This document shows, piece by piece, positions 1-64,000 of a DNA stretch of 64,000 nt; position 1 is the stretch's first letter; each line of letters opens with the position of its first letter. The notes beneath the pieces were generated by a model. That model had not been told where the DNA came from, searched no databases, and worked only from the letters and a program-made list of their open reading frames with translations. Origin of the DNA: Tenericutes bacterium MZ-XQ. GTDB lineage: Bacteria > Bacillota_I > Bacilli_A > Acholeplasmatales > Acholeplasmataceae. The DNA lies in assembly GCA_002838205.1 (NCBI GenBank), contig CP017950.1, positions 62,001-126,000 on the forward strand. Direction: 5' to 3'. Made by a program: the position numbers and the translations under genes.

Positions 1-2
1 CA

Positions 3-2699
3 TCACTAGCTTTTGATACGTTATATCAAGAAGGACAACGTAGATATATGGAAAGTTTGTCTGCATATGCAAGACAGTTTTTAGGGAATTTTGAAAAACC
101 AGATGTTGATCGTATCGATGGTCTTTCACCATCGATTAGTATTGATCAAAAAACAACATCAAACAATCCGAGATCAACAGTAGGAACTGTTACTGAAATC
201 TATGATTATTTAAGATTATTGTATGCACGTATCGGGATTCCTTATTGCCCTGGCTCAAATGAACCTTTAACTAAACAAACCATTGAAGAGATGACAAAAA
301 GAGTGATTAGTTTTAAAGAAGGTAGCAAAATCATTGTCATGTCCCCAGTCATTGAAAGACAAAAAGGAACGCTTAAGAAAACTGCGGAGCAGTATTTAAA
401 AGAAGGGTTCACAAGAGCATACATTGATGGAGAAACACATCTTTTAGAAGAGTTCCCAGATTTAGATAAAAATAAGAATCATGATTTTTATTTAGTGATT
501 GATCGTCTCATTGTTAAAGATGGAATTCGTTCTAGATTATATGATGCTTTAGAGTTAGCTGCAAGACTTGCGAGTGGTAAGACAAAAGTTTTGGTGGATA
601 ATGATGCAATGGTATCATTTAGTCAAAATTATAGTTGCGAAGATTCGGATTTCACAATACCAGATTTAGAACCTAGACTTTTTTCATTTAACGTACCTAT
701 CGGAGCTTGTCCATCATGTAATGGTTTGGGGTATCGATTAGAAATTACAGAAGAGTTGGTTTTAGATCCTGAAAAACCATTGTTAGAAGGCGGACTTGTT
801 CCATATAAAAATAACGATGGTGAAAATTTAACTTCACAAATGATCGAAGAGGTATGTAAAGCCTATAAAATCGATTTAAATAAACCTGTAAAAGAATTAT
901 CTAGAGAACATTTAGATATTGTTTTATATGGTTCACCTGATCCACTTCATTTCAAATTAAAATCATCATCAGGAAGAAAACATGAAACAAACGATTATTA
1001 TGAAGGTATGATTACAAACTTATCCAGAAGATATAGAGAAACAACGAGTGACTGGATTAGAACTTGGATTGAAAACTTCATGGTCGAATCTGAATGCCAT
1101 ACATGTTATGGCGCAAGACTTAATCCGAGTGCTCTATCAGTTAAAGTCGGAGGATTAAACATTGATGAGTTCACTAGATTATCAATTGATGATGAAATTA
1201 AGTTCTTAACAGATTTAGAGTTAGGTATTGAAGAAAAACAAATCGCAAGACTTGCGCTTCAAGAAATCATCAACAGACTAACATTCTTGCAAGATGTAGG
1301 ATTAGGTTATTTAACTTTACATAGACAAGCTGGAACTTTATCTGGTGGTGAAGCACAAAGAATTAGACTTGCTACACAAATTGGATCAAAACTTTCTGGT
1401 GTGTTATATGTATTAGATGAACCTTCCATTGGTCTGCATCAAAGAGATAATCAAAGACTTATTGATACACTTCATAAGATGAGAGATTTAGGTAATACTT
1501 TAGTTGTTGTTGAGCATGATCACGAAACAATGCTTGCAAGTGATTATTTAATTGATATTGGTCCAAGAGCAGGTAAAGCTGGTGGACGAGTGGTTGCTGC
1601 TGGAACACCAGAAGAAGTCATGAACCATAAAGACAGTATTACAGGTAAATACTTAAGAGGTGAACTTGAAGTTGAAACACCTAAAAAGCGAAGAAAAGGT
1701 TTAGGGAAAGACATTATGGTTATGGGCGCAAAAGCCAATAACTTAAAAGATATTACTGTATCTTTTCCGCTAGGTAAGTTAACGGTTGTAACGGGTGTAT
1801 CCGGAAGTGGTAAATCTTCATTAGTTAATGAAGTTTTACTCAAAGGGATGCAACAAAAATATTACAAATCTAAAGATAAGCCAGGAGAACATACAGCAAT
1901 TAATGATCATCAACTCATTGATCGTGTCATTGAAATTTCACAATCACCGATCGGTAGAACACCACGATCAAATCCTGCAACATACACAGGTGTATTTGAT
2001 GACATCAGAGATTTGTTTTCGAAAACGAATGAAGCGAAAGCTAGAGGTTATTCAAAATCAAGATTCTCATTCAACGTCAAAGGTGGACGTTGTGAAGCAT
2101 GTGGTGGTGATGGAGTTAAAAAGATTTCAATGCACTTTTTGCCAGATGTTTATGTTCCTTGTGAAGTTTGTGAAGGATTAAGATATAACCATGAAACTCT
2201 GCAAATCAAATACAAAGGCAGTCACATTGCGGATGTTTTAGATATGACGATTGATGATGCGATGGATTTCTTTGAAAACCATCCAAAAATATATCAAAAA
2301 CTTAAAATCATTCATGATGTTGGGTTGGGTTACATTCAACTTGGGCAATCGGCTACCACTTTATCTGGTGGTGAAGCTCAAAGAGTTAAACTAGCAAGTG
2401 AGCTTTATAGAAGAATCACTGAAAGATCCATCTATATTTTAGATGAACCAACAACAGGACTACATACTGATGATGTCGGACGATTACTTCAAGTGTTACA
2501 TAGAATTGTTGATGAGAAAGCAACTATGGTTGTTATTGAACATAATTTAGATGTCATCAAAAATGCCGACCATATCATTGACTTAGGACCGGAAGGTGGA
2601 GAATTGGGCGGATATATCGTTGCTCAAGGGACACCTGAACAAATAGCTAAAGTTAACGAAAGCTATACAGGACAATATTTAAAAAAGGTTTTAAAATAG
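3..2699 (+). CDS. uvrA: Excinuclease ABC subunit A (5' end outside window)
   Basis: DNA damage-recognition ATPase of nucleotide excision repair; it loads UvrB at lesions in the cytoplasm. The frame is open from base 3 (residues SLAFDTLYQEGQRRY), so about 40-50 N-terminal residues, including the start and first Walker A, lie upstream; 898 residues are visible. Seen in order: zinc-finger cysteines CPSC and CHTC, first ABC signature LSGGEAQRIRLA (near base 1340) with Walker B VLDEPSIGLH, second Walker A GVSGSGKSS (near 1800), the CEACGGDG/CEVC zinc module, second signature LSGGEAQRVKLA (near 2362) and Walker B ILDEPTTGLH. All catalytic motifs after the missing start are intact. The gene is followed by the hprK-lgt group, as in other Bacillota. 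Confidence 0.98.
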   Translation, partial: SLAFDTLYQEGQRRYMESLSAYARQFLGNFEKPDVDRIDGLSPSISIDQKTTSNNPRSTVGTVTEIYDYLRLLYARIGIPYCPGSNEPLTKQTIEEMTKRVISFKEGSKIIVMSPVIERQKGTLKKTAEQYLKEGFTRAYIDGETHLLEEFPDLDKNKNHDFYLVIDRLIVKDGIRSRLYDALELAARLASGKTKVLVDNDAMVSFSQNYSCEDSDFTIPDLEPRLFSFNVPIGACPSCNGLGYRLEITEELVLDPEKPLLEGGLVPYKNNDGENLTSQMIEEVCKAYKIDLNKPVKELSREHLDIVLYGSPDPLHFKLKSSSGRKHETNDYYEGMITNLSRRYRETTSDWIRTWIENFMVESECHTCYGARLNPSALSVKVGGLNIDEFTRLSIDDEIKFLTDLELGIEEKQIARLALQEIINRLTFLQDVGLGYLTLHRQAGTLSGGEAQRIRLATQIGSKLSGVLYVLDEPSIGLHQRDNQRLIDTLHKMRDLGNTLVVVEHDHETMLASDYLIDIGPRAGKAGGRVVAAGTPEEVMNHKDSITGKYLRGELEVETPKKRRKGLGKDIMVMGAKANNLKDITVSFPLGKLTVVTGVSGSGKSSLVNEVLLKGMQQKYYKSKDKPGEHTAINDHQLIDRVIEISQSPIGRTPRSNPATYTGVFDDIRDLFSKTNEAKARGYSKSRFSFNVKGGRCEACGGDGVKKISMHFLPDVYVPCEVCEGLRYNHETLQIKYKGSHIADVLDMTIDDAMDFFENHPKIYQKLKIIHDVGLGYIQLGQSATTLSGGEAQRVKLASELYRRITERSIYILDEPTTGLHTDDVGRLLQVLHRIVDEKATMVVIEHNLDVIKNADHIIDLGPEGGELGGYIVAQGTPEQIAKVNESYTGQYLKKVLK

Positions 2700-2717
2700 T
2701 AAAAAATAAACTATTTT

Positions 2718-2726
2718 TGTTATAAT
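2718..2726 (+). promoter_or_regulatory. Extended -10 promoter (TGTTATAAT)
   Basis: A perfect extended -10 lies 22 bases before the preferred start at 2748. It places the transcription start near 2733, so the in-frame ATG at 2730 would be upstream of the mRNA and is rejected. No convincing -35 is seen. Confidence 0.7.
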
Positions 2727-2747
2727 AGAATGTGCGTGGGGGTTCAT

Positions 2748-3269
2748 ATGAACGATAAAGATCCGAAAAAACCAAGCGAAGAAGATATCAAGAAGTTAAT
2801 TGAACAATTAAATAAGAAAAAAAGTAGTAAAAATACTGCAGTTAGTTTTGGATTTCTACTTCATAAGAATTATGTAGTTCATATGGTACTTTCACTACTC
2901 ATTAATTTCTTAATTAGTGCAGTTGTTATCGGTCTTGCAAGTGGGATCAATCAACCACTTGTAGAACTCGAGATACTTGGTTATATACTAGCCATCATCT
3001 TGCTGACCTTAATTGAGAACTTCGTGAAAATTCTCATGTTCAAGTTTTTTATGAGGGCGATGATTTTATCCATGGGATTATTATCCATTTTAGTCCAAAT
3101 TGTGATCTTAGCTTTCATTGATATGATATTGATAAGAGGATTCCGTTTTATAGGTGTTGAACATTTAATCATCTTCTCGTTCATATTTACGATACTGAGA
3201 TTTGTGTTATCCACCTATATAAGAAGATGGTTATTTATGAAAAAAATTAGATTTTTGGAGGGCAAATAA
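2748..3269 (+). CDS. Four-TM membrane protein of the hprK-lgt operon
   Basis: Uncharacterised 173-residue integral membrane protein. A charged, lysine-rich N-terminal tail of about 45 residues precedes four hydrophobic segments (roughly residues 50-70, 78-97, 105-125 and 130-150) and a basic end (RRWLFMKKIRF). The start at 2748 is chosen because GGGGG sits just upstream and the extended -10 at 2718-2726 excludes the earlier ATG at 2730. It ends 3 bases before hprK and is probably co-transcribed with hprK-lgt-ppaX. Its position matches that of small phage-holin-like membrane proteins (YvlD type) beside hprK in Bacillus, but similarity beyond topology cannot be judged by eye. No function assigned. 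Confidence 0.75.
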   Translation: MNDKDPKKPSEEDIKKLIEQLNKKKSSKNTAVSFGFLLHKNYVVHMVLSLLINFLISAVVIGLASGINQPLVELEILGYILAIILLTLIENFVKILMFKFFMRAMILSMGLLSILVQIVILAFIDMILIRGFRFIGVEHLIIFSFIFTILRFVLSTYIRRWLFMKKIRFLEGK

Positions 3270-3272
3270 TTT

Positions 3273-4211
3273 ATGAAGTTAAAGGTTAAACACTTAATAA
3301 AAGATTTAGATTTAAAAGTTATTGCCGGCAACAAAGGATTGGAAAATGAAGTTAAAGTTGAAATGTTATCTAGACCTGGAGTAGAACTTGCTGGATTTCT
3401 AGAGTTTTTCGATAATGAACGTTTAATCCTGATCGGTTCAAAAGAGCACCATTTCATGAACTTATTACCTCCTGACATCAAAAGACAAAGAATCGAAGAT
3501 ATTATGATTCAAAAACCACCTGCAATGATATTTTCTGTCAATGTAGAGATGGAAGACATGTTTGTTGAACTTGGAAATAAGTATAATGTCGCAATCTTAA
3601 AAAGCGATAATAGAACTACAGCATTAAGTTCATTGCTATATGCCTATCTACATTCAAAGTTAGCACCAAGAATTAGTGTTCACGGTGTTTTACTCGATAT
3701 ACACGGGATGGGAACGTTAATTACGGGAAAATCTGGGATTGGTAAGAGTGAAACAGCACTTGAGTTGATTAAAAGAGGACACATTTTAATTAGCGATGAC
3801 CGTGTGGATATCTTCGAAGCTGCACATGGTGTTTTAATTGGAAGTGCCCCAAAGATTTTAGAAAAGTACATCGAAGTTAGAGGTATTGGTATTGTCGATG
3901 TTGTTTCTATGTTTGGAGCAGGTGCTTACAGGGAAAATAAAAAAATTAGACTTGTTGTAGAGCTTGAGCATTGGAAAAAAGGTAAGCAATACGATCGTTT
4001 AGGTATCGAAACTCAAATGGTTAAATACTTTAATACAGAAATCGCTAAAATCACGATTCCAGTATTACCAGGCCGAAATGTCGCAACACTTGTTGAAAGT
4101 GCTGCAATGAACCAAAAATTAAAATATTTAGGATATAATGCTGCTAAAGACTTAACTGATGCAGTTTCAAAAAGAGCAAGAGGACAACGAAAGGACGAGG
4201 AAGATGATTGA
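3273..4211 (+). CDS. hprK: HPr kinase/phosphorylase
   Basis: Bifunctional enzyme that phosphorylates HPr on its regulatory serine and removes that phosphate by phosphorolysis, setting carbon-catabolite control and PTS flux. The 312-residue length is normal. The P-loop GKSGIGKSE lies near residue 155, followed by DDRVDI and the family signature around EVRGIGIVDVVSMFGAGA. The ATG follows GGAGGG with good spacing. The last 8 bases overlap the start of lgt, so the two are translationally coupled. Its substrate HPr, with a recognisable serine site (NMKSTLAIMSL), is encoded at 38.9 kb on the opposite strand. A PpaX-like phosphatase two genes downstream fits removal of the pyrophosphate made by the phosphorylase reaction. 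Confidence 0.97.
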   Translation: MKLKVKHLIKDLDLKVIAGNKGLENEVKVEMLSRPGVELAGFLEFFDNERLILIGSKEHHFMNLLPPDIKRQRIEDIMIQKPPAMIFSVNVEMEDMFVELGNKYNVAILKSDNRTTALSSLLYAYLHSKLAPRISVHGVLLDIHGMGTLITGKSGIGKSETALELIKRGHILISDDRVDIFEAAHGVLIGSAPKILEKYIEVRGIGIVDVVSMFGAGAYRENKKIRLVVELEHWKKGKQYDRLGIETQMVKYFNTEIAKITIPVLPGRNVATLVESAAMNQKLKYLGYNAAKDLTDAVSKRARGQRKDEEDD

Positions 4212-5166
4212 TTATATTAAAAAACATAAGCAAGCAATATATTTATATGGAGGAGCGCTTTTGGCTTTCATGCTTGTCATCTTAGTTGCAGTGACTTCAT
4301 TGAATGGTTCACCTATGGATAGCGCACTGAATCAATTTGATAATCAAACCGCGCTTGACTTAGGTTTTGCACAAGTGACATGGTATGCGACATTCATATT
4401 AACAGGTATCATAATTGGTGCAACCTTATCTTATTTTGAATTTAAGAAACTAGGATGGGATACTGAAATCTTATTTGATGGTTTACTATATGCAGTACCA
4501 CTTGCGATTGTGGGAGCTAGATTATATTATGTAATCTTTGATCCAACACCAAACTACAATTCATTTATCGATGTAATTAATATCACAGAAGGTGGATTGG
4601 CTATTCATGGCGCTGTTATTGTAACAATTATCTTTCTAATCTTTTTTACAAAGAAAAAGAAAATTGATTTTTGGGTAATGGCCGATATTATTGCCATAGG
4701 CTTTTTAGTCGGTCAAATTATTGGTCGTTGGGGTAACTTCATGAATGGTGAAGCTCATGGTCCAGCGATTACAAGTGAGTTTATCCTTAAATTATTACCT
4801 AATTTTATTGAAACAAATATGACAAATCCAGTTACAAACATCACATATCACCCAACATTCTTTTATGAAGGACTATGGAATTTTGTAGGTTTAACAGGAT
4901 TACTCATCACAAGAAGAATGAAAATCTTTAAAGTTGGAGATATGATTGCCTTATATCTTATTTGGTATGGTTTGGGACGTGGATTAATCATTGAACCACT
5001 CAGACAAGATCCTTTATATATTTTCGGATTAAAAGCCAATATTGTTTTATCATTAACACTATTTGCTGGTGGCGGTGCATTATTACTTATCTTAAAACGT
5101 ATTTTATTTAAAGATCAAAAATATTATGTAGAAATGTTGGTGAATCATGAAGACAATACTCTTTGA
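4204..5166 (+). CDS. lgt: Prolipoprotein diacylglyceryl transferase
   Basis: Membrane enzyme that moves diacylglycerol from phosphatidylglycerol to the lipobox cysteine of prolipoproteins. The 320-residue protein has about seven hydrophobic segments, the GGLAIHGAV motif, and the family signature GRWGNFMNGEAHG with the conserved Arg, Asn and Glu. The start at 4204 follows GAGGAAG and overlaps the hprK stop by 8 bases; an upstream in-frame ATG at 4159 lies inside hprK and lacks a ribosome site. It carries about 40 extra N-terminal residues with one hydrophobic segment. Lipoproteins encoded in this window (25.1, 52.1 and 56.5 kb) are plausible substrates. A distant paralogue is at 47.2 kb. Confidence 0.96.
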   Translation: MIDYIKKHKQAIYLYGGALLAFMLVILVAVTSLNGSPMDSALNQFDNQTALDLGFAQVTWYATFILTGIIIGATLSYFEFKKLGWDTEILFDGLLYAVPLAIVGARLYYVIFDPTPNYNSFIDVINITEGGLAIHGAVIVTIIFLIFFTKKKKIDFWVMADIIAIGFLVGQIIGRWGNFMNGEAHGPAITSEFILKLLPNFIETNMTNPVTNITYHPTFFYEGLWNFVGLTGLLITRRMKIFKVGDMIALYLIWYGLGRGLIIEPLRQDPLYIFGLKANIVLSLTLFAGGGALLLILKRILFKDQKYYVEMLVNHEDNTL

Positions 5167-5779
5167 TTTAGATGGCACTTTGATACAAACACCAAAAATT
5201 ATCTTAGAGTCTTTTAAACTAACTTTTGAAAAATATTTACCAGAAGTCAAACTAGAACCAACTGAGCTCAGTAATTTTCTAGGTCAAACTTTGTGGAAAA
5301 CTTTTGGGTTTTACACAAATGATGATCAAGTAGTAGATGATATGATTGCTTACTATAGAAAAATATCTGATGAAATGATTGAAATGGGGCTAGAAACATA
5401 TCCAAATGCTAAAAGCACTATACGTTATCTTAAAAAACATGGGTGTAAGATTGGTATTGTCACATCGAAGATGAGAGAGGTTGCAACATACCATTTAAAA
5501 CTAACAAATTTATTTGAAGACATTGATGGCATCATTGGTTATGAAGATGCGACAAATCATAAACCTCATCCGGAACCGATTTTAAAAGCATTAGAGCTAT
5601 TTAACGCAAACAAACATGATACGATATATATCGGTGATCATGAAAATGATATAAAAGCAGCTAAAAAAGCTGGCATTGAAAGTTGTGCTGTGACTTATTC
5701 TGATCGAATGAGAGAGATGCTTTTTGAGCAACCAGAATATGTCATCGATGACTTAGATAATCTAAGGGATATAATATAA
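5147..5779 (+). CDS. HAD-superfamily phosphatase, PpaX-like
   Basis: Cytoplasmic HAD phosphatase of 210 residues. Motif I DLDGTLIQT is at the N terminus, motif II is VTSKM, the motif III lysine lies in HKPHPEP, and motif IV is GDHENDIKAAKKAG. The helical cap between motifs I and II is the size seen in phosphoglycolate phosphatase/PpaX proteins. The start overlaps the lgt end by 20 bases, so it is coupled to that operon. In Bacillus the equivalent hprK-lgt-ppaX arrangement carries the pyrophosphatase that clears PPi released by HprK, so ppaX is the most likely identity; the sequence alone does not separate it from phosphoglycolate phosphatase. Confidence 0.87.
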   Translation: MKTILFDLDGTLIQTPKIILESFKLTFEKYLPEVKLEPTELSNFLGQTLWKTFGFYTNDDQVVDDMIAYYRKISDEMIEMGLETYPNAKSTIRYLKKHGCKIGIVTSKMREVATYHLKLTNLFEDIDGIIGYEDATNHKPHPEPILKALELFNANKHDTIYIGDHENDIKAAKKAGIESCAVTYSDRMREMLFEQPEYVIDDLDNLRDII

Positions 5780-5806
5780 AAATTGATATAAAAAGGAGTT
5801 TTAAAA

Positions 5807-6721
5807 ATGTTATATGATGTATTAATTATAGGTGCAGGTCCTGCGGGAATAACTGCAGCTATCTATGCTCAAAGAGCAAATTTGAAAGTAGCTATGTTTG
5901 AAAAAGATACACCTGGTGGGCAACTTTCAAAATACAATGAAATTGAAAACTATACAGGTGCAAAAAAAGTTGCTGGTTATGAACTTGCAACGATGATGAT
6001 TGATCATGCTTATGAATTAGGTGTCGAAGTCATCTATGATGATGTGACTAAAGTTGAGTTAGATGGTAGTATAAAAAAATTAATTACACCAAACCAAACA
6101 TATGAAGCGAAAGCTGTCATTGTTGCAACAGGTAATGTACCTAGAAGACTTGGTGTCGAAAATGAAGATGAACTAGCAATGAATGGCATTAGCTGGTGCG
6201 CAATTTGTGATGGACCTTTATATAAGGGTCGTAAAGTTGTGGTTGTTGGTGGGGGTAACTCAGCTGTTGAAGAAGCAAGTTATCTTGCTACACTAGCAAC
6301 ACATGTCACTGTTGTACAAAACTTAGCTGATTTAACTGCTGATCCTAAAGCTCAAGATATTTTAAGATCAATGAAAAATGTTGATATTAAATACTCAACA
6401 GTTGTATCTAAGTTCTTAAAAGATGATAAAGGTTTAACTGGTGTCGTTATTAAAGCAGCAGATGGTACTGAAGAGACAATTGAAGCTGATGGTGTATTTG
6501 AATACGTTGGGTTAACTCCTGTAACTGACATGGTTAAAGATCTAGGTATTACAAATAAGTATGGCTATATTGAAGCAGATGAAAAGATGCAAACTAAAGT
6601 ACCTGGGGTTTATGCAGCAGGTGATGTTATTGTTAAACAAATAAGACAAGTTGTTACTGCAACTGCAGATGGTGCAATCGCTGTTCAAAACGTCTTAAGA
6701 TATTTAGAAACTTGGAAGTAA
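5807..6721 (+). CDS. trxB: Thioredoxin reductase
   Basis: NADPH-dependent flavoenzyme that keeps thioredoxin reduced. The 304-residue length is normal. Seen: FAD-binding GAGPAGITAA at the N terminus, the redox-active CAIC in SWCAICDGPLYKG near residue 133, the NADPH-binding VGGGNSAVEEA, and the C-terminal FAD motif GVYAAGDV. A clear AAAAGGAG precedes the ATG. It lies 27 bases after the PpaX-like gene and one base before whiA, so the run from hprK to acpS is probably one transcription unit. Confidence 0.97.
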   Translation: MLYDVLIIGAGPAGITAAIYAQRANLKVAMFEKDTPGGQLSKYNEIENYTGAKKVAGYELATMMIDHAYELGVEVIYDDVTKVELDGSIKKLITPNQTYEAKAVIVATGNVPRRLGVENEDELAMNGISWCAICDGPLYKGRKVVVVGGGNSAVEEASYLATLATHVTVVQNLADLTADPKAQDILRSMKNVDIKYSTVVSKFLKDDKGLTGVVIKAADGTEETIEADGVFEYVGLTPVTDMVKDLGITNKYGYIEADEKMQTKVPGVYAAGDVIVKQIRQVVTATADGAIAVQNVLRYLETWK

Positions 6722-6722
6722 T

Positions 6723-7664
6723 ATGAGTTTTGCTAAAACTGTAAAAGAAGAACTGGTTTCAGTTCCTATTGGATTAGAAGAACAACTTGCTGAGTTTTCA
6801 GCATTCTTAAATCTTCACACAGAATTTCATATTGAAAACAAACATAAAATGTTAGATTTCAAAACAAACAATCCAACCGTTGCAAAACGGTTTTTACAGT
6901 TGGTAAAAACGCTTTATCAAGCGGAAACAAGCTTAATGACACAAAAACAATATAAACTCAATCAAAAACAAACAGTCATCATTAGAGTTTTATCTAAGGT
7001 TGAGGATATTGTTAGCGAACACAGTCTATTAGAAAATGCAATTGAATCACAGGAATTACTCACACAATCTCCAGACGCAAAAAAAGCATATTTGAGAGCA
7101 GCGTTTTTAAGTAGTGGCTCTGTTAATCATCCTAAGACTGCAGAATATCACTTAGAGATTTTTGCGACACATCCAGATCACATCATTTTTATTCAACAGC
7201 TCATGAATGTATTTGGTTTAAATGCTAAAATCACTAAAAGAAGAAATGGATATATTGCATACTTAAAAGATGCAGAAGGCATTAGTGATTTCATGCAAAT
7301 TGTTGGTGCACAGAACAGTGTATTTAAATTTGAAGATATTAGAATCAAAAGAGATTTTAATAATTCAATTAATCGTATAATGAATTGTGAGATTGCAAAT
7401 GAGAAGAAAACGATTGTTGCCTCAAACCAACAAATCAAAGATATCAAATTGATTGAAAAATATATGCAAAAAAAAGATCTTGATGAAAGACTCATAAATA
7501 TTATGAATTTAAGAAAAAGTCATCCAGATGTATCACTTAGAGAACTGAGTGATTTGTATGAGCAAACATATAAAGAACCATTGAGTAAATCAGGGTTAAA
7601 CCATAGACTTACAAAAATCAAGCAGCTTGCAGAGCAAATAAGAGAAAGTAGGGGTCTATCATGA
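6723..7664 (+). CDS. whiA: WhiA family DNA-binding protein
   Basis: WhiA (former DUF199) homologue, 313 residues, the usual length. These proteins combine a LAGLIDADG-like N-terminal fold with a C-terminal helix-turn-helix; in Bacillus WhiA affects cell division and chromosome segregation. The C-terminal part shows the family helix-turn-helix region (NLRKSHPDVSLRELSDL, then LSKSGLNHRL). The ATG is one base after the trxB stop with GGAAG just before it. The gene ends in an ATGA overlap with acpS. Assigned from overall pattern and gene order. Confidence 0.93.
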   Translation: MSFAKTVKEELVSVPIGLEEQLAEFSAFLNLHTEFHIENKHKMLDFKTNNPTVAKRFLQLVKTLYQAETSLMTQKQYKLNQKQTVIIRVLSKVEDIVSEHSLLENAIESQELLTQSPDAKKAYLRAAFLSSGSVNHPKTAEYHLEIFATHPDHIIFIQQLMNVFGLNAKITKRRNGYIAYLKDAEGISDFMQIVGAQNSVFKFEDIRIKRDFNNSINRIMNCEIANEKKTIVASNQQIKDIKLIEKYMQKKDLDERLINIMNLRKSHPDVSLRELSDLYEQTYKEPLSKSGLNHRLTKIKQLAEQIRESRGLS

Positions 7665-8023
7665 TTTTAGGTATGGGCATTGATTTAGTAGAACTTGATC
7701 GTATCAAAGAATTATTAGATGATCGGTTTATTGATCGAATTTTAAGTGCTGATGAAAGAAAGCTATATGATAATATTGCTGACGAAAACACAAAGTTAGC
7801 TTTTATTGGTGGAAGATTTGCAGGAAAAGAAGCTATCTTCAAAGCAATATCAAAAGGTAAAGGCAAAACAAATTATAAAGATTTTTCGATTTTAAAAGAT
7901 GAAAACGGAAAACCATATGTCGAAACTGATTATTTTACAGATCATGAAATGATTCATATCACAATAACACATACAGCACATTATGCTTTAAGTTATTGCG
8001 TGATTGAAAAGGCTTCTTATTGA
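7661..8023 (+). CDS. acpS: Holo-[acyl-carrier-protein] synthase
   Basis: Transfers 4'-phosphopantetheine from CoA to the acyl carrier protein serine, activating fatty acid synthesis. The 120 residues are full length. The N-terminal GIDLVELDRI carries the magnesium-binding aspartate, and FAGKEAIFKA is the second family signature. It overlaps the whiA stop by four bases (ATGA) and ends the trxB-whiA group. A new promoter follows immediately. Confidence 0.96.
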   Translation: MILGMGIDLVELDRIKELLDDRFIDRILSADERKLYDNIADENTKLAFIGGRFAGKEAIFKAISKGKGKTNYKDFSILKDENGKPYVETDYFTDHEMIHITITHTAHYALSYCVIEKASY

Positions 8024-8068
8024 GAAAAACTGATTATTTTCGATAGATTTACATATTTCGGCAATTAG

Positions 8069-8097
8069 TTGTATTTTAAAGGTTTTTTAGGTATAAT
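8069..8097 (+). promoter_or_regulatory. Sigma-A type promoter
   Basis: TTGTAT at 8069-8074, a 17-base spacer and a perfect TATAAT at 8092-8097, 26 bases before the ATG at 8123. It would drive the gene at 8123 and perhaps tex. Confidence 0.75.
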
Positions 8098-8122
8098 CTT
8101 CTATGATAGGATGTGAACAGAC

Positions 8123-8794
8123 ATGGCGAAAAAACAAAACAAAAACGCAAAAAACAAAGCAAAAAATAAAGCAAAATCTACACAAAATAAGAATCAAAAA
8201 ATTGCACCAAAGCAAAGTATTCCTGAAACTAAGTTAAAAGATAAGAGAACATTAACTAAAAATGAGGTACTGTTCTTCAGAGTCGGAGTCACTGTTGTTG
8301 CAATTGGTTTAGTCGTAGCAGCAATTGTTATGATTGTAAATTATTATATGGGACGAGAAGAAGTTGGTCCATATGATGATTATCAACATTTTGCTACTGA
8401 AGAGTTAGTTGCGATGACTCAAAAGATCAATGATACCACTTATGGTGATTTAGATTATTTTGTTGGCAAATCAAAATATGATGAGTTTAGAGTCGTTCTA
8501 AATGATAATGATGTATTCTATTTCTATTTCTATGATGGCAATAACATCAATGAAGAAATTCAAGCTGAAATTGAGAGTTTAGAAAATATCAGTGATTTAC
8601 CATTAATATTTGTGGATTTATCAGATGTTCTGAATGCAGAATTGCTTACAAATGCAAGCCTTTCTCATTTAAATTTAGATGCTGAAGCTGATGATATGTT
8701 GCTAATCTATGATATGCAACCAGAATCTGTAGATGGTTTCTTTGAGTTAGAAACAGATGTTGATGATATTATTTTAGCATTACAAAACATTTAA
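8123..8794 (+). CDS. Membrane-anchored protein with acidic extracytoplasmic domain
   Basis: Not recognised. The 223-residue product starts with a highly basic, Lys/Asn/Gln-rich tail of about 45 residues, then one transmembrane helix (about residues 50-72, FFRVGVTVVAIGLVVAAIVM). An acidic soluble domain of about 150 residues follows and should face outwards. Alternating strands and helices (VFYFYFYDG, then PLIFVDLSD) hint at a thioredoxin-like fold, but no CxxC is present. It has its own promoter and a small hairpin after the stop. The basic tail might contact membrane or nucleic acid; that is a guess. Confidence 0.72.
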   Translation: MAKKQNKNAKNKAKNKAKSTQNKNQKIAPKQSIPETKLKDKRTLTKNEVLFFRVGVTVVAIGLVVAAIVMIVNYYMGREEVGPYDDYQHFATEELVAMTQKINDTTYGDLDYFVGKSKYDEFRVVLNDNDVFYFYFYDGNNINEEIQAEIESLENISDLPLIFVDLSDVLNAELLTNASLSHLNLDAEADDMLLIYDMQPESVDGFFELETDVDDIILALQNI

Positions 8795-8811
8795 AAGGGC
8801 ATTGCCCTTTT
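8793..8811 (+). terminator. Small intrinsic terminator-like hairpin
   Basis: AAAAGGGC and GCCCTTTT form an 8-bp stem with a 3-base loop directly after the stop codon of the preceding gene. The U-tract is short, so partial read-through into tex is likely. Confidence 0.55.
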
Positions 8812-8837
8812 GTGCTATATAAAGGAGTAAAAAAAAC

Positions 8838-11021
8838 ATGAATGAACAAATTATTAGTGAAATCAAAAAGCAGTTAGGTATTGCGGATAAACAGGTAAGA
8901 AGTGTTCTTGATTTGCTTAATGAAGGTAATACGATTCCGTTTATCGCTAGATATCGTAAAGAAGCTACTGGTGGTCTTGATGAAGAGCAAATCAATGAGA
9001 TTCATAAGACTTGGGAGTATCAAAACAATCTTCTTGATCGAAAAGAACAAGTGATTAGACTCATTGATGAAAAAGGTATGCTTACAGATGAATTAAAAGC
9101 TGAAATCTTAAAAGCTGATAAACTTGTTGAAGTTGAAGACTTGTATCGTCCATTTAAAGAAAAGAAAAAGACAAAAGCGACTGAAGCTGTTGCAAAAGGT
9201 TTGGAGCCGCTTGCGACATTTATGATGATGTTTCCAAATGACTCTATTGAAGATAAAGCTCAAGAGTTTCTAAACGATAAAGTAGAAACTGTTGAAGAAG
9301 CCATTGAAGGCGCTAAATATATCATCGCAGAAATGATTTCTGATGATGCGAATTATCGAAAAGCACTGCGTGCAGAAATGGTTAAGGCTGGAGTCGTACA
9401 AACATCTCTTAAAAAGAATGCAGAAGATGAACGTAAAGTCTATGAGATGTATTATGATTACAGTGAACCTGTAAGACAAATGAAACCACATAGAGTTTTA
9501 GCAATTAATCGCGCAGAAAAAGAAAAAGTTATTTCAGTGAAAATTGATTTAGATAAAGAAAGAATGACCTCTTATTTAGAGAAAAAGATCATTAGAAATG
9601 AGAATTCAACTGCAGCACCTTTCATTAAAGATGCTATTGAAGATGCATTAAAGAGACTTATATATCCATCTTTAGAAAGAGAAGTTAGAAGTGAATTAAC
9701 TGAAAAAGCTGAAGAACAAGCGATTGAAGTGTTTGCTGATAATCTTCAAAAACTACTCTTGCAACCACCACTTAAAGGTAAAGTTGTTTTAGGTGTTGAC
9801 CCTGCATTTAGAACGGGATGTAAACTTACGGTGTGTAATGAACAAGGTACTGTTTTAGATAAAGGGGTAATCTACCCTCATGAGAAAACAAAGGGTGGTA
9901 CGGTTACTGATAAACAAGTCAATGACTCTAAACGTGAGATCATTAGACTCATTCATAAATATAAAATCCAAATTATCGCAATTGGTAATGGAACAGCAAG
10001 TAGAGAAACTGAAAGTTTTATTGCTGATTTGATTAAAGAGTTCCAAATGAAAGTTCAATATGTGATTGTAAATGAAGCTGGTGCTTCAGTGTATTCAGCA
10101 AGTGATCTTGCTCGAGAAGAATTCCCTGATTTTAGCGTCGAAGAACGCTCAGCAGCATCCATCGCTAGAAGATTGCAAGATCCACTTTCAGAACTTGTTA
10201 AAATCGATCCTAAGAGCATTGGTGTTGGTCAATATCAACATGATGTGACACCTAAAAAGTTAAATGATAGCTTAAACTTCGTAGTTACTCAAGCTGTTAA
10301 TAGTGTTGGTGTGAATGTTAATACAGCAAGTAAAGCTCTATTAATGTATGTATCAGGCCTAAATAAAACAAGTGCAGAAAACATTGTTAAATTTAGAGAT
10401 AAAGTTGGTAAGTTTAATAATAGAGAAGATATTATTAAAGTTCCAAGACTAGGTGATAAGACATACGAACAAGCGATTGGGTTCTTAAGAATTCCTGAAA
10501 GTGATGAAGCGCTTGATGTGACTTCAGTTCACCCGGAAAGTTATCCAGTAGCAAAAGAAATCATGAAAAGATTTAATATTACTGGAGATATGTTTGGTAA
10601 AGATGAAGTGAAATTAATCGTTGAACATATGGATCGTCCTAAACTGCAACAAGAATTAAGTGTAGACAAATATACACTTGATGATATATTAGATGCATTT
10701 ATCGCACCGATTAGAGACCCTAGAGATCAGTTCCAAACACCAATATTAAAAAGTGATATTTTAAAACTTGAAGATTTATCTATTGGGATGGAACTTGAAG
10801 GTACAGTTAGAAATGTTGTTGACTTTGGAGCATTTATTGACATTGGATTAAAAGAAGATGGACTCCTTCATATTTCAAAAATATCAAAGAGCTATATCAA
10901 ACATCCAAAAGATGTATTAAACGTTGGAGATATCGTAAAAGTATATGTATTAAACATCGATAAAAACAGAGGCAAAGTTGGTTTGACAATGTTACAAGAT
11001 ACACTCCAATCATCGAAATAA
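8838..11021 (+). CDS. tex: Tex family RNA-binding protein
   Basis: Homologue of the conserved transcription accessory protein Tex, 727 residues, full length. Seen: N-terminal Tex helical region (IPFIARYRKEATGGLDE), a YqgF/RNase H-like domain (VLGVDPAFRTGCK near residue 318), helix-hairpin-helix region (VNTASKALLMYVSG) and a C-terminal S1 RNA-binding domain (GTVRNVVDFGAFIDIG near residue 655). A good ribosome site (AAAGGAG) precedes the ATG. Ends before a strong terminator. Tex proteins act on transcription elongation or RNA-protein complexes; the exact role is unsettled in most bacteria. Confidence 0.96.
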   Translation: MNEQIISEIKKQLGIADKQVRSVLDLLNEGNTIPFIARYRKEATGGLDEEQINEIHKTWEYQNNLLDRKEQVIRLIDEKGMLTDELKAEILKADKLVEVEDLYRPFKEKKKTKATEAVAKGLEPLATFMMMFPNDSIEDKAQEFLNDKVETVEEAIEGAKYIIAEMISDDANYRKALRAEMVKAGVVQTSLKKNAEDERKVYEMYYDYSEPVRQMKPHRVLAINRAEKEKVISVKIDLDKERMTSYLEKKIIRNENSTAAPFIKDAIEDALKRLIYPSLEREVRSELTEKAEEQAIEVFADNLQKLLLQPPLKGKVVLGVDPAFRTGCKLTVCNEQGTVLDKGVIYPHEKTKGGTVTDKQVNDSKREIIRLIHKYKIQIIAIGNGTASRETESFIADLIKEFQMKVQYVIVNEAGASVYSASDLAREEFPDFSVEERSAASIARRLQDPLSELVKIDPKSIGVGQYQHDVTPKKLNDSLNFVVTQAVNSVGVNVNTASKALLMYVSGLNKTSAENIVKFRDKVGKFNNREDIIKVPRLGDKTYEQAIGFLRIPESDEALDVTSVHPESYPVAKEIMKRFNITGDMFGKDEVKLIVEHMDRPKLQQELSVDKYTLDDILDAFIAPIRDPRDQFQTPILKSDILKLEDLSIGMELEGTVRNVVDFGAFIDIGLKEDGLLHISKISKSYIKHPKDVLNVGDIVKVYVLNIDKNRGKVGLTMLQDTLQSSK

Positions 11022-11040
11022 ATACTATCTAAATATAAGT

Positions 11041-11077
11041 AAAATGCTTCTCATATAAGAGTAAGCATTTTCTTTTT
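11041..11077 (+). terminator. Intrinsic terminator after tex
   Basis: AAAATGCTT pairs with AAGCATTTT; the inner CTC/GAG extends the stem, and a T-rich tract follows. Confidence 0.85.
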
Positions 11078-11136
11078 GATTTTAAGCATAATATCATTGA
11101 CAAAAATACTTATTTAAGTTAAAGTAAGGAGGTTAT

Positions 11137-12807
11137 ATGGCCACAGAGTATTATCATATAGGCCATTTTTATTTGCGAAGGAGAAGTTCAATGATTACAG
11201 TATCAAATGTTAATTTAATATTTCCGGATAAAAAGATTTTTGAGGATGTCAATTTAAAATTCTTACCGGGAAATTGTTATGGAGTTATAGGCGCAAATGG
11301 CGCTGGAAAATCTACATTTTTAAAATTACTATCAGGAGAAAAAGAAGCAACTTCTGGAAGTATCATTATTGATAAAAATAAGCGCTTAGCGTTTTTAAAT
11401 CAAAACCAAAATGCTTTTGATGAATATACAGTGATTGAAACAGTGTTTATGGGACATAAGAAACTGTTTGAAATTATGCAAGCTAAAGAAGTTTTGTATC
11501 AAAAAGAAACGATTACTGATGAAGAAGGTTTTCACTTATCCCATTTGGAAGCAGATTTTGCTGAGCTAGATGGATGGAATGCTGAACCTGACGCTGAGAA
11601 ATTATTAAATGGACTAAATGTTCCAGAAAGTGATTTCTATAAAAAGATGAGCGATATACTACCCAAAAATAAGGTTAAAGTATTACTTGCACAAGCTTTA
11701 TTTGGTAACCCAGATATTTTATTATTAGATGAGCCTACCAATAATCTTGATTTTGAAGCGATTGATTGGTTAGAAAATTTCTTAATCAATTATGAGCATA
11801 CAGTCATCACTGTATCTCATGATCGTCATTTTTTAAATAATGTATGTACACATATTATTGATATTGATTATTTTCAAGCTAAACTTTATGTGGGTAATTA
11901 TGATTTTTGGATGGAGTCATCACAACTTGTTCAAAAACTTATGGCTGATAAGAATAAGAAAAAAGAAGAACGCATTCAAGAGTTGAAAACGTTTATTGCA
12001 AGATTTAGCGCAAATTTATCTAAATCATCACAAGCAACATCTAGAAAAAAAGCATTAGAAAAAATAGAATTAGATCAAATCATCCCTTCAACTAGAAAAT
12101 ATCCTTTTATTGGTTTCGATATAGAAAAACAATTAGGTAAAGATGTTTTAGAGGTTAATAATTTAAGTTACTCTTTAGATGGAACTAAGCTATTTGACAA
12201 TGTGTCATTTGTGATCAATCGTGATGATAAAGTCGCGTTATTTGGGGATAATGATTTAGCAAAAACTGCTTTACTAAAAATACTTGCTGGTGAGATAAAA
12301 GCTGATAGTGGAACTATCAAATGGGGACAAACAGTAACAACATCATATTTACCAAGTGACAATGAATCATATTTTAATGGTAAAAACCAAAATTTGATTG
12401 AATGGTTAAGACAGTATTCAAAAGAACCTGCAGAATCATATATTAGAGGATTTCTTGGAAGAATGTTATTTAGTGGTGATCAACCTTTAAAAGAAGTGAA
12501 ATTCTTATCAGGTGGAGAGAAAATGAGATGTATGTATTCAAAACTCATGTTATCTGGGGCGAATACACTTCTTATAGATTCACCAACAATCCATCTTGAT
12601 TTAGAAGCAATTCAATCTGTTAATAAGGGATTAGAAGATTTTAAAGGATCTTTGATGGTCGCATCTCACGATCATGTTTTATTACAAACGGTTTGTAATA
12701 AAATAGTAGAAATTGGAAATAATGGATCATATAGTTATGAAGGTCAATTGGATGATTATTTAGCAAATCAAGATATTAAGCAAAGAAGAAAAGCATTATA
12801 TATATAA
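11137..12807 (+). CDS. ABC-F family ATPase with one degenerate ATP site
   Basis: Soluble twin-ABC protein; ABC-F members bind the ribosome and act in translation or antibiotic protection. Two starts are possible: 11137 (perfect GGAGG, 556 residues) or 11191 (AGGAG, 538 residues, starting MITVSNV as usual for the family). Domain 1 has an intact Walker A (GANGAGKS) and Walker B (ILLLDEPTNNLD), but its signature LSGGE is replaced by ILPKN. Domain 2 keeps LSGGEKMR but has a broken Walker A (GDNDLAKT) and Ser for the catalytic Glu (LLIDSPTIHLD). One composite site is therefore intact and the other has lost every motif. A linker of about 80 charged residues joins the domains. It is monocistronic. 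The subfamily looks YbiT-like, with moderate certainty. Confidence 0.92.
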   Translation: MATEYYHIGHFYLRRRSSMITVSNVNLIFPDKKIFEDVNLKFLPGNCYGVIGANGAGKSTFLKLLSGEKEATSGSIIIDKNKRLAFLNQNQNAFDEYTVIETVFMGHKKLFEIMQAKEVLYQKETITDEEGFHLSHLEADFAELDGWNAEPDAEKLLNGLNVPESDFYKKMSDILPKNKVKVLLAQALFGNPDILLLDEPTNNLDFEAIDWLENFLINYEHTVITVSHDRHFLNNVCTHIIDIDYFQAKLYVGNYDFWMESSQLVQKLMADKNKKKEERIQELKTFIARFSANLSKSSQATSRKKALEKIELDQIIPSTRKYPFIGFDIEKQLGKDVLEVNNLSYSLDGTKLFDNVSFVINRDDKVALFGDNDLAKTALLKILAGEIKADSGTIKWGQTVTTSYLPSDNESYFNGKNQNLIEWLRQYSKEPAESYIRGFLGRMLFSGDQPLKEVKFLSGGEKMRCMYSKLMLSGANTLLIDSPTIHLDLEAIQSVNKGLEDFKGSLMVASHDHVLLQTVCNKIVEIGNNGSYSYEGQLDDYLANQDIKQRRKALYI

Positions 12808-12888
12808 TAATCATCTAATCTTAGAAAACGATTATTAGAAATGAGATTGTTAAATGAAGTATTTATCATAAACTTTCATCAAAAATGG

Positions 12889-12917
12889 TTGACAAAATGA
12901 CAAAAATACGTTATTCT
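12889..12917 (+). promoter_or_regulatory. Promoter of the tRNA pair
   Basis: Perfect TTGACA at 12889-12894, a 17-base spacer and TATTCT at 12912-12917, about 34 bases before tRNA-Ser. A small GC-rich inverted repeat (CGCG...CGCG) lies just downstream. Confidence 0.7.
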
Positions 12918-12950
12918 ATATAAGCGCGAAAACGCGTAAACATAACGGTT

Positions 12951-13041
12951 GGAGTAGTACTCAAGTGGCTGAAGAGGCGCCCCTGCTAAGGGTGTAGACC
13001 AGGAGACTGGTGCGAGGGTTCAAATCCCTCCTGCTCCGCCA
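12951..13041 (+). tRNA. tRNA-Ser(GCU)
   Basis: A complete class II tRNA of 91 bases with encoded CCA. The acceptor stem GGAGTAG pairs with CTGCTCC (one G-T), the anticodon loop CTGCTAA gives anticodon GCU for AGC/AGU, and a long variable arm precedes the T-arm (GAGGG/CCCTC around TTCAAAT). Co-transcribed with tRNA-Glu. Confidence 0.96.
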
Positions 13042-13050
13042 TCGTTATTT

Positions 13051-13126
13051 GGCCCGTTGGAGAAACGGTTAACTCACATGCCTTTCACGCATGCACTCAC
13101 GGGTTCGAATCCCGTACGGGTCACCA
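13051..13126 (+). tRNA. tRNA-Glu(UUC), anchor of the downstream repeat array
   Basis: Complete 76-base tRNA with encoded CCA. The acceptor GGCCCGT pairs with ACGGGTC (one G-T), the anticodon stem CATGC/GCATG encloses loop CTTTCAC with anticodon UUC, and the T-arm is CACGG-GTTCGAAT-CCCGT. Its last bases and terminator recur five times over the next 8.5 kb, as expected for a gene whose 3' end serves as an integration target. Confidence 0.97.
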
Positions 13127-13172
13127 ATAATGTTATGAAATGCTCTTCTCACCCGTGAGAAGGGCTTTTTTT
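13115..13172 (+). repeat. Array repeat DR1 (tRNA-Glu 3' end plus terminator)
   Basis: 58 bases starting TACGGGTCACCAATAATG and ending in the terminator T-run are identical, base for base, to 15942-15999. This is the intact tRNA-proximal copy and the likely left attachment site. Confidence 0.93.
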
Positions 13173-13173
13173 T
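13145..13173 (+). terminator. Terminator of the tRNA pair
   Basis: CTTCTCAC pairs with GTGAGAAG around a CC loop, followed by GGC and eight T. It lies inside the repeated 58-bp segment, so integration replaces the terminator along with the tRNA end. Confidence 0.93.
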
Positions 13174-13267
13174 ATAGACATTATTAGGTGAATTTTAATT
13201 TATTAAGCAGTAATTTTTGTAGAGGTTTTCATTTTTTGATCAGATTTTATCAAAGGTTTAACAATCC

Positions 13268-13295
13268 CCATAATTTGTAATGACATAAGCGGTTT
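13268..13295. repeat. Leader site 1, module 1 (half degenerate)
   Basis: Central six bases AATGAC at 13279-13284, right arm ATAAGCGG. The left arm (AATTTGT) is degenerate. The centre lies exactly 78 bases before the centre of site 2. Confidence 0.55.
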
Positions 13296-13345
13296 TTAAT
13301 CCACAAGAAAGAAGTCCTGTAATGATTTAAAAAACACATCAAGAA

Positions 13346-13373
13346 AACCAACTTATATTGATATAAGTTTTAA
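13346..13373. repeat. Leader site 2, module 1
   Basis: CCAACTTAT-ATTGAT-ATAAGTTTT: arms of at least seven perfect inverted bases around a six-base centre (13357-13362), an 11-6-11 layout like Xer/tyrosine recombinase core sites. Confidence 0.7.
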
Positions 13374-13545
13374 CTGATTTCTATAACGTGTGTATTTTAT
13401 GTGGTTTTAACTCATTTGTAATAACAACTAAAATAGTAAAAAGTATAAATAAATTACATAACTCTGGAGCTTCATGGAGTTCTTGATAGTAAACAAGAAA
13501 TTCCAGTGAAATGAAATTCTAAGTATTAAATATAAACAGATTACA

Positions 13546-13554
13546 TGTTATAAT
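13546..13554 (+). promoter_or_regulatory. Extended -10 promoter (TGTTATAAT)
   Basis: Perfect extended -10, 36 bases before the ATG at 13590. Confidence 0.7.
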
Positions 13555-13589
13555 ATAATAAAAATAGGATAGATAATATAAGGAGAATT

Positions 13590-14048
13590 ATGAGAACAAT
13601 ATATGCACACAGTGCATTATTTAGATTTATGAATATTCTTTCAATCATTGTAACAACTTTTGCTATAGTACTTGGTATTGCCTTCAAAGATCCTGAAGTT
13701 TGGAAACTATTATTCGTGTCATTGTTCTTTACAAGTGTATCCTTATTGTTGCTAATTAATAGAGTTCAATATGATGATCAAATGATTCAAATCAAATTTA
13801 TCACGAAGAAAAAAACAATTAGATACTCTGATATAAAAGAAATTTACTACATAAACGATAGGGTTAAGGGTTGTGAAGTTGTCTTCAATTTAGAAAGTGC
13901 AATAGACTACAGCTGTAATTCATCACTTATATATATAAAAAAATGTAAAGATATTGGTATAACAAACACATTCACTTTTGCAGGTATGAGAGTAAAGGAC
14001 TTAAATAAGATACTCAAACAGTATAAAGGAAAAATAGTTTCCGCATAG
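13590..14048 (+). CDS. Two-TM protein with PH-like domain
   Basis: 152-residue membrane protein, first gene of array module 1. Two hydrophobic segments (about residues 12-32 and 38-56) are followed by a soluble beta-rich stretch with the YDDQMIQIKF...TIRYSDIKEIYY pattern typical of bacterial PH-like domains, and a C-terminal helix (MRVKDLNKILKQY). Function unknown. AAGGAG precedes the ATG, and the gene has its own promoter and terminator, so it is transcribed apart from the toxin-antitoxin pair behind it. Confidence 0.75.
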   Translation: MRTIYAHSALFRFMNILSIIVTTFAIVLGIAFKDPEVWKLLFVSLFFTSVSLLLLINRVQYDDQMIQIKFITKKKTIRYSDIKEIYYINDRVKGCEVVFNLESAIDYSCNSSLIYIKKCKDIGITNTFTFAGMRVKDLNKILKQYKGKIVSA

Positions 14049-14103
14049 ATCAAGTAAAACAATAAAATATTTGTATCATAGTTATAAATAATAATATAAG
14101 AAC

Positions 14104-14127
14104 ACCTAATTATTTAGGTATTTTTTT
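14104..14127 (+). terminator. Intrinsic terminator
   Basis: ACCTAA/TTAGGT stem with loop TTAT and a run of seven T after one A; separates the PH-like gene from the toxin-antitoxin operon. Confidence 0.85.
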
Positions 14128-14168
14128 GTATAAATTAATCTACTAAAAATTATCAAAAGATAATAAAT

Positions 14169-14203
14169 TTGACATAAGTTATCAATGAATGATATAATAT
14201 AAT
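14169..14203 (+). promoter_or_regulatory. Strong promoter of the MqsR/MqsA-like operon
   Basis: Perfect TTGACA (14169-14174), an 18-base spacer, TATAAT at 14193-14198 and a second overlapping TATAAT to 14203. The transcript would begin just upstream of the GAGGGGGG ribosome site. Likely repressed by the DNA-binding antitoxin at 14577. Confidence 0.8.
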
Positions 14204-14220
14204 ATATGAGGGGGGATTTC

Positions 14221-14562
14221 ATGACCAACATCATCGTTTTGATTGAAGCGTATCTAGAAAAAGTAAGATTATATATAGAAAAAGATGAGTATACATTTGA
14301 AAGACGGGATATGGAGAACCTGACATATCTAGGTATTTCTTACAAAACAGCACTGGATATCATTAAGAACTTAACATATGAGTGCTATGTATCAGGACCA
14401 GAACCAGATCATTTATATGAAGAACAAGATATATTTGTATTTGGAGGATTGTATGAGGAGATAGAACTTTATATTAAACTGACTTTTAGAAAGCGAGATG
14501 ATTTGTTTATCATGAGTTTTCACAGAGCAAAATATAAAATGGAATATCCACTAAAAAAATAG
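14221..14562 (+). CDS. MqsR-like toxin candidate
   Basis: 113-residue protein, start chosen at 14221 because GAGGGGGG lies directly upstream; the ATG at 14206 overlaps the promoter. Spacing of motifs resembles MqsR/RelE-fold mRNA interferases: an N-terminal helix (IEAYLEKVRLYIEK), a middle helix (YKTALDIIKNLTYECY) and C-terminal strands (IELYIKLTFRKRDDLFIMSFH) like MqsR's YLKITV...LIVSFK. It precedes a zinc-finger/HTH antitoxin by 14 bases, the toxin-first order of mqsRA. Cleavage activity is inferred; sequence identity to MqsR is low. Confidence 0.65.
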   Translation: MTNIIVLIEAYLEKVRLYIEKDEYTFERRDMENLTYLGISYKTALDIIKNLTYECYVSGPEPDHLYEEQDIFVFGGLYEEIELYIKLTFRKRDDLFIMSFHRAKYKMEYPLKK

Positions 14563-14576
14563 GAGGAAAAAATCAA

Positions 14577-15521
14577 ATGGATAAGAAAGCATATTGTTCA
14601 AAATGTGAGCAAAAGCAACACTATTTTATTAAACAAGAGGATTTGACTAGAAAAGTTAAGGAAAACACATATACATTAAATGCTAAGGTTGCACATTGTG
14701 CTGTTTGCGATGAGGAGGTCTATATTCCTGAGATTAGTGATCAAACACAACAAGCTTTTTTTAACGCATATCGACTAGATCATCAATTGCTTACTGTTGA
14801 TGAAATGATTAGCATAAGAAAAACTATTGGTTTGAATCAAAGAGACTTCTCAAGACTGTTAGGTTTTGGTGAAATAACCATCTCTAGATATGAATTAGGA
14901 TCATTACCAAGTAAAAATAACGCACAAGCAATTAGTAAAATATCTAATAAGAAGTTTCTTGAAGAGAAATACGAACAAAATAAGTTACTAATAAGTGAAG
15001 ATGGAAAAAAGATCATTGAAGACTACTTAAAACTAAAAGGCAACACAACTGGTAAAGTAAAGTACAGTCAAGATAAGTTTTTTGAGCTGACCTATCTAGT
15101 TATTGAAGAAGCGGAAAAAAACAACGAGAAGATGACTGAAACAAAGTTAAATAAATTGCTTTTTTATGCTGATTTCAATCATTATCTTAAGTTTGGAAAA
15201 GGCATAACCGGCTCTAAGTATTTAAAACTTCATTTTGGTCCTGTTCCCAACCACTCGTTATTGAAATATAGTAAAAATCCTTACATTAGTTTTTATAAAA
15301 CTGATGATGATCGAACACAAATAGAAATAGTTAAAAAACCTGCTAAATGGCACTTAAATGATTTCGAGAAAAAAATAATTGAGGCAATCTATTCGTACTT
15401 TAAAGATACAAACGCTAAAAAGATAACTGATATATCTCACCAAGAAAGTGCATGGACTAATGCAGTTCTATTTGAAGAAATTTCTTATGAACATGCAAAG
15501 GATTTAAAAATCACAGTTTAG
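14577..15521 (+). CDS. MqsA-like zinc-finger/HTH protein fused to a Panacea (SocA-like) domain, antitoxin
   Basis: 314 residues in three parts. The N-terminal zinc finger has CSKC near residue 8 and CAVC near residue 41, as in YgiT/MqsA proteins. The central XRE-type helix-turn-helix (SIRKTIGLNQRDFSRLLGFG, then ITISRYELGSLP) is near residues 80-115. The C-terminal Panacea/DUF4065 domain (TKLNKLLFYADFNHYLKFG, then KLHFGPVPNHS) starts near residue 160. MqsA binds its toxin with the zinc domain and its promoter with the HTH; Panacea domains neutralise varied toxins. AGGAGG precedes the ATG. Co-transcribed with the toxin candidate; the perfect promoter suggests autorepression. Confidence 0.85.
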   Translation: MDKKAYCSKCEQKQHYFIKQEDLTRKVKENTYTLNAKVAHCAVCDEEVYIPEISDQTQQAFFNAYRLDHQLLTVDEMISIRKTIGLNQRDFSRLLGFGEITISRYELGSLPSKNNAQAISKISNKKFLEEKYEQNKLLISEDGKKIIEDYLKLKGNTTGKVKYSQDKFFELTYLVIEEAEKNNEKMTETKLNKLLFYADFNHYLKFGKGITGSKYLKLHFGPVPNHSLLKYSKNPYISFYKTDDDRTQIEIVKKPAKWHLNDFEKKIIEAIYSYFKDTNAKKITDISHQESAWTNAVLFEEISYEHAKDLKITV

Positions 15522-15541
15522 TAAAGTTAGGAGGTGAATGT

Positions 15542-15745
15542 ATGAAGTATATAAGTAAAAATGAAGTTTTAGCTGGATTATTCATAGTTGTAGTTCTATT
15601 TATGTTTGGTTCTGCGGCTTTAAATACAACATTAACCTCCTTAAAGACTTCTGGGATTGATTTATTTGAAGTACTTTTTGCTAAACACATAGCATGGTTT
15701 GTAGTAAAAGGAATACTTGCTTTGTTGTCTAGTACTGGTATTTGA
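15542..15745 (+). CDS. Small membrane protein, possibly interrupted by a stop
   Basis: 67 residues with two hydrophobic stretches (about 9-28 and 50-64), following an excellent AGGAGGTG site and 20 bases after the antitoxin. The TGA at 15743-15745 is followed in frame by 22 further codons to TAA at 15812, and these encode another hydrophobic segment (LLFSVVLILVIASFF). The gene may be truncated by a point nonsense mutation. TGA is a stop elsewhere in the window, so reading it as Trp is not favoured. Function unknown. Confidence 0.6.
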   Translation: MKYISKNEVLAGLFIVVVLFMFGSAALNTTLTSLKTSGIDLFEVLFAKHIAWFVVKGILALLSSTGI

Positions 15746-15941
15746 TTGGGATCTGCTAAAAGTAAACTACTGTTTTCTGTTGTGCTTATTCTAGTAATTG
15801 CGTCATTCTTTTAAATGGTCTAGAAGTAAATTTATGGATTATCAAAGGATCCAAAAATGTATTCGGTTACCAAAACTATACATGAAATAAAGATATTCAA
15901 ATCTTTACTTTCTGTTAGTCACTGAAAAAAACGTGAACCCC

Positions 15942-15999
15942 TACGGGTCACCAATAATGTTATGAAATGCTCTTCTCACCCGTGAGAAGGGCTTTTTTT
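15942..15999 (+). repeat. Array repeat DR2, perfect copy of DR1
   Basis: Identical over 58 bases to 13115-13172, including the end of tRNA-Glu, CCA and the terminator. Upstream similarity continues (GTGAACCCC against TCGAATCCCG). This is the likely right end of the youngest module, a 2827-bp unit. Confidence 0.93.
15972..15999 (+). terminator. Terminator in DR2
   Basis: CTTCTCAC/GTGAGAAG hairpin with seven T, the same as the tRNA terminator; it closes module 1. Confidence 0.9.
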
Positions 16000-16128
16000 A
16001 TTGGTTTTATTATAACCATTACAAGACATTACAATTATGTGTAATTGTAAATATACACTTGAAATAAAGATTTCAAATATAGAAATGAAGAACTAAAAAT
16101 TTACTATTTTTAATAGATGCATGAGTCG

Positions 16129-16137
16129 TGATATAAT
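16129..16137 (+). promoter_or_regulatory. Extended -10 promoter (TGATATAAT)
   Basis: Perfect extended -10, 38 bases before the ATG at 16175. The in-frame ATG at 16121 lies upstream of it and is rejected. Confidence 0.7.
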
Positions 16138-16174
16138 TAATAATAAAATAGTGACAAAAGTTAGAGGGGATAAA

Positions 16175-16552
16175 ATGGATAGTCATATAAAGAAATACTT
16201 GAATCGATTTAAAGGCGCAAAAATTACAGAAATAAATGAGTTTCAAAACATTACATTCTTACTAAAAGACAAAGATATAAAATATATGCTTTTAGAAGGA
16301 GGATGGCGTATATTTGAGCATCATAAAATGGTTATGACAAAGTCAGAGTTTAAAAAAACTGAAGATATAAAAGATTATCTTGTTGGAGCAGTCATTAAAT
16401 ACATTAAAATTAGTGAGTTTAATGATTTAAAAATCGTATTCGAAAACCATATGATTCTCCAAATCATTGCTGACTCAATGCGATTTGAAAATTGGGTACT
16501 TAATCAAGAACTCATATGTCTACCTGGTGGAGAACTAACAGATTTTCTCTAA
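16175..16552 (+). CDS. Small cytoplasmic protein, DUF6188-like
   Basis: 125 residues, no membrane segment. Start at 16175 after AGAGGGG. The C-terminal half (LKIVFENHMILQII, then FENWVLNQELICLPGG) resembles DUF6188-type proteins, small beta-rich proteins sometimes seen near contact-toxin immunity genes. No toxin partner is seen here. First gene of module 2. Function not assigned. Confidence 0.65.
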   Translation: MDSHIKKYLNRFKGAKITEINEFQNITFLLKDKDIKYMLLEGGWRIFEHHKMVMTKSEFKKTEDIKDYLVGAVIKYIKISEFNDLKIVFENHMILQIIADSMRFENWVLNQELICLPGGELTDFL

Positions 16553-16560
16553 CCTTAATC

Positions 16561-16589
16561 TTTACAAACCACCCAATGAGTGGTATAAT
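16561..16589 (+). promoter_or_regulatory. Promoter of the HepT/MntA operon
   Basis: TTTACA at 16561-16566, a 17-base spacer, and TGGTATAAT (extended -10) with TATAAT at 16584-16589, 19 bases before the ATG. The start is so close that the HTH antitoxin could block it directly. Confidence 0.75.
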
Positions 16590-16608
16590 TTGGTTGAGGT
16601 GAATAAGT

Positions 16609-17100
16609 ATGGATTTAATGATTAAAGAAGCTAGAGCAGAATATGGGTTAACTCAAAAAGATTTGAGTGAAATCACTGATATACCACTAAGAACGATAGA
16701 AAATTGGGAAAGTGGTAAACGCACACCCAGTCCATGGGTTGAAAAAATGGTATATAGTTATTTAAAACAATATCCCAAAAATCAATATGGTATTATTACC
16801 GAGACAAAAGGCATTTATGAAGTCAATCAAATCAAAGATGCCTTATTACCGTTAACAATTAAATATGATATAAGCAAGATTATTTTATATGGATCATATG
16901 CTAAAGGTAAACAAGAGCCACTAAGTGATATTGATTTAGTAGTCGATGGAAACATAAAAGGTATAAAATTCTTTGGCTTGCTTGAGGACGCGAATAATGC
17001 ACTCGTTAAATCAGTAGATCTCATCCATTTATCTCAAATTGTTCATAACTCTGAAATTTATAAAAATGTTATGAAGGGTATCACACTTTATGAACGATAG
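16609..17100 (+). CDS. HTH-fused MNT nucleotidyltransferase antitoxin (MntA-like)
   Basis: 163 residues. An XRE-type helix-turn-helix (TQKDLSEITDIPLRTIENWESG, residues about 14-35) is fused to a minimal nucleotidyltransferase with GSYAKGKQEPLSDIDL near residue 97, the GSx10DxD motif needed for catalysis. In HepT/MntA pairs the MNT protein AMPylates a tyrosine of the HEPN toxin. Most MntA proteins lack a DNA-binding domain, so the fusion suggests direct autoregulation. The stop overlaps the next gene by 11 bases. GAGGTG precedes the ATG. Confidence 0.9.
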   Translation: MDLMIKEARAEYGLTQKDLSEITDIPLRTIENWESGKRTPSPWVEKMVYSYLKQYPKNQYGIITETKGIYEVNQIKDALLPLTIKYDISKIILYGSYAKGKQEPLSDIDLVVDGNIKGIKFFGLLEDANNALVKSVDLIHLSQIVHNSEIYKNVMKGITLYER

Positions 17101-17437
17101 AGATACTAAGGCACTTAAGAGAATCGTCGCACATATTGAAAATATACTTGATTATGTAAAATCAATTGAATCACTAGATGACTTCACACATAACCAACTA
17201 GTTGTTGATGCAGTCGTATTCAACTTAGCTCAAATAGGTGAGATATCTAAGCATAGAATCTCATTAATTTTAAAAGACACTCAAGTTGATGTTCCTTGGC
17301 ATGAGATGTATGGATTTAGAAATCGTATAGTACATGATTATGATCAAATCAACATGAATATTGTTTATGATACTATTAAAGAAGATCTACCTCCCTTGTT
17401 GGAGCAATTAAGAAAGCTGATTAGTTTGAATAAGTAG
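17090..17437 (+). CDS. HEPN-domain toxin (HepT-like)
   Basis: 115-residue all-helical HEPN protein with the catalytic R-x4-H-x-Y motif (RNRIVHDY near residue 79). The family cleaves RNA through Arg and His; the tyrosine is the residue AMPylated by MntA. Overlap with the upstream antitoxin gene is typical of this module. Second member of the module 2 toxin-antitoxin pair. Confidence 0.92.
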   Translation: MNDRDTKALKRIVAHIENILDYVKSIESLDDFTHNQLVVDAVVFNLAQIGEISKHRISLILKDTQVDVPWHEMYGFRNRIVHDYDQINMNIVYDTIKEDLPPLLEQLRKLISLNK

Positions 17438-17473
17438 TCAATAATAAGGTGAAAAAATTTTCTCGGGAAAAAT

Positions 17474-17541
17474 CGTGAACCACTACGAGTCACCATCGCT
17501 TTCAGTGTCTTCATTTCATAGCAAAATGGGGACTTTTTTTG
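17474..17541 (+). repeat. Array repeat DR3 (diverged)
   Basis: CGTGAACCACTACGAGTCACCA matches DR2's CGTGAACCCCTACGGGTCACCA at all but two positions, but the following terminator differs in sequence. That suggests it came from a different tRNA-Glu locus or strain. Confidence 0.8.
17507..17540 (+). terminator. Terminator in DR3
   Basis: GTCTTCATTT pairs with AAATGGGGAC (two G-T) and is followed by seven T. Confidence 0.8.
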
Positions 17542-17666
17542 TTTTTATAAAGAGTTATAGATTGAAACTCTAATGACGCTTTCGGCACCTGAAGCAGTTT
17601 TCACAGTTCATCAAATAGTCAATTATTACCATCTATCGGAAATTTTGAGAGACAACTCCTGTTTTT

Positions 17667-17694
17667 GCAAAACTTATGACAACATAAGCAAATT
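17667..17694. repeat. Leader site 1, module 3
   Basis: GCAAAACTTAT-GACAAC-ATAAGCAAATT: inverted CTTAT/ATAAG arms around a six-base centre at 17678-17683. Confidence 0.75.
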
Positions 17695-17744
17695 TGGAAC
17701 CTGAAAAAGGAAGATAATATTAAGTCTCAAAAATATGTTGAAAA

Positions 17745-17772
17745 ATCCAACTTATGTTGATATGAGTTATAG
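17745..17772. repeat. Leader site 2, module 3
   Basis: CCAACTTAT-GTTGAT-ATGAGTTAT, centre 17756-17761, exactly 78 bases from site 1. The left arm is identical to module 1 site 2. Confidence 0.75.
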
Positions 17773-17904
17773 CAATGCTTGTTTTTTGGTTCTATAGACG
17801 TGGTATTCATTCTTTTGTAAAAATCTCCAACGAATCAAATGTGATAAAATATTCACGAAGAATGCAAGATTGAATATTGTGTTAGCAAAACGAGGTGATA
17901 TTAT

Positions 17905-18738
17905 ATGGAAACCGAAAATCGATACTTATCGGATATAAAAGAGATTATATCTCACAGATATGATCATGGTGGAGATTTATGGACCACTCCAGACCAACGT
18001 ATACTCAAAGGATCGCCATATTCTACAATTGGAAGCGCTCATCTATTGCTTGAATTAGGCGTTGATCCTAAAGGAGATTTGTTAATTGAAACAGCCAATT
18101 TAATTTTTAAGACTTGGCAAAAAAGTGGCCAGTTTAAGGTATATCCCACAGGAACCGTTTATCCATGTCAAACTGCTCATGTAGCTAGGACACTTTGTCA
18201 TTTAGGTTATGCTTTTGATCAAAGGATCCAAAAAACTTTTCAGCATTTACTTGATATCCAGCATCCAGATGGAGGATGGAGATGTAATAAGTTTAGTTAT
18301 GGTAGAGGACCAGAAACAGAATACTCTAACCCTTTTCCGACACTTACCGTTCTTGATGCCTTTCGATTTAGTGATTATTTAAACAATGAACCGGCACTAG
18401 ATAAGGCAGTAGAGTTTCTACTTGAACATTGGACAATAAGAAGACCAATTGGCCCATGTCACTACGGTATAGGTACACTATTTATGCAGATAGAATATCC
18501 TTTTAGTAATTACAATATCTTTATGTATGTCTATGTTCTATCGTTTTATAATAAGGCAAAAAAAGATTATCGTTTTCTTGAGGCCTTAAAAGCACTTGAA
18601 TCAAAAATGGTTGATGGACAGATTATTGTTGAACGTAATGTCTCAAAACTTTCCAAATTATCTTTTTGCAAAAAAGGTGAACCAAGTATATTGGCAACAA
18701 ATAGATTTCATGAGATATTAGTAAATCTCGGAAAATAG
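17905..18738 (+). CDS. Prenyltransferase/terpene-cyclase-like alpha/alpha-toroid protein
   Basis: 277-residue soluble protein with repeats typical of the squalene-cyclase/prenyltransferase toroid fold (HPDGGWRCNKF near residue 130, HYGIGTLFMQIEYP, paired helices). The length is about half of a true terpene cyclase and the acidic DxDD catalytic motif is absent, so a cyclase role is unlikely; similar stand-alone proteins are annotated only by fold. GAGGTG precedes the ATG. Sole gene of array module 3. Function unknown. Confidence 0.7.
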   Translation: METENRYLSDIKEIISHRYDHGGDLWTTPDQRILKGSPYSTIGSAHLLLELGVDPKGDLLIETANLIFKTWQKSGQFKVYPTGTVYPCQTAHVARTLCHLGYAFDQRIQKTFQHLLDIQHPDGGWRCNKFSYGRGPETEYSNPFPTLTVLDAFRFSDYLNNEPALDKAVEFLLEHWTIRRPIGPCHYGIGTLFMQIEYPFSNYNIFMYVYVLSFYNKAKKDYRFLEALKALESKMVDGQIIVERNVSKLSKLSFCKKGEPSILATNRFHEILVNLGK

Positions 18739-18783
18739 TATTAAAATGTATGGTCACTCCACCGAAGACTGTTTAAAAAAAAT

Positions 18784-18848
18784 GAACCCTGTACGGGTCA
18801 CCAATCTCATTATGATATGCCCTTCTCACCAGTGAGAAGGTTTTTTTT
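18784..18848 (+). repeat. Array repeat DR4
   Basis: GAACCCTGTACGGGTCACCAAT is closer to the tRNA gene than DR3 is, followed by a terminator like that of DR1 with several substitutions. Confidence 0.88.
18821..18848 (+). terminator. Terminator in DR4
   Basis: CCTTCTCAC/GTGAGAAGG, a perfect 9-bp stem with two-base loop and eight T. Confidence 0.9.
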
Positions 18849-18941
18849 ATTGATGTTCATAAGTGTTTCGAGAATTATATAACATTTTAATTAGTTTAAG
18901 GATTGTTAATAAGAGAGGTTTGATTAAACTTGAAGATATAT

Positions 18942-18969
18942 ACAAAACTTATGTCAGCATAAGTAAAAT
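18942..18969. repeat. Leader site 1, module 4
   Basis: ACAAAACTTAT-GTCAGC-ATAAGTAAAAT, centre 18953-18958; the left arm is almost the same as module 3 site 1. Confidence 0.75.
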
Positions 18970-19019
18970 TCTTTCTACATAAACGAGGTCTATGGTAATT
19001 TTTTAATTTCTATCAAAAT

Positions 19020-19047
19020 ATCCTATTTATCTTAACATAAGTTTTAT
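19020..19047. repeat. Leader site 2, module 4
   Basis: CCTATTTAT-CTTAAC-ATAAGTTTTAT, centre 19031-19036, exactly 78 bases from site 1. The right arm matches module 1 site 2. Confidence 0.7.
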
Positions 19048-19104
19048 GTAATTTTCAAAAACAAGAAAAACTTGAAAAAACGAAATTAATATCATTATAT
19101 TTTA

Positions 19105-19113
19105 TGCTACAAT
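19105..19113 (+). promoter_or_regulatory. Extended -10 promoter (TGCTACAAT)
   Basis: One mismatch in the -10 hexamer, with the TG extension; 37 bases before the ATG at 19150. Confidence 0.6.
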
Positions 19114-19149
19114 GTATTTAAATAAGCAGTGCATATTTAAGGGGGAAAT

Positions 19150-20198
19150 ATGAGCGACGTACAACATAAAAAACAACAAACTAAAAAAAAGTAATTAATA
19201 TAGTTAAAAGTTTTGTACTTTTAATTATTTTTGCTGCTACTTACCTAGTAGTTCCTAAGTTAATCTTGTCTTATTATGAATCCAATGGCTATACATTCAG
19301 TGAAAATGTAGGGCACATAACTCAATATTCTTATGATAATAGTGTTGCAACACATAATCAAAACATCATTTTTGAGTATGAAATCAAAGTACAGAGGGAT
19401 TCGGTATCAATTAACGACCTCAGATACGCTATTGTATTTAGTGATCGTGATATTTTTGATCTAGGTATGTCTGCTCAGGACTACTATATGTCTATATTTG
19501 ATTTTTATGATTTCGATTTTTTATATGGAAATCCTTTCTTGAACGACAATGAAGTTGTATTGTCGGAATCAATTTCTCTTGCTTTATTTGATCAAATCGA
19601 TAGTGTAGGAGAGTCAGTTGAAATAAATGGTATTGAGTATCTGGTTTCAGGAATCGTAGATGAACAAAACGAAAAAATGGTATATATTTACACTTCTAGT
19701 AATAATATTAATAGGATTTTAAACCAAGACTGGACATTTGATGATTTTATATTTTTTAAAGATAACAATTTACAAATGAAATTGTATGAACGAGGAGGTA
19801 TTGATTTAGTAAGGTTAACAGAAACAAGAATAAATCAACATGCATTGATTGCTAAGTCACAATTGATTATAAGTATATTTTTTCTTATAATTGCGATATT
19901 AAATATTGTAGTGCGATTGAACTTTAAAGAGAGTGAGAAAGAAAAGCAGTTTGAGAAAAGCAAATTTAGTTATACCAAATCTTTATTTAAATCGTTAGTA
20001 GCTATGACAAAATTTATGATATATATAGTTATATTTTCTATAGCTGTACTTGCTATGGGAGGCACTATACCGGTTGCATTTACACATGTTTTAAACTTAA
20101 TTTCTAAACTTTACTGGATATTGAGTATCTATGCCATACCGGTTTTATATATAACTTATAAGGGAATTAAAAATAGAAGATCAGTTGACAACACATGA
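19150..20198 (+). pseudogene. MacB/FtsX-like membrane protein split by a frameshift at an A8 run
   Basis: ATG at 19150 follows a strong GGGGGA site but stops after 14 codons. A run of eight A (19183-19190) lies just before that stop. Shifting by -1 there enters a frame that reads unbroken to 20198 and begins with a transmembrane helix (SFVLLIIFAATYLVV). The joined product would be about 350 residues: one N-terminal TM, an extracytoplasmic MacB-core-like domain (VVLSESISLALFDQI, then GESVEINGIEYLVSGIV), and three C-terminal TMs. No ABC ATPase is adjacent. It may be a mutation, a sequencing error, or a phase-variable/slippage site. Translation from the internal TTG at 19266 would lose the first TM. 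Confidence 0.7.
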
Positions 20199-20362
20199 TT
20201 GATAAAAGGCGAAGAACAAAAATATAATTTGCTTCGAAAATGAGATGTTATTATAGTAAAAAAGAGACGATATAAATGCCTAAACTTATACTTATAAGAG
20301 AAAAAAAAGAGTACGGTATTAATCATGTTTCACAATTTTTTGTCTATGTATGCATTGATATT

Positions 20363-20430
20363 GCATGAACACCATATTGTCACCAAAATTGATAGTTAAG
20401 GCTTATTCTATATGAATGAGCCTATTTCTT
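20363..20430 (+). repeat. Array repeat DR5 (degenerate)
   Basis: TGAACACCATATTGTCACCAAAAT keeps the TGAAC..CC.TA..GTCACCAA pattern of the other copies and is followed after 13 bases by a hairpin, the same layout. Confidence 0.6.
20399..20430 (+). terminator. Terminator in DR5
   Basis: AGGCTTATTC/GAATGAGCCT, a perfect 10-bp stem with a five-base loop, followed by ATTTCTT (poor T-tract). Confidence 0.65.
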
Positions 20431-20665
20431 AAATAATATCAAAAATGCAGATTGTTCTAAAAGAAAGTTTAAATTTATTTGTACATAAGTGTTTTCAATA
20501 GTTATTCATTAGGATTAGAATGGATTTTTATTAATATGAGTATTTTATGTCGCATACATGATTTGTAGAGATTGGTATAAACATATATAAGTTTATTAAA
20601 TCACTTTATAAAAGCGTAGTCTACATAATGTAGATATAAAAAAGTAAAGCATATACAGTCAGATT

Positions 20666-20674
20666 TGATATAAT
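20666..20674 (+). promoter_or_regulatory. Extended -10 promoter (TGATATAAT)
   Basis: Perfect extended -10, 34 bases before the ATG at 20708. Confidence 0.7.
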
Positions 20675-20707
20675 AGAATTAATTTATTAGCGATAAGGGG
20701 AAAATGA

Positions 20708-21550
20708 ATGATTAGTGAAGTCATAAAAAGAATTAGAGCAGAACATAAATTAACACAACAAGATTTAGCCAATCAACTATTTGTATCGTCTAAAACGATT
20801 AGTTCTTGGGAAAATAACCGAACAAATCCGGATATTTATGTTCTTGAGAAACTATCTGATATCTATCACATTCAAATGAATGATTTAATGGCTGGGAATA
20901 TTAGTAAGTTTTCAATACTTAAATATAAAGTAAGACAAATATGGAGAAAAGTAATAACCCTAGTTAAAAACAACCTATATTTTAGTATCATAATTGGGGT
21001 AACTTTGATATCATCTATCTTGCTTGGAATAACGCCACCATTACCTTTTTGGATAGTTACTAATTTGATAGTATTTTCTGCAATTACTATAATGATTGTA
21101 AAATTTTCAAAAGCATATATAGGAATCCTGATATTTATATTTTATGATCTCATATGGAGAATGTACATGATTATTGATGTAGAGGCATATGTTTTAGAAG
21201 ATGCGCTTGGAAATTTAGATTTTCTGTATCCACTTTTTTCTTGGTCATTACTCGGCTCTCTTTTTCTTGTTATTTTGTTCGGTATCTACCTTTTCATTAT
21301 AAAAAGCAAACATCGATTTTATCATATCTTCACAGTAGCATCGTGTTTTATTTGGATTGTCATTATATGGTTATATCAAAGTTCTTATGATTTTATTAGA
21401 GGGTATTCATCATTTAGTTCAGAGTGGTGGTATAGAATTGAGAAAAACGACAATTTTTTATTGTATGCAATAGGGTATATAACTCTAATCGATTTATTAT
21501 TAGTAGCACATAAAATATTTAAAGATAAAATAATAAATGCGAGAAAATAA
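20708..21550 (+). CDS. XRE-family regulator with C-terminal membrane domain
   Basis: 280 residues. An N-terminal helix-turn-helix (LTQQDLANQLFVSSKTISSW, residues about 16-35, then NPDIYVLEKLSDIY) is followed by about five transmembrane helices from residue 95 to 275. This architecture is common in Bacillota, where it may regulate a neighbouring transporter or sense membrane stress. Here it is the only gene of array module 5, so its target is likely elsewhere or itself. AAGGGG precedes the ATG. Confidence 0.85.
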   Translation: MISEVIKRIRAEHKLTQQDLANQLFVSSKTISSWENNRTNPDIYVLEKLSDIYHIQMNDLMAGNISKFSILKYKVRQIWRKVITLVKNNLYFSIIIGVTLISSILLGITPPLPFWIVTNLIVFSAITIMIVKFSKAYIGILIFIFYDLIWRMYMIIDVEAYVLEDALGNLDFLYPLFSWSLLGSLFLVILFGIYLFIIKSKHRFYHIFTVASCFIWIVIIWLYQSSYDFIRGYSSFSSEWWYRIEKNDNFLLYAIGYITLIDLLLVAHKIFKDKIINARK

Positions 21551-21613
21551 GCTTAAAAAAACGACATTTTAACGTAAGCTTGAATAAAAGAATTACTATA
21601 GCTAATGAAATGT

Positions 21614-21671
21614 TCATAGATCACGAGTAATGCCATGAAACGCTTTTCTCAAAATTGAGAAGGTTTTTTAG
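21614..21671 (+). repeat. Array repeat DR6 (most degenerate)
   Basis: ATCACGAGTAATGCCATGAAACG can be aligned with GTCACCAATAATGTTATGAAATG of DR1 and is followed by a TTCTCAA/TTGAGAA hairpin in the same place. Suggestive only. Confidence 0.5.
21643..21669 (+). terminator. Terminator in DR6
   Basis: TTCTCAA/TTGAGAA stem then GG and six T. Confidence 0.7.
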
Positions 21672-21889
21672 GTTTACGAAACTTATGTAGGTTCAAATGA
21701 AATCCAAAGAGATCCGCTTAATCAAATATAACTTATGGTTACCGAAGATAAGATAAGTACATATCCTGATCAATGAATTTCCTTAGCATTTTTTACCATA
21801 TTGTTTTGTAAAGATCAATAGAGTAGAATGTAATATAGAAGCGATATAGTTACTCAAAACAAAAAAAATGAGAAAAGTGTGGACTCAAT

Positions 21890-22402
21890 ATGAACAAAAA
21901 AATTAAATCACATATGTATCCAATCAGTTTATACGTTTTATCAAAAGATGAGTTAGTTTCACTCATCTCAAAATCACTATTGCTGCCCAATATATCATTT
22001 AATCGCTTTGTTTTAGATGATGTTACTATGCAAGCCATATATAAAAAAATCCAAAAAATGACAGATTTCAATCACCTGGATGTCAAGTGGTATACCTATC
22101 ATCTCGTTATCAATCAGAATGATGAAGCAGTGGGTCTTATAGGCTATAAAGGTTTAAAAAATAGATCAGTTGAAGTAGGATACTATATTGCACCCTATTA
22201 TAGAAGACAAAATTACAGTTATCAAGCTCTTATGTCGATGATTGAGTGGACTGAAAAGACCAATCAGGTTGATCGAATCACTGCAACTCGCGTATTATCA
22301 ACGAACATAGGTTCACAAAAAGTACTAGAAAAATGTGGCTTTGATCTCGATGATTGTACGGACTATGAAAAGAGTTATAGTTATCACTTCACGGTTACTT
22401 AA
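21890..22402 (+). CDS. GNAT family acetyltransferase
   Basis: 170-residue N-acetyltransferase of the RimJ/RimL type: VEVGYYIAPYYRRQNYSYQA holds the acetyl-CoA-binding loop region, and TRVLSTNIGSQKVLEKCGF is the conserved C-terminal motif of ribosomal-protein and small-molecule acetyltransferases. Substrate unknown. No strong ribosome site. First of three GNAT genes in a row, directly after the tRNA-Glu array. Confidence 0.85.
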   Translation: MNKKIKSHMYPISLYVLSKDELVSLISKSLLLPNISFNRFVLDDVTMQAIYKKIQKMTDFNHLDVKWYTYHLVINQNDEAVGLIGYKGLKNRSVEVGYYIAPYYRRQNYSYQALMSMIEWTEKTNQVDRITATRVLSTNIGSQKVLEKCGFDLDDCTDYEKSYSYHFTVT

Positions 22403-22577
22403 ATTAAACATCAGACACTGCAAACTCAAAGAAAAGAATCACCCCATAAAAAATGCATAAATAGATTAGAATTTCAGTAAATAGATGATAAAATGATTAT
22501 AACGATTGCAAACGAGCACATAATGCTTACTCATGATAAGGTTAAATACATTGTTCGTTTTAAGAAAGAGATTAAAT

Positions 22578-23083
22578 ATGAAAGATGATTATCAAATTCG
22601 ACCAACAAAAACAGCAGATATTCCTAGATTAGTTGACATTTATCACTCATGGGAAAATAATCCATTTATCAACATCGAGCAAGAACCAAGCGACTATTTT
22701 TCCATGTGTATCAATAAAGGGGATTTGCCTCCATTAGAAGGCGCAAGTAAAGATAATTATCAACTGTATTCCATTTTTTTCAGGATCAATTGATTGGTTA
22801 TTTTGATTGCTATCACGGATATCCTAGAAAAGACTATCTCTGGATTAGCATTTTTGTGATTGATCAAACATTATCCGGTTATGGTCATGGATCAGAAGTA
22901 GTTAAGATGATTGAATCTATGTTCTTGAGTGAATCATACCCTACACTTGCTCTAGGCGTCAAAACTAAAAATACTCTAGGGCTCAAGTTTTGGACAAAAG
23001 TGGGATTTCGTGAAATTTTAGGTGTTTATGGAGAAGAAGAAATTGTTATAGCGTTAAAGAAGACAGTATATGTAAAAGGATAA
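22578..23083 (+). pseudogene. GNAT family acetyltransferase broken at a T7 run
   Basis: The first part (from ATG 22578, after AAGAAAGAGA) encodes an N-terminal GNAT half (QIRPTKTADIPRLVDIYHSW) and runs to a stop at 22791-22793. The C-terminal half (YLWISIFVIDQTLSGYGHGS, then TKNTLGLKFWTKVGF) continues in the -1 frame to 23083. A run of seven T at 22774-22780 lies at the switch; one extra T (or two fewer) would restore a single protein of about 168 residues (FQDQLIGYFDCY across the joint). Either a mutation, a sequencing error, or a slippage site. Confidence 0.78.
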
Positions 23084-23205
23084 TTGATCTGATCATATTT
23101 TTTTAAGATCAGACAGTTGTTAAGTGAAAATAATATAGTTATCTCCAATCAAGAATAGTTTGTTGATTTTGGATATGTAATGTCGTGCGTTAGGAGTAAG
23201 AGTAA

Positions 23206-24042
23206 ATGTCGTATATATTTAAAGAAGATCAACTTCGAACCTATCAAGAAACTATTGATCAAGAGTTGGCCAAGTATAATTTAGAACGAACGAAAAATGA
23301 AGAAAGAAGCCATGTTTACATCTATTTATTTGATTTTGAAAAGATGGTTGCAGGACTTCATGCAAATATTGGATGGGATTGGATTCATTTTAATACGTTT
23401 TTTTATCAAACAAGAGATCAACTATATACACTTTTAAACGAAGCACATAAAGAGTTTGGTCATCAAGCCATTGGGTCGATGATTTCATCATCTACGCCAT
23501 TTTTAATAGAGGATTTTTTAAGTGCAGGATATGAAATCCATGAAACAATAGAACATATTCCTTATGAGAAGAAAAGAATAACACTCATTAACAAACATAA
23601 GAAGCAATTATCAATAAAACAAGATCATCTCACCATCGTATCTACTAAAGAGGTAAATCCGTATCACAAGCAACTCATTGAACAAGGAAAAGAGTTTGAT
23701 ACTAAATTATATGAATATATGGGGCAATCAAAAGACCTTTCTTTTGTATGTCTGGATAACGATGTATGTGTTGGTGGTGTCCTAGGGTCCATTCAAAATC
23801 ATACGCTTAGTATTGACGCATTATATGTGGATAAAGCACATAGATATAAGCAAATAGCCTCTAGATTAATGGATATGATAGAAAAAGAAGCAGTTAAGCA
23901 TCATGCAAAAATAGCCTATTTAGGAACTGGGTCTTTTCAAGCTCCTGATTTCTATCATAAGTTAGGATATAAGATTGTTATGACAGTTGATGATTTTCCT
24001 AAAGGATTTAAAAATCACACAATGTTAAAAACACTGATGTAA
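23206..24042 (+). CDS. GNAT family acetyltransferase, two-domain
   Basis: 278 residues; the C-terminal 130 form a typical GNAT fold (LSIDALYVDKAHRYKQIASR acetyl-CoA loop near residue 205, then APDFYHKLGYKIV). The N-terminal half looks like a diverged partner domain without the acetyl-CoA motif. AGGAG precedes the ATG. Ends before a clear terminator. Substrate unknown. Confidence 0.83.
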   Translation: MSYIFKEDQLRTYQETIDQELAKYNLERTKNEERSHVYIYLFDFEKMVAGLHANIGWDWIHFNTFFYQTRDQLYTLLNEAHKEFGHQAIGSMISSSTPFLIEDFLSAGYEIHETIEHIPYEKKRITLINKHKKQLSIKQDHLTIVSTKEVNPYHKQLIEQGKEFDTKLYEYMGQSKDLSFVCLDNDVCVGGVLGSIQNHTLSIDALYVDKAHRYKQIASRLMDMIEKEAVKHHAKIAYLGTGSFQAPDFYHKLGYKIVMTVDDFPKGFKNHTMLKTLM

Positions 24043-24071
24043 TTATATATATGTCAATAAGTTTAAAGATC

Positions 24072-24097
24072 CCTTCTTTCAGATAAGAAGGTTTTTT
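24072..24097 (+). terminator. Intrinsic terminator
   Basis: CCTTCTT/AAGAAGG stem, loop TCAGAT, six T. Confidence 0.88.
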
Positions 24098-24142
24098 CTT
24101 GATATCTATCCATGTATAAACCTATGAAATGAAAAGTATAAC

Positions 24143-24151
24143 TGTTATAAT
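24143..24151 (+). promoter_or_regulatory. Extended -10 promoter (TGTTATAAT)
   Basis: Perfect extended -10, 26 bases before the start at 24177; the in-frame ATG at 24129 lies upstream of it and is rejected. Confidence 0.72.
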
Positions 24152-24176
24152 GAATTTAAGAAAAGGATGTGTTTAT

Positions 24177-24986
24177 ATGAAATACTTCACAATGAATAAT
24201 GGACTAAGTATACCTGCGTTAGGTACTGGGACAAATACGTTTGGAAAAGAAAACAACAGTTTTCATGGGAAAATCACTTATGATACAAAAGAGTTACGAT
24301 CAGCGATCGAACTTGGTTATCGATTAATAGACACAGCTATTTATTATCGTAATGAAGCAGTTATCGGTAAAGCTGTTAAAGAATCTAATATCGATAGAAG
24401 TGATTTTTTTATCACATCAAAAATTCCAACAGACAAAGAATATGTTGAAACTGAGGATAAAATAAGACATCACGTCGATCAATCACTTAAAGCTTTAGAT
24501 TTAGAATATATTGATCTATATCTCATACACTTTCCGCTTGAAAAAAATGAAGATAACTTAAGTGTGTGGAAAGTATTAGAAACATATGTTGATCAAGGGT
24601 TTATCAAATCAATCGGCGTCTCAAATTTTAATGAAAATCAATTATCATATTTAATAAAACATGCAAACATAAAGCCAGTACTTAATCAGTTTCAATCCTA
24701 TCCAGGAAAACACCAACAGGAATTAATCGATTTTTGTAAAGCAAACGATATTATTCCAGAGGCATATCAATCATTTGCGAAGTTGGATGATCAGACCAAG
24801 GATGTCTTAAAAGAAATAGCTAAATCGTACCAAAAAACTTGGAGTCAAATTGTTCTAAATTATCAAGTGCATGAAGGATTAGTGGTCATCCCAAAATCAC
24901 ATAGTCAAATGCATCAACTTGAGAATATTGATATTTTTGATTTCAATTTATCAAAACAAGATGTAGAGAAAATTAAGAAACTATAG
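24177..24986 (+). CDS. Aldo/keto reductase
   Basis: 269-residue NADPH-dependent oxidoreductase of the DkgA/2,5-diketo-gluconate reductase type. Catalytic residues are visible: Asp and Tyr in RLIDTAIYYRNE, Lys in ITSKIPT, His in YLIHFPLE. Coenzyme-binding VVIPKSHSQMH lies near the C terminus. Start chosen after AAAAGGATG. Single-gene unit with its own promoter and terminator. The natural substrate cannot be told from sequence. Confidence 0.92.
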   Translation: MKYFTMNNGLSIPALGTGTNTFGKENNSFHGKITYDTKELRSAIELGYRLIDTAIYYRNEAVIGKAVKESNIDRSDFFITSKIPTDKEYVETEDKIRHHVDQSLKALDLEYIDLYLIHFPLEKNEDNLSVWKVLETYVDQGFIKSIGVSNFNENQLSYLIKHANIKPVLNQFQSYPGKHQQELIDFCKANDIIPEAYQSFAKLDDQTKDVLKEIAKSYQKTWSQIVLNYQVHEGLVVIPKSHSQMHQLENIDIFDFNLSKQDVEKIKKL

Positions 24987-24990
24987 TAAA

Positions 24991-25018
24991 AAAATTCCTG
25001 AGAATTCAGGAGTTTTTT
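24991..25018 (+). terminator. Intrinsic terminator
   Basis: TTCCTGA/TCAGGAG-type stem with flanking A-run and seven T. Confidence 0.85.
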
Positions 25019-25143
25019 TCATTATTGTATACAGTTTATCTATAGTGAATCATAGTTTTATCCTTGAAAATATAAGCCGATGCGTGCATTTAGTTTGATT
25101 GGGAGCACTTTATGAAGTAATATTAAAAAAAAGGAGAAAACTT

Positions 25144-25542
25144 ATGAAAAAAATACTAAGCACACTAGTATTTATAATTTCATTATCGGTTTTTTTATTT
25201 GCATGTGATAGAGATCAGCAAACAACTTATATAGATCTATCACCTGCAGAAGCAAAAGAACTTATAGATAGCACACCTAATCTAATAATCATCGATGTAT
25301 CACCATATTATAGTCAAGGACATATTCCAGGTGCAATCAATTATTATCTAGGTGACGGGTCTCTTGATGATGCAATTTTAAATCTAGATAAAGATTTGAT
25401 ATATTTAGTGTATTGTCATGTTGATAGTGTATCAATAGCGGGTGCGAACAAGCTTATTGAAGCGGGATTTGAAAATGTCTATCGATTAGAAGGTAACTAT
25501 TCGGCGTGGGTAGAAGCTGGATATCCTGTAGAGACTGATTAA
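25144..25542 (+). CDS. Rhodanese-domain lipoprotein
   Basis: 132 residues. Signal peptide of 20 residues ends in lipobox LFAC, so it is an Lgt substrate anchored outside the membrane. The rhodanese domain shows IIIDVSPYYSQGHIPGAINY and the active-site loop VYCHVDSVS with the catalytic cysteine. External rhodaneses are thought to handle sulfur or redox chemistry at the surface. Start at 25144 follows AAAGGAG. Its TAA overlaps the stop of the convergent serine hydrolase within TTAA. Confidence 0.9.
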   Translation: MKKILSTLVFIISLSVFLFACDRDQQTTYIDLSPAEAKELIDSTPNLIIIDVSPYYSQGHIPGAINYYLGDGSLDDAILNLDKDLIYLVYCHVDSVSIAGANKLIEAGFENVYRLEGNYSAWVEAGYPVETD

Positions 25543-26681
25543 GACTGATGAGAAAATATATGTTCATCAATATAAGTTAACAACTCCTCTTGAAAAGAGA
25601 AATATTGAGAGTAATGCCCTTTATATGATGACATTTGTTTTCCTTCCCCAGTGATATTAAAAATGAATCCGTTTTGGTTTTCTTTATCAAAGAAAAACAT
25701 GCCATGAAACCCATATGCCAGTCCACAGTGACCAACTAAAGTATAGTTCATCTTTTTCAGTGGTTTATTCACGCATTGGTTATTGATGATATTAAATACT
25801 AGGCCACTATGACGATAAAACCCGTTTTTATCTAACAGCATTCTATGTTGATCTAAATAATGTGTTTGATACATTTCGTTTAAGCTTTTATTTGTCAATA
25901 AAACAGAATTTGAACTCAAAAGATCGAGCATAAGCTTACTTAGTTCTTTAGCATTAGATCTCAAACCGCCTTGAGGACTGAATAAACTGCCGTTGCTTCC
26001 AAGTTCATATAGATCGTAGTTATGAATTTTAATATCTTGATCACATTGTGGTACCCAAACACCATTTATCTTGCGAAATAAAGGTCTAATATGACTAATT
26101 GTATCTTCATCAGTTGCATTGAAAGAACCATCCATAGATAAGGGTCCTAATATATAAGTCTTCATGTATCTATCGAAACGCATTTGACTCACAACTTCAA
26201 TGATCATCGCAAGTAAATGAAATCCGGTATTGTAATAGATAAATGTTTCTCCAGGTTTAAATTTGGAGAACATTTTTTCATTATAATACTTACCCTCAGC
26301 TTTAAATAGTTCTTTAGAATGTTGTGGGTATGGAACAAAATTAGTTTCAGTATCTAATAAACTTGAAGTATGTGTTAATAAATGCTTGATTGTGATGATA
26401 TCGTTAGGAAAGTTTGGATTTCTAAGACTAAACTCAATGTATTTTTCAATATTATCATCTAAGGAAAGCTTATTTTGTTCTTTTAACTGCATGATTGCTA
26501 TCCCTACAAATATCTTAGAAATCGATGCAATCCTATATAAATCATCTCTTTTTAAAGGGTTTATAGCTATATTTGGATTTGAGTAAAGCATTTCAACGAT
26601 GACCTGATTATTTTTAATGACTAACAAATCTATATCATGCAAATCATATCTTGTACATAAGTTTTTTATAAATTCTTTCAA
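25539..26681 (-). CDS. Beta-lactamase-fold serine hydrolase
   Basis: 380-residue penicillin-binding-protein/class C-like protein without a signal peptide. Nucleophile motif SISK (ASISKIFVG near residue 53), YYN as the YxN motif near residue 148, and HCG (VGHCGLAYGF) as the third motif. The start is TTG at 26681 after GAGGTGA. Family members include esterases and D-aminopeptidases; real beta-lactamase activity is unlikely, as the protein appears cytoplasmic. Convergent with the rhodanese gene. Confidence 0.88.
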   Translation of the reverse strand: MKEFIKNLCTRYDLHDIDLLVIKNNQVIVEMLYSNPNIAINPLKRDDLYRIASISKIFVGIAIMQLKEQNKLSLDDNIEKYIEFSLRNPNFPNDIITIKHLLTHTSSLLDTETNFVPYPQHSKELFKAEGKYYNEKMFSKFKPGETFIYYNTGFHLLAMIIEVVSQMRFDRYMKTYILGPLSMDGSFNATDEDTISHIRPLFRKINGVWVPQCDQDIKIHNYDLYELGSNGSLFSPQGGLRSNAKELSKLMLDLLSSNSVLLTNKSLNEMYQTHYLDQHRMLLDKNGFYRHSGLVFNIINNQCVNKPLKKMNYTLVGHCGLAYGFHGMFFFDKENQNGFIFNITGEGKQMSSYKGHYSQYFSFQEELLTYIDEHIFSHQS

Positions 26682-26784
26682 TGTAAATCACCTCTACCTC
26701 ATTTTATCAAAAAATGTTTGAAATATGATTATAATCAAGTAAAACAAAGACTATAGGATATAACATCACCATACTGTAAAGTCG

Positions 26785-26793
26785 TGATATAAT
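26785..26793 (+). promoter_or_regulatory. Extended -10 promoter (TGATATAAT)
   Basis: Perfect extended -10, 40 bases before the ATG at 26833. Confidence 0.7.
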
Positions 26794-26832
26794 TGTAATA
26801 ACAATCATTAAATAGAAATGGAGAAAAGTAAT

Positions 26833-29520
26833 ATGAAATCCTTATTAAAAAAATCATGGTTCACAGGCGCTGTAGCAATAGGTCTGTTACTCTTAGTGTT
26901 TTTTATAAATCTTTCGGTAATGAACTTAAAACTAAAGTCACCTTATGAAGATGAAACAGTGATGTCTTTAGCAAACAATCTATCAACAGGTCGCTACGTT
27001 AACATCTTTTCTTTTGTTTTTATGCTTGTATTTTATATTTCATTCATTCCATTACTTTTATCAGGTTTCAGTTTTTTAAAAAAAACCAATTGGGGATTTG
27101 TTTCAGGGGTTTTATATTTTCTTGGATATAATTTAGGACTTATTGTTTATCAATCAAGCTATAATGTTTTACCGATCTTCGCAATCATATTAATCATATT
27201 TAATTTAATCATTATGGCGGGTATATTTGTTCTTCTGATTTTTAGGAAAAAGATACTTCTAGAAAACCAAGTGAGTGAAAAAACCGAAAAAGAGATTTTA
27301 TTAAATCAAACAAAAATACCGCTCGCTGTTTTGATTGTTGACTTTGTTGCAATAGCCGTTGCATTATCAACATTTTTCATTCCGCTTTATACATTGGGCG
27401 CAGTAAATCCATATCGTGCAATTTTAGCTTCTGTTTTATTTACAAGCGATTTAAGTCTTGATGTCATCATCTTTTTCTTTTATAACTTTGTCGTCTTTTT
27501 AAGTATCTTTTTATATTTATCTAGATGTTTAACCTATTACTTTTTTGATAAATCAAAGTTTATAACTGAATCAAAATCATTTATAAATTTTATTTTTATC
27601 ACAACAATTATATTTTTCATTACAGGATTATCGATGAGCACATACTACACGCTAAATAATGAAGTGGCTAGCACACCAGCGTTTATTCCGATGATTTTAA
27701 TGAGTGTTGTTATATTTGCTTATGCAATCTTTAGAGGAAAATATAATGCATTTTCGGAACTTAAAACTGAGGAAAAAAACAGCAAATATCCAAGAATTGA
27801 ACCGCTAGCCTATGTGATTTTATTAACACTTATTTCTACTGCAATGTTGTTTTTATATATCATAAAAATTGAAATAACTTATGGAACTTATACAAACTCA
27901 GTTCGACTATCTGGTTTAGATATTCTTAGAGATTATGCAGTTTTAGACCCTGGTTATCGAATAGTAGCTTTCTTATTGGTTGCTATGCTAATGACGGTTG
28001 GCATTACATTTGTAGTAAGCATATCAAGTTACCTTTCAAAGCATAAACAGTTTAGTAAGATAGTTATCCTAGCAACAGTGCTTAATGTTTTCTTTGTATT
28101 TATTATTGCTGTATCAGGTTTTTATTTCCAAATCGCTAAAGAGATCAATCAAAGTATTTTAATTGAAATATTCTCTATATATGGAATCAATCTACAAGAA
28201 GCTCTTGTCTACGAATATCAGATTAGTACAGATGCAATTTATGCCTTAATTGGATCTGTCATCGTATTAATCATCATGTTTATGAGAAAAGTATTTGATT
28301 ATGAAGAGCTTAATACATTAGAAGCTACACTCGCGCCTTCAAATGATGCAAACGAGATAAGCAGCGAATCAGTACCTGCAGATGCTTATGATGATGAGCA
28401 ATTAAAAAATTTTGATCCATGTCCAGCATTCACAGATCTAGATTCAAGAAAAGCAGTATTTAAAGAAGATTTAGACAAACGTTTAGGATATAAAACAAAA
28501 GAACCATCATTAAATGATCTAATTAATTTTGTTGTTGAATACGCCAGAAATTCAAGATTACATCTTTCGTATACACCAGAGGATATTGCGACATTTGTTG
28601 CTGGTATGGGCGCAAGCAAACTTTCCATTTTACAAGGTATGTCTGGTACAGGTAAAACAAGTTTACCTAAAATATTTTCAGAAGCTATTTATGGAAATAT
28701 CGATATTATCGAAGTTGAATCTTCATGGAAAGACAAAAATGAACTTTTAGGGTATTATAATGAGTTTTCGATGAAATACACACCGAAAAAATTCACTTTG
28801 GCTTTATATAAAGCAGCACTTAATCAAGATATTTTTACAATTATACTTCTTGATGAAATGAACTTATCAAGAATAGAGTATTATTTCTCAGATTTTCTTT
28901 CACTTATGGAGAACGAAGAAGATCAAAGAGAACTTAAGCTCATCAACATCAGACTAAATAGAAAAGAAGATGACGAGGAGATTGAGTATAGAGCACTAGA
29001 TCATGGAAATACACTCAAAGTACCACCAAACATATGGTTTATTGGTACAGCAAACCGCGATGAATCTACATTTGTTATATCAGATAAAGTATATGACCGT
29101 GCGCATACAATGAATTTCACGAAACGTGCACCTAAAGTGCGTAATTATGCAAATCCAATTTCTAGAAGATTTTTTGATTATAAAACCATGAATGACCTCT
29201 TTTTAAAGGCGAAAGATTCAGGAGACTTTGATGCAGAAAACAATGAAATCATTAAACAAGTTGAAGTTTTGTTAGCGCCTTATAATATTTCATTTGGGAA
29301 TCGCATCTTAAAACAAATAGAAGATTTCGTTAACATTTATAAAGCATGTTTCCCTAATGAAGATGTCGAAAACGAAGCCATCGAAAAGATCTTATTAAGT
29401 AAGGTTGTAGCTAAGTTAGAAGTTAAAACTATCGATGATAAAGAACAACTTGAGATGGCATTCGATAAATTGAACTTAAACTTATGCAGTGAGTTTATTA
29501 GACGTCTTGACAATGAATAA
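26833..29520 (+). CDS. McrB-like AAA+ ATPase with twelve-helix membrane domain
   Basis: 895 residues. About twelve hydrophobic helices fill residues 10-490; an acidic linker follows, then an AAA+ domain (about 555-860). Walker A is GMSGTGKTS, Walker B IILLDEMNLSRIEYYFSDFL, sensor region FIGTANRDESTF, and an arginine-rich segment ISRRFFDY. The DEMNLxRxExxFxDFL form is typical of McrB-clade ATPases, which work with an McrC/DUF2357 partner. Here the next gene is such a partner, overlapping by 8 bases. McrB proteins normally carry DNA-recognition domains; replacement by a polytopic membrane domain is unusual and suggests action at the membrane. Start chosen at 26833, after GGAG; an ATG at 26818 overlaps that site. 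Confidence 0.85.
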   Translation: MKSLLKKSWFTGAVAIGLLLLVFFINLSVMNLKLKSPYEDETVMSLANNLSTGRYVNIFSFVFMLVFYISFIPLLLSGFSFLKKTNWGFVSGVLYFLGYNLGLIVYQSSYNVLPIFAIILIIFNLIIMAGIFVLLIFRKKILLENQVSEKTEKEILLNQTKIPLAVLIVDFVAIAVALSTFFIPLYTLGAVNPYRAILASVLFTSDLSLDVIIFFFYNFVVFLSIFLYLSRCLTYYFFDKSKFITESKSFINFIFITTIIFFITGLSMSTYYTLNNEVASTPAFIPMILMSVVIFAYAIFRGKYNAFSELKTEEKNSKYPRIEPLAYVILLTLISTAMLFLYIIKIEITYGTYTNSVRLSGLDILRDYAVLDPGYRIVAFLLVAMLMTVGITFVVSISSYLSKHKQFSKIVILATVLNVFFVFIIAVSGFYFQIAKEINQSILIEIFSIYGINLQEALVYEYQISTDAIYALIGSVIVLIIMFMRKVFDYEELNTLEATLAPSNDANEISSESVPADAYDDEQLKNFDPCPAFTDLDSRKAVFKEDLDKRLGYKTKEPSLNDLINFVVEYARNSRLHLSYTPEDIATFVAGMGASKLSILQGMSGTGKTSLPKIFSEAIYGNIDIIEVESSWKDKNELLGYYNEFSMKYTPKKFTLALYKAALNQDIFTIILLDEMNLSRIEYYFSDFLSLMENEEDQRELKLINIRLNRKEDDEEIEYRALDHGNTLKVPPNIWFIGTANRDESTFVISDKVYDRAHTMNFTKRAPKVRNYANPISRRFFDYKTMNDLFLKAKDSGDFDAENNEIIKQVEVLLAPYNISFGNRILKQIEDFVNIYKACFPNEDVENEAIEKILLSKVVAKLEVKTIDDKEQLEMAFDKLNLNLCSEFIRRLDNE

Positions 29521-31078
29521 AGCAGAAAAACATTTTCCTCAAATTAAAATCGAGGAGTATCAAAGATTTGCGTCTTTATTAGAAGGCATTGACAGATTTA
29601 TAAAAAAACACCAAGTTGTTTCTTATATAGAGTTTGACTATTATGTCGTACACGATATGACATTGTTTTCCATTGAACCAGATTTTGATTTTGAAAAACT
29701 AAGTGAAATGATTGAGTATATCAGAAAATCATTATCAGCGATTAAAAGAATTTTTAATAAACCGATTATTGTCTTAAAAGATACAGATGATGTTCTTCCT
29801 GTTGAAAATACGCGCATCATCAATCAAAATACTTTGCTTCATTTAGCAAATCATAGTCAATATGTGGAAAACATCTCCAAAAGAGGTGTAAAACCAAGAA
29901 AATTACTGACAAGAATCTATGAAGATGATTATAGTATTTATGAGAATATTGTCTTTTGTAATTATATTGATGATGTTTTAGCACTGATTAAAAAGAATAG
30001 AAGAACCTTAAATAGTTTATTATATGCAAGTAATATCATGAAGTTTAATTTACTAGAAAAAGTAAACCATGTTAATTACTTTCTTGCTTTAGGTAAACTA
30101 CATACAGGTTATATTAGAGATTTCAGTCGTTATTTCAATTTATCAAAAGAGTTACTTAAAGAATTAGCGCATATCAGTCAAACGATAAATCCAAGATTAT
30201 ATAAACCCGTCTATAAGAAGAACCTAAGAAGAAATCGACACTTACCACTTAAAAAGACGAATATTTTTCTCATGCAGAAAGATTATCAAAGAGTCTATAA
30301 AACTTATAAATATTTACTAGGCAATCAAGTCCAAATCAAAGAAAAGGATATAACCCTTGATTTTGAAAATATGAGACATCATTTTTTATCGTATGTTCAA
30401 ATACTGACTATTTTTTCAGCAGGACATTTCAATTTCGAAATTGATCCCAATTTCAAGATCAATCTAAGTTCGTTAGATGTTACATTTACTTATAAAGGGT
30501 GGAAACTAGATATTTTTAGCAACAACAAAAAAGAAACAATCCTGCATTTCACTAAAGAAAAAGTATATAAAATCATCTTAGTTGGAAACGATTATGATCA
30601 TAAAAAGATTCATAGCTATAAAAAAGACTACGGAGTCGATGAAGTCATAGCAGTCAATCAATTTGAGGAGGACTACTTACAAAGAAAAGATGTCCTTATT
30701 AGTATTGAAGATATAGACTCTTTTAGAAGGATTCAACAAATTATTCTTAAGGGTATGATTTATGCAGATACCAAAAGAGACGTTTGTCCATTTTGTGGAG
30801 GAAAACTTCGAAAAGAACCACATCAGAACTTGTATCAATGCGATAGTTGTATGACACAAATTAAAAAAGCTCTTTGTGAAGAGACAAAGAAACCATTTTT
30901 CTATACAGATATTGCACATTTAAAAAAACATGTGATTAAGAAATCGGATTTTGAACACGGTGATACTTGGTATTATGAAAAACAAGTAGAGTCCCTAATG
31001 TATTATAGAAATATCACTAGAATTAATGAGCAAGGCGACATTATTTGTCCACATTGCCACAAGGTGCATGAGAGTTAA
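29513..31078 (+). CDS. DUF2357/McrC-like partner protein with C-terminal zinc ribbon
   Basis: 521-residue soluble protein. The middle matches DUF2357 features: RIYEDDYSIYENIVFCNYI near residue 140 and NLRRNRHLPLKKTNIFLMQK near residue 240. The following region (LDVTFTYKGWKLDIFSNNKK) is where McrC proteins carry a PD-(D/E)xK nuclease, but no clear catalytic Asp/Glu-x-Lys is visible, so it may be inactive. A zinc ribbon (CPFCGG, then CDSC near residues 425-445) and a last CPHCH end the protein. The ATG overlaps the AAA+ gene by 8 bases, so the two form one coupled operon. Confidence 0.78.
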   Translation: MNKAEKHFPQIKIEEYQRFASLLEGIDRFIKKHQVVSYIEFDYYVVHDMTLFSIEPDFDFEKLSEMIEYIRKSLSAIKRIFNKPIIVLKDTDDVLPVENTRIINQNTLLHLANHSQYVENISKRGVKPRKLLTRIYEDDYSIYENIVFCNYIDDVLALIKKNRRTLNSLLYASNIMKFNLLEKVNHVNYFLALGKLHTGYIRDFSRYFNLSKELLKELAHISQTINPRLYKPVYKKNLRRNRHLPLKKTNIFLMQKDYQRVYKTYKYLLGNQVQIKEKDITLDFENMRHHFLSYVQILTIFSAGHFNFEIDPNFKINLSSLDVTFTYKGWKLDIFSNNKKETILHFTKEKVYKIILVGNDYDHKKIHSYKKDYGVDEVIAVNQFEEDYLQRKDVLISIEDIDSFRRIQQIILKGMIYADTKRDVCPFCGGKLRKEPHQNLYQCDSCMTQIKKALCEETKKPFFYTDIAHLKKHVIKKSDFEHGDTWYYEKQVESLMYYRNITRINEQGDIICPHCHKVHES

Positions 31079-31087
31079 ATGAAAATA

Positions 31088-31128
31088 AAAGAAGTTTAGT
31101 AAGTTTATTCTACTAAGCTTCTTTTTTT
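31088..31128. terminator. Bidirectional terminator
   Basis: GAAGtTTAGTA...TACTAAgCTTC with A-run before and T-run after; serves the McrB-like operon and the convergent aldo/keto reductase. Confidence 0.85.
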
Positions 31129-31146
31129 CTTGTTACTGAAATAGTT

Positions 31147-32142
31147 TTAGTTATTTAAAATTTCTTCTATTTGAGATAGTTCAGCATCTGTGAACTCTAA
31201 ATTTTCAAGTGTTTTTAAATTAGATTCAAGCTGACTAAGTCTAGATACTCCAATTAAAACAGACGAAATACCTTTTTGAGCTAAAGTCCAAGCGATTGCC
31301 ATTTGTGCCAGCGTTTGATCTCTTTTTTCAGCAATTGCCTTTAATTGAAGAAGTTTAGCTTTAACTTCATCAGTTAACTCAGAAGGTTTAAACCACCAGG
31401 TTGCTTCACTACCCATACGTGAATCTTTTGGGATTTCTTTTAAATATTTTTCAGTTAGTAATCCCTGTTGAAGGATGCTAAAGGGGATGATGCCAACACC
31501 TTCTTCAACCATAGCATCCGCTAAACCATCCGTTTGAATCCAACGATTCAACATACTAAAACTTGGTTGATGAATGAGTAGTCTCACACCATAAGATGCT
31601 AAAATCTTTTTTGCTTCTTTTGCACGATCTGCAGGATAACTAGAGATACCAACATATAACGCTTTACCCATCATCACAATATCAGCTAATGCTTTCATCG
31701 TTTCTTCTAAAGGTGTATCATAATCTGGACGATGATGATAGAAGATATCCACATAATCAAGACCAAGTCTTTCTAATGACTGATCAATAGATGCCATTAA
31801 ATATTTACGGGAACCAAAATCTCCATAAGGGCCTTCCCACATACCATAACCTGCTTTAGTCGAAATAATGAGCTGATCCCTATAAGCTTTTAGCTCATCT
31901 TTTAAGATCTTACCTAGATTGCTTTCAGCACTACCACCAGGTCTTCCGTAATTATTTGCTAAATCAAAATGTGTTATACCGTGATTAAATGCAGTTAAAA
32001 CAATTTTTTTAACCTCTTCAAAAGGTTTTTCATGACCGAAATTCAACCAAAATCCTAGTGACAATAATGGCAATTTTAAACCACTTTCACCAACTCGACG
32101 ATAACTCATTTTTTCATATCTGTCTTTTGCTGCTTCATACAT
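31147..32142 (-). CDS. Aldo/keto reductase, YghZ-like
   Basis: 331 residues of the AKR14/potassium-channel-beta-like group (L-glyceraldehyde-3-phosphate reductase, GpR/YghZ): MSYRRVGESGLKLPLLSLG at the start, Asp/Tyr in HFDLANNYG, Lys in ISTKAGYG, His in FYHHRPD, NADP-binding region ISSVLIGVSRLSQLE near the end. Start after GGAGGTAG. Such enzymes reduce aldehydes, including methylglyoxal. A perfect palindrome lies upstream (see 32170). Confidence 0.94.
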   Translation of the reverse strand: MYEAAKDRYEKMSYRRVGESGLKLPLLSLGFWLNFGHEKPFEEVKKIVLTAFNHGITHFDLANNYGRPGGSAESNLGKILKDELKAYRDQLIISTKAGYGMWEGPYGDFGSRKYLMASIDQSLERLGLDYVDIFYHHRPDYDTPLEETMKALADIVMMGKALYVGISSYPADRAKEAKKILASYGVRLLIHQPSFSMLNRWIQTDGLADAMVEEGVGIIPFSILQQGLLTEKYLKEIPKDSRMGSEATWWFKPSELTDEVKAKLLQLKAIAEKRDQTLAQMAIAWTLAQKGISSVLIGVSRLSQLESNLKTLENLEFTDAELSQIEEILNN

Positions 32143-32169
32143 AATAACTACCTCCTATGGTTTATACAA

Positions 32170-32187
32170 GTCTATTTTAACATAGAC
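32170..32187. promoter_or_regulatory. Palindrome upstream of aldo/keto reductase, possible operator
   Basis: GTCTAT-TTTAAC-ATAGAC, perfect 6-bp arms 27 bases upstream of the minus-strand start and close to its probable -10. The role is inferred. Confidence 0.4.
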
Positions 32188-32335
32188 GAAATAATTTATA
32201 TGTATATATGGGGCATCACAAATATATCCACAACTCTTAGCACATGAATGGTGACAAATCTATTTTCTTGCATGTCATTGATGAAACTCTTTGTTAGCTA
32301 AAACTTAAGACATTTATCACAGTTTATGCTAAAGT

Positions 32336-32341
32336 TATAAT
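32336..32341 (+). promoter_or_regulatory. -10 element TATAAT
   Basis: Perfect hexamer 17 bases before ATG 32359, so the 5' leader would be very short; the -35 is poor. Confidence 0.5.
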
Positions 32342-32358
32342 AAAGCGGAGGTAGCCAA

Positions 32359-33219
32359 ATGATCCTAGGACTAATTTCTATAATACTCGGAATGTTTTTA
32401 CTCATTATATTATGGCCATTTTCTTTGAGCTCTTTTAGTTCGGTGGCCACTATAGTTGTGATGCTGTTGCTCATAGGGTTTGGAAGCCGCATCTTCTATG
32501 TAGATTTTATCAAGTACCAAAAAGAAAAAAAATTATTAAGCGACTACTTAAAAACAACAGACAATGCACTATTAGCAGGTGACATCCCAGAATATCCTGC
32601 ATATGAAATACTTAAACATAATAAAGTACTTAAAAAGGTTATAGAACTCATTAACACTAGAAATATAAGAAACGCTGAACCCATATTAAATAATCAAACT
32701 TCTTTTCATGGTGCAAAACTAAAATTCTTGTTTTTTTCTTGGATTTTTAAAGAAAATGACGATTATAGAATTTATAAGACATGGAAGAAAATATATAAGC
32801 ATATCGATAAAGCTACTCAAAAAACAATATCTGATCTTCTAGACGATATCAAACAAGGTCACATGCTTGTTGATATAACACAGACAAAAAGTAACGCTTT
32901 ATCTCCGGGGAGTTATGTGCTAAAAGAAGAAAACGAATTATGGACTTTAGTAAAAATACCGATTCATACGAGATATATTAATGATGATTTTTACGGATCA
33001 ATGATTTACGATCAAAAAATGGATCAACCAAATTACACATTTAAAACACAAGATATTCTTATCAAAAGAAAACAACATATCAAACAAACGACAAGATTTT
33101 TTCTAGATATTAAAGACAATCGATATAAAAAAGATGACCAAAAAGAAATCAAATCCATGAGTGTCAAACTTAAGAATGAAGACGAGTTTGATTTACTAAG
33201 TTATGAGTCACCTTTTTAA
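32359..33219 (+). CDS. Membrane protein with long cytoplasmic domain
   Basis: Not recognised. 286 residues: two hydrophobic helices (about 1-20 and 28-48), then a basic, mostly helical soluble domain of about 235 residues. GGAGGT precedes the ATG. It stands alone between the aldo/keto reductase and the PTS regulator. No motif suggests a function. Confidence 0.7.
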   Translation: MILGLISIILGMFLLIILWPFSLSSFSSVATIVVMLLLIGFGSRIFYVDFIKYQKEKKLLSDYLKTTDNALLAGDIPEYPAYEILKHNKVLKKVIELINTRNIRNAEPILNNQTSFHGAKLKFLFFSWIFKENDDYRIYKTWKKIYKHIDKATQKTISDLLDDIKQGHMLVDITQTKSNALSPGSYVLKEENELWTLVKIPIHTRYINDDFYGSMIYDQKMDQPNYTFKTQDILIKRKQHIKQTTRFFLDIKDNRYKKDDQKEIKSMSVKLKNEDEFDLLSYESPF

Positions 33220-33312
33220 AGCATTATAGTAAGATGTTCAAAGTTTGTGCAAATATTTGGGCTTAATTTTTTCGAAATTATGTATTATACTTTGTAATAT
33301 AGAGGTGTTACT

Positions 33313-35349
33313 ATGTTAGATTATAAAGATTATTACCTCTTGAACTTAATATCAAGATCTTACCAAACGTTATCTGTTGAGGATTTAGCTAAACTCATCG
33401 GTGTTTCAAGACGTAGTATTTACTATTCAATCAACAAGATCAACTATCATTTTGAAAAACTGAATATTGATCCTCTTAATAACCAACGCAACGTTGGTGT
33501 TAAAATGTCAGAATCAGCAAGACAGTTTTTAAAAAAAGAGCTTCACCAAGAACTATCAAATAAGTATGTGTACAATCAAAAAGAAAGAATTGCTTATCAG
33601 ATATTATTTATTTTAACAAATAAGGGTCCTATTGGTATTACTGATTTCGAAGAACTCTTTAATGTAAGTAGAAATACAGTGATTAATGATATTAGAGAAT
33701 TAAGAAATGAGTTAAGCAGTTTCAATCTAGAACTTATATATGATCAAAATCAAGGATACGTCATCAACGGAGAACCGCTAAAGATTAGGAGTGTTGTACT
33801 ATATATCATTTCTAGTTATAACTATTTAATAAAGATTAATAGTTTAGGTATATATGATCTTGAATTCTTTAGCACATGTTTAGATTTACTCAAACGTGTA
33901 GAAAAAGATTTAGGTGTTACATACGTTGATGAAACGAAAGATATTTTGGCGAAAGTGGTTTCTGTCATTGTTAAAAATGATTTAGAAAAGATACCATTCC
34001 TTGATCAAGATTTAAAAACCATTATGAGTGGTCCAGAGTATCCCGTTGTATTAAAACATTTTAAAAATAGTGTAAGTATTGATGAGGTCTATTATATTAC
34101 TTTACAACTCATGGGGCTTAGAGTTCATGCACATAATGATTTTGATTCACAAGATGATACACTTATTCATCAAATGACTCAAATTATAATTGAAACATTT
34201 AGAGCAAATGTGTTTATTCATTTTGATGATGAAGAGCAACTTTATGAAGGGTTATATAATCACTTTAAAAGCGGTATCGTTAGATATAAATATGGTATTT
34301 TATACGATAACCATATGAAAGAAGATATCAAAGAACAGTATCAAGGGTTATATCGAATTGCTAAATTTGCTTGTAATAGAGTTGAACAATTGATATCAGC
34401 CCCAATATCAGATGATGATGTTGCATACATTGCAATGCACTTTGGAGCACACATAAGAAGAGAAAAACAGACATTAAAGACCTATAAACTATTACTTGTA
34501 TGTCTAAACGGTGTAGCTACAAGTAAGATGCTAAGTTCTGAACTGGAATCACTTACTGAAAACATTGAAATTATTGATGCTGTCAGTTTAGATGAAATAA
34601 AGGTATATGCTGATGAAGTTGATTATATCATCACAACAATCCCTTTAGATAATAAAAAATACAAGAATAAGACAATATTTGTAAACCCTGTTTTAACAGA
34701 TAATGATCGATTGTTGCTATCAAAACTTTTTGGAGGTACTTCAATACAAGGAAGTTATGAAAAGTTTAAAACAACATTACTTAATGAATTAAAACCATTA
34801 TTAACCACAGATGTATTTGAAAAAGCATCTGAACTAATAGAGAGTTTAAGTACTCAATATTTCACGAAGGGAATAATAAAAGAGAAGGAAGATGGACGTA
34901 TGTTAAATGAATTAATCACAAAAGATCACATTATATTTGCTGATAAAGCAAGCTCTTATCAAGAAGCATTAAGAAAAGGAGCTAAGGTCTTAATTGATGA
35001 AAACTATATTACTGAACAATATGTCGAAAAAGTCATTGAAAATGTTGATAAATTAGGTCCTTACATTGTGGTTGCACCTAATGTTGCAATATCTCATGCT
35101 AGACCAGTTGACGGAGCTCTTAAATTAGGCATGTCGATGTTGATTTTAAAGGAATCAGTAAGTTTTTCAGATGAAAAAGATAGAAATGCAAGAATTATAG
35201 TAACATTATCTGCTCCGGATCCTGATTCGCATCTTGTTGCACTCGGGCAACTATCAGAACTTCTCATGGAAGAAGCAGATAAACTTCTTGAAATGGATTC
35301 AAAAGAAGAAGTACTAGCTTTAGTTGATCAATATTCAAATAAATCATAG
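33313..35349 (+). CDS. PRD-type transcription regulator with EIIB- and EIIA-like domains
   Basis: 678-residue MtlR/LicR-type activator. Two N-terminal helix-turn-helix regions (VEDLAKLIGVSRRSIYYSIN; FEELFNVSRNTVINDI), two PTS-regulation domains (histidines in LRVHAHND, YNHFKSG, AMHFGAH), an EIIB-like domain near residue 395 keeping its cysteine (VCLNGVATSK), and a C-terminal EIIA domain with the phosphorylatable histidine (NVAISHARP near residue 595). Phosphorylation by HPr~P and EIIs controls such proteins. The operon behind it has EIIB and EIIC but no separate EIIA, so this EIIA domain may also serve transport. GAGGTG precedes the ATG; the next gene starts 10 bases after its end. Confidence 0.92.
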   Translation: MLDYKDYYLLNLISRSYQTLSVEDLAKLIGVSRRSIYYSINKINYHFEKLNIDPLNNQRNVGVKMSESARQFLKKELHQELSNKYVYNQKERIAYQILFILTNKGPIGITDFEELFNVSRNTVINDIRELRNELSSFNLELIYDQNQGYVINGEPLKIRSVVLYIISSYNYLIKINSLGIYDLEFFSTCLDLLKRVEKDLGVTYVDETKDILAKVVSVIVKNDLEKIPFLDQDLKTIMSGPEYPVVLKHFKNSVSIDEVYYITLQLMGLRVHAHNDFDSQDDTLIHQMTQIIIETFRANVFIHFDDEEQLYEGLYNHFKSGIVRYKYGILYDNHMKEDIKEQYQGLYRIAKFACNRVEQLISAPISDDDVAYIAMHFGAHIRREKQTLKTYKLLLVCLNGVATSKMLSSELESLTENIEIIDAVSLDEIKVYADEVDYIITTIPLDNKKYKNKTIFVNPVLTDNDRLLLSKLFGGTSIQGSYEKFKTTLLNELKPLLTTDVFEKASELIESLSTQYFTKGIIKEKEDGRMLNELITKDHIIFADKASSYQEALRKGAKVLIDENYITEQYVEKVIENVDKLGPYIVVAPNVAISHARPVDGALKLGMSMLILKESVSFSDEKDRNARIIVTLSAPDPDSHLVALGQLSELLMEEADKLLEMDSKEEVLALVDQYSNKS

Positions 35350-35359
35350 GAGGATATTT

Positions 35360-35644
35360 ATGAGAAAAATTGTTGCAATATGTGGCATGGGATTTGGAAG
35401 TAGCTTTATCGTTGAAATTAATATCAAGAATGCACTAAAAGAATTGGGAGTTAAAGATATTGAAGTCGACCATATGGATTTAGGAAGCGCGTATCCAGGT
35501 GTTGCAGATTTAATTATTTGCGGTACTGATTTAGAGGAAAACTGCAAGCGTTTTGGAGAGGTTATGCCGTTAAATAGCTTATTTGATAAGAATGAACTTA
35601 AGACTAAGTTAACAGAAGTTCTAACTGCAAAAAAAGTTATTTAA
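35360..35644 (+). CDS. ulaB: PTS ascorbate-type EIIB component
   Basis: 94-residue EIIB of the lactose/ascorbate superfamily; the phosphorylated cysteine is in AICGMGFGSS at the N terminus. It passes phosphate from EIIA to the sugar during transport through UlaA. Start at 35360 follows AGGAGG. Specificity for L-ascorbate is assumed from the family; the adjacent transketolase genes leave another pentose-like substrate possible. Confidence 0.9.
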   Translation: MRKIVAICGMGFGSSFIVEINIKNALKELGVKDIEVDHMDLGSAYPGVADLIICGTDLEENCKRFGEVMPLNSLFDKNELKTKLTEVLTAKKVI

Positions 35645-35672
35645 CGAAAAAATATAAAAAGGAGAAAAAAAC

Positions 35673-37025
35673 ATGGAAGGAATTATTCAATTTATTACTG
35701 ACCTATTAGGTACCCCAGCAATATTAATTGGTGTCATCATCTTAGTTGGTTTACTTGCACAAAGAAAAACAGCTGATGAAGTCATTCGCGGTACTCTAAA
35801 AGGAATTTTAGGATTTGTTATTTTAGGTGCTGGTGCTGGCGTTCTTGTTGGCTCACTAGATTTCTTTGGAGCTTTATTTCAAGAAGCATTTGGGTTAACA
35901 GGTGTTGTACCTAATAACGAAGCAATTACAGCACTTGCATTAAACGATTATGCAACAGTGACTGCAGGTATCATGGTTATTGGTATGGCTGCAAATATTT
36001 TAATTGCACGTTTTTCTAGACTTAAATACATCTTCTTAACAGGACATCATACGTTATTTATGGCAGCTTTAATAGCGGTTGTATTAAGAGTTGCAGGTTT
36101 AAACGAAGTATTAGTATACATCGCTGGTGGTTTAGGTTTAGGACTTGTTATGGCATTATTCCCAGCACTCGCTCAACCTACAATGAGAAAAATTACTGGT
36201 AACGATGACATCGCTTTAGGTCATTTTAGTACAGTTACTTATCTTGTAAGTGCTAAGATTGGTCAATTAGTAGGTAAAGGTTCAAAATCTACTGAAGAAG
36301 CTAAGTTCCCTAAAGGATTATCATTCCTTAGAGATTCATCAATTGCTATTGCATTAACAATGTTGATTATGTATTTAGTCGTAACACTTGTTGCTGGTCC
36401 TGCTTTTGTAGAAACTGGATTAGGTGTCACACAAAACTTTATTATATTCTCAATCATTCAGTCAATCACATTTGCTGCTGGTGTTTATATTGTATTACAA
36501 GGTGTACGTATGGTTATTGCTGAAATCGTTCCAGCATTTAAAGGATTCTCAGAAAAAATCGTTCCAGATGCTAAACCAGCTCTTGACTGTCCAGTTGTAT
36601 TCCCGTTTGCACCAAACGCAGTGTTGATCGGATTCTTGGTATCATTTATAGGTGGTATCGTTGGTATGGTTGTTCTTATTGCTATGAACGCAGACAACGT
36701 TATTTTACCGGGTGTCGTTCCTCATTTCTTCGTTGGAGCAACTGCAGGTGTATTCGCTAATGCTACTGGTGGACGTCGTGGTGCTGTGATCGGATCATTT
36801 GTTAATGGCTTATTATTAACATTCTTACCATTATTATTAATGCCTGTGTTAGGTGACTTAGGTTTCGCTAATACAACATTTGGTGATGCAGACTTTGTTG
36901 CTGTTGGTGTTCCTATTGGATTACTAGCTGGCTTTAATGCAAATGTTGCTGCTGCAGCAATCATTGTTCTATTTACAATTCCATTTGTTCATGGATTCTT
37001 AGCAAAAAAGAAAAAAGAAGCGTAA
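35673..37025 (+). CDS. ulaA: PTS ascorbate-type EIIC permease
   Basis: 450-residue polytopic membrane permease of the UlaA family with about eleven hydrophobic segments. Glycine-rich signatures typical of the family are visible (ILGAGAGVLVGSLDFF, LTGHHTLFMAAL, GLGLGLVMALFPALAQP, FFVGATAGVFANATGGRRG). AAAGGAG precedes the ATG. Forms the transporter with the EIIB upstream. A terminator-like hairpin follows before the transketolase genes, which could reduce their expression relative to transport. Confidence 0.95.
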   Translation: MEGIIQFITDLLGTPAILIGVIILVGLLAQRKTADEVIRGTLKGILGFVILGAGAGVLVGSLDFFGALFQEAFGLTGVVPNNEAITALALNDYATVTAGIMVIGMAANILIARFSRLKYIFLTGHHTLFMAALIAVVLRVAGLNEVLVYIAGGLGLGLVMALFPALAQPTMRKITGNDDIALGHFSTVTYLVSAKIGQLVGKGSKSTEEAKFPKGLSFLRDSSIAIALTMLIMYLVVTLVAGPAFVETGLGVTQNFIIFSIIQSITFAAGVYIVLQGVRMVIAEIVPAFKGFSEKIVPDAKPALDCPVVFPFAPNAVLIGFLVSFIGGIVGMVVLIAMNADNVILPGVVPHFFVGATAGVFANATGGRRGAVIGSFVNGLLLTFLPLLLMPVLGDLGFANTTFGDADFVAVGVPIGLLAGFNANVAAAAIIVLFTIPFVHGFLAKKKKEA

Positions 37026-37040
37026 AAAAAACTATATAAA

Positions 37041-37072
37041 AAAAAGGAATTGAAATAATTCCTTTTTCTTTT
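37041..37072 (+). terminator. Intrinsic terminator or attenuator between ulaA and transketolase
   Basis: AAAAAGGAATT pairs with AATTCCTTTTT around five bases; the T-run forms part of the stem. No new promoter is obvious before 37089, so partial read-through is likely. Confidence 0.75.
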
Positions 37073-37088
37073 AGGAAGGAAGTCACAT

Positions 37089-37910
37089 ATGACAACAAAA
37101 TTTTCAAATCAGATTAGACTAGAAATACTTAAAATGCTTAAACATCGAAATTTTGGTCATTTAGGTGGAAGCTTATCAATTGTAGAGACTTTATCAGTTC
37201 TTTATGGTGGTATGATGAACATAAATCCTAAAGATCCGCAAGACCCAAATAGAGATTACTTTATTCTTTCTAAAGGACATGCAGGTCCAGCATTATATGC
37301 AACGCTTGCACTCAAAGGATACTTTGATAAAAATCTTTTAAAAACACTAAATGAAAATGGCACTACCTTGCCATCTCATACTGATAAAAATCTAACAACA
37401 GGTGTCGATATGACTACAGGATCGTTAGGTCAAGGACTGAGTGTAGCTGTAGGTGTTGCCTTAGGATTCAAACTCCAAAACAAAAAAAATCGAGTATATA
37501 CAGTTGTAGGTGACGGAGAACTTAATGAAGGACAATGTTATGAGGCTTTTATATTTGCTGGACAGAAAAAACTAGATAACTTAATTGTTTTTATAGACGA
37601 TAATAAGTTGCAACTTGATGGTTTTAGAAAAGATATATCTGATCAAGGTGATTTTGTAAAAAGATTAGAATCTTTTAATTTTTATGCATCAAAAATTGAT
37701 GGGCACTCTGAAGAAAAGATTAAAAAAGCAATTGAAGACGCTATGAAACAAGAAGGTAAACCAAGTGTTATTGTATTAGACACAATCAAAGGTAAAGGTG
37801 TAAAAGAATTTGAGAATATAGCAAAAAACCATCACATGCGCTTTTCAGAAAAAGAACATCAAATCTTAGACAGAGTCATAGCAGAACTGGAGGCAGATAT
37901 CAATGATTAA
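37089..37910 (+). CDS. Transketolase, N-terminal subunit
   Basis: 273 residues carrying the thiamine-diphosphate-binding half: LSKGHAGPALYATLA, TTGSLGQGLSVAVG, and the TPP motif GDGELNEGQC ending in IDDNK. The partner half is the next gene, overlapping by 8 bases. Split transketolases of this kind are common beside ascorbate-type PTS genes in Bacillota and are thought to process the sugar phosphates produced. AGGAAGGA precedes the ATG. Confidence 0.95.
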   Translation: MTTKFSNQIRLEILKMLKHRNFGHLGGSLSIVETLSVLYGGMMNINPKDPQDPNRDYFILSKGHAGPALYATLALKGYFDKNLLKTLNENGTTLPSHTDKNLTTGVDMTTGSLGQGLSVAVGVALGFKLQNKKNRVYTVVGDGELNEGQCYEAFIFAGQKKLDNLIVFIDDNKLQLDGFRKDISDQGDFVKRLESFNFYASKIDGHSEEKIKKAIEDAMKQEGKPSVIVLDTIKGKGVKEFENIAKNHHMRFSEKEHQILDRVIAELEADIND

Positions 37911-38874
37911 ACTTAAAGACAAACTTGAAAAAACAGTTGAACTTAGATCTGTTTACGCTCAAACTATCTCAGAATTAATGGATCAAGATAATCAAGTAGT
38001 AGCACTAGAAGCAGATTTATCTAGTGCATCCACCACGATTAAGGTTTTAGAAAAACACCCTGATAGAGTCATTAATTGTGGTATACAAGAAGCCAATATG
38101 ATAGGTGTAGCTGCTGGTTTAAGTTTAATCGGGATGAAACCTTTTGTTCATAGCTTTGCACCATTTGTTTCAAGAAGACCCTTTGATCAAGTCTTTCTAT
38201 CTTTAGGATATGCCCAATTATCAGCAACCATTATTGGCTCAGATGGTGGTGTTGCAGCTGAGCATAATGGAGGTACCCATATGCCTTTTGAAGATCTAGC
38301 GTTATATAGAGCTATACCTCATGCAACAGTCATGGAGATGAGTGATGCTGTTATGTTTGAAGATATTTTAAGACAAGTAAACGATAGAAAAGGTCTTCAT
38401 TATATAAGAATCACAAGAAAATCAATGCAAGCCATCTATGAAAAAGATTCAACATTTAAAATTGGTAAAGGTGTTATTTTAAAAGATGGATCAGACGTTA
38501 CCATTGTTGCAACCGGTCTTCTATTAGAAGAAGCTTTAAAAGCACATGAAATACTAAAGGAAAAAGGTATTCATGCAGCAGTTTTAGATTTATTCACTAT
38601 TAAACCCATTGATGAACAATTATTGATTAAATATGCAAAAAAAACTTCATTAATTATAACTGCTGAAAATCACAATATTGTCGGAGGATTATATAGTGCT
38701 GTAAGCGAATGCTTGTCACAAATAGAGCCTGTTAAGATTTTACCTGTTGGTGTTAAAGAACAATTTGGACAAGTTGGACTTATACCTTACTTAAAAGAGT
38801 ATTATGGATTAACTGCAGAACATATTGTAGATGTGGTTCTAAAACATTTAAAAGTAAGTAATAAAAAAGATTGA
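37903..38874 (+). CDS. Transketolase, C-terminal subunit
   Basis: 323 residues with the pyrimidine-binding and C-terminal domains: LEADLSSASTTIKVLEK, NCGIQEANMIGVAAGLS with the catalytic Glu, FVHSFAPFVSRRPFDQ, and AENHNIVGGLYSAV. It forms an alpha2beta2 enzyme with the upstream subunit. GGAGG within the upstream gene is its ribosome site. Ends at a bidirectional terminator. Confidence 0.95.
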   Translation: MIKLKDKLEKTVELRSVYAQTISELMDQDNQVVALEADLSSASTTIKVLEKHPDRVINCGIQEANMIGVAAGLSLIGMKPFVHSFAPFVSRRPFDQVFLSLGYAQLSATIIGSDGGVAAEHNGGTHMPFEDLALYRAIPHATVMEMSDAVMFEDILRQVNDRKGLHYIRITRKSMQAIYEKDSTFKIGKGVILKDGSDVTIVATGLLLEEALKAHEILKEKGIHAAVLDLFTIKPIDEQLLIKYAKKTSLIITAENHNIVGGLYSAVSECLSQIEPVKILPVGVKEQFGQVGLIPYLKEYYGLTAEHIVDVVLKHLKVSNKKD

Positions 38875-38899
38875 TGCGATATCGCACCAATCTTTTTTT
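38863..38899. terminator. Bidirectional terminator between transketolase and ptsH
   Basis: AAAAAAGATTG and CAATCTTTTTT outer stem with TGCGA/TCGCA inner stem; strong in both directions. Confidence 0.92.
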
Positions 38900-39164
38900 A
38901 ATCAGTTAATTTTAAATTTTTGAATAAAGATACGATGTTATCGGCAACGGTATCTTCGTTGTCTCCAGTTACTTTGATAGTGATCTCACTGTTTTTAGGA
39001 ATTGCTAAACTCATAATTGCTAACGTACTTTTCATATTCACAGTTCTATTTTTATATAACAATTCAATTTTTTCGTCAAGTTTAGAAACTTCTTTGCATA
39101 AGTCAGATGCAGGTCTTGCATGAAGACCATCTTTATCTGTAATGGTTAATGTGATTTCCTTCAT
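38898..39164 (-). CDS. ptsH: Phosphocarrier protein HPr
   Basis: 88 residues, normal length. His15 lies in KDGLHARPASDL (phosphorylated by enzyme I) and the regulatory serine in NMKSTLAIMSL (target of HprK, encoded at 3.3 kb). Start at 39164 follows AGGAGG; an upstream GTG/ATG frame would add seven residues without support. It lies downstream of ptsI on the same strand, the reverse of the usual ptsH-ptsI order, with 129 bases between. Confidence 0.96.
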   Translation of the reverse strand: MKEITLTITDKDGLHARPASDLCKEVSKLDEKIELLYKNRTVNMKSTLAIMSLAIPKNSEITIKVTGDNEDTVADNIVSLFKNLKLTD

Positions 39165-39293
39165 ATTCCCTCCTAGTCGTTTCAAGTATTAATTAAAAAA
39201 AGATGATTAACATATGTATATTTTAACATGAAATCAAGTATAGATGACTCACAAAAAGTTGCACATAGAAAGTGAAATAAAAATTGATATTGT

Positions 39294-40991
39294 CTATAGA
39301 TTCAATGTTTTTAGATAATCACTCATAAGTGATTTAACAGCTTTTGCATCATCTAATTGTAATGCTTTTTCTAATAACTTAGTCATTTCTTTGAATGATG
39401 AAGCCCTAACGACTTGTTTGAGTTCTGGAATCATAGCTGCAGTTAGACTGATTTCATCAATACCCATAGCCATGAGCAATAAAGCAATCTCAGGAATACT
39501 TCCGATTTCTCCACATAGCCCAGTTTCTAACCCAGCATCTTTTGAGTCCTTTATAACTTTGTTTATGAGTTCTAGCAATGTAGGATCAAAAGGCTCATAT
39601 AAATAGCTAACTTTTTCATTCATACGATCGGCAGCGTATAAGTATTGGATGAGATCATTACTTCCTATTGATATAAAATCAATATGTTTTGCTAATCTTT
39701 TAATATTTAAAGCTGCACTTGGGATTTCAATCATGATACCTAATTTTATATTTTCTTGATAAGCAACATCCTCTTTTTGAAGCTCTTTTTTGACTTCCTC
39801 AATGACTTTCTTTGTTTGAACAATTTCATCGACTTTTGCGATCATAGGAATCATTAAATATAAGTGTTTTTGTTTTTTTGAAGCGATTAAAATGGCTTTT
39901 AACTGAGTCTTAAATAACTCTATTTCAGATAAGCATAAGCGAATTGCTCTATGACCTAAAAATGGGTTTTCCTCATGGTCAAATTTTAGATAAGGTAAGT
40001 TTTTATCTCCGCCAATATCTAGTGTTCTAATAATGACTGGATCGATGTGATCAAATATTTCTTTGTAAGCTTGTTTCTGTTTTTCAATGCTTGGTGTAGT
40101 TGTAGAATCCATAAAAAGAAATTCAGTTCTAAATAGACCGACACCCTGAGCACCATAATGATCTAAAGTTTCGATATCTTTAGGACTACCTATATTAGCA
40201 AATAGTTTGACCTTTACGCCATCAGTTGTTTCAGCTGGAACATCTTTTAATCCTGCCAACTTCTTTTTATAGGTTATAAAATCTTCTAATTTTTTAAGAT
40301 AAGTGTTAGTTATTTTTTTATCTGGATTGATGTGTAAGTTATGATCAATAGCATCTAATATCAACATATCATCTTCTTTTAATTGGTCAGTGATACCTTT
40401 GATACCAACAATTGTAGGAATGTCTAAAGATCTTGCAATAATTGCAGTGTGACTAGTGAGTCCGCCTGTCTCTGTTATAATACCCTGAATATAGTTTAAG
40501 TCTAAATTAGATGTATCACTAGGTGTTAAATCATTTGCAACAATAATTGAAGGTTCTTCAATCGAGGATAGATCTTTTACTTCGATGTTTAATATGTGGC
40601 ATAATACACGATGTTGTATATCCTTAATATCGAGTGCACGTTCCTTAAAATATTCATCTTCTATAGCTTCAAACATTTGAATATAATGATTTGTTGCTTC
40701 TTGATACGCGTAAGCAGCAGTCATTTTGTCTTCCTTAATTAGTTTTTGTGATAGTTCAATAAGTTCTATGTCTTGCAAAATCGAAAGATGAGCATCAAAA
40801 ATGTCACCATGAGCAGATGTTTTTATTAAATGTTTTAGTTCATCTTCACTTTTTTTAATAGCAGCAGATAGTTTTTTTAGACTTTCATCAACAGAGGAAG
40901 ATGTTTTTTCTGAAATCGTAATTTTCTCTTTTTTAAATATGTACACTTTACCAATAGCAATACCTTTACAAGCAATCATACCTTTTGACAT
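39294..40991 (-). CDS. ptsI: PTS enzyme I
   Basis: 565 residues, full length. Phosphoenolpyruvate-protein phosphotransferase: active His in GGLTSHTAIIARSLDIP near residue 185, PEP-binding signatures GVGLFRTEFLFMD and DFISIGSNDLIQYLYAADR, and cysteine in ETGLCGEIGS. It phosphorylates HPr using PEP. Good AGGTCATC-type ribosome site on the minus strand. Oriented away from the redox operon at 41.4 kb. Confidence 0.97.
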   Translation of the reverse strand: MSKGMIACKGIAIGKVYIFKKEKITISEKTSSSVDESLKKLSAAIKKSEDELKHLIKTSAHGDIFDAHLSILQDIELIELSQKLIKEDKMTAAYAYQEATNHYIQMFEAIEDEYFKERALDIKDIQHRVLCHILNIEVKDLSSIEEPSIIVANDLTPSDTSNLDLNYIQGIITETGGLTSHTAIIARSLDIPTIVGIKGITDQLKEDDMLILDAIDHNLHINPDKKITNTYLKKLEDFITYKKKLAGLKDVPAETTDGVKVKLFANIGSPKDIETLDHYGAQGVGLFRTEFLFMDSTTTPSIEKQKQAYKEIFDHIDPVIIRTLDIGGDKNLPYLKFDHEENPFLGHRAIRLCLSEIELFKTQLKAILIASKKQKHLYLMIPMIAKVDEIVQTKKVIEEVKKELQKEDVAYQENIKLGIMIEIPSAALNIKRLAKHIDFISIGSNDLIQYLYAADRMNEKVSYLYEPFDPTLLELINKVIKDSKDAGLETGLCGEIGSIPEIALLLMAMGIDEISLTAAMIPELKQVVRASSFKEMTKLLEKALQLDDAKAVKSLMSDYLKTLNL

Positions 40992-41396
40992 ATGATGACC
41001 TCCAGTTCATATTTTTAGTTAAATCAAGAGATGTTTTATGCTTCAATTATAACATATAAAATAGCCTAATAATGAGTTTAGCTCATATTTTTAAACACAT
41101 ATTATCTCAAAGATTTTATGAAAGAATTTGGGTTATTATCTAAAAAATCTTATATATTATTAGAAAAGCAGATATATTGATAGTGATGAAAGTGTTACGT
41201 AAATTCTCATATGGTTTTCAATATATCTAAATATGATCAAAGTTAACTAAAGAAATGCAATTTTAGGTAATTTTTGTGATACAAATGATTTTAACCAATT
41301 ATGGGATTCGCGATTTATTGATTGCTTTATGCATACAACACACATATAAATTATGATATAATGTGAAAAAACATGTTGCTTTTGAGGTGATATAGT
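40992..41396. other. Intergenic region between divergent ptsI and redox operon
   Basis: 405 AT-rich bases with no supportable gene. It must hold the ptsI promoter on the minus strand; the clear element is the extended -10 for the plus-strand operon at 41354. Confidence 0.7.
41354..41362 (+). promoter_or_regulatory. Extended -10 promoter (TGATATAAT)
   Basis: Perfect extended -10, 35 bases before the ATG at 41397; drives the four-gene redox operon. Confidence 0.72.
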
Positions 41397-41858
41397 ATGA
41401 TGCAAGAAACAACATTAGAAACTAAAAGTATTACATCTGTTGATACCATATTGACGCAGTGGTCAAAAACCTATAATCCAGATGGAAAGCCAGACTGGTC
41501 TCATATCTTTCCTTACTACGATAAGGAAATTATTTTTCATGACTCGATTCAAAGGATAGAAGGTTTCGAAAAGTTTGAAGCTATGTGTAATCGCCTAACA
41601 AAAAGATGTAAAAGTTTGGATATGCAACTTAAACATGTTGTTAAACACGAGGAAATCATTTTTATGGAATGGAAAATGACGATGTCGTTTCGGTTCTTTC
41701 CTAAAAAACCAATTTATGGATCTTCAAGATTGACACTTAATGAAAATGGAAAAATCATAGAGCAAAGGGATTACTATGATTTATGGGGAGACATCTATGA
41801 TGGAGTTCCAGTATGGAGACGTATATATCGATGGTTTATGCGTACTTTTTTTGGATAG
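41397..41858 (+). CDS. NTF2/SnoaL-like protein
   Basis: 153-residue cytoplasmic protein with the cone-shaped SnoaL/NTF2 pattern: WSHIFPYYDKEIIFHDSIQR, then helix, then strands IFMEWKMTMSFRF and SSRLTLNENGKIIEQRDYYDLW. Many such proteins bind small hydrophobic molecules; catalytic function cannot be inferred. GAGGTGA precedes the ATG. First gene of an operon with an SDR, an FAD oxidoreductase and a flavodoxin, 12 bases before the SDR. Confidence 0.85.
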   Translation: MMQETTLETKSITSVDTILTQWSKTYNPDGKPDWSHIFPYYDKEIIFHDSIQRIEGFEKFEAMCNRLTKRCKSLDMQLKHVVKHEEIIFMEWKMTMSFRFFPKKPIYGSSRLTLNENGKIIEQRDYYDLWGDIYDGVPVWRRIYRWFMRTFFG

Positions 41859-41870
41859 GAGAAGAAAGTT

Positions 41871-42809
41871 ATGTTTAAATGGCCTGAACAACTCATGTTT
41901 ATAAAAAATGGTAGAGCACAGCAACATCAAAGCAATGCAAAAATGAATGGAATGACTTGTATCATTTCAGGATCTTCATCGGGTGTTGGTGAAGTAACAT
42001 TAAGAAGATTTGCACAGGCTGGTGCAGATCTTGTTATGGTTGTAAGAAATCAAGAAAAAGCAGAAAAAATTAAAATTGATATTAAAAAAGTATATGATAT
42101 AAACATAGATATTGTCATCGCTGACTTCAGTGATCTAGAAAGTGTAAGAAAAGCAGCTAATGTCATTCTACAAAAATATCCTAAAAGCGATGTGTTAGTT
42201 AATAGTGTGGGTATTCACTCAACTAAGAAAACATATAATAAAGACGGTATCGAAATGGTTTTTTGTGTGAATCATTTAGCCACTTTCTTATTCACCTATT
42301 TATTAATTGATAGAATAAAAGAAAATCCCAAAGCAAGAATCATTCAAATAAACTCTGAAGGCCATCGATTTGGAACTGTTAAAATTAACGATGTTAATTT
42401 CAAAAGACACATTTATACAGGCTTGCGCAGTTATGGTGCTTCAAAAACCGCTCAACTCTACACAATTTATGAATTCGCAAAACGATTACAAGACTCAGGA
42501 GTTACCATCAATGCAATGCATCCGGGGGCAGTAAAAACAAATATTGGACAAAATAATGGATGGTTGTATCGGTTTTTCTTTAAACATTTTACATCACATT
42601 TCCTAAAAGACCCAGAAATCTCTGCAAGTGCAGTTCACTATTTAGCAACATCAAAAGAACTTGATGGAATATCCGGTAAATTCTTCAATTTAACGATTGA
42701 AGAACTGCCTGCAAAACACGCAAGAAAAACACATCTACAAACTCCTATATGGGAGTTATCTAAAAACATGTGTGATATAAATGATCAAATGATTGGGGTG
42801 ATAAAATGA
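41871..42809 (+). CDS. Short-chain dehydrogenase/reductase
   Basis: 312 residues with a Rossmann fold: cofactor loop ISGSSSGVGEV, NSVGIH in place of NAG, catalytic Ser in IQINSEGHRF and Tyr/Lys in YGASKTAQLY. Resembles retinol-dehydrogenase/WW-oxidoreductase-like SDRs that prefer NADP and lipophilic alcohols. GGAG precedes the ATG; the stop overlaps the next gene (ATGA). Substrate unknown, but the operon suggests a lipid or quinone-like compound. Confidence 0.9.
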   Translation: MFKWPEQLMFIKNGRAQQHQSNAKMNGMTCIISGSSSGVGEVTLRRFAQAGADLVMVVRNQEKAEKIKIDIKKVYDINIDIVIADFSDLESVRKAANVILQKYPKSDVLVNSVGIHSTKKTYNKDGIEMVFCVNHLATFLFTYLLIDRIKENPKARIIQINSEGHRFGTVKINDVNFKRHIYTGLRSYGASKTAQLYTIYEFAKRLQDSGVTINAMHPGAVKTNIGQNNGWLYRFFFKHFTSHFLKDPEISASAVHYLATSKELDGISGKFFNLTIEELPAKHARKTHLQTPIWELSKNMCDINDQMIGVIK

Positions 42810-44400
42810 GTTATGATGCGATTATTGTTGGTGGCGGTATCGCGGGTCTAACTGCCGCAGCATATCTAAGTAAGTCAAAACACAAAGTTCTTTTAATCGA
42901 AAAAGAAGAAAAAGTTGGTGGATTAGTCAGCTCATTTGATTATAAAGGATTTAAACTTGATGGTGGAATTAGATCCATTGAAAATTCTGGTATTGTTATG
43001 CCTATGTTAAAACAACTTGGTATAGACGTTCCGTTTACAAGAAGCATTGTTTCATTAGGGATTGATCAAGATGTCATCAAGGTTGATACAAAAGCGAGTG
43101 TTGACCGATATAGCGACATGTTAAAAAAACATTATCCAAAACAATCAGAAGACATCGATAAAATTATTGAAGAAATTAAAAAAATCATGAAGTATATGGA
43201 TATTTTATATGGCATAGATAATCCATTGTTCATGGATATTTTTAAAGATAAAAACTATTTGTTTAAAACAATTTTTCCATGGATGTTTAAGTTTATGTTT
43301 ACTGTTGGAAAAGTAAACAAATTAGATATCCCAGTTGTGGAGTATCTTGATAAGCTAACAGATAGCAAATCATTAAATAGTATGATTAGCCAACACTTTT
43401 TCAAAAACACACCTACATTTTTTGCATTAAGTTATTTTAGTTTGTATTTAGATTATCAATATCCACTTGAAGGTACAGGAATGCTCATTGATAAAATAGA
43501 AGCATTCATATTAGAACAAGGTGGTCACATTAAAACCGAAACTGAAATCACAAGTGTTGATGTTGATAAACATCTTGTTAAAGATCATGAAGGTAACACT
43601 TATGCGTATAAAGAACTTTTATGGGCTGCTGATTTAAATCTACTATATAAGTTTGCAAACCAAAACCCAATATCAGATTTAAAACTTAAAGAAAAAGTGA
43701 GTACATATCAAAAAGATATAGAAAAGCTTCGCGGTGGAGATTCAATCCAAACAGTTTATATGACAGTTGATATGGATCCATCATATTTTAAAGAGATTTG
43801 TACGGGACATTTTTTCTATACGCCTGAAACAAAAGGTTTAAGTGAAGTCGAAGAAAAACTAAAAGATGTGATTGCATCTAAAGATAAAGATCAAATAATC
43901 TCTTGGTTAAAAGATTATTTTAAATATAATACATATGAAATATCTATCCCTGTGCTCAGAAATGAGAAACTAGCTCCTAAAGGCAAAACGGGCCTCATCA
44001 TTTCTGTTTTAATGGATTATGATTTAGTTAAACAGGTTGAGACGATGGGGTGGTATAATGAGTATAAAGAGATATGTGAACGATTTGTCATTGAAGCATT
44101 GGATCAATCGATTTTTAAAGGTATTGATGCGCATAAAATAGATGTCTTTAGTTCAACACCATTAACCATTGAAAAAAGAACTTCCAATAAAGATGGTGCA
44201 ATTACAGGATGGGCATTTACCAATAGTCATATGCCAATCGTAACAGTATGACAGCTGTTGCAAAATCTGTACTAACACCAATGCCTGATATATATCAAGC
44301 AGGTCAATGGTCTTATAGTCCTGCAGGATTACCAATAAGCATCATGACAGGGAAGTTAGCTGTTAATAGAATCGAGAAAAAATTAAAAAAGAAGGGTTAG
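42806..44400 (+). pseudogene. FAD-dependent oxidoreductase (phytoene-desaturase-like) split by a frameshift
   Basis: The main frame, 42806-44251, encodes 481 residues: FAD-binding VGGGIAGLTAAAYLSKS, IEKEEKVGGLVSSF, and the desaturase-like GFKLDGGIRSIEN. It stops right after NSHMPIVTV. The adjacent -1 frame, opening with ATG at 44248 inside an ATGA overlap, encodes the missing FAD-domain end to 44400 (PDIYQAGQWSYSPAGLPISI, then MTGKLAVNRI). Together they make a normal-length protein of about 531 residues. Most likely a one-base change or sequence error; translational coupling of two fragments is possible. Similar proteins desaturate or saturate polyprenyl or carotenoid-like lipids. Confidence 0.82.
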
Positions 44401-44401
44401 T

Positions 44402-44923
44402 ATGAAAGGCATTGTTCTATACAAAAGCAAGTACGGACATACAAAACAATATGCACAGTGGATTGCTGATGAGCTCAATTTTGAATCAAAAGATTTCTCT
44501 AAGTTCTCTAAAAAGGATATTCATGGATATGAGATAATCATTTTTGGATCAGGAGTCTATATGGGAAAGATGAATGATATCAAACCAGTATTAAAACTCT
44601 TTAGGAACAAACCTATTGTCATTTTCGCATGTGCAGGAAACCCAGGATTAGAAAAAGAAATCAATGACATCAAGCAAACAAACTTCACCTCTGAAGAATT
44701 AAGCTTTCACAAATTCTTTTATTTACCCGGAGGTGTAGATTTCACTAAAGTAAAAGGTTTAATGAAACTTATTGTGGGTATGTTTCACTTCATACTAAAG
44801 CACAAAAAAAATCTTACAAACGATGAAAAGCAAATATTAAAAGGATATAATGAACCTACTTATTATGTCGATAAGAAGCATATAAAATCAATTGTCGAAT
44901 ATGTAAAAACATGTAATAAATAA
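44402..44923 (+). CDS. Flavodoxin-like protein
   Basis: 173-residue FMN-binding flavodoxin-fold protein: IVLYKSKYGHTKQYAQW is the phosphate-binding loop and IIFGSGVYMGKMN the next FMN loop, similar to HemG-type flavodoxin domains. Starts two bases after the FAD oxidoreductase tail. Likely supplies or accepts electrons for the operon's oxidoreductases. Confidence 0.9.
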   Translation: MKGIVLYKSKYGHTKQYAQWIADELNFESKDFSKFSKKDIHGYEIIIFGSGVYMGKMNDIKPVLKLFRNKPIVIFACAGNPGLEKEINDIKQTNFTSEELSFHKFFYLPGGVDFTKVKGLMKLIVGMFHFILKHKKNLTNDEKQILKGYNEPTYYVDKKHIKSIVEYVKTCNK

Positions 44924-44926
44924 TAA

Positions 44927-44953
44927 CTCTATCCTATTTTAGGAAGAGTTTTT
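44927..44953 (+). terminator. Intrinsic terminator
   Basis: ACTCTatCCT/AGGaAGAGT stem followed by a T-run; closes the redox operon. Confidence 0.78.
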
Positions 44954-45005
44954 GTTTATTAAACAGTGTTTTTTAGATAAAAGAAACCAATAGTTTGGTA
45001 AAAAA

Positions 45006-45014
45006 TGTTACAAT
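45006..45014 (+). promoter_or_regulatory. Extended -10 promoter (TGTTACAAT)
   Basis: TG extension plus TACAAT, 19 bases before ATG 45034; supports that start over an upstream TTG. Confidence 0.65.
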
Positions 45015-45033
45015 AGTAAAAAGAGGTGATTGT

Positions 45034-46935
45034 ATGAATAAAGAACAAATAAAAAATAATTTTTATGAAGCAGTAAATGGAAAGTGGTTAGAAAAAGCCG
45101 TTATACCAAGTGACAAGCCTTCGATGTCAGCTTTTTTAGAATTACATTTAGATATCGAAAAAACGCTATTAGAACTGACTGCTCAGTGGGAAAAAGATCA
45201 ATCGGGATTAAATGATAATTTAAAGAAGTTTATCAAACTTTATCAAATGACTAAAGATTTTGATAAAAGAAAAGAACTTGGAACAAAACCATTCGAGGTG
45301 ATTCTAAATAAAGTTAATCATTTAAATTCGTTAAAAGATTTGGAGCAAGCATTTGTAGATTTGACATTAGAGTCTATTGAAACACCTTTTGGATTTGCAG
45401 TCATGCAAGATTTCATGAACAGTAATAATCAAGTTTTGTATTTTGGAGCTTCAAGTCTTTTCTTACCTGATACAAGTTATTATAAAGATGAAAAGACAAA
45501 GGCACAATTAATTGGTCTATTTACACAAACTACAACTCAGCTGTTAACGTTGTATGGTTTTTCTAGTGAAGAAATTGAAAAATTAATAAAAGAGTCTTTA
45601 GCATTTGATGAGTTATTGGTTCCAGTTACTAAATCAAGCGTAGAAAAAGCTGATTATGTTAAGATGTACAATCCAATGAGCAAAAAAGATGTTCAAAAAC
45701 TTACACAAAACTTCAATGTTATGGCAAACGGAGAAGCTTTAGTTAAGCAATCAGTTGATGAACTTATTGTATTAAATCCGGATTTCATCAAAGCTTTTGA
45801 CAGCATTATTAATGAAGAAAACTTCCATTTGATTAAATCATGGATGATAGTAAATAATGCAATGAGATTTGCATCAGATTTGACGGATGAATTAAGAATT
45901 GCTGCTGGAGCATTTGGACGGGCATTATCAGGGACTAAAGAAGCTCAAAGTAAAGAAAAGTTTGCTTTTTATCAAGCATATAATAGATTTAGCCAAGTTG
46001 TAGGTTTATATTACGGTGAAAACTATTTTGGACCAGTAGCTAAAAATGATGTTAAAACTATGGTTTATGAAATGATAGAAGTATATAAAGAGCGAATTGC
46101 AAATAATGATTGGTTAAATGAAAAAACAAAAGAGAAAGCGATTAAAAAACTTTCAACATTAAATGTTCATGTGGGATACCCTGATGAACTTCCACCATAT
46201 TATGACTGGTTTGAAATTAAAGGATATGAACAAGGTTCAGATTTAATACAAGAAAGACTCGCAGTCAGTAGAATTCTAACAGCATATGATTTTGCAAAAT
46301 ATAACAAAGAACCAAATCGAAATATTTGGGGAATGCCAGCAAGTATGGTAAATGCTTATTATAGTCCAACGAACAATCAAATTGTGTTCCCTGCTGCAAT
46401 CCTTCAAAAACCATATTACAGTTTAGAACAAACACCTTCTGAAAATTATGGCGGTATCGGTGCAGTTATGGCACATGAAATCTCTCATGCTTTTGATAAT
46501 AATGGAGCTAAGTTTGATGAAACAGGATCACTTAACAATTGGTGGACTGAAGAAGACTTAAAAGCATTTGATCAAAAAGCAAAAGACATGATTAAACTAT
46601 TTGATGGTGTTGAAACAGGATTTGGCCCATGTAATGGTGAACTAACTGTTTCTGAAAATATTGCTGATAGCGGTGGATTAAGATGTGCGCTTGAAGCAAG
46701 TAGAAAACGCGAAGATCATAATTTTGAGGAGTTCTTTAAAAATTGGGCAAGCGTTTGGAGAAATAAATCTTCTGTTGAATATAGTCAGTTATTACTAAGA
46801 GTAGATGTACATGGTCCATCTATTTTAAGAGCGAATATGCAGTTAAGTAATTTACCTGAGTTCCAGGATTTCTATCAAATAGAAGAAAATGATCAAATGT
46901 ATTTACCTAAAGATAAAATGGTAAGTATTTGGTAG
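45034..46935 (+). CDS. pepO: M13 family (neprilysin-like) zinc endopeptidase
   Basis: 633-residue oligoendopeptidase. Zinc motif HEISH in VMAHEISHAFDNNGAKFD, third ligand region ENIADSGGL, substrate-binding NAYYSPTNNQIVFPA. No signal peptide, so it is probably cytoplasmic like PepO of lactic acid bacteria, degrading peptides. Start after AGAGGTG. Single-gene unit with promoter and strong terminator. Confidence 0.95.
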   Translation: MNKEQIKNNFYEAVNGKWLEKAVIPSDKPSMSAFLELHLDIEKTLLELTAQWEKDQSGLNDNLKKFIKLYQMTKDFDKRKELGTKPFEVILNKVNHLNSLKDLEQAFVDLTLESIETPFGFAVMQDFMNSNNQVLYFGASSLFLPDTSYYKDEKTKAQLIGLFTQTTTQLLTLYGFSSEEIEKLIKESLAFDELLVPVTKSSVEKADYVKMYNPMSKKDVQKLTQNFNVMANGEALVKQSVDELIVLNPDFIKAFDSIINEENFHLIKSWMIVNNAMRFASDLTDELRIAAGAFGRALSGTKEAQSKEKFAFYQAYNRFSQVVGLYYGENYFGPVAKNDVKTMVYEMIEVYKERIANNDWLNEKTKEKAIKKLSTLNVHVGYPDELPPYYDWFEIKGYEQGSDLIQERLAVSRILTAYDFAKYNKEPNRNIWGMPASMVNAYYSPTNNQIVFPAAILQKPYYSLEQTPSENYGGIGAVMAHEISHAFDNNGAKFDETGSLNNWWTEEDLKAFDQKAKDMIKLFDGVETGFGPCNGELTVSENIADSGGLRCALEASRKREDHNFEEFFKNWASVWRNKSSVEYSQLLLRVDVHGPSILRANMQLSNLPEFQDFYQIEENDQMYLPKDKMVSIW

Positions 46936-46968
46936 ATCTTCACTAAACAATTAGAGACTCATAACAAG

Positions 46969-46998
46969 AATGATGACTCAATCGAGTCATCATTTTTT
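46969..46998 (+). terminator. Intrinsic terminator
   Basis: AATGATGACTC/GAGTCATCATT, a perfect 11-bp stem with a four-base loop and T-run. Confidence 0.93.
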
Positions 46999-47120
46999 GT
47001 ATTTTACTCATCATAAGATAGAATTTTTAACAGATATTAATGAAAATAGGTATCTATTTTAGAACTAATATAAAGCAAGTACAAATGTCCGTTCTTTGTA
47101 AAAAAATTACAAGTATGTTA

Positions 47121-47129
47121 TGTTAAAAT
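47121..47129 (+). promoter_or_regulatory. Extended -10 promoter (TGTTAAAAT)
   Basis: TG extension plus TAAAAT, 22 bases before ATG 47151. Confidence 0.55.
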
Positions 47130-47150
47130 AATATCAAAGGAGATGATTTA

Positions 47151-47951
47151 ATGTATCCATATCTATTGCCAGAAATTTTTGGTTATACCATTGCCATGTA
47201 TGATCTACTCATTGTCATTGGCATCTTTTTGATGTTTTTATATATAAGCAATCGTTTTGATAAAGAAGATGGTTTTACTAAAGGACAAACAAATAAGATT
47301 CTCATATTAATTGCCGCAAGTTTAGTGTTTGCATTAATATTCTCATTTACTTTTGATGGTATATTTCATACAATTCAAGAAGGAGAGGCAGATTTTGGAT
47401 CTATTAGCTTTTTAACTGCATTGATTGGTGGATTTGCTTCGTTTTTTGTATTAATGAAAATTTTCTATAAACCTTCTAAGCCGGATATGAAAAAAATAGC
47501 AAATACAGTTGTGACAGGCGTTGTTTTAGCTCATGCGTTTGGTCGTATAGGATGTTTTTGTGCAGGTTGTTGTTTTGGTATTCCAACAGAATCGATGTTA
47601 GGTGTTCTTTTCCCATATGGTCATGCACATGATTTATATCCTGGAGAAGCAGTTTATCCAACACAGTTATTCGAAGCAGCATTTTTATTTATTTCCTTTA
47701 TCTTATTGAATAAAGTTAGATATTTTAAACATAAAGAAGTAGAAGCATACCTTATTGGTTATGGTATATGGAGAATATTAATAGAGTTCATTCGTGGTGA
47801 TGAAAGAGGCGTTTTATTCCCATTATTTGTTACAGAATATAATATATTTCCAACACCATCACAATTCATGAGTTTATTAATGATTATTCTTGGAGCTTAT
47901 TTAATTTATAAACATGTACATATGAAAAATAAGCAAAATCATTTAAGTTAA
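47151..47951 (+). CDS. Lgt-family membrane protein, second paralogue
   Basis: 266 residues, about seven hydrophobic segments. Lgt-like signature altered to GRIGCFCAGCCFG (canonical GRxGNFxNxExxG, as in the lgt at 4.2 kb), followed by YPTQLFEAAFL and RILIEFIRGDERG, which match the Lgt C-terminal motifs. The GRIGCF-x-GCC subgroup is widespread in Bacillota and usually annotated as Lgt, but the conserved Asn and Glu of the signature are replaced by cysteines. It may act on another lipid or protein substrate. AAAGGAGATG precedes the ATG. Confidence 0.85.
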   Translation: MYPYLLPEIFGYTIAMYDLLIVIGIFLMFLYISNRFDKEDGFTKGQTNKILILIAASLVFALIFSFTFDGIFHTIQEGEADFGSISFLTALIGGFASFFVLMKIFYKPSKPDMKKIANTVVTGVVLAHAFGRIGCFCAGCCFGIPTESMLGVLFPYGHAHDLYPGEAVYPTQLFEAAFLFISFILLNKVRYFKHKEVEAYLIGYGIWRILIEFIRGDERGVLFPLFVTEYNIFPTPSQFMSLLMIILGAYLIYKHVHMKNKQNHLS

Positions 47952-47978
47952 GACGATCAATATAGATAGATGAAAAAT

Positions 47979-48006
47979 GGGCATTTCTATAAATGTCGGT
48001 TTTTTA
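47979..48006 (+). terminator. Probable intrinsic terminator
   Basis: GCATTT/AAATGT stem with a four-base loop and a T-run after GG; moderate stability. Confidence 0.55.
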
Positions 48007-48018
48007 TAGAGGAAGTGT

Positions 48019-48813
48019 ATGTTTATGAGCCATAAAGACAAACAACATCTCTATCAAAAAATAATCACTTTATGCCTTCTAGCTTTGATGATTCTTTTGA
48101 CATTTGTTGATATCCCATTTGTTTCAAACGAAGATGATCAAGGAATAATTAGAGACATCTTGGTCAGATTTATTGGAGGAGTAATCGCTTTATATTGGAT
48201 GATTATTTTTGGATATAAATCTTTATTTAGGTTCAAACAATTCAAGAAGTCTATAATCATCATGATACCTGCTTTAATCATTTCATTTAACAACTTTCCA
48301 ATCATCGCATATCTTGATGATAGAGCAGTTCTAACTGAACCGACGTATAGAGTTATTTTGTTTATGTTAGTATGTTTGAGTGTCGGTTTTTTTGAAGAAA
48401 TTATTTTTCGTGGCGTTATTTTAACGTTTTTATTAAAATCTTTTGCTAATCATGAAATGAAACTTTTATATTCGATTGTTATATCATCAGTGATTTTCGC
48501 ATTAAGTCACTTATTTAACTTACTTGAGGGTGCATCATATGGAGATACCTTTTTGCAAATAGGATATTCCTTTTTAGTTGGTATGCTATGGGCAGTGATG
48601 TTCTTGAAGACTAAAAATATATGGTTAACTATGCTTTTACATGCATCCTTTAATTTCTTTGGACAAGTGATGTTTAGATTGGGTGATGTTGATCATAGAT
48701 ATGATTCATATACAATCGGTATAACCGTTGGTTTATCAGTTCTAGTAGCAGTGTATGCTTATTGGATATACAAAAAGATTCTGCACGAAGATTTACTGAA
48801 TTTTAATAGCTAA
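48019..48813 (+). CDS. CPBP family intramembrane metalloprotease
   Basis: 264 residues with about seven TM segments. The three CPBP (Abi/Rce1-like) motifs are seen: EEIIFRGVIL with the glutamates and arginine, FALSHLFN and LLHASFNFF with the histidines. Family roles include prenyl-protein-like processing and bacteriocin self-immunity; no bacteriocin gene is near. GAGGAAG precedes the ATG. Confidence 0.9.
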   Translation: MFMSHKDKQHLYQKIITLCLLALMILLTFVDIPFVSNEDDQGIIRDILVRFIGGVIALYWMIIFGYKSLFRFKQFKKSIIIMIPALIISFNNFPIIAYLDDRAVLTEPTYRVILFMLVCLSVGFFEEIIFRGVILTFLLKSFANHEMKLLYSIVISSVIFALSHLFNLLEGASYGDTFLQIGYSFLVGMLWAVMFLKTKNIWLTMLLHASFNFFGQVMFRLGDVDHRYDSYTIGITVGLSVLVAVYAYWIYKKILHEDLLNFNS

Positions 48814-48828
48814 TTAAAAGCAAAAATT

Positions 48829-48857
48829 TTGATTGATACTCCTTTTTCTTATATGAT
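48829..48857 (+). promoter_or_regulatory. Promoter inside the trhO leader hairpin
   Basis: TTGATT at 48829-48834, 17 bases, TATGAT at 48852-48857. Transcripts from here begin near 48863, after the 5' arm of the hairpin at 48838-48879, so their ribosome site would be free. Confidence 0.55.
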
Positions 48858-48879
48858 GGTATTAGAAAGAAAAAGGAGT
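48838..48879 (+). promoter_or_regulatory. Hairpin that hides the trhO ribosome site
   Basis: ACTCCTTTTTCTT (48838-48850) is the exact complement of AAGAAAAAGGAGT (48867-48879), a 13-bp stem with a 16-base loop. The 3' arm holds the AAAGGAG ribosome site of trhO. TTTTATT follows, so the same structure could end transcription from the CPBP gene. Confidence 0.75.
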
Positions 48880-48885
48880 TTTATT

Positions 48886-49827
48886 ATGCAAGCATATTAT
48901 GTCATCTTATATTATCATTATGCAAAAATAGATGATTTAGAAACATTTAGAGAAGAGCATCAAAACTTTTGTAATGACAACCAACTACTTGGTCGTATAT
49001 ATATAGCAAAAGAAGGGATTAACGGAACTTTATCAGGCTTAAAAAAGAATGTTGAAATATATATGGAATATTTAAGAAATGATCCAAGGTTTAAGGACAT
49101 TGTTTTTAAGATAGATGAAGCTGATGAACATGCATTCAACAAAATGCATGTAAGAATAAAAAAAGAACTGGTCAACTTAAGTTTAGAGGAAGATATTAAT
49201 CCTAAAAAGTTAACAGGAGAATATGTTGAACCAAAAGATTTTTTTAGACGGATGCAAGATGAAAATACCATTGTTATCGATGCGAGAAATGATTATGAAC
49301 ATATGGTCGGACACTTTAGAAATGCAATTAAACCAAACATAAGAAATTTTAGAGAACTACCCAAATGGATTAAAGAAAATGAAGAGATTTTAAGAGGGAA
49401 AAACATATTAACCTACTGTACAGGCGGTATAAGATGTGAAAAACTTTCTGGGTTTTTAAAAGCAGAAGGACATGAGAATGTCGGACAATTAAAAGGTGGT
49501 ATTGTTACCTATGGGAAAGATGAAGTAGCACAAGGTCAGTTATGGGATGGACAATGCTATGTTTTTGATAAACGCTTAAAGGTGCCAATTAACAGAGTTG
49601 AACATGTTGTTGTGGGTAGAGATCATTTTGATGGAACACCGTGTGAAAGACAGATTAATTGTGCGAATCCAGAGTGCAATAAGCAAATCTTAACATCAGA
49701 AGAAAACGAACACAAACACTTGGGCGGATGTACACTTCTATGTAGTAAACATCCTCGTAATCGATATGTTGAAAAGTATCAATTGACACCTGAAGAAGTA
49801 GAAAGAAGAATAACCGATATATTGTGA
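48886..49827 (+). CDS. trhO: tRNA uridine(34) hydroxylase
   Basis: 313-residue TrhO/YceA-type rhodanese-like protein that hydroxylates U34 of certain tRNAs with oxygen (ho5U). Seen: [15 protein letters not shown] at the N-terminal domain, [18 protein letters not shown] and the catalytic cysteine loop [11 protein letters not shown], and a C-terminal cysteine-rich zinc-like region ([23 protein letters not shown]). Start at 48886 follows AAAGGAG inside the 13-bp hairpin. Substrate tRNAs include tRNA-Ser species in other bacteria. Confidence 0.94.
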
Positions 49828-49887
49828 TACACCCATATATAAAGGCATCATGTATATATAGTCTTCTTATGAATATATATAAGTATA

Positions 49888-49896
49888 TGCTATAAT
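49888..49896 (+). promoter_or_regulatory. Extended -10 promoter (TGCTATAAT)
   Basis: Perfect extended -10, 30 bases before the ATG at 49927. Confidence 0.72.
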
Positions 49897-49926
49897 TATT
49901 ACAAAGAACAAACAAAGGGGAATCTT

Positions 49927-50226
49927 ATGAAAAATATTGTTAAGTTTAAACATGAAGAAAAAGAAGGTTTTTTAAGTGTCGTCGTTAAAGATGATATATA
50001 CTTTACTCTTGTAGAAAAAACAACACCAAAAGTTAAAACTGCCAAAACAGAAGGAAAGTTGTTGATATCATTTGACATAAAGCATCCAAACTATGAAGAA
50101 GTTCATGCCACAGTTGTTGAGGATATGGATATCGTTAAACAAGTTTATGAACAACTAGAAAACGATAAAAACTTGTATTTCAAGTCATTAACAGATGATC
50201 TGTGCGTCATCAAATTTAATAAATAA
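49927..50226 (+). CDS. Small cytoplasmic protein of unknown function
   Basis: 99 residues, own promoter, AAAGGGG ribosome site and strong terminator, so it is a real single gene. Alternating strands (FLSVVVKDDIYFTLVEK, GKLLISFDIKH) and a helix (DIVKQVYEQLENDKNLYF) recall a short flavin-binding split-barrel such as the PNPOx-like fold, but the similarity is weak. Function not assigned. Confidence 0.75.
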   Translation: MKNIVKFKHEEKEGFLSVVVKDDIYFTLVEKTTPKVKTAKTEGKLLISFDIKHPNYEEVHATVVEDMDIVKQVYEQLENDKNLYFKSLTDDLCVIKFNK

Positions 50227-50229
50227 ATG

Positions 50230-50266
50230 AAACCCAGTTAATGAACAATGTTAACTGGGTTTTTGA
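50230..50266 (+). terminator. Intrinsic terminator
   Basis: AAACCCAGTTAA/TTAACTGGGTTT, a perfect 12-bp stem with a nine-base loop and following T. Confidence 0.93.
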
Positions 50267-50517
50267 TATTCATATGAGCTAAGAAGAAATAAAACATTTT
50301 TTTTGGCAAAAAAAATAAGCAAATTACTTCATTTTTGCAACAATATACACCCCAAATATATAGCTTTCATAAGTTTTTTAACTGATTTTCGATTATTTTA
50401 TAAGTTTTCCAAAATAAAGTGTGCAAATGAATACGCTTCCATCTTGCGAAAGTGTTTGCTACACTGTAATTGTACATGTGTTTCTATCGTTCAATAGAAG
50501 CATATAAAAACAATATA
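50267..50517. other. Intergenic region before the IS element
   Basis: AT-rich. It holds GGCAAAA...ATAAGCAAATT (near 50306-50325) and ATAAGTTTTTTAACTGATTTTC (near 50369), which resemble the array leader sites of modules 3 and 1 but lie 54 bases apart. A 64-codon open frame at 50303 has no ribosome site and is not called. Confidence 0.5.
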
Positions 50518-51932
50518 GAGGAGACTTACTATAATAAGTCAAGCAATAAATGATAAAAAATAGTAAAAGACCTCACATGGAAGCCTATATAAGTTTTATG
50601 AACAAATAAGAGGTAGCTACACCCTCATTTGATTATTTGAAATGTGAATGATCAAATGTCAGTTGGTTGACACCTAAATAGTATATCGTGCGTATTAGTT
50701 TTCTAACAGAGTGAACCATGGCGACTTTATGATGTTTACCTTCAGCACGTTTCTTAAGGTAATAATCATAGAGTTTAGGATTCAATCTTAAGCCCGCAAA
50801 AGTGATTTGCCAAAAAGTCATTCTAAGTAATCCGGATCCACGTTTGACGATATGTCCTCTGGTTTCTATTGTTCCTGATTGATTGACAGATGTATCCAGT
50901 CCAGCAAATGAAACAATTTGAGCTGGATTTGTAAAGTTTTTAAAATCACCAAGTTCGGCGATGATAATTGCTGCAGAGATGATGTTGAGACCTGGAATGG
51001 TTGTCAGTGTTTGATTGATATTTTCCATGAGATGGATGATTTCATGTTCAACAGATTCAATGATTTCAGTTAACGTCTCATAGTGTTTTATGGAGTGTTT
51101 AAGAAGTAACAGATCAGACTGAGTTTCATATCCAACTGATGATTTAGCTAAAGATTTAAGTTTTTGAACTCTAACATAAGATAATCTGCCTTTAGAGTGA
51201 CTTCTAATGGATTCATAGTCATTGTTAGAAAGTTTCGAAATTCTTGCTCTGGATTTGAACTTTTTAAGGATGAACATCGCACTACTAGAGAGTCTTTCGT
51301 TAAAAAAAGGTTTAAACTCAGGAAAGATACGATCAAGGATGTTTGTCAGTTCAATGAGTGTTTTAGAACGATTGACCATTTGAACATGACGATACCTTAC
51401 CAGTTGTTTTAATTCGTTGATGTGGTAAAATTTAGTATGTAAGGTCTTGTAGTCAACAGAACCTAGCATACTTGAAATCGTTTTGGCGTCAACTTTATCT
51501 GTCTTTGTCTTACGTAACGATAATGCCTTGGAAAACATGTGCGTTAAGTAAGGGTTAAATTCCAGATAAGTATAACCAGATGCCGTGATAAACTGTTTAA
51601 GGTTTGATCCATAGTGTCCTGTTGACTCAAGACCTATTCTTATTTCTTTTGACTGATCTAAAGATTTTAAGACCTCAAGAAATAAATCGAAACCTAAACG
51701 ATTGTTATCAAAGCTGAATGCTTTGATTTGAATACCTGCTTCAGTAGCTATGAAGCAGTCGTGTTTGTACTTAGAGATATCAATTCCGATTAAGTACATA
51801 AAAACACCTCCAATATAAGTTTTAGCACTGGGTAAGTCACAGATTTCTTATTTATGTAGTCTTGTGATGAAGCGTCAAGCGCTAACTTACTGATTGACAT
51901 TAAAAATAAGAACTGTGGTAAGAGTCTCCTCC
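50518..51932 (-). mobile_element. IS110-family insertion sequence (IS1111-like subterminal repeats)
   Basis: Bounded approximately by the inverted sequences GAGGAGACTTAC (50518-50529) and GTAAGAGTCTCCTCC (51918-51932), which match apart from a two-base gap and enclose one transposase gene. The span of about 1.4 kb is typical. IS110 elements lack true terminal repeats and make no target duplication, so the exact ends may lie some bases outside. It sits between two complete transcription units. Confidence 0.75.
50633..51799 (-). CDS. IS110-family transposase (RNA-guided DEDD recombinase)
   Basis: 388 residues. The N-terminal DEDD RuvC-like domain has LIGIDISKYKHD, GLESTGHYG and KTDKVDAKTI; the C-terminal Tnp2/transposase_20 domain has TIPGLNIISAAIIIAELGDF, SFAGLDTSVNQSG with the catalytic serine, and RGHIVKRGSGLLR. 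All catalytic residues appear intact, so the copy may be active. IS110 recombinases use an element-encoded bridge/seek RNA to choose target and donor. GGAGGTG precedes the ATG on the minus strand. Confidence 0.95.
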   Translation of the reverse strand: MYLIGIDISKYKHDCFIATEAGIQIKAFSFDNNRLGFDLFLEVLKSLDQSKEIRIGLESTGHYGSNLKQFITASGYTYLEFNPYLTHMFSKALSLRKTKTDKVDAKTISSMLGSVDYKTLHTKFYHINELKQLVRYRHVQMVNRSKTLIELTNILDRIFPEFKPFFNERLSSSAMFILKKFKSRARISKLSNNDYESIRSHSKGRLSYVRVQKLKSLAKSSVGYETQSDLLLLKHSIKHYETLTEIIESVEHEIIHLMENINQTLTTIPGLNIISAAIIIAELGDFKNFTNPAQIVSFAGLDTSVNQSGTIETRGHIVKRGSGLLRMTFWQITFAGLRLNPKLYDYYLKKRAEGKHHKVAMVHSVRKLIRTIYYLGVNQLTFDHSHFK

Positions 51933-51945
51933 AATAGTCAAAGCT
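51800..51945 (-). ncRNA. Candidate bridge-RNA region of the IS110 element
   Basis: Non-coding end upstream of the transposase. A long-range stem is formed by CACAG-AT-TTCTTATTT (51838-51853) and AAATAAGAA-CTGTG (51904-51917), 14 pairs with a two-base bulge, enclosing a 50-base loop with an AGCGTCAAGCGCT element. Bridge RNAs of IS110 elements come from this end; those of IS1111 types come from the other. Position and structure fit, but guide loops were not verified. Confidence 0.5.
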
Positions 51946-52050
51946 ATATATAAATGACACAAATCCACAGTGCTTAATTTAATTATAACAATAGAAAGAA
52001 AGGAAGTTATACTCTAACTATTATTACAGTTTTGAGTATACAAGAGAAAT

Positions 52051-53334
52051 ATGAAAAAGTTAGTTGTTTTATTTTTTGCAGTTCTTTTAACATTTTCATT
52101 AGTAGCTTGTGGTAAAGAAGAACTAAGTGAAGTTGAAAAAATTATTGCAGAAGCAGAAAATATGACTTTGGAAGAATTGTTTGACAAAGCATATGAAGAG
52201 TCAAGTAGTGCAACACTTGAAGGTATTGGTAATTCAAGTCGTGGAGCTACAGCTGGTGAAGCATTCGTACTTGCGATGAAGGAAAGACATCCTGATTACA
52301 CAGGAAGCATTAGTTGGCAACAACCAAAAGAAAATTCAATTTTCACAATGTTAGAAAGCGACTATAATAGTCCAAACCCTATTTTCTCAATGACATTGAT
52401 TCAAGATGGTAGCCAAGTTCAAAGCAAAATGATTGATACTGGAATATTAAGAAATTTTATTCCTAAAGATTGGCGTGAAGCAAATGGTGTTGATGTTGAT
52501 AATGATGGTCAACCATTAACACTTCAAACATTAAATAAAGTTTTCATGTTTAACAATTTAGGAACTAACGTTTATGATAATGTTTGGGATTTTGTTAAAG
52601 AAGGTGAAGCACCTATGTTTATGGGTCTTGACTCTGAACCAGTAGGATTTAACTTCTTACTGATGTTAACAAAACCTGAATATGCTAAAGTTGTTAAAGA
52701 TGCATTTGATGCATTAGACGCTACTGAAAAAGCATATTTCCAACCTATAGTTGATGGTTTAGCTGCTAAAGCTACTGATCTTAACTTAGATGCAAACGGT
52801 AAATACGCGTTAGCATGGATTAAATTATGGACTGAACAAATCAATGTCATGACTGATGATGGCCCAATCATGTCAGAATTAGTTAAAACATCAGCTGTTG
52901 ATGAAACAGGTTTATTAGTTTATTCAAAACTTCGTTCAATCGAAGAAACTGAAACTTCATCTAAAAACAACGTAACAGTTGCAGCTTATCAAGATGCATT
53001 TGAAGGTTTTGGTGGATTTGGTTACAAACACTTCTTACAAATCCCTGATACAAGCCCACTTCCTTGGACCGCAGCTGCGTTTATAGCATACATGGTTACA
53101 ACTGAAGAAGGATTCCATCCTTGGGGTAAAGATATGGGTGGTTATAGTGCTAATCCAACAATTAGATTAGACCATTCACAAGATGGTTATGTTGACGGTG
53201 TTAACACATTCCCAGTTAAAAACGACTTAGGTTATGACTGGTGGGTAGGCACTGGTAAATTAATTATTGAAGATCCAATTTATGCTTCATCTACAGCATT
53301 TACAGTTGGAGAATGGATTTCAAGTTTAGAGTAG
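52051..53334 (+). CDS. ABC transporter substrate-binding lipoprotein (type 2, iron/polyamine-like)
   Basis: 427 residues with a lipoprotein signal peptide (LTFSLVACGKEE). The mature part has the type 2 periplasmic-binding fold used for ferric iron, phosphonates or polyamines; no substrate-binding residues can be assigned with confidence. The next gene is the permease, 38 bases on. The ATPase gene expected for such an operon is absent. Ribosome site is weak (AAGAGAA). Confidence 0.85.
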   Translation: MKKLVVLFFAVLLTFSLVACGKEELSEVEKIIAEAENMTLEELFDKAYEESSSATLEGIGNSSRGATAGEAFVLAMKERHPDYTGSISWQQPKENSIFTMLESDYNSPNPIFSMTLIQDGSQVQSKMIDTGILRNFIPKDWREANGVDVDNDGQPLTLQTLNKVFMFNNLGTNVYDNVWDFVKEGEAPMFMGLDSEPVGFNFLLMLTKPEYAKVVKDAFDALDATEKAYFQPIVDGLAAKATDLNLDANGKYALAWIKLWTEQINVMTDDGPIMSELVKTSAVDETGLLVYSKLRSIEETETSSKNNVTVAAYQDAFEGFGGFGYKHFLQIPDTSPLPWTAAAFIAYMVTTEEGFHPWGKDMGGYSANPTIRLDHSQDGYVDGVNTFPVKNDLGYDWWVGTGKLIIEDPIYASSTAFTVGEWISSLE

Positions 53335-53372
53335 AATTATAAATATTTAAAGCATAGCATGGAGGCAATTGT

Positions 53373-54947
53373 ATGAATGAAATAAGAGCACAAAAAAATA
53401 AAATTCTCAAAAACAAAATTAAAACTTTTCTTCAAAAACCTGAACATATTATTTTAGTGATATTTGGTGTCTTATTAACATTAGTAACAATTGTCCCTAT
53501 GCTCACGCTTTTAAATGATACCTTCCTGATTAAACCAGGAAGTTATTCACAGTTTGTAACTGGTAGAAGTAGTGGGTATACATTTGTTAACTGGGTTGAT
53601 TTATTTGCAGGAGATATTTCTCGAGCAAATTTATATGATCCAATGAAAAACAGTATACTTCTTGCGATTTTTGCAAGTTTCGGAGCAATTTTGTTTGGTG
53701 GGATATTTGCTTACTTGATAACTCGAACAAATATTGCTGCGAAAAAATACTTAAGTGCAATTTTTATTTTCCCTTATATTATGCCACAATGGACACTAGC
53801 AGTTATTTGGCAAAATCTTTTTAAAAGTAATGCTGTAACTGGTGGTTCTGACGGTGTTTTCGCTGCGTTCTTCGGTATTGATATGCCAAATTGGTGGGTT
53901 GTTGGCCTATTTCCATCAATCTTGATATTAGCAATCCATTATGCACCATTTGCATATATACTCATTGGTAGTATCTTTAGAAATATGGATTCTAACTTGG
54001 AAGAAGCTGCAATCATTATGGATACGCCTAAACCTAAAATGTTTTTTAAGATCACATTACCGATGGTTTATCCAGCAATTCTTTCAACAGTATTATTAGT
54101 ATTTGCGAGTTCAATGGGTAGTTACCCAGTACCTCATTATCTACAACTAGAAACGCTAGCGACTAGATATGTCTCTCTAGGTGTTAGAAGAGCTGGTCAA
54201 AATAGTATTCTAGGTGTATTAATGATGTTATTTGGAGTTTTAATCCTAATTATCAATCATAGAAATACAAAAAGTAGAAAAAGCTATACCACAGTTACTG
54301 GTAAGTCAGGTCAAATTAGTTTAGTAAATGTAGGTAAAGTTTTAAAATATGTTATTCCTGCTGTATTAGTGTTTATAACATTCTTTACATCTATTTATCC
54401 AATCATCGCATTCGCACTTGAAACATTCTTACCTAATCCAGGTGACTATAGTTTCATCCTTCATGGTGATTGGGATTCACTCACATCAAAATGGTGGGTT
54501 CATAATAGTATGGAAGAAGTCGGTTTATATGGCCAAATGGGTATTTTATATAACAATACAATATGGAATGGCTTTAAGGGATCAATTATAGTTTCATCAT
54601 TTGCAGCATTATTTGCTGGAACGTTTGGGTTGCTCATTGGTTACTCTGTAAGTCGTAACCGAAGAAACAAGTTCGCTTTATATGTTAATAATATGGCGTT
54701 TCTACCATACTTATTACCTGCACTGGCGATGGGGATTGCGTTTTTCACCTTTGGGTCTGCATTAGGTATATATGATACATTCTTATTAGTTATTATAGCG
54801 GGTACGATAAAATATATTCCATTTGCCTCACGAAGTTCGCTAAACTCTATGATGCAAATCAGTCCTGAAATTGAAGAATCAGCAATGATTTTGGGTATAC
54901 CTTGTTCCTTTAGACATTTAAAACCACTCGCTTTCTTGTTAGTTTGA
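53373..54947 (+). pseudogene. Two-domain ABC permease (FbpB/ThiP-like), C terminus missing
   Basis: 524 residues with two permease halves, each about six TMs. The first EAA loop (LEEAAIIMDTPKPKMFFKITLPM) is complete. The second breaks off just after EIEESAMILGIP, where the loop and two last TMs should follow; instead there are 14 unrelated residues (CSFRHLKPLAFLLV) and a stop. The break lies near 54900-54947, against the convergent, also truncated gene at 54939. The permease is thus probably non-functional, and its ATPase gene is missing too. GGAGG precedes the ATG. Confidence 0.85.
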
Positions 54948-55682
54948 TTTTAATATGTCTATTCTAATTCTGTCTAACTTATTGTAGCCTATCCAAATAT
55001 TTAAAAATATATTAAGCGATATAAATTCTCCAAACATTTTTAATCTATGAGAGTTTATCATCTGTCTACTTTGCTTGTATGCTTGTTTAAATGACAACTG
55101 ATCGATTGTATATAAGTTTAGACTAAAGCTAGTTTCAAAAAACAATATGACTAAAAAGCCTATGATAGTAAACACAGCAAGTTTTAATAAAGGATATTGA
55201 TTAAACTGCTCAACTATTTGAAGTGGAAACGAGATTGTTGAGTATATACCGGCCAAATGAATTAATTGAACAGTCATAAATAATAAAAATGCAGGAAAGA
55301 TGACGAACACATGATATCTCTTTAAGACGTGATAAACTCTTTTTAACCCCAAAATTAATAATTCTTTTAAATTCAAAAACTTTTCATGATAGCCATAATC
55401 GTATAATATGGATAAAAAAATGAGTTCTATAACAATATAAATTGAAAGCAAAGTAATCATTAATAATAAAAAAGATATTGTTAATGGGTTCAATAAATGG
55501 GATAAAATGTATTGATTTGTGATATACGAAAATCCCGATAGCTGTATCGAAAAATTAAATAAAAGGCGGGCAAGCGGGAAAATAATGAGTAAACCTAAGA
55601 CATGATATGAAATTTCAAAATAGAGTAATGTTCTAAGATTATAAGTGAGTGTTTCATAAACTTGTTTTAAAGTTTTCTTCAT
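54939..55682 (-). pseudogene. GDPD-type membrane domain protein, probably lacking its catalytic domain
   Basis: 247 residues with about six TM helices. It resembles the N-terminal membrane domain of membrane-bound glycerophosphodiester phosphodiesterases (LVILFFETSFSLNLYTIDQL, FKQAYKQSRQMINSHRLKM is the loop that precedes the last TMs). In intact proteins more TMs and a C-terminal GDPD catalytic barrel follow; here the frame ends in a hydrophilic tail (LDRIRIDILKSN) overlapping the broken permease. Both are best explained by one rearrangement joint. A free-standing membrane protein is possible but less likely. Confidence 0.65.
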
Positions 55683-55759
55683 AATACCGCCTTCCCAAAT
55701 GTATGCCTAGTATAACATATCTAAAAAACCAGATAAAACCATTTGAACTGAGCATAACG

Positions 55760-55789
55760 AAAAAAAGACTAAGATTAAAGTCTTTTTTT
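55760..55789. terminator. Bidirectional-type terminator
   Basis: AAAAAAGACT/AGTCTTTTTT stem with seven-base loop, between the PfpI-like gene and the GDPD-like gene. Confidence 0.83.
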
Positions 55790-55806
55790 GTGTCTTACAG
55801 ATAGAA

Positions 55807-56313
55807 TTATGCCAAATAGTTTAAGATTGCCTTTAAAAAAGCAGGTAGATCTTTAGGTGTTCTTGATGTAATATAGTTATCATCTACAGCCACTTCTTGA
55901 TCTACATAAGTTGCACCTGCATGAACAAGATCATCTTTGATTGAATAATAACCTGTTAATGTCCTGCCTTTTAAATCGCAAGCAGAAGCCATCATCCATG
56001 GTCCGTGACATATTGCAGCAATTAATTTTTTTTCATGACTCATTGCTTTCACAAAGTCTACTGTTTCTTTTGATCTTCTCATGTGATCTGGAGAGTAACC
56101 ACCAGGAATGATCACAGCTACATAGTCTTTTGATGAGACATCTTTTGACGCCACATTACTTACTGCTGGTGCGTTGTGTTTACTTTTGTAAGTTTCATTT
56201 GCTTTTGCACCAACCAAATCCACATCAAATCCAGCTTCTTGTAACCTAAAATAGGGATAGAATAACTCGTTATCTTCAAAGTAATCTGCAACCAATATTG
56301 CTATTTTTTTCAT
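55807..56313 (-). CDS. DJ-1/PfpI family protein
   Basis: 168 residues, cytoplasmic. The nucleophilic elbow with cysteine is AAICHGPWM near residue 105, and the Glu near the N terminus (DYFEDNELFYPYFR) completes the active site of PfpI/YhbO-type proteins, which are stress proteins with proposed protease or deglycase activity. Start at 56313 follows AAGGAGATG; an in-frame upstream extension of 27 cysteine-rich residues has no ribosome site. Confidence 0.93.
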   Translation of the reverse strand: MKKIAILVADYFEDNELFYPYFRLQEAGFDVDLVGAKANETYKSKHNAPAVSNVASKDVSSKDYVAVIIPGGYSPDHMRRSKETVDFVKAMSHEKKLIAAICHGPWMMASACDLKGRTLTGYYSIKDDLVHAGATYVDQEVAVDDNYITSRTPKDLPAFLKAILNYLA

Positions 56314-56457
56314 ATAAACATCTCCTTTTTGTTCACCTTTATTATATGCCTCTAAGCAGCACATGTAAAATCTTATACAACAAGTTTGTTTCATAAAGCA
56401 TAGAGAAAATGTATAATGGATATATGGCTAGCAAATAACTTGCTAAAGGAGTATGAA

Positions 56458-57984
56458 ATGAGAAAAATATTATTATATGTCATCATCTTAAGTTTTTTAA
56501 TGATGATTATGAGTTGTGAACAAATTGACTATCCATCCTTATTTCAAAACATTTCTGAAGAAATAGATGCTTCAGTTCCAAAGACTGTTAATAATGATTT
56601 TGATCTACCTAGTTATACGAATGTTGAAGTGACTTATGAGCTCAATGGTCAATCTTTTGAAGGCGCATATAATTATGTATCACCGTTTTATGATCAAGAT
56701 ACTAAATTGGTTTATCAGATCAAGAAAAACGATCAGATATATGAAGGATCTATTGATGTTAGATTGTTAGCAGACGATTCAGGAGAAAACAACTATGAAC
56801 TACATCTATCACTTCCTGAGTCAGTAGAAAATGTTACAAGAGAAACCTATATGCAAGCCTCTGTGGTTGCAAAAAGAAATCGTAATGGCGTTGAAGAAAT
56901 CGAACTAGACACGATAGCAGCTCAAATTAGAGGTAGAGGTAATTCTACTTGGTTTAGCTATCCAAAGAAACCATTCAGGCTAAGATTTAATGAAAACACA
57001 TCAATTTTTGGCATGCCAGAGGCTAAAAATTATGTTTTACTTGCAGAGTATGCAGATAAATCTTTAATGAGAAATACAATCGTTCATAAACTATCTAGTT
57101 TATCTGATGTCCTGCCTTATACCTTAGAAACAAGATTTGTGGAACTTTATATCAATACAACCTATATGGGGTTATATGTATTGACAGAACAAGTTGAAGT
57201 TCATAAAAATAAGCTTGACATAGAAAGCATTGCTGGAGTTGCTGATACAGGATATTTACTTGAACTTGATATGCGTTTTTTTGATCAATCCATTGAACCA
57301 GGTTATGACTGGATTGTTGTAAATGGAATTCCTTATGAGATTAAAGATCCCGATGTAGATGAACAAGGGTTCACTTCAGTCCATACAGATTTTATGTTTA
57401 ATTACTTAAAAGAAGTTGATGAAGCATTACTTAATAAAAGTGGTTATGAAGCATTAATCGATATCGATGCATTTATTGATTATTTTATTATTCAAGAACT
57501 TGTAAAAAATGTCGATGTCGGTTATTCCAGTGTATTTTACATGAAAGAAGCAGGAGGTTTGTTACAACCTGGTCCACTTTGGGATTTTGATTTCGCAATC
57601 GGAAATGCAGATTATATTGATTATGGTCCAGAAAATTTCTATGGCATGAAAGCATATAAAAATAGATTATTCAAACTCATGATGGATATTCCTGAAATTA
57701 GAGAGCAATATAGAATCAGGTTCCACCAATACTATTTAGATCAACTACCTAAATTATATAAAATGATTCCTATACTATCGGCATCTATAGATGAACAAGC
57801 GAACGATAATTTTGCAAAATGGCAGATATTTGATCAATATGTGTGGCCGAATCCAATAGAAATCGTTGAAGCAAACTCATTTGAAAAACAGATCTCATAT
57901 ATTGAAAACTATTTGAAAGATCGTGCAGATTGGTTGTTATCTGCAATGAATACCGATGATTATTATGAAGGTATATTTGAATAG
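56458..57984 (+). CDS. CotH-family protein kinase-like lipoprotein
   Basis: 508 residues. The signal peptide ends in lipobox IMSC, so the protein is anchored outside. CotH kinase domain: IRGRGNSTWFSYPKKPFRLRF near residue 160, LLAEYADKSLMRN, YMGLYVLTEQVEVHKNKLDI and GPLWDFDFAIGNADY with catalytic aspartates. CotH in Bacillus phosphorylates spore-coat proteins, but this organism shows no spore genes; CotH homologues commonly sit beside VTC and DUF4956 genes, as here (60.2-61.6 kb). Start after AAGGAG. Function at the cell surface is inferred. Confidence 0.92.
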   Translation: MRKILLYVIILSFLMMIMSCEQIDYPSLFQNISEEIDASVPKTVNNDFDLPSYTNVEVTYELNGQSFEGAYNYVSPFYDQDTKLVYQIKKNDQIYEGSIDVRLLADDSGENNYELHLSLPESVENVTRETYMQASVVAKRNRNGVEEIELDTIAAQIRGRGNSTWFSYPKKPFRLRFNENTSIFGMPEAKNYVLLAEYADKSLMRNTIVHKLSSLSDVLPYTLETRFVELYINTTYMGLYVLTEQVEVHKNKLDIESIAGVADTGYLLELDMRFFDQSIEPGYDWIVVNGIPYEIKDPDVDEQGFTSVHTDFMFNYLKEVDEALLNKSGYEALIDIDAFIDYFIIQELVKNVDVGYSSVFYMKEAGGLLQPGPLWDFDFAIGNADYIDYGPENFYGMKAYKNRLFKLMMDIPEIREQYRIRFHQYYLDQLPKLYKMIPILSASIDEQANDNFAKWQIFDQYVWPNPIEIVEANSFEKQISYIENYLKDRADWLLSAMNTDDYYEGIFE

Positions 57985-57985
57985 A

Positions 57986-58019
57986 AAAAATCCCATCTCC
58001 TAAGAGGTGGGATTTTATT
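57986..58019. terminator. Bidirectional terminator
   Basis: AAAATCCCAtCTC/GAGgTGGGATTTT stem between CotH and the convergent small gene. Confidence 0.88.
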
Positions 58020-58305
58020 ATAGGAACATTATAAAACTTAGAGCAAGCCCTATCAGTGCGGGTATATGTGCAATAGAGAGTTTGATCAATGTTGATGTGA
58101 ACTCTTTTTTTAAATATCTGTGATTTCTGATGATTAAAATGGAAAAAAATATAGATATTAGCGCACCGATACCAAATCTTAAAACAAGACCTGTATAGTC
58201 AGTAAACGTGTCTCTGTTAAAAGCGATGAGGGTTAAAATAAGGGCATAATTAAAAACAGTCATATATGCAACTGCATAAAATATAAGTCTTTCATTTTTT
58301 CGCAT
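58018..58305 (-). CDS. Small three-TM membrane protein
   Basis: 95 residues, three hydrophobic helices (about 8-28, 40-60 and 74-94). AAGGAG precedes the ATG. No family recognised. Encoded against the CotH-VTC direction of transcription. Confidence 0.7.
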   Translation of the reverse strand: MRKNERLIFYAVAYMTVFNYALILTLIAFNRDTFTDYTGLVLRFGIGALISIFFSILIIRNHRYLKKEFTSTLIKLSIAHIPALIGLALSFIMFL

Positions 58306-58520
58306 TTGGTTTCTCCTTAATTATTTAAAATTATTACAACATGGTTCATAAGGTTTATATTTTTTTTCGTATCTGAATTGAAATTGAAATAAAAATGTTA
58401 TACTAAAAATATAAGGTTTGAAGTAAAAAATATTTCATCAACAAAATAAATATATGGATATAAAAAGGATGCCGTATGCGACACCCTTTTATATATAAAT
58501 AAAAACATATGGAGGAAAAT

Positions 58521-60050
58521 ATGGAATTGTATGAGATATTCACGCATTTATTACTCACACTAGCAATGTTGTTAGTTGTCGTATTAATTGCGCGAAGTGT
58601 AGTGGCAGGCTCTAAATATTCACCAATTCTGATTATTGTAGTATTCGGTTTAACTTTAGGAATGGTATTAGAGGTCAGTGGTCTTGCACAACCAGGTTTG
58701 GCAGAATTTCCGATTGTTGGTCTAACGGGAGGCACCACAATCATTGCTTTAATTGCAACTTTTTTTACAGGTGGACAAAAACTCAGAAATACATTTTGGA
58801 AACCTAAAACACCAAAAGAAGATGATGTTGTTTTAAATGAAGAAGAGGTAATACTAGGTACTAAGGGAACCCAGTTAATCTTTTTAACTAGAGCGTTCTT
58901 TATTTTGATTGGTATCGTCTCTTTATTTAACATTATCTTTCCTTCTGGAAGTGTGCTTGATGAATTTTCACCATTACTTGCATTTTTCGGTATTGCTGTT
59001 TCTATCATACTTATTGATAGTAAAGCAAAGATTGATAACAAACGTGTATATATATTTAGAGGTTTAGTTGAAATTATTGTGATCTTACTTGTGTTGGTTT
59101 TAGGTAAAGTCATCGCAGGTGCTGTTGAACCTCTAATTGCATTGCCACAAATATTTTTTGCAATGCTTATATCAAGTGGTGCTGGTATGTTCTATAGCGA
59201 TTGGCGTCCAGGTCCTACGATGAGAGCTTTACTGTTTGGGGGTATTCCAATCGTATTAGCTGGTGTTTTCATCGTTGGTGGGACTAGATTACTTGAAGCA
59301 TTTACATTAGATGGTATGTTACAAGTGATGGCTTATGGGTTCTTTGGTCAATTATTCTGGATGTTTGTTGGTATTAGTTTACTTGTTTTCTTAGGAAAAT
59401 CGAATCATGTAGATATACTTGCGCCTGGGATGGCTGGAAGTTTATCTCATAGTGGGTTAACTGGTGCATGTACAGCAGGAGATATTGGAGAAGTTGCGAA
59501 AGAAAGAGCTCCAATCATGATCAACATTCCATTTTTTGGACATTTATTTGTGTTTACAATTTTAGCGATCAGTGTTTCAAGAGGAAGCCTATTAGTGATT
59601 CCAGGATTACTTGTTGTTGCACTTGGTATTTTATTTACATATTTTGCTATTAAAACACTGAGACATGCAAAAGGTGAAGAAAGACAAGAAATTAAAGGTT
59701 TAATATTGTTTTCTATTGGCTGGCAATTGGTTGCTGTATTCGGAGGGTTTACGTTACTTCATTTTGCAGGCATGGATTTAGAAAGTGCTGCCATGGCAAA
59801 TAGTAGTGCTATATCTCATTTTGGATTGTTTGCTGCAGTTCAAGGTGGTATGTTTGATTCGGTGAATACTGCGATTAGTTCACCAGGATTAATTAATTTC
59901 ATTTTTGCGATGCCGTTTTTAATCCATCCACTTGTGTTTGGTATGTTTGGTAAAGCCATGAGTGATAATGGCAAAATGCCTACAAAAGCACTTGCAGTAC
60001 TTGCGATCAGTGGTATTGTTGGTGTATTTATTAGTTTAGTTTTCTTATAA
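58521..60050 (+). CDS. Polytopic membrane protein, transporter-like, family not recognised
   Basis: 509 residues with about 12-13 hydrophobic helices. Glycine-rich re-entrant-like segments (LTGGTTIIALIATFFTGG; GSLSHSGLTGACTAG; SHFGLFAAVQGGMF) and a polar loop near residues 90-115 (LRNTFWKPKTPKEDDVV) suggest a secondary transporter or channel. Start at 58521 because GGAGG at 58511-58515 serves it; the ATG at 58509 overlaps that site. Single gene closed by a strong terminator, lying between CotH and VTC. No substrate can be proposed. Confidence 0.78.
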   Translation: MELYEIFTHLLLTLAMLLVVVLIARSVVAGSKYSPILIIVVFGLTLGMVLEVSGLAQPGLAEFPIVGLTGGTTIIALIATFFTGGQKLRNTFWKPKTPKEDDVVLNEEEVILGTKGTQLIFLTRAFFILIGIVSLFNIIFPSGSVLDEFSPLLAFFGIAVSIILIDSKAKIDNKRVYIFRGLVEIIVILLVLVLGKVIAGAVEPLIALPQIFFAMLISSGAGMFYSDWRPGPTMRALLFGGIPIVLAGVFIVGGTRLLEAFTLDGMLQVMAYGFFGQLFWMFVGISLLVFLGKSNHVDILAPGMAGSLSHSGLTGACTAGDIGEVAKERAPIMINIPFFGHLFVFTILAISVSRGSLLVIPGLLVVALGILFTYFAIKTLRHAKGEERQEIKGLILFSIGWQLVAVFGGFTLLHFAGMDLESAAMANSSAISHFGLFAAVQGGMFDSVNTAISSPGLINFIFAMPFLIHPLVFGMFGKAMSDNGKMPTKALAVLAISGIVGVFISLVFL

Positions 60051-60075
60051 AAGATACTTAAAATAAATAGCTATA

Positions 60076-60107
60076 GGGTGTTAGATTTAATCTAACACCC
60101 TTTTTTT
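60076..60107 (+). terminator. Intrinsic terminator
   Basis: GGGTGTTAGAT/ATCTAACACCC, perfect 11-bp stem, three-base loop, seven T. Confidence 0.95.
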
Positions 60108-60184
60108 CTTAAAATCGGCAAAAGAAATTGGTTTCCATAATAGAGATTATCATATATAATGGTATAGAGGAGGTAAAATTAATC

Positions 60185-60928
60185 ATGCAAAATTCAATTT
60201 TTAATAGATATGAGCGAAAATATTTATTAACGAAAAAACAAAAAGATGAACTATATACCTTCTTAAAAACATACCTTGTTGAGGATCCTTACTCAAATGA
60301 GGGAGCTTATTACACAATTTATAACATTTATTTTGATACACCAGATTTTTCGATCATTAGAAACTCAATTCAAAAACCAGTCTATAAAGAAAAGCTAAGA
60401 CTTAGAAGTTATCAAGCACCACTTGAAAATGATGATTTAGTTTTCTTAGAAATTAAGAAAAAACATCGCGGGAAAATCAATAAAAGAAGAGTCACTTTAA
60501 CATATCAACAGGCTAGAGATTTCCTCGAACATAAGCAAATGCCTAATGTATCAACATATATTGATCAACAGATATTAAATGAAATCAGATATTTTATAGA
60601 TGTTCATCAAGCAAAACCCGGAGCATTTATCAAATATGATCGTATAGCGCTTATGTCTCCTGACGACCAATTAAGAGTTACATTTGATCAAGATATCTTA
60701 TTTAGAAATCAAAATATATCTTTAGATGATATCAAAGGAGAACGTGTATTATCTAATCAAGACTACTGGCTGATGGAAGTTAAAAGTGAAGATAATTTTC
60801 CGTTTTGGTTAGCGAGAAAATTGTCTGAATATCAGCTATATAGTCAAAGCTTTTCGAAATATGGAAAAGCATACCAAAAATATTTATTAGGAGGAACAAC
60901 CGATGATTACATCCTTTATCACTATTGA
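60185..60928 (+). CDS. VTC-domain protein (polyphosphate polymerase-like)
   Basis: 247 residues of the VTC/CYTH tunnel-fold family: RYERKYLLTKKQ near the N terminus, RLRSYQ, FLEIKKKHRGKINKRR, and a late LMEVKSEDNFPFWL. These basic and acidic strands line the catalytic tunnel of VTC4 polyphosphate polymerase. Bacterial stand-alone VTC proteins are usually paired with DUF4956 membrane proteins, as here (26-base overlap). Start at 60185 follows GAGGAGG. Activity is inferred from fold. Confidence 0.92.
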   Translation: MQNSIFNRYERKYLLTKKQKDELYTFLKTYLVEDPYSNEGAYYTIYNIYFDTPDFSIIRNSIQKPVYKEKLRLRSYQAPLENDDLVFLEIKKKHRGKINKRRVTLTYQQARDFLEHKQMPNVSTYIDQQILNEIRYFIDVHQAKPGAFIKYDRIALMSPDDQLRVTFDQDILFRNQNISLDDIKGERVLSNQDYWLMEVKSEDNFPFWLARKLSEYQLYSQSFSKYGKAYQKYLLGGTTDDYILYHY

Positions 60929-61589
60929 CATACAACCTTTGACATTAACAGGCATCCTTTTGGTTTTAACGACATCAACAATTTTAGGGGGTCTTATTAG
61001 TTTAGTCTATGTTCTAACACATAGGAAAACAGTGTATGATCAATCATTTAGTATGACATTGTTTTTAATGCCTGTTGTGATATCTGTTATTGTGTTACTG
61101 ATATCTGATAATTTAGCAAGAGCGTTTAGTTTAGCTGGTGTATTTACTTTAGTAAGATTTAGAACTGCTATCGCAGATTCAAGAGATATTACATATATTT
61201 TAAGTACAGTAGGAATTGCTTTAGCATCAGCAATGGGGCTTATAGGTATCGCTATTATTATCACTATATTTATAAGTGTATTATTATTTGGACTACATTT
61301 TTTGAGACTAGATAAAGATTCGACTAGTCACTCTAAATTAAAAATCATCATTCCAGAGAACTTGAATTATGCCAATGCATTTGATGATGTATTTAAAAAG
61401 TATGTCATGAGTTATAAACTCCAAAAAGTTAAAACTACTGATTTTGGTACAATGTTTGAACTAACATATCTGATTAAGTCAAAACCTGATATCAATCAAA
61501 AAGCTTTTTTAGATGAGTTGCGTGTTAGAAATGGCAATTTATCCATCACTTTAACAAGCGACTATGTCTCAGTTGTTAGCGATCTGTAA
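60903..61589 (+). CDS. DUF4956 membrane protein
   Basis: 228 residues: about four TM helices in the first 130 residues with conserved loop RAFSLAGVFTLVRFRTAIAD, and a C-terminal soluble domain (about 140-228). DUF4956 proteins are nearly always encoded with VTC-domain proteins and are proposed to translocate or anchor the polymer. AGGAGG lies inside the VTC gene before its ATG. Confidence 0.93.
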   Translation: MITSFITIDIQPLTLTGILLVLTTSTILGGLISLVYVLTHRKTVYDQSFSMTLFLMPVVISVIVLLISDNLARAFSLAGVFTLVRFRTAIADSRDITYILSTVGIALASAMGLIGIAIIITIFISVLLFGLHFLRLDKDSTSHSKLKIIIPENLNYANAFDDVFKKYVMSYKLQKVKTTDFGTMFELTYLIKSKPDINQKAFLDELRVRNGNLSITLTSDYVSVVSDL

Positions 61590-61658
61590 TTTTTATGATT
61601 ATAAGAGTTTATCTTAAATTTAATATATGCTATCATAATTTTAAAGGGGTGTTTTTTT

Positions 61659-62576
61659 ATGTCTAAACCAAAGAATCAAATGCGTTATCTTAATGTAAAT
61701 AGATATCTACTTCATAAACAATCAACAATCAGTGAAGATGTCTTTGAATTAGAGAAAAAAATGAAAAGTATATTGGATCAAAAAATTTCAGGGATAAGTT
61801 TCAGTCCTTATTTGGAAGGGCAAGATCCAAGTGTGAAATCCATCATTTCTCACGAGCAAATAGCTGATCGCTTAGAAATTATTAGACCTTATACACATTG
61901 GGTTAGAACTTTCTCAGCAACAAATGGAAATGAAGAAGTTCCAAGAATCGCTCATGAAAAAAATCTAAAAACACTCGTGGGTGCTTGGATCGATAGCGAT
62001 GAAGAAAACAATGAACTTGAAATCAATAACATCATAGAAATCGCTAAAAATGGACATGCAGATTTGATTGCGATTGGTAATGAGGTTTTGCTTAGAGAAG
62101 ATTTAGAAGTTGAACAACTTATAGATTATATCAAAAGAGTAAAAGCTGCTGTACCACATGTTCCAGTAGGATATGTAGATGCTTATTACATGTTTGTGAA
62201 TTATCCAGAAATTGTAGATGCATGTGATGTTATATTTGCGAACTGTTATCCTTTTTGGGAACATTGCGCACTTGATATTTCAGTAGAATACATGAAAAAA
62301 ATGTATGAACTTGCTGTTAAACATGCAAAAGGAAAACCTGTTGTGATTAGCGAAACAGGTTGGCCAACAAAAGGTGAACAATATGGAGGAGCTGTTCCTT
62401 CATATGAGAATGCCATGAGATATTTTATTAACACCTATGAGTGGGCTAATCAAGAAAACATCCACCTATTTTATTTTTCATCATTTGATGAAATATGGAA
62501 GATCAATCACGAAGGCGAATACGGTGCATACTGGGGTCTTTGGGATAAGGACGGCAAATACAAATTTAAAAAATAG
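61659..62576 (+). CDS. GH17-like beta-1,3-glucan-active enzyme (1)
   Basis: 305 residues, (beta/alpha)8 barrel of clan GH-A. Acid/base Glu in LIAIGNEVLLR near residue 145, nucleophile Glu in VISETGWPT near residue 232, substrate region ANCYPFWEH and FYFSSFDEIWK. These are the GH17 signatures. No signal peptide or TM, so it should act in the cytoplasm unless exported otherwise, unusual for a glucanase. AAAGGGG precedes the ATG; a related gene follows 21 bases later. Confidence 0.9.
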   Translation: MSKPKNQMRYLNVNRYLLHKQSTISEDVFELEKKMKSILDQKISGISFSPYLEGQDPSVKSIISHEQIADRLEIIRPYTHWVRTFSATNGNEEVPRIAHEKNLKTLVGAWIDSDEENNELEINNIIEIAKNGHADLIAIGNEVLLREDLEVEQLIDYIKRVKAAVPHVPVGYVDAYYMFVNYPEIVDACDVIFANCYPFWEHCALDISVEYMKKMYELAVKHAKGKPVVISETGWPTKGEQYGGAVPSYENAMRYFINTYEWANQENIHLFYFSSFDEIWKINHEGEYGAYWGLWDKDGKYKFKK

Positions 62577-62597
62577 ATAACAAGAGGGACTTACACG

Positions 62598-63509
62598 ATG
62601 AGTATTACTTATGGAAAAGCTATATGTTATTCTGGATATAGAGAAGGGCAAAACCCTATGGCAAAGCTATATCCTAGTAAAGAAGAAATATATGAAGATT
62701 TAAAAATATTAGAAAAAGATTTTGATTACATTCGTATGTATGATGCATCTTTGTATACATTAAAGACATTAGAAGTCATCAAAGAGAATCAAATGAATCT
62801 GAAGGTTATGCTCACCATGAACTTATTAGGTGAGATTAGCAACCACAACTGTAGTTGGGGTGGTACATATACAGTTTCAGAAATTGCCAACAACATTTTA
62901 AATAACCAAACTGAGTTAGAACAAACTATACGTTATGCTAATATGTTTTCGGATATTGTTTTAGCTGTATCTGCAGGAAATGAAAGCATACCCGAGTGGA
63001 ATGAAAACTTAGTCAGTGCTGGTCGTATTTTATACTTTGTAAAAGAACTCAAAAAACATACAGATGTTCCTGTAACTTACTGTGATAATGTACACTATTG
63101 GAATCGTGAGTTAAGAGAAGTTGCAGAAGAAATTGATTTTATCAGTATTCATTTATATCCAGTTTGGGAAGGTAAAAATGTTTCGGAATCAATTGATCAA
63201 ACCATTGAGGGATATGAGTATATTAAAAAATTATATCCGAATAAACAAGTGGTGATTACAGAAACCGGATGGCCAACTCAATCCAGTAATCATCAGATTC
63301 GTCCGCACGTGGCAAATGAATATAATCAAAAAATATTTAACTCAGTGATTGATCAGTGGTCAGAAAAAAACAAAATCACGTGTTTTTTCTTCGAGGCTTT
63401 TGACGAGACGTGGAAAGGTTCAAATGATCCACAAGAACCAGAAAAGCATTGGGGCTTTTATGGTATTGATAGAAAACCGAAACTGATTAAGCATGAATGT
63501 AATACATAA
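62598..63509 (+). CDS. GH17-like beta-1,3-glucan-active enzyme (2)
   Basis: 303 residues, clearly related to the preceding protein in the C-terminal half. Acid/base Glu in AVSAGNESIPEW near residue 133 and nucleophile in VITETGWPT near residue 219; ISIHLYPVWEG and FFFEAFDETWKG match the partner's YPFW and FDEIW. Both catalytic glutamates are kept. Also lacks a signal peptide. Forms a two-gene unit with its neighbour, possibly arisen by duplication; it could be a transferase rather than a hydrolase. Confidence 0.88.
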   Translation: MSITYGKAICYSGYREGQNPMAKLYPSKEEIYEDLKILEKDFDYIRMYDASLYTLKTLEVIKENQMNLKVMLTMNLLGEISNHNCSWGGTYTVSEIANNILNNQTELEQTIRYANMFSDIVLAVSAGNESIPEWNENLVSAGRILYFVKELKKHTDVPVTYCDNVHYWNRELREVAEEIDFISIHLYPVWEGKNVSESIDQTIEGYEYIKKLYPNKQVVITETGWPTQSSNHQIRPHVANEYNQKIFNSVIDQWSEKNKITCFFFEAFDETWKGSNDPQEPEKHWGFYGIDRKPKLIKHECNT

Positions 63510-63537
63510 TTAATGAATATTTTTTAGATGATTTTCA

Positions 63538-63568
63538 AAGTACTTTATTATATATGAAGTACTTTTTA
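63538..63568 (+). terminator. Probable intrinsic terminator
   Basis: AAAGTACTT/AAGTACTTT arms around a nine-base loop, then TTAATTT; weak T-tract. Confidence 0.5.
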
Positions 63569-63614
63569 ATTTCATCGTTGAAGTGTTCCACCTTTCCTGA
63601 TGAATAAAATGTAG

Positions 63615-63620
63615 TATAAT
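63615..63620 (+). promoter_or_regulatory. -10 element TATAAT
   Basis: Perfect hexamer 36 bases before ATG 63656; no TG extension. Confidence 0.5.
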
Positions 63621-63655
63621 AAAAACAAATATAAAATGAATAGAAAAGAGAGATT

Positions 63656-64000
63656 ATGAAACTTGCGATTTATGATTTTGATGGAACGTATGTAGATGTT
63701 CAAACTGTACCTTTTGTCTTTAAGTTATGGAAAGAGCAAAATAAAGATCAAAAAGTATTTAAAAGATTATATAGAAAACTCATGACTTGGTATGTCTTGT
63801 ACAAATTAAAAATCGGTTGGAATCATGAAACATTTAGAAAAAATGCAATGGCATTAACAATTGATTTGCTTCATAGTTTGAATGAAGAAGAAAGAAATAC
63901 TTTTCTAAAGGATTTATATATAAAACTTCAACCATACATCAATCAAGACTTAAAAGAACAACTCAGTAAAGATCAAAAAGATGGATATCACACTGTGCTA
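63656..64000 (+). CDS. HAD-superfamily hydrolase (3' end outside window)
   Basis: First 115 codons are visible. Motif I YDFDGTYVD is at the N terminus; the following helical region (VFKLWKEQNKDQKVFKRLY) fits the C1 cap of the HAD-IB/SerB-like group. AGAGAG precedes the ATG. Substrate cannot be told from this part. Confidence 0.85.
   Translation, partial: MKLAIYDFDGTYVDVQTVPFVFKLWKEQNKDQKVFKRLYRKLMTWYVLYKLKIGWNHETFRKNAMALTIDLLHSLNEEERNTFLKDLYIKLQPYINQDLKEQLSKDQKDGYHTVL

Follow-up and report, generated by a model that had tools for sequence, protein, structure and literature searches.

A two-gene McrBC-like locus pairing a polytopic membrane motor with a predicted nuclease-dead partner in Tenericutes bacterium MZ-XQ

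Few defence enzymes are as abundant as motors of the McrBC type. The window analysed here, a 64,000-nucleotide stretch of DNA from Tenericutes bacterium MZ-XQ, carries a two-gene operon, B-C (26833-31078, + strand), in which such a motor is joined to a large membrane domain, and thus raises the question of what a McrB-type motor does at the membrane. The original prediction, made from the sequence alone, had suggested either a different effector concept, such as a membrane gate powered by a hexamer of McrB, or a housekeeping function of the lineage. In this study, we report the domain anatomy, distribution and genomic location of the pair, and weigh the roles that it may have.

Gene organisation and domain anatomy of the B-C operon

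Both open reading frames (26818-29520 and 29489-31078) are open, and the tandem pair reads as an operon on the + strand, with the partner gene adjoining B in every locus with both sides visible. Chance open reading frames were ruled out by the presence of the same two-gene architecture in about 50 homologous loci of other genomes. Gene B (26833..29520, + strand) encodes a polytopic membrane McrB-like protein of 895 aa; its best start is the ATG at 26833, as originally predicted, which is preceded by GGAGAA and is the Met at which its relatives begin. Gene C (29513..31078, + strand) encodes a McrC/DUF2357-like partner of 521 aa (AlphaFold2 pLDDT 82.4), and its best start, the ATG at 29513, gives an 8-nt overlap with B that is identical in MO-XQ. 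Residue numbers used below run from the upstream ATG at 26818 for B and from the GTG at 29489 for C. A likely intrinsic terminator, with a 12-bp stem, a 9-nt loop and a T run, was read from the sequence at 31090..31128 (+ strand); it was missing from the automatic terminator scan because its loop exceeds the length accepted by the scanner.

The C-terminal part of B (residues 556-898; 28483..29511, + strand) is a McrB-type AAA+ domain of the NxD clade, identified from its invariant Walker A/B and sensor motifs, its McrB fold and its position in the tree. Walker A (GMSGTGKT), Walker B (LLDEMN) and the NxD motif (GTANRDES) are kept in 41/41 members except for the x of NxD, and the NxD signature itself, present in all members, is N746 R747 D748 in the window protein (29053..29061, + strand). 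The predicted model of B matched E. coli McrB with a Z score of 14.4 across 182 residues, bearing out the McrB-clade assignment, and the PADLOC candidate-defence model PDC-M26A matched 41/41 members. The distinction between NxD and NxxD motors is that defined in PMC11090510.

The AlphaFold2 model of B (mean pLDDT 80.8) contains 12 TM helices; hydropathy analysis counted 11 in the window protein and 12 in most relatives, and the positive-inside charge distribution (K/R 0.22 inside, 0.06 outside) places the N-terminus and the AAA domain in the cytosol. Pfam searches of B for an N-terminal DNA-reading domain (ADAM/DUF3578, EVE and others) gave no match, in agreement with the predicted replacement of such a domain by about twelve TM helices. 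Modules of four helices make up the membrane part: the window protein has three (residues 13-149, 26854..27264; residues 167-313, 27316..27756; residues 327-489, 27796..28284; all + strand) and a few relatives have two, as delimited by the AlphaFold2 helices and module profile similarity. Comparison between modules gave hhalign probabilities of 53-60, against 1-5 in cross-comparisons with reversed profiles; self-against-reversed values rose to 41-44 for modules 1 and 2, and the repeat claim therefore leans also on the 8-TM relatives L092 and L099, which lack TM1-4, that is, the whole first module as a unit. Searches of the TM part against Pfam returned no recognised family, with weak hydrophobic noise only (CNNM, 7TM), no known pore fold supports membrane disruption by it, and the B profile had zero sequence-profile matches among solved structures. 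In relatives of the pair, mean identity to the window protein was 34% for the membrane part versus 73% for the motor, and such rapid change is what one would expect if the membrane part set specificity or acted as the effector in a conflict. The two halves are joined by a cytosolic, partly disordered linker (28285..28482, + strand; pLDDT <50 at residues 496-529) with a conserved FD.CPAF.ELD motif at 532-542.

Gene C begins with a DUF2357-type helical and stalk domain (about residues 43-282; 29615..30334, + strand). PF09823 matched 14 of the 49 partner proteins (best 7e-7), and solved McrC chains were four of the top five structures found with the model of C (Z 7.1-7.9). A remnant PD-(D/E)xK-like domain follows (about residues 290-426; 30356..30766, + strand), recognised by its helix/strand order and by McrC structural alignments, which reach residues 422-423, with weak matches to the Can2/Cdn1 nucleases. 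No conserved acidic pair was found among the 49 partners, and within residues 323-345, the site of the two catalytic strands, no column was acidic in at least 50% of them; in this alignment, the domain has lost the PD-(D/E)xK catalytic residues in 49/49 partners. With motor residues invariant in 41/41 members of B and the nuclease motif gone from every partner, the motor is taken to be under selection, with an output other than DNA cutting by C. C433, C436, C451, C454, C463, C520 and C523 occur in 100% of members and H527 in 94%; from column conservation and zinc-ribbon Pfam hits, these residues probably fall into two putative zinc-binding sites, C433/C436/C451/C454 and C463/C520/C523/H527 (30785..31069, + strand). 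R413, R414 and D427, beside the zinc site, are invariant and D410 is nearly so. Zinc ribbons were the only sequence-profile matches of C among solved structures. An overlapping partner with DUF2357 features and a zinc ribbon, lacking clear PD-(D/E)xK residues, had been predicted in each of these respects.

Phylogeny, distribution and genomic location

The polytopic pair forms a single clade of 49 loci (support 100/99), with hosts among the Acholeplasmatales, Anaeroplasma-type bacteria and Clostridia, which stands apart from the CoCoNuT and CoCoPALM relatives. In the motor tree its stem groups with the CoCoNuT rows (96/79), a placement to be read with long-branch caution given the long stem of the clade and the few CoCoNuT rows. 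Of 160 genomes of the order, 36 had the pair above threshold, about 33 of which are true; the 88 high-quality genomes included 20 above threshold, one of them (G031) merely a CoCoPALM-like match. The pair is thus missing from about 80% of the genomes of the order and is accessory. Within one genus, it occupies one site in G000 and G001 and another in G003 and G004, and is absent from G002; the G004 copy is frameshifted, and those of L073 and L097 are split. IMG/VR viral contigs contained zero relatives of the pair, and phages and plasmids gave no full-length match, with matches confined to the motor domain; a viral or plasmid origin was accordingly dropped.

In the window the pair is flanked by metabolic genes. 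In G003 and G004 it has the oadA operon on one side and a common 168-aa gene (84% identical) on the other, in a shared variable island that holds Drt3a/Drt3b (DRT3) and an AbiE-like pair in G003, and AbiEii, HipA/HipB-like and DUF4143-AAA (PDC-S01) genes in G004. Occurrence of the pair is therefore patchy and mobile, with its genomic place changed and a defence-rich island shown for these two congeners only. Across the other loci no defence gene recurs beside the pair; the PADLOC neighbour scan concerns families rather than proteins and carries no base rate. Divergent loci share no conserved third gene, small local clusters tracking species synteny, and no conserved nuclease gene lies near the pair. 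Several copies in Clostridia share their gene surroundings, with a release-factor-like gene and large secreted proteins close by, an arrangement consistent with vertical inheritance and perhaps with a role at the cell surface.

The window genome also carries two CoCoPALM operons, at about 609-637 kb, with TM-anchored NxD McrB, a signal peptidase and TasA-like secreted proteins. At L050 and L075, 4-TM NxD McrB proteins were found alongside a signal peptidase and secreted proteins, and at L075 this operon begins 127 nt past the polytopic pair; L075, by adjacency, is the sole exception to the finding that signal peptidase, secreted and pilus genes are not conserved neighbours of the pair. The 4-TM McrB of L050 matched module 2 of B with a probability of 56, other comparisons, including that of L075, giving at most 18; a shared module is not claimed.

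Relation to known McrBC-type systems

Like E. coli K-12 McrBC (Type IV restriction), the pair is a two-gene operon whose predicted models have the McrB fold (Z 14.4) and the McrC fold (Z 7.1-7.2); it differs in having NxD rather than NxxD and in the loss of the nuclease residues. CoCoNuT systems, NxD relatives predicted to be RNA-targeting defence systems (PMC11090510), share with it the NxD motor, the B-C gene order, the PDC-M26A match and, as in type II CnuC, a C protein with DUF2357, an inactivated PD-(D/E)xK domain and a zinc ribbon. CoCoNuT McrB homologues have long coiled coils, whereas B has 12 TM helices and, in the model, a short disordered linker; no CnuH helicase, HEPN RNase (CnuE) or TerY-P genes were found near the pair, although type I needs none. 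CoCoPALM resembles it in a membrane-anchored NxD motor with a DUF2357 partner. The anchor there is an FtsB-like TM (PMC11090510) with a coiled coil in place of a 12-TM polytopic domain, the CoCoPALM operon includes a signal peptidase and secreted proteins, and the motors are about 38% identical and fall in separate clades.

The proposal of a different effector is hence upheld as to a McrB motor on a polytopic membrane domain with a dead nuclease, but neither element is new by itself, since a membrane-anchored NxD McrB is known from CoCoPALM and a nuclease-dead McrC from CoCoNuT types II and III (PMC11090510). The main text of the CoCoNuT census mentions the FtsB-like anchor as the sole McrB membrane anchor, with no polytopic version (PMC11090510), and our literature search found neither a description of a polytopic McrB nor experiments on any NxD McrB. 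Membrane-effector abortive defence systems are likewise accessory, can adjoin defence genes and have a nucleotide-driven switch with a TM part. No TM family was recognised in common with them, and the polytopic domain of B is far larger.

Possible roles of the pair

We tentatively propose, as the leading reading and as plausible though short of probable, that the pair is an accessory, mobile McrBC-type defence system rebuilt at the membrane, with its output there and with C as a nucleic-acid sensor and activator. B would assemble an AAA+ ring, like McrB, at the inner membrane face, with its 4-TM modules, usually three, occupying the N-terminal place of the DNA-reading domain of classical McrB. 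C would dock into this ring via its DUF2357 stalk and stimulate the hydrolysis of NTP. Although they would no longer cut, the zinc sites and the dead nuclease fold of C most likely bind DNA or RNA that is foreign or aberrant, and this binding would be the trigger. NTP hydrolysis would then rearrange the ring of membrane helices, so that the membrane is disturbed (ion leak, growth arrest) or closed to incoming DNA, and the role would be directed against phages or plasmids. That the AAA+ power stroke drives a ring of 4-TM-module helices (six times twelve, or 72) as a nucleic-acid-triggered membrane gate is a narrower claim, which we regard as somewhat unlikely; nothing observed here, however, conflicts with a membrane gate powered by hexameric McrB.

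A CoCoPALM-like surface or secretion machine, in which the motor handles extracytoplasmic proteins (pilus/TasA-like fibres, large surface proteins) under regulation by C, is unlikely but the main rival. The two CoCoPALM operons of the same genome, the 4-TM McrB operons of L050 and L075, the latter adjoining the pair, and the large secreted proteins near several Clostridia loci are in keeping with it; yet the pair itself has no conserved signal peptidase or secreted neighbour, the defence-rich island of the two congeners contains no such genes, and the clade is distinct from CoCoPALM, its stem joining the CoCoNuT rows, with the long-branch caution given above. Restriction at the site of DNA entry, by a tethered motor that catches incoming DNA for cutting by an unrecognised active site or a host nuclease, would suit the McrBC-type anatomy and a membrane anchor positioned where DNA enters, and R413, R414, D427 and D410 of C could be catalytic or nucleic-acid binding. 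It is made quite unlikely by the absence of PD-(D/E)xK residues from 49/49 partners, the lack of a conserved nuclease gene close by, and the number of TM helices, twelve exceeding the needs of a tether.

That the operon stands alone and has a terminator-like hairpin of its own, together with the common synteny in a few Clostridia, might speak for lineage-specific housekeeping, for example in cell division or in the quality control of membrane proteins. We rejected this reading as very improbable on the patchy distribution (about 33 of the order's 160 genomes) and on absence, frameshift and differing locations among congeners; since the pair is not universal in the order, the housekeeping objection to the original prediction also fails. 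Lost nuclease residues, together with the frameshifted and split copies, could be seen as the decay of a functionless McrBC remnant, which is scarcely credible in view of the open frames and of motor, DUF2357 and zinc residues that are invariant over deep divergence.

No NxD McrB member has been characterised (PMC11090510), and the polytopic pair adds to CoCoNuT and CoCoPALM a third branch, in which the motor is kept, the nuclease is by all signs dead, and the target-reading domain has been swapped for a large modular membrane domain. As a two-gene system it poses a clean question, namely whether the AAA+ ring serves as a membrane defence output or in surface-protein handling as proposed for CoCoPALM. 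If the former reading is true, a nucleic-acid-triggered membrane gate would be a type of effector for which the McrBC superfamily has no known precedent.

Architecture of the membrane McrB-like gene pair

Gene B (ATG 26833, stop 29520, + strand) has a ribosome-binding site and a start methionine common to its relatives; gene C (ATG 29513, stop 31078, + strand) overlaps it by 8 nt, and a hairpin resembling an intrinsic terminator was located 3' of gene C on the same strand. Pfam searches with the window's own proteins returned weak AAA and zinc-ribbon matches and nothing else, and the identification of the pair therefore rests on family profiles and structure. Family profiles and AlphaFold2 models bore out the original prediction of two overlapping genes, encoding a McrB-type AAA+ protein on about 12 transmembrane (TM) helices and a DUF2357/zinc partner.

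The Walker A, Walker B and NxD (McrB signature variant) motifs and the conserved arginines were present without exception in the B motor (41 members). The motor model matched E. coli McrB with a Z score of 14.4; because MoxR-type and dynein AAA+ proteins scored about equally, assignment to McrB draws in addition on the partner protein and on resemblance to NxD McrB sequences. Hydropathy analysis indicated 10-12 TM helices in the window's B and most full-length relatives, and 8-9 in two relatives. The AlphaFold2 model (41 relatives in the alignment, pLDDT 80.8) comprised 12 TM helices, a disordered linker and the AAA+ domain, and the strong K/R bias of the loops (0.22 inside versus 0.06 outside) places the N-terminus and motor in the cytosol. 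Judged from sequence profiles, the 12 helices appear to form three modules of four: module-versus-module comparisons gave probabilities of 53-60, those involving module 3 being in register, against 1-5 for control cross-comparisons with reversed profiles. At loci L092 and L099, B has 8 helices and TM1-4 are missing. Relatives averaged 34% identity to the window's B over the membrane part, compared with 73% over the motor.

The DUF2357 profile PF09823 matched 14 of 49 C members (best E 7e-7). In a structural search with the C model, four of the five best matches were solved McrC chains (E. coli, Thermococcus; Z 7.1-7.9), values too low to convince alone, yet the identity of the matches is consistent. 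Residues 290-426 of the model (counted from GTG 29489) follow the element order of the PD-(D/E)xK fold, and column conservation across the family revealed that the conserved acidic pair of the catalytic strands is absent. Seven invariant cysteines and one histidine (94% conserved) are enough for two predicted zinc sites. The partner was as anticipated, with DUF2357 features and zinc and without clear PD-(D/E)xK residues.

Relationship to other NxD McrBC systems

C occurred at 51 loci in one pass over 84,980 species genomes, with polytopic B directly upstream wherever the contig extends far enough; B is split into two frames at L073 and L097. The phylogeny placed the pair's motors (49 rows) in a single clade (support 100/99), distinct from 22 CoCoPALM-like motors of the same order and 4 CoCoNuT-like motors; E. 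coli McrB formed a very long branch, and the exact position is uncertain. Within the NxD McrBC group, the pair constitutes a new and clearly bounded branch. The closest non-membrane relative in the tree, on a long branch, was a soluble 824-aa NxD McrB-like protein (GTANQD; L110:4798-7272) from a contig deposited as phage (MT835511), a putative origin.

Two CoCoPALM-type operons, separated by about 14.7 kb, are present in the window's genome as well (L035:4206-14133 and L036:5606-12709, at about 609-637 kb of G000:C1), with NxD McrB proteins of 513 and 522 aa, several 'AWFT'-type TasA-like secreted proteins, and signal peptidases; only the L035 operon showed a coiled-coil DUF2357 protein (621 aa). 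Two similarly spaced copies occur in genomes G001, G003, G006, G019 and G030. Four-TM NxD McrB-like proteins (L050:7262-9028, L075:7247-9064), whose operons also hold TasA-like proteins, a signal peptidase and a DUF2357-like protein that bears zinc, may be intermediates linking CoCoPALM to the 12-TM form. In genome G018 (L049:3332-7926), two NxD McrB copies that have 1-2 TM helices and share an identical motor sequence flank a coiled-coil DUF2357-like gene, and a large secreted protein adjoins; the twin copies look like a recent duplication or gene conversion.

Distribution and genomic setting

The C profile scored above threshold in 36 of 160 genomes of the order, among which G031, G145 and G147 resemble CoCoPALM-type DUF2357 matches and G014 is a fusion; standard copies occur in about 32 of 160 (20%). 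With differing sites inside one genus as well, the pair is accessory in the order. It occupies one site common to the window's genome and the congener MO-XQ, lies elsewhere in the congeners G003 and G004, and is absent from G002. Metabolic genes surround it in the window, and no third gene was conserved beside it when all loci were compared.

The interval that holds the pair in G003 and G004 is bounded on one side by the oxaloacetate decarboxylase operon (oadA) and on the other by a 168-aa gene common to both (84% identical). The pair has opposite orientations in the two genomes, and its companions differ: G003 has divergently oriented Drt3a and Drt3b reverse transcriptases together with an AbiE-like pair (L039:3629-7254, L039:15378-16929); within or next to the interval, G004 has AbiEii, HipA accompanied by a small HTH gene, and an ATPase of the DUF4143 type. 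The decarboxylase operon of the window's genome, like that of MO-XQ, is bordered by sugar-transport genes. In its G003 and G004 setting the pair behaves as cargo of a variable, defence-rich island. A few copies are damaged, that of G004 by a frameshift inside the motor and others by splitting.

In several Clostridia genomes, very large secreted proteins adjoin the pair on the same strand (L082:1198-4221, L085:9972-17537, L093:9955-17490). The 437-aa frame of G014 (L048:4694-6007) joins part of the B membrane domain directly to the C-terminal dead-nuclease/zinc part of C. It lacks both motor and DUF2357 but retains every zinc cysteine, and is either an in-frame deletion or a genuine single-protein derivative.

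Possible function

McrB forms a hexamer whose N-terminal domain reads DNA, and the DUF2357 stalk of McrC contacts the McrB ring and stimulates hydrolysis (PMC11090510). In contrast, B carries membrane modules in place of the DNA-reading domain, and the cutting domain of C is dead, whereas the motor, the stalk and the zinc sites remain conserved. In the simplest reading, C would sense and activate, and B would act at the membrane by causing a leak, gating against DNA entry, or handling membrane or surface proteins. We tentatively favour a role in defence with an output at the membrane. A function at the surface or in secretion appears unlikely, and restriction at the site of entry, in which cutting would fall to another active site, quite improbable.

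Of the original interpretation, the McrB motor on a membrane domain and the nuclease-dead partner stand, and the membrane gate is one possible mode of action. If true, such a mechanism would be new for the McrBC superfamily.
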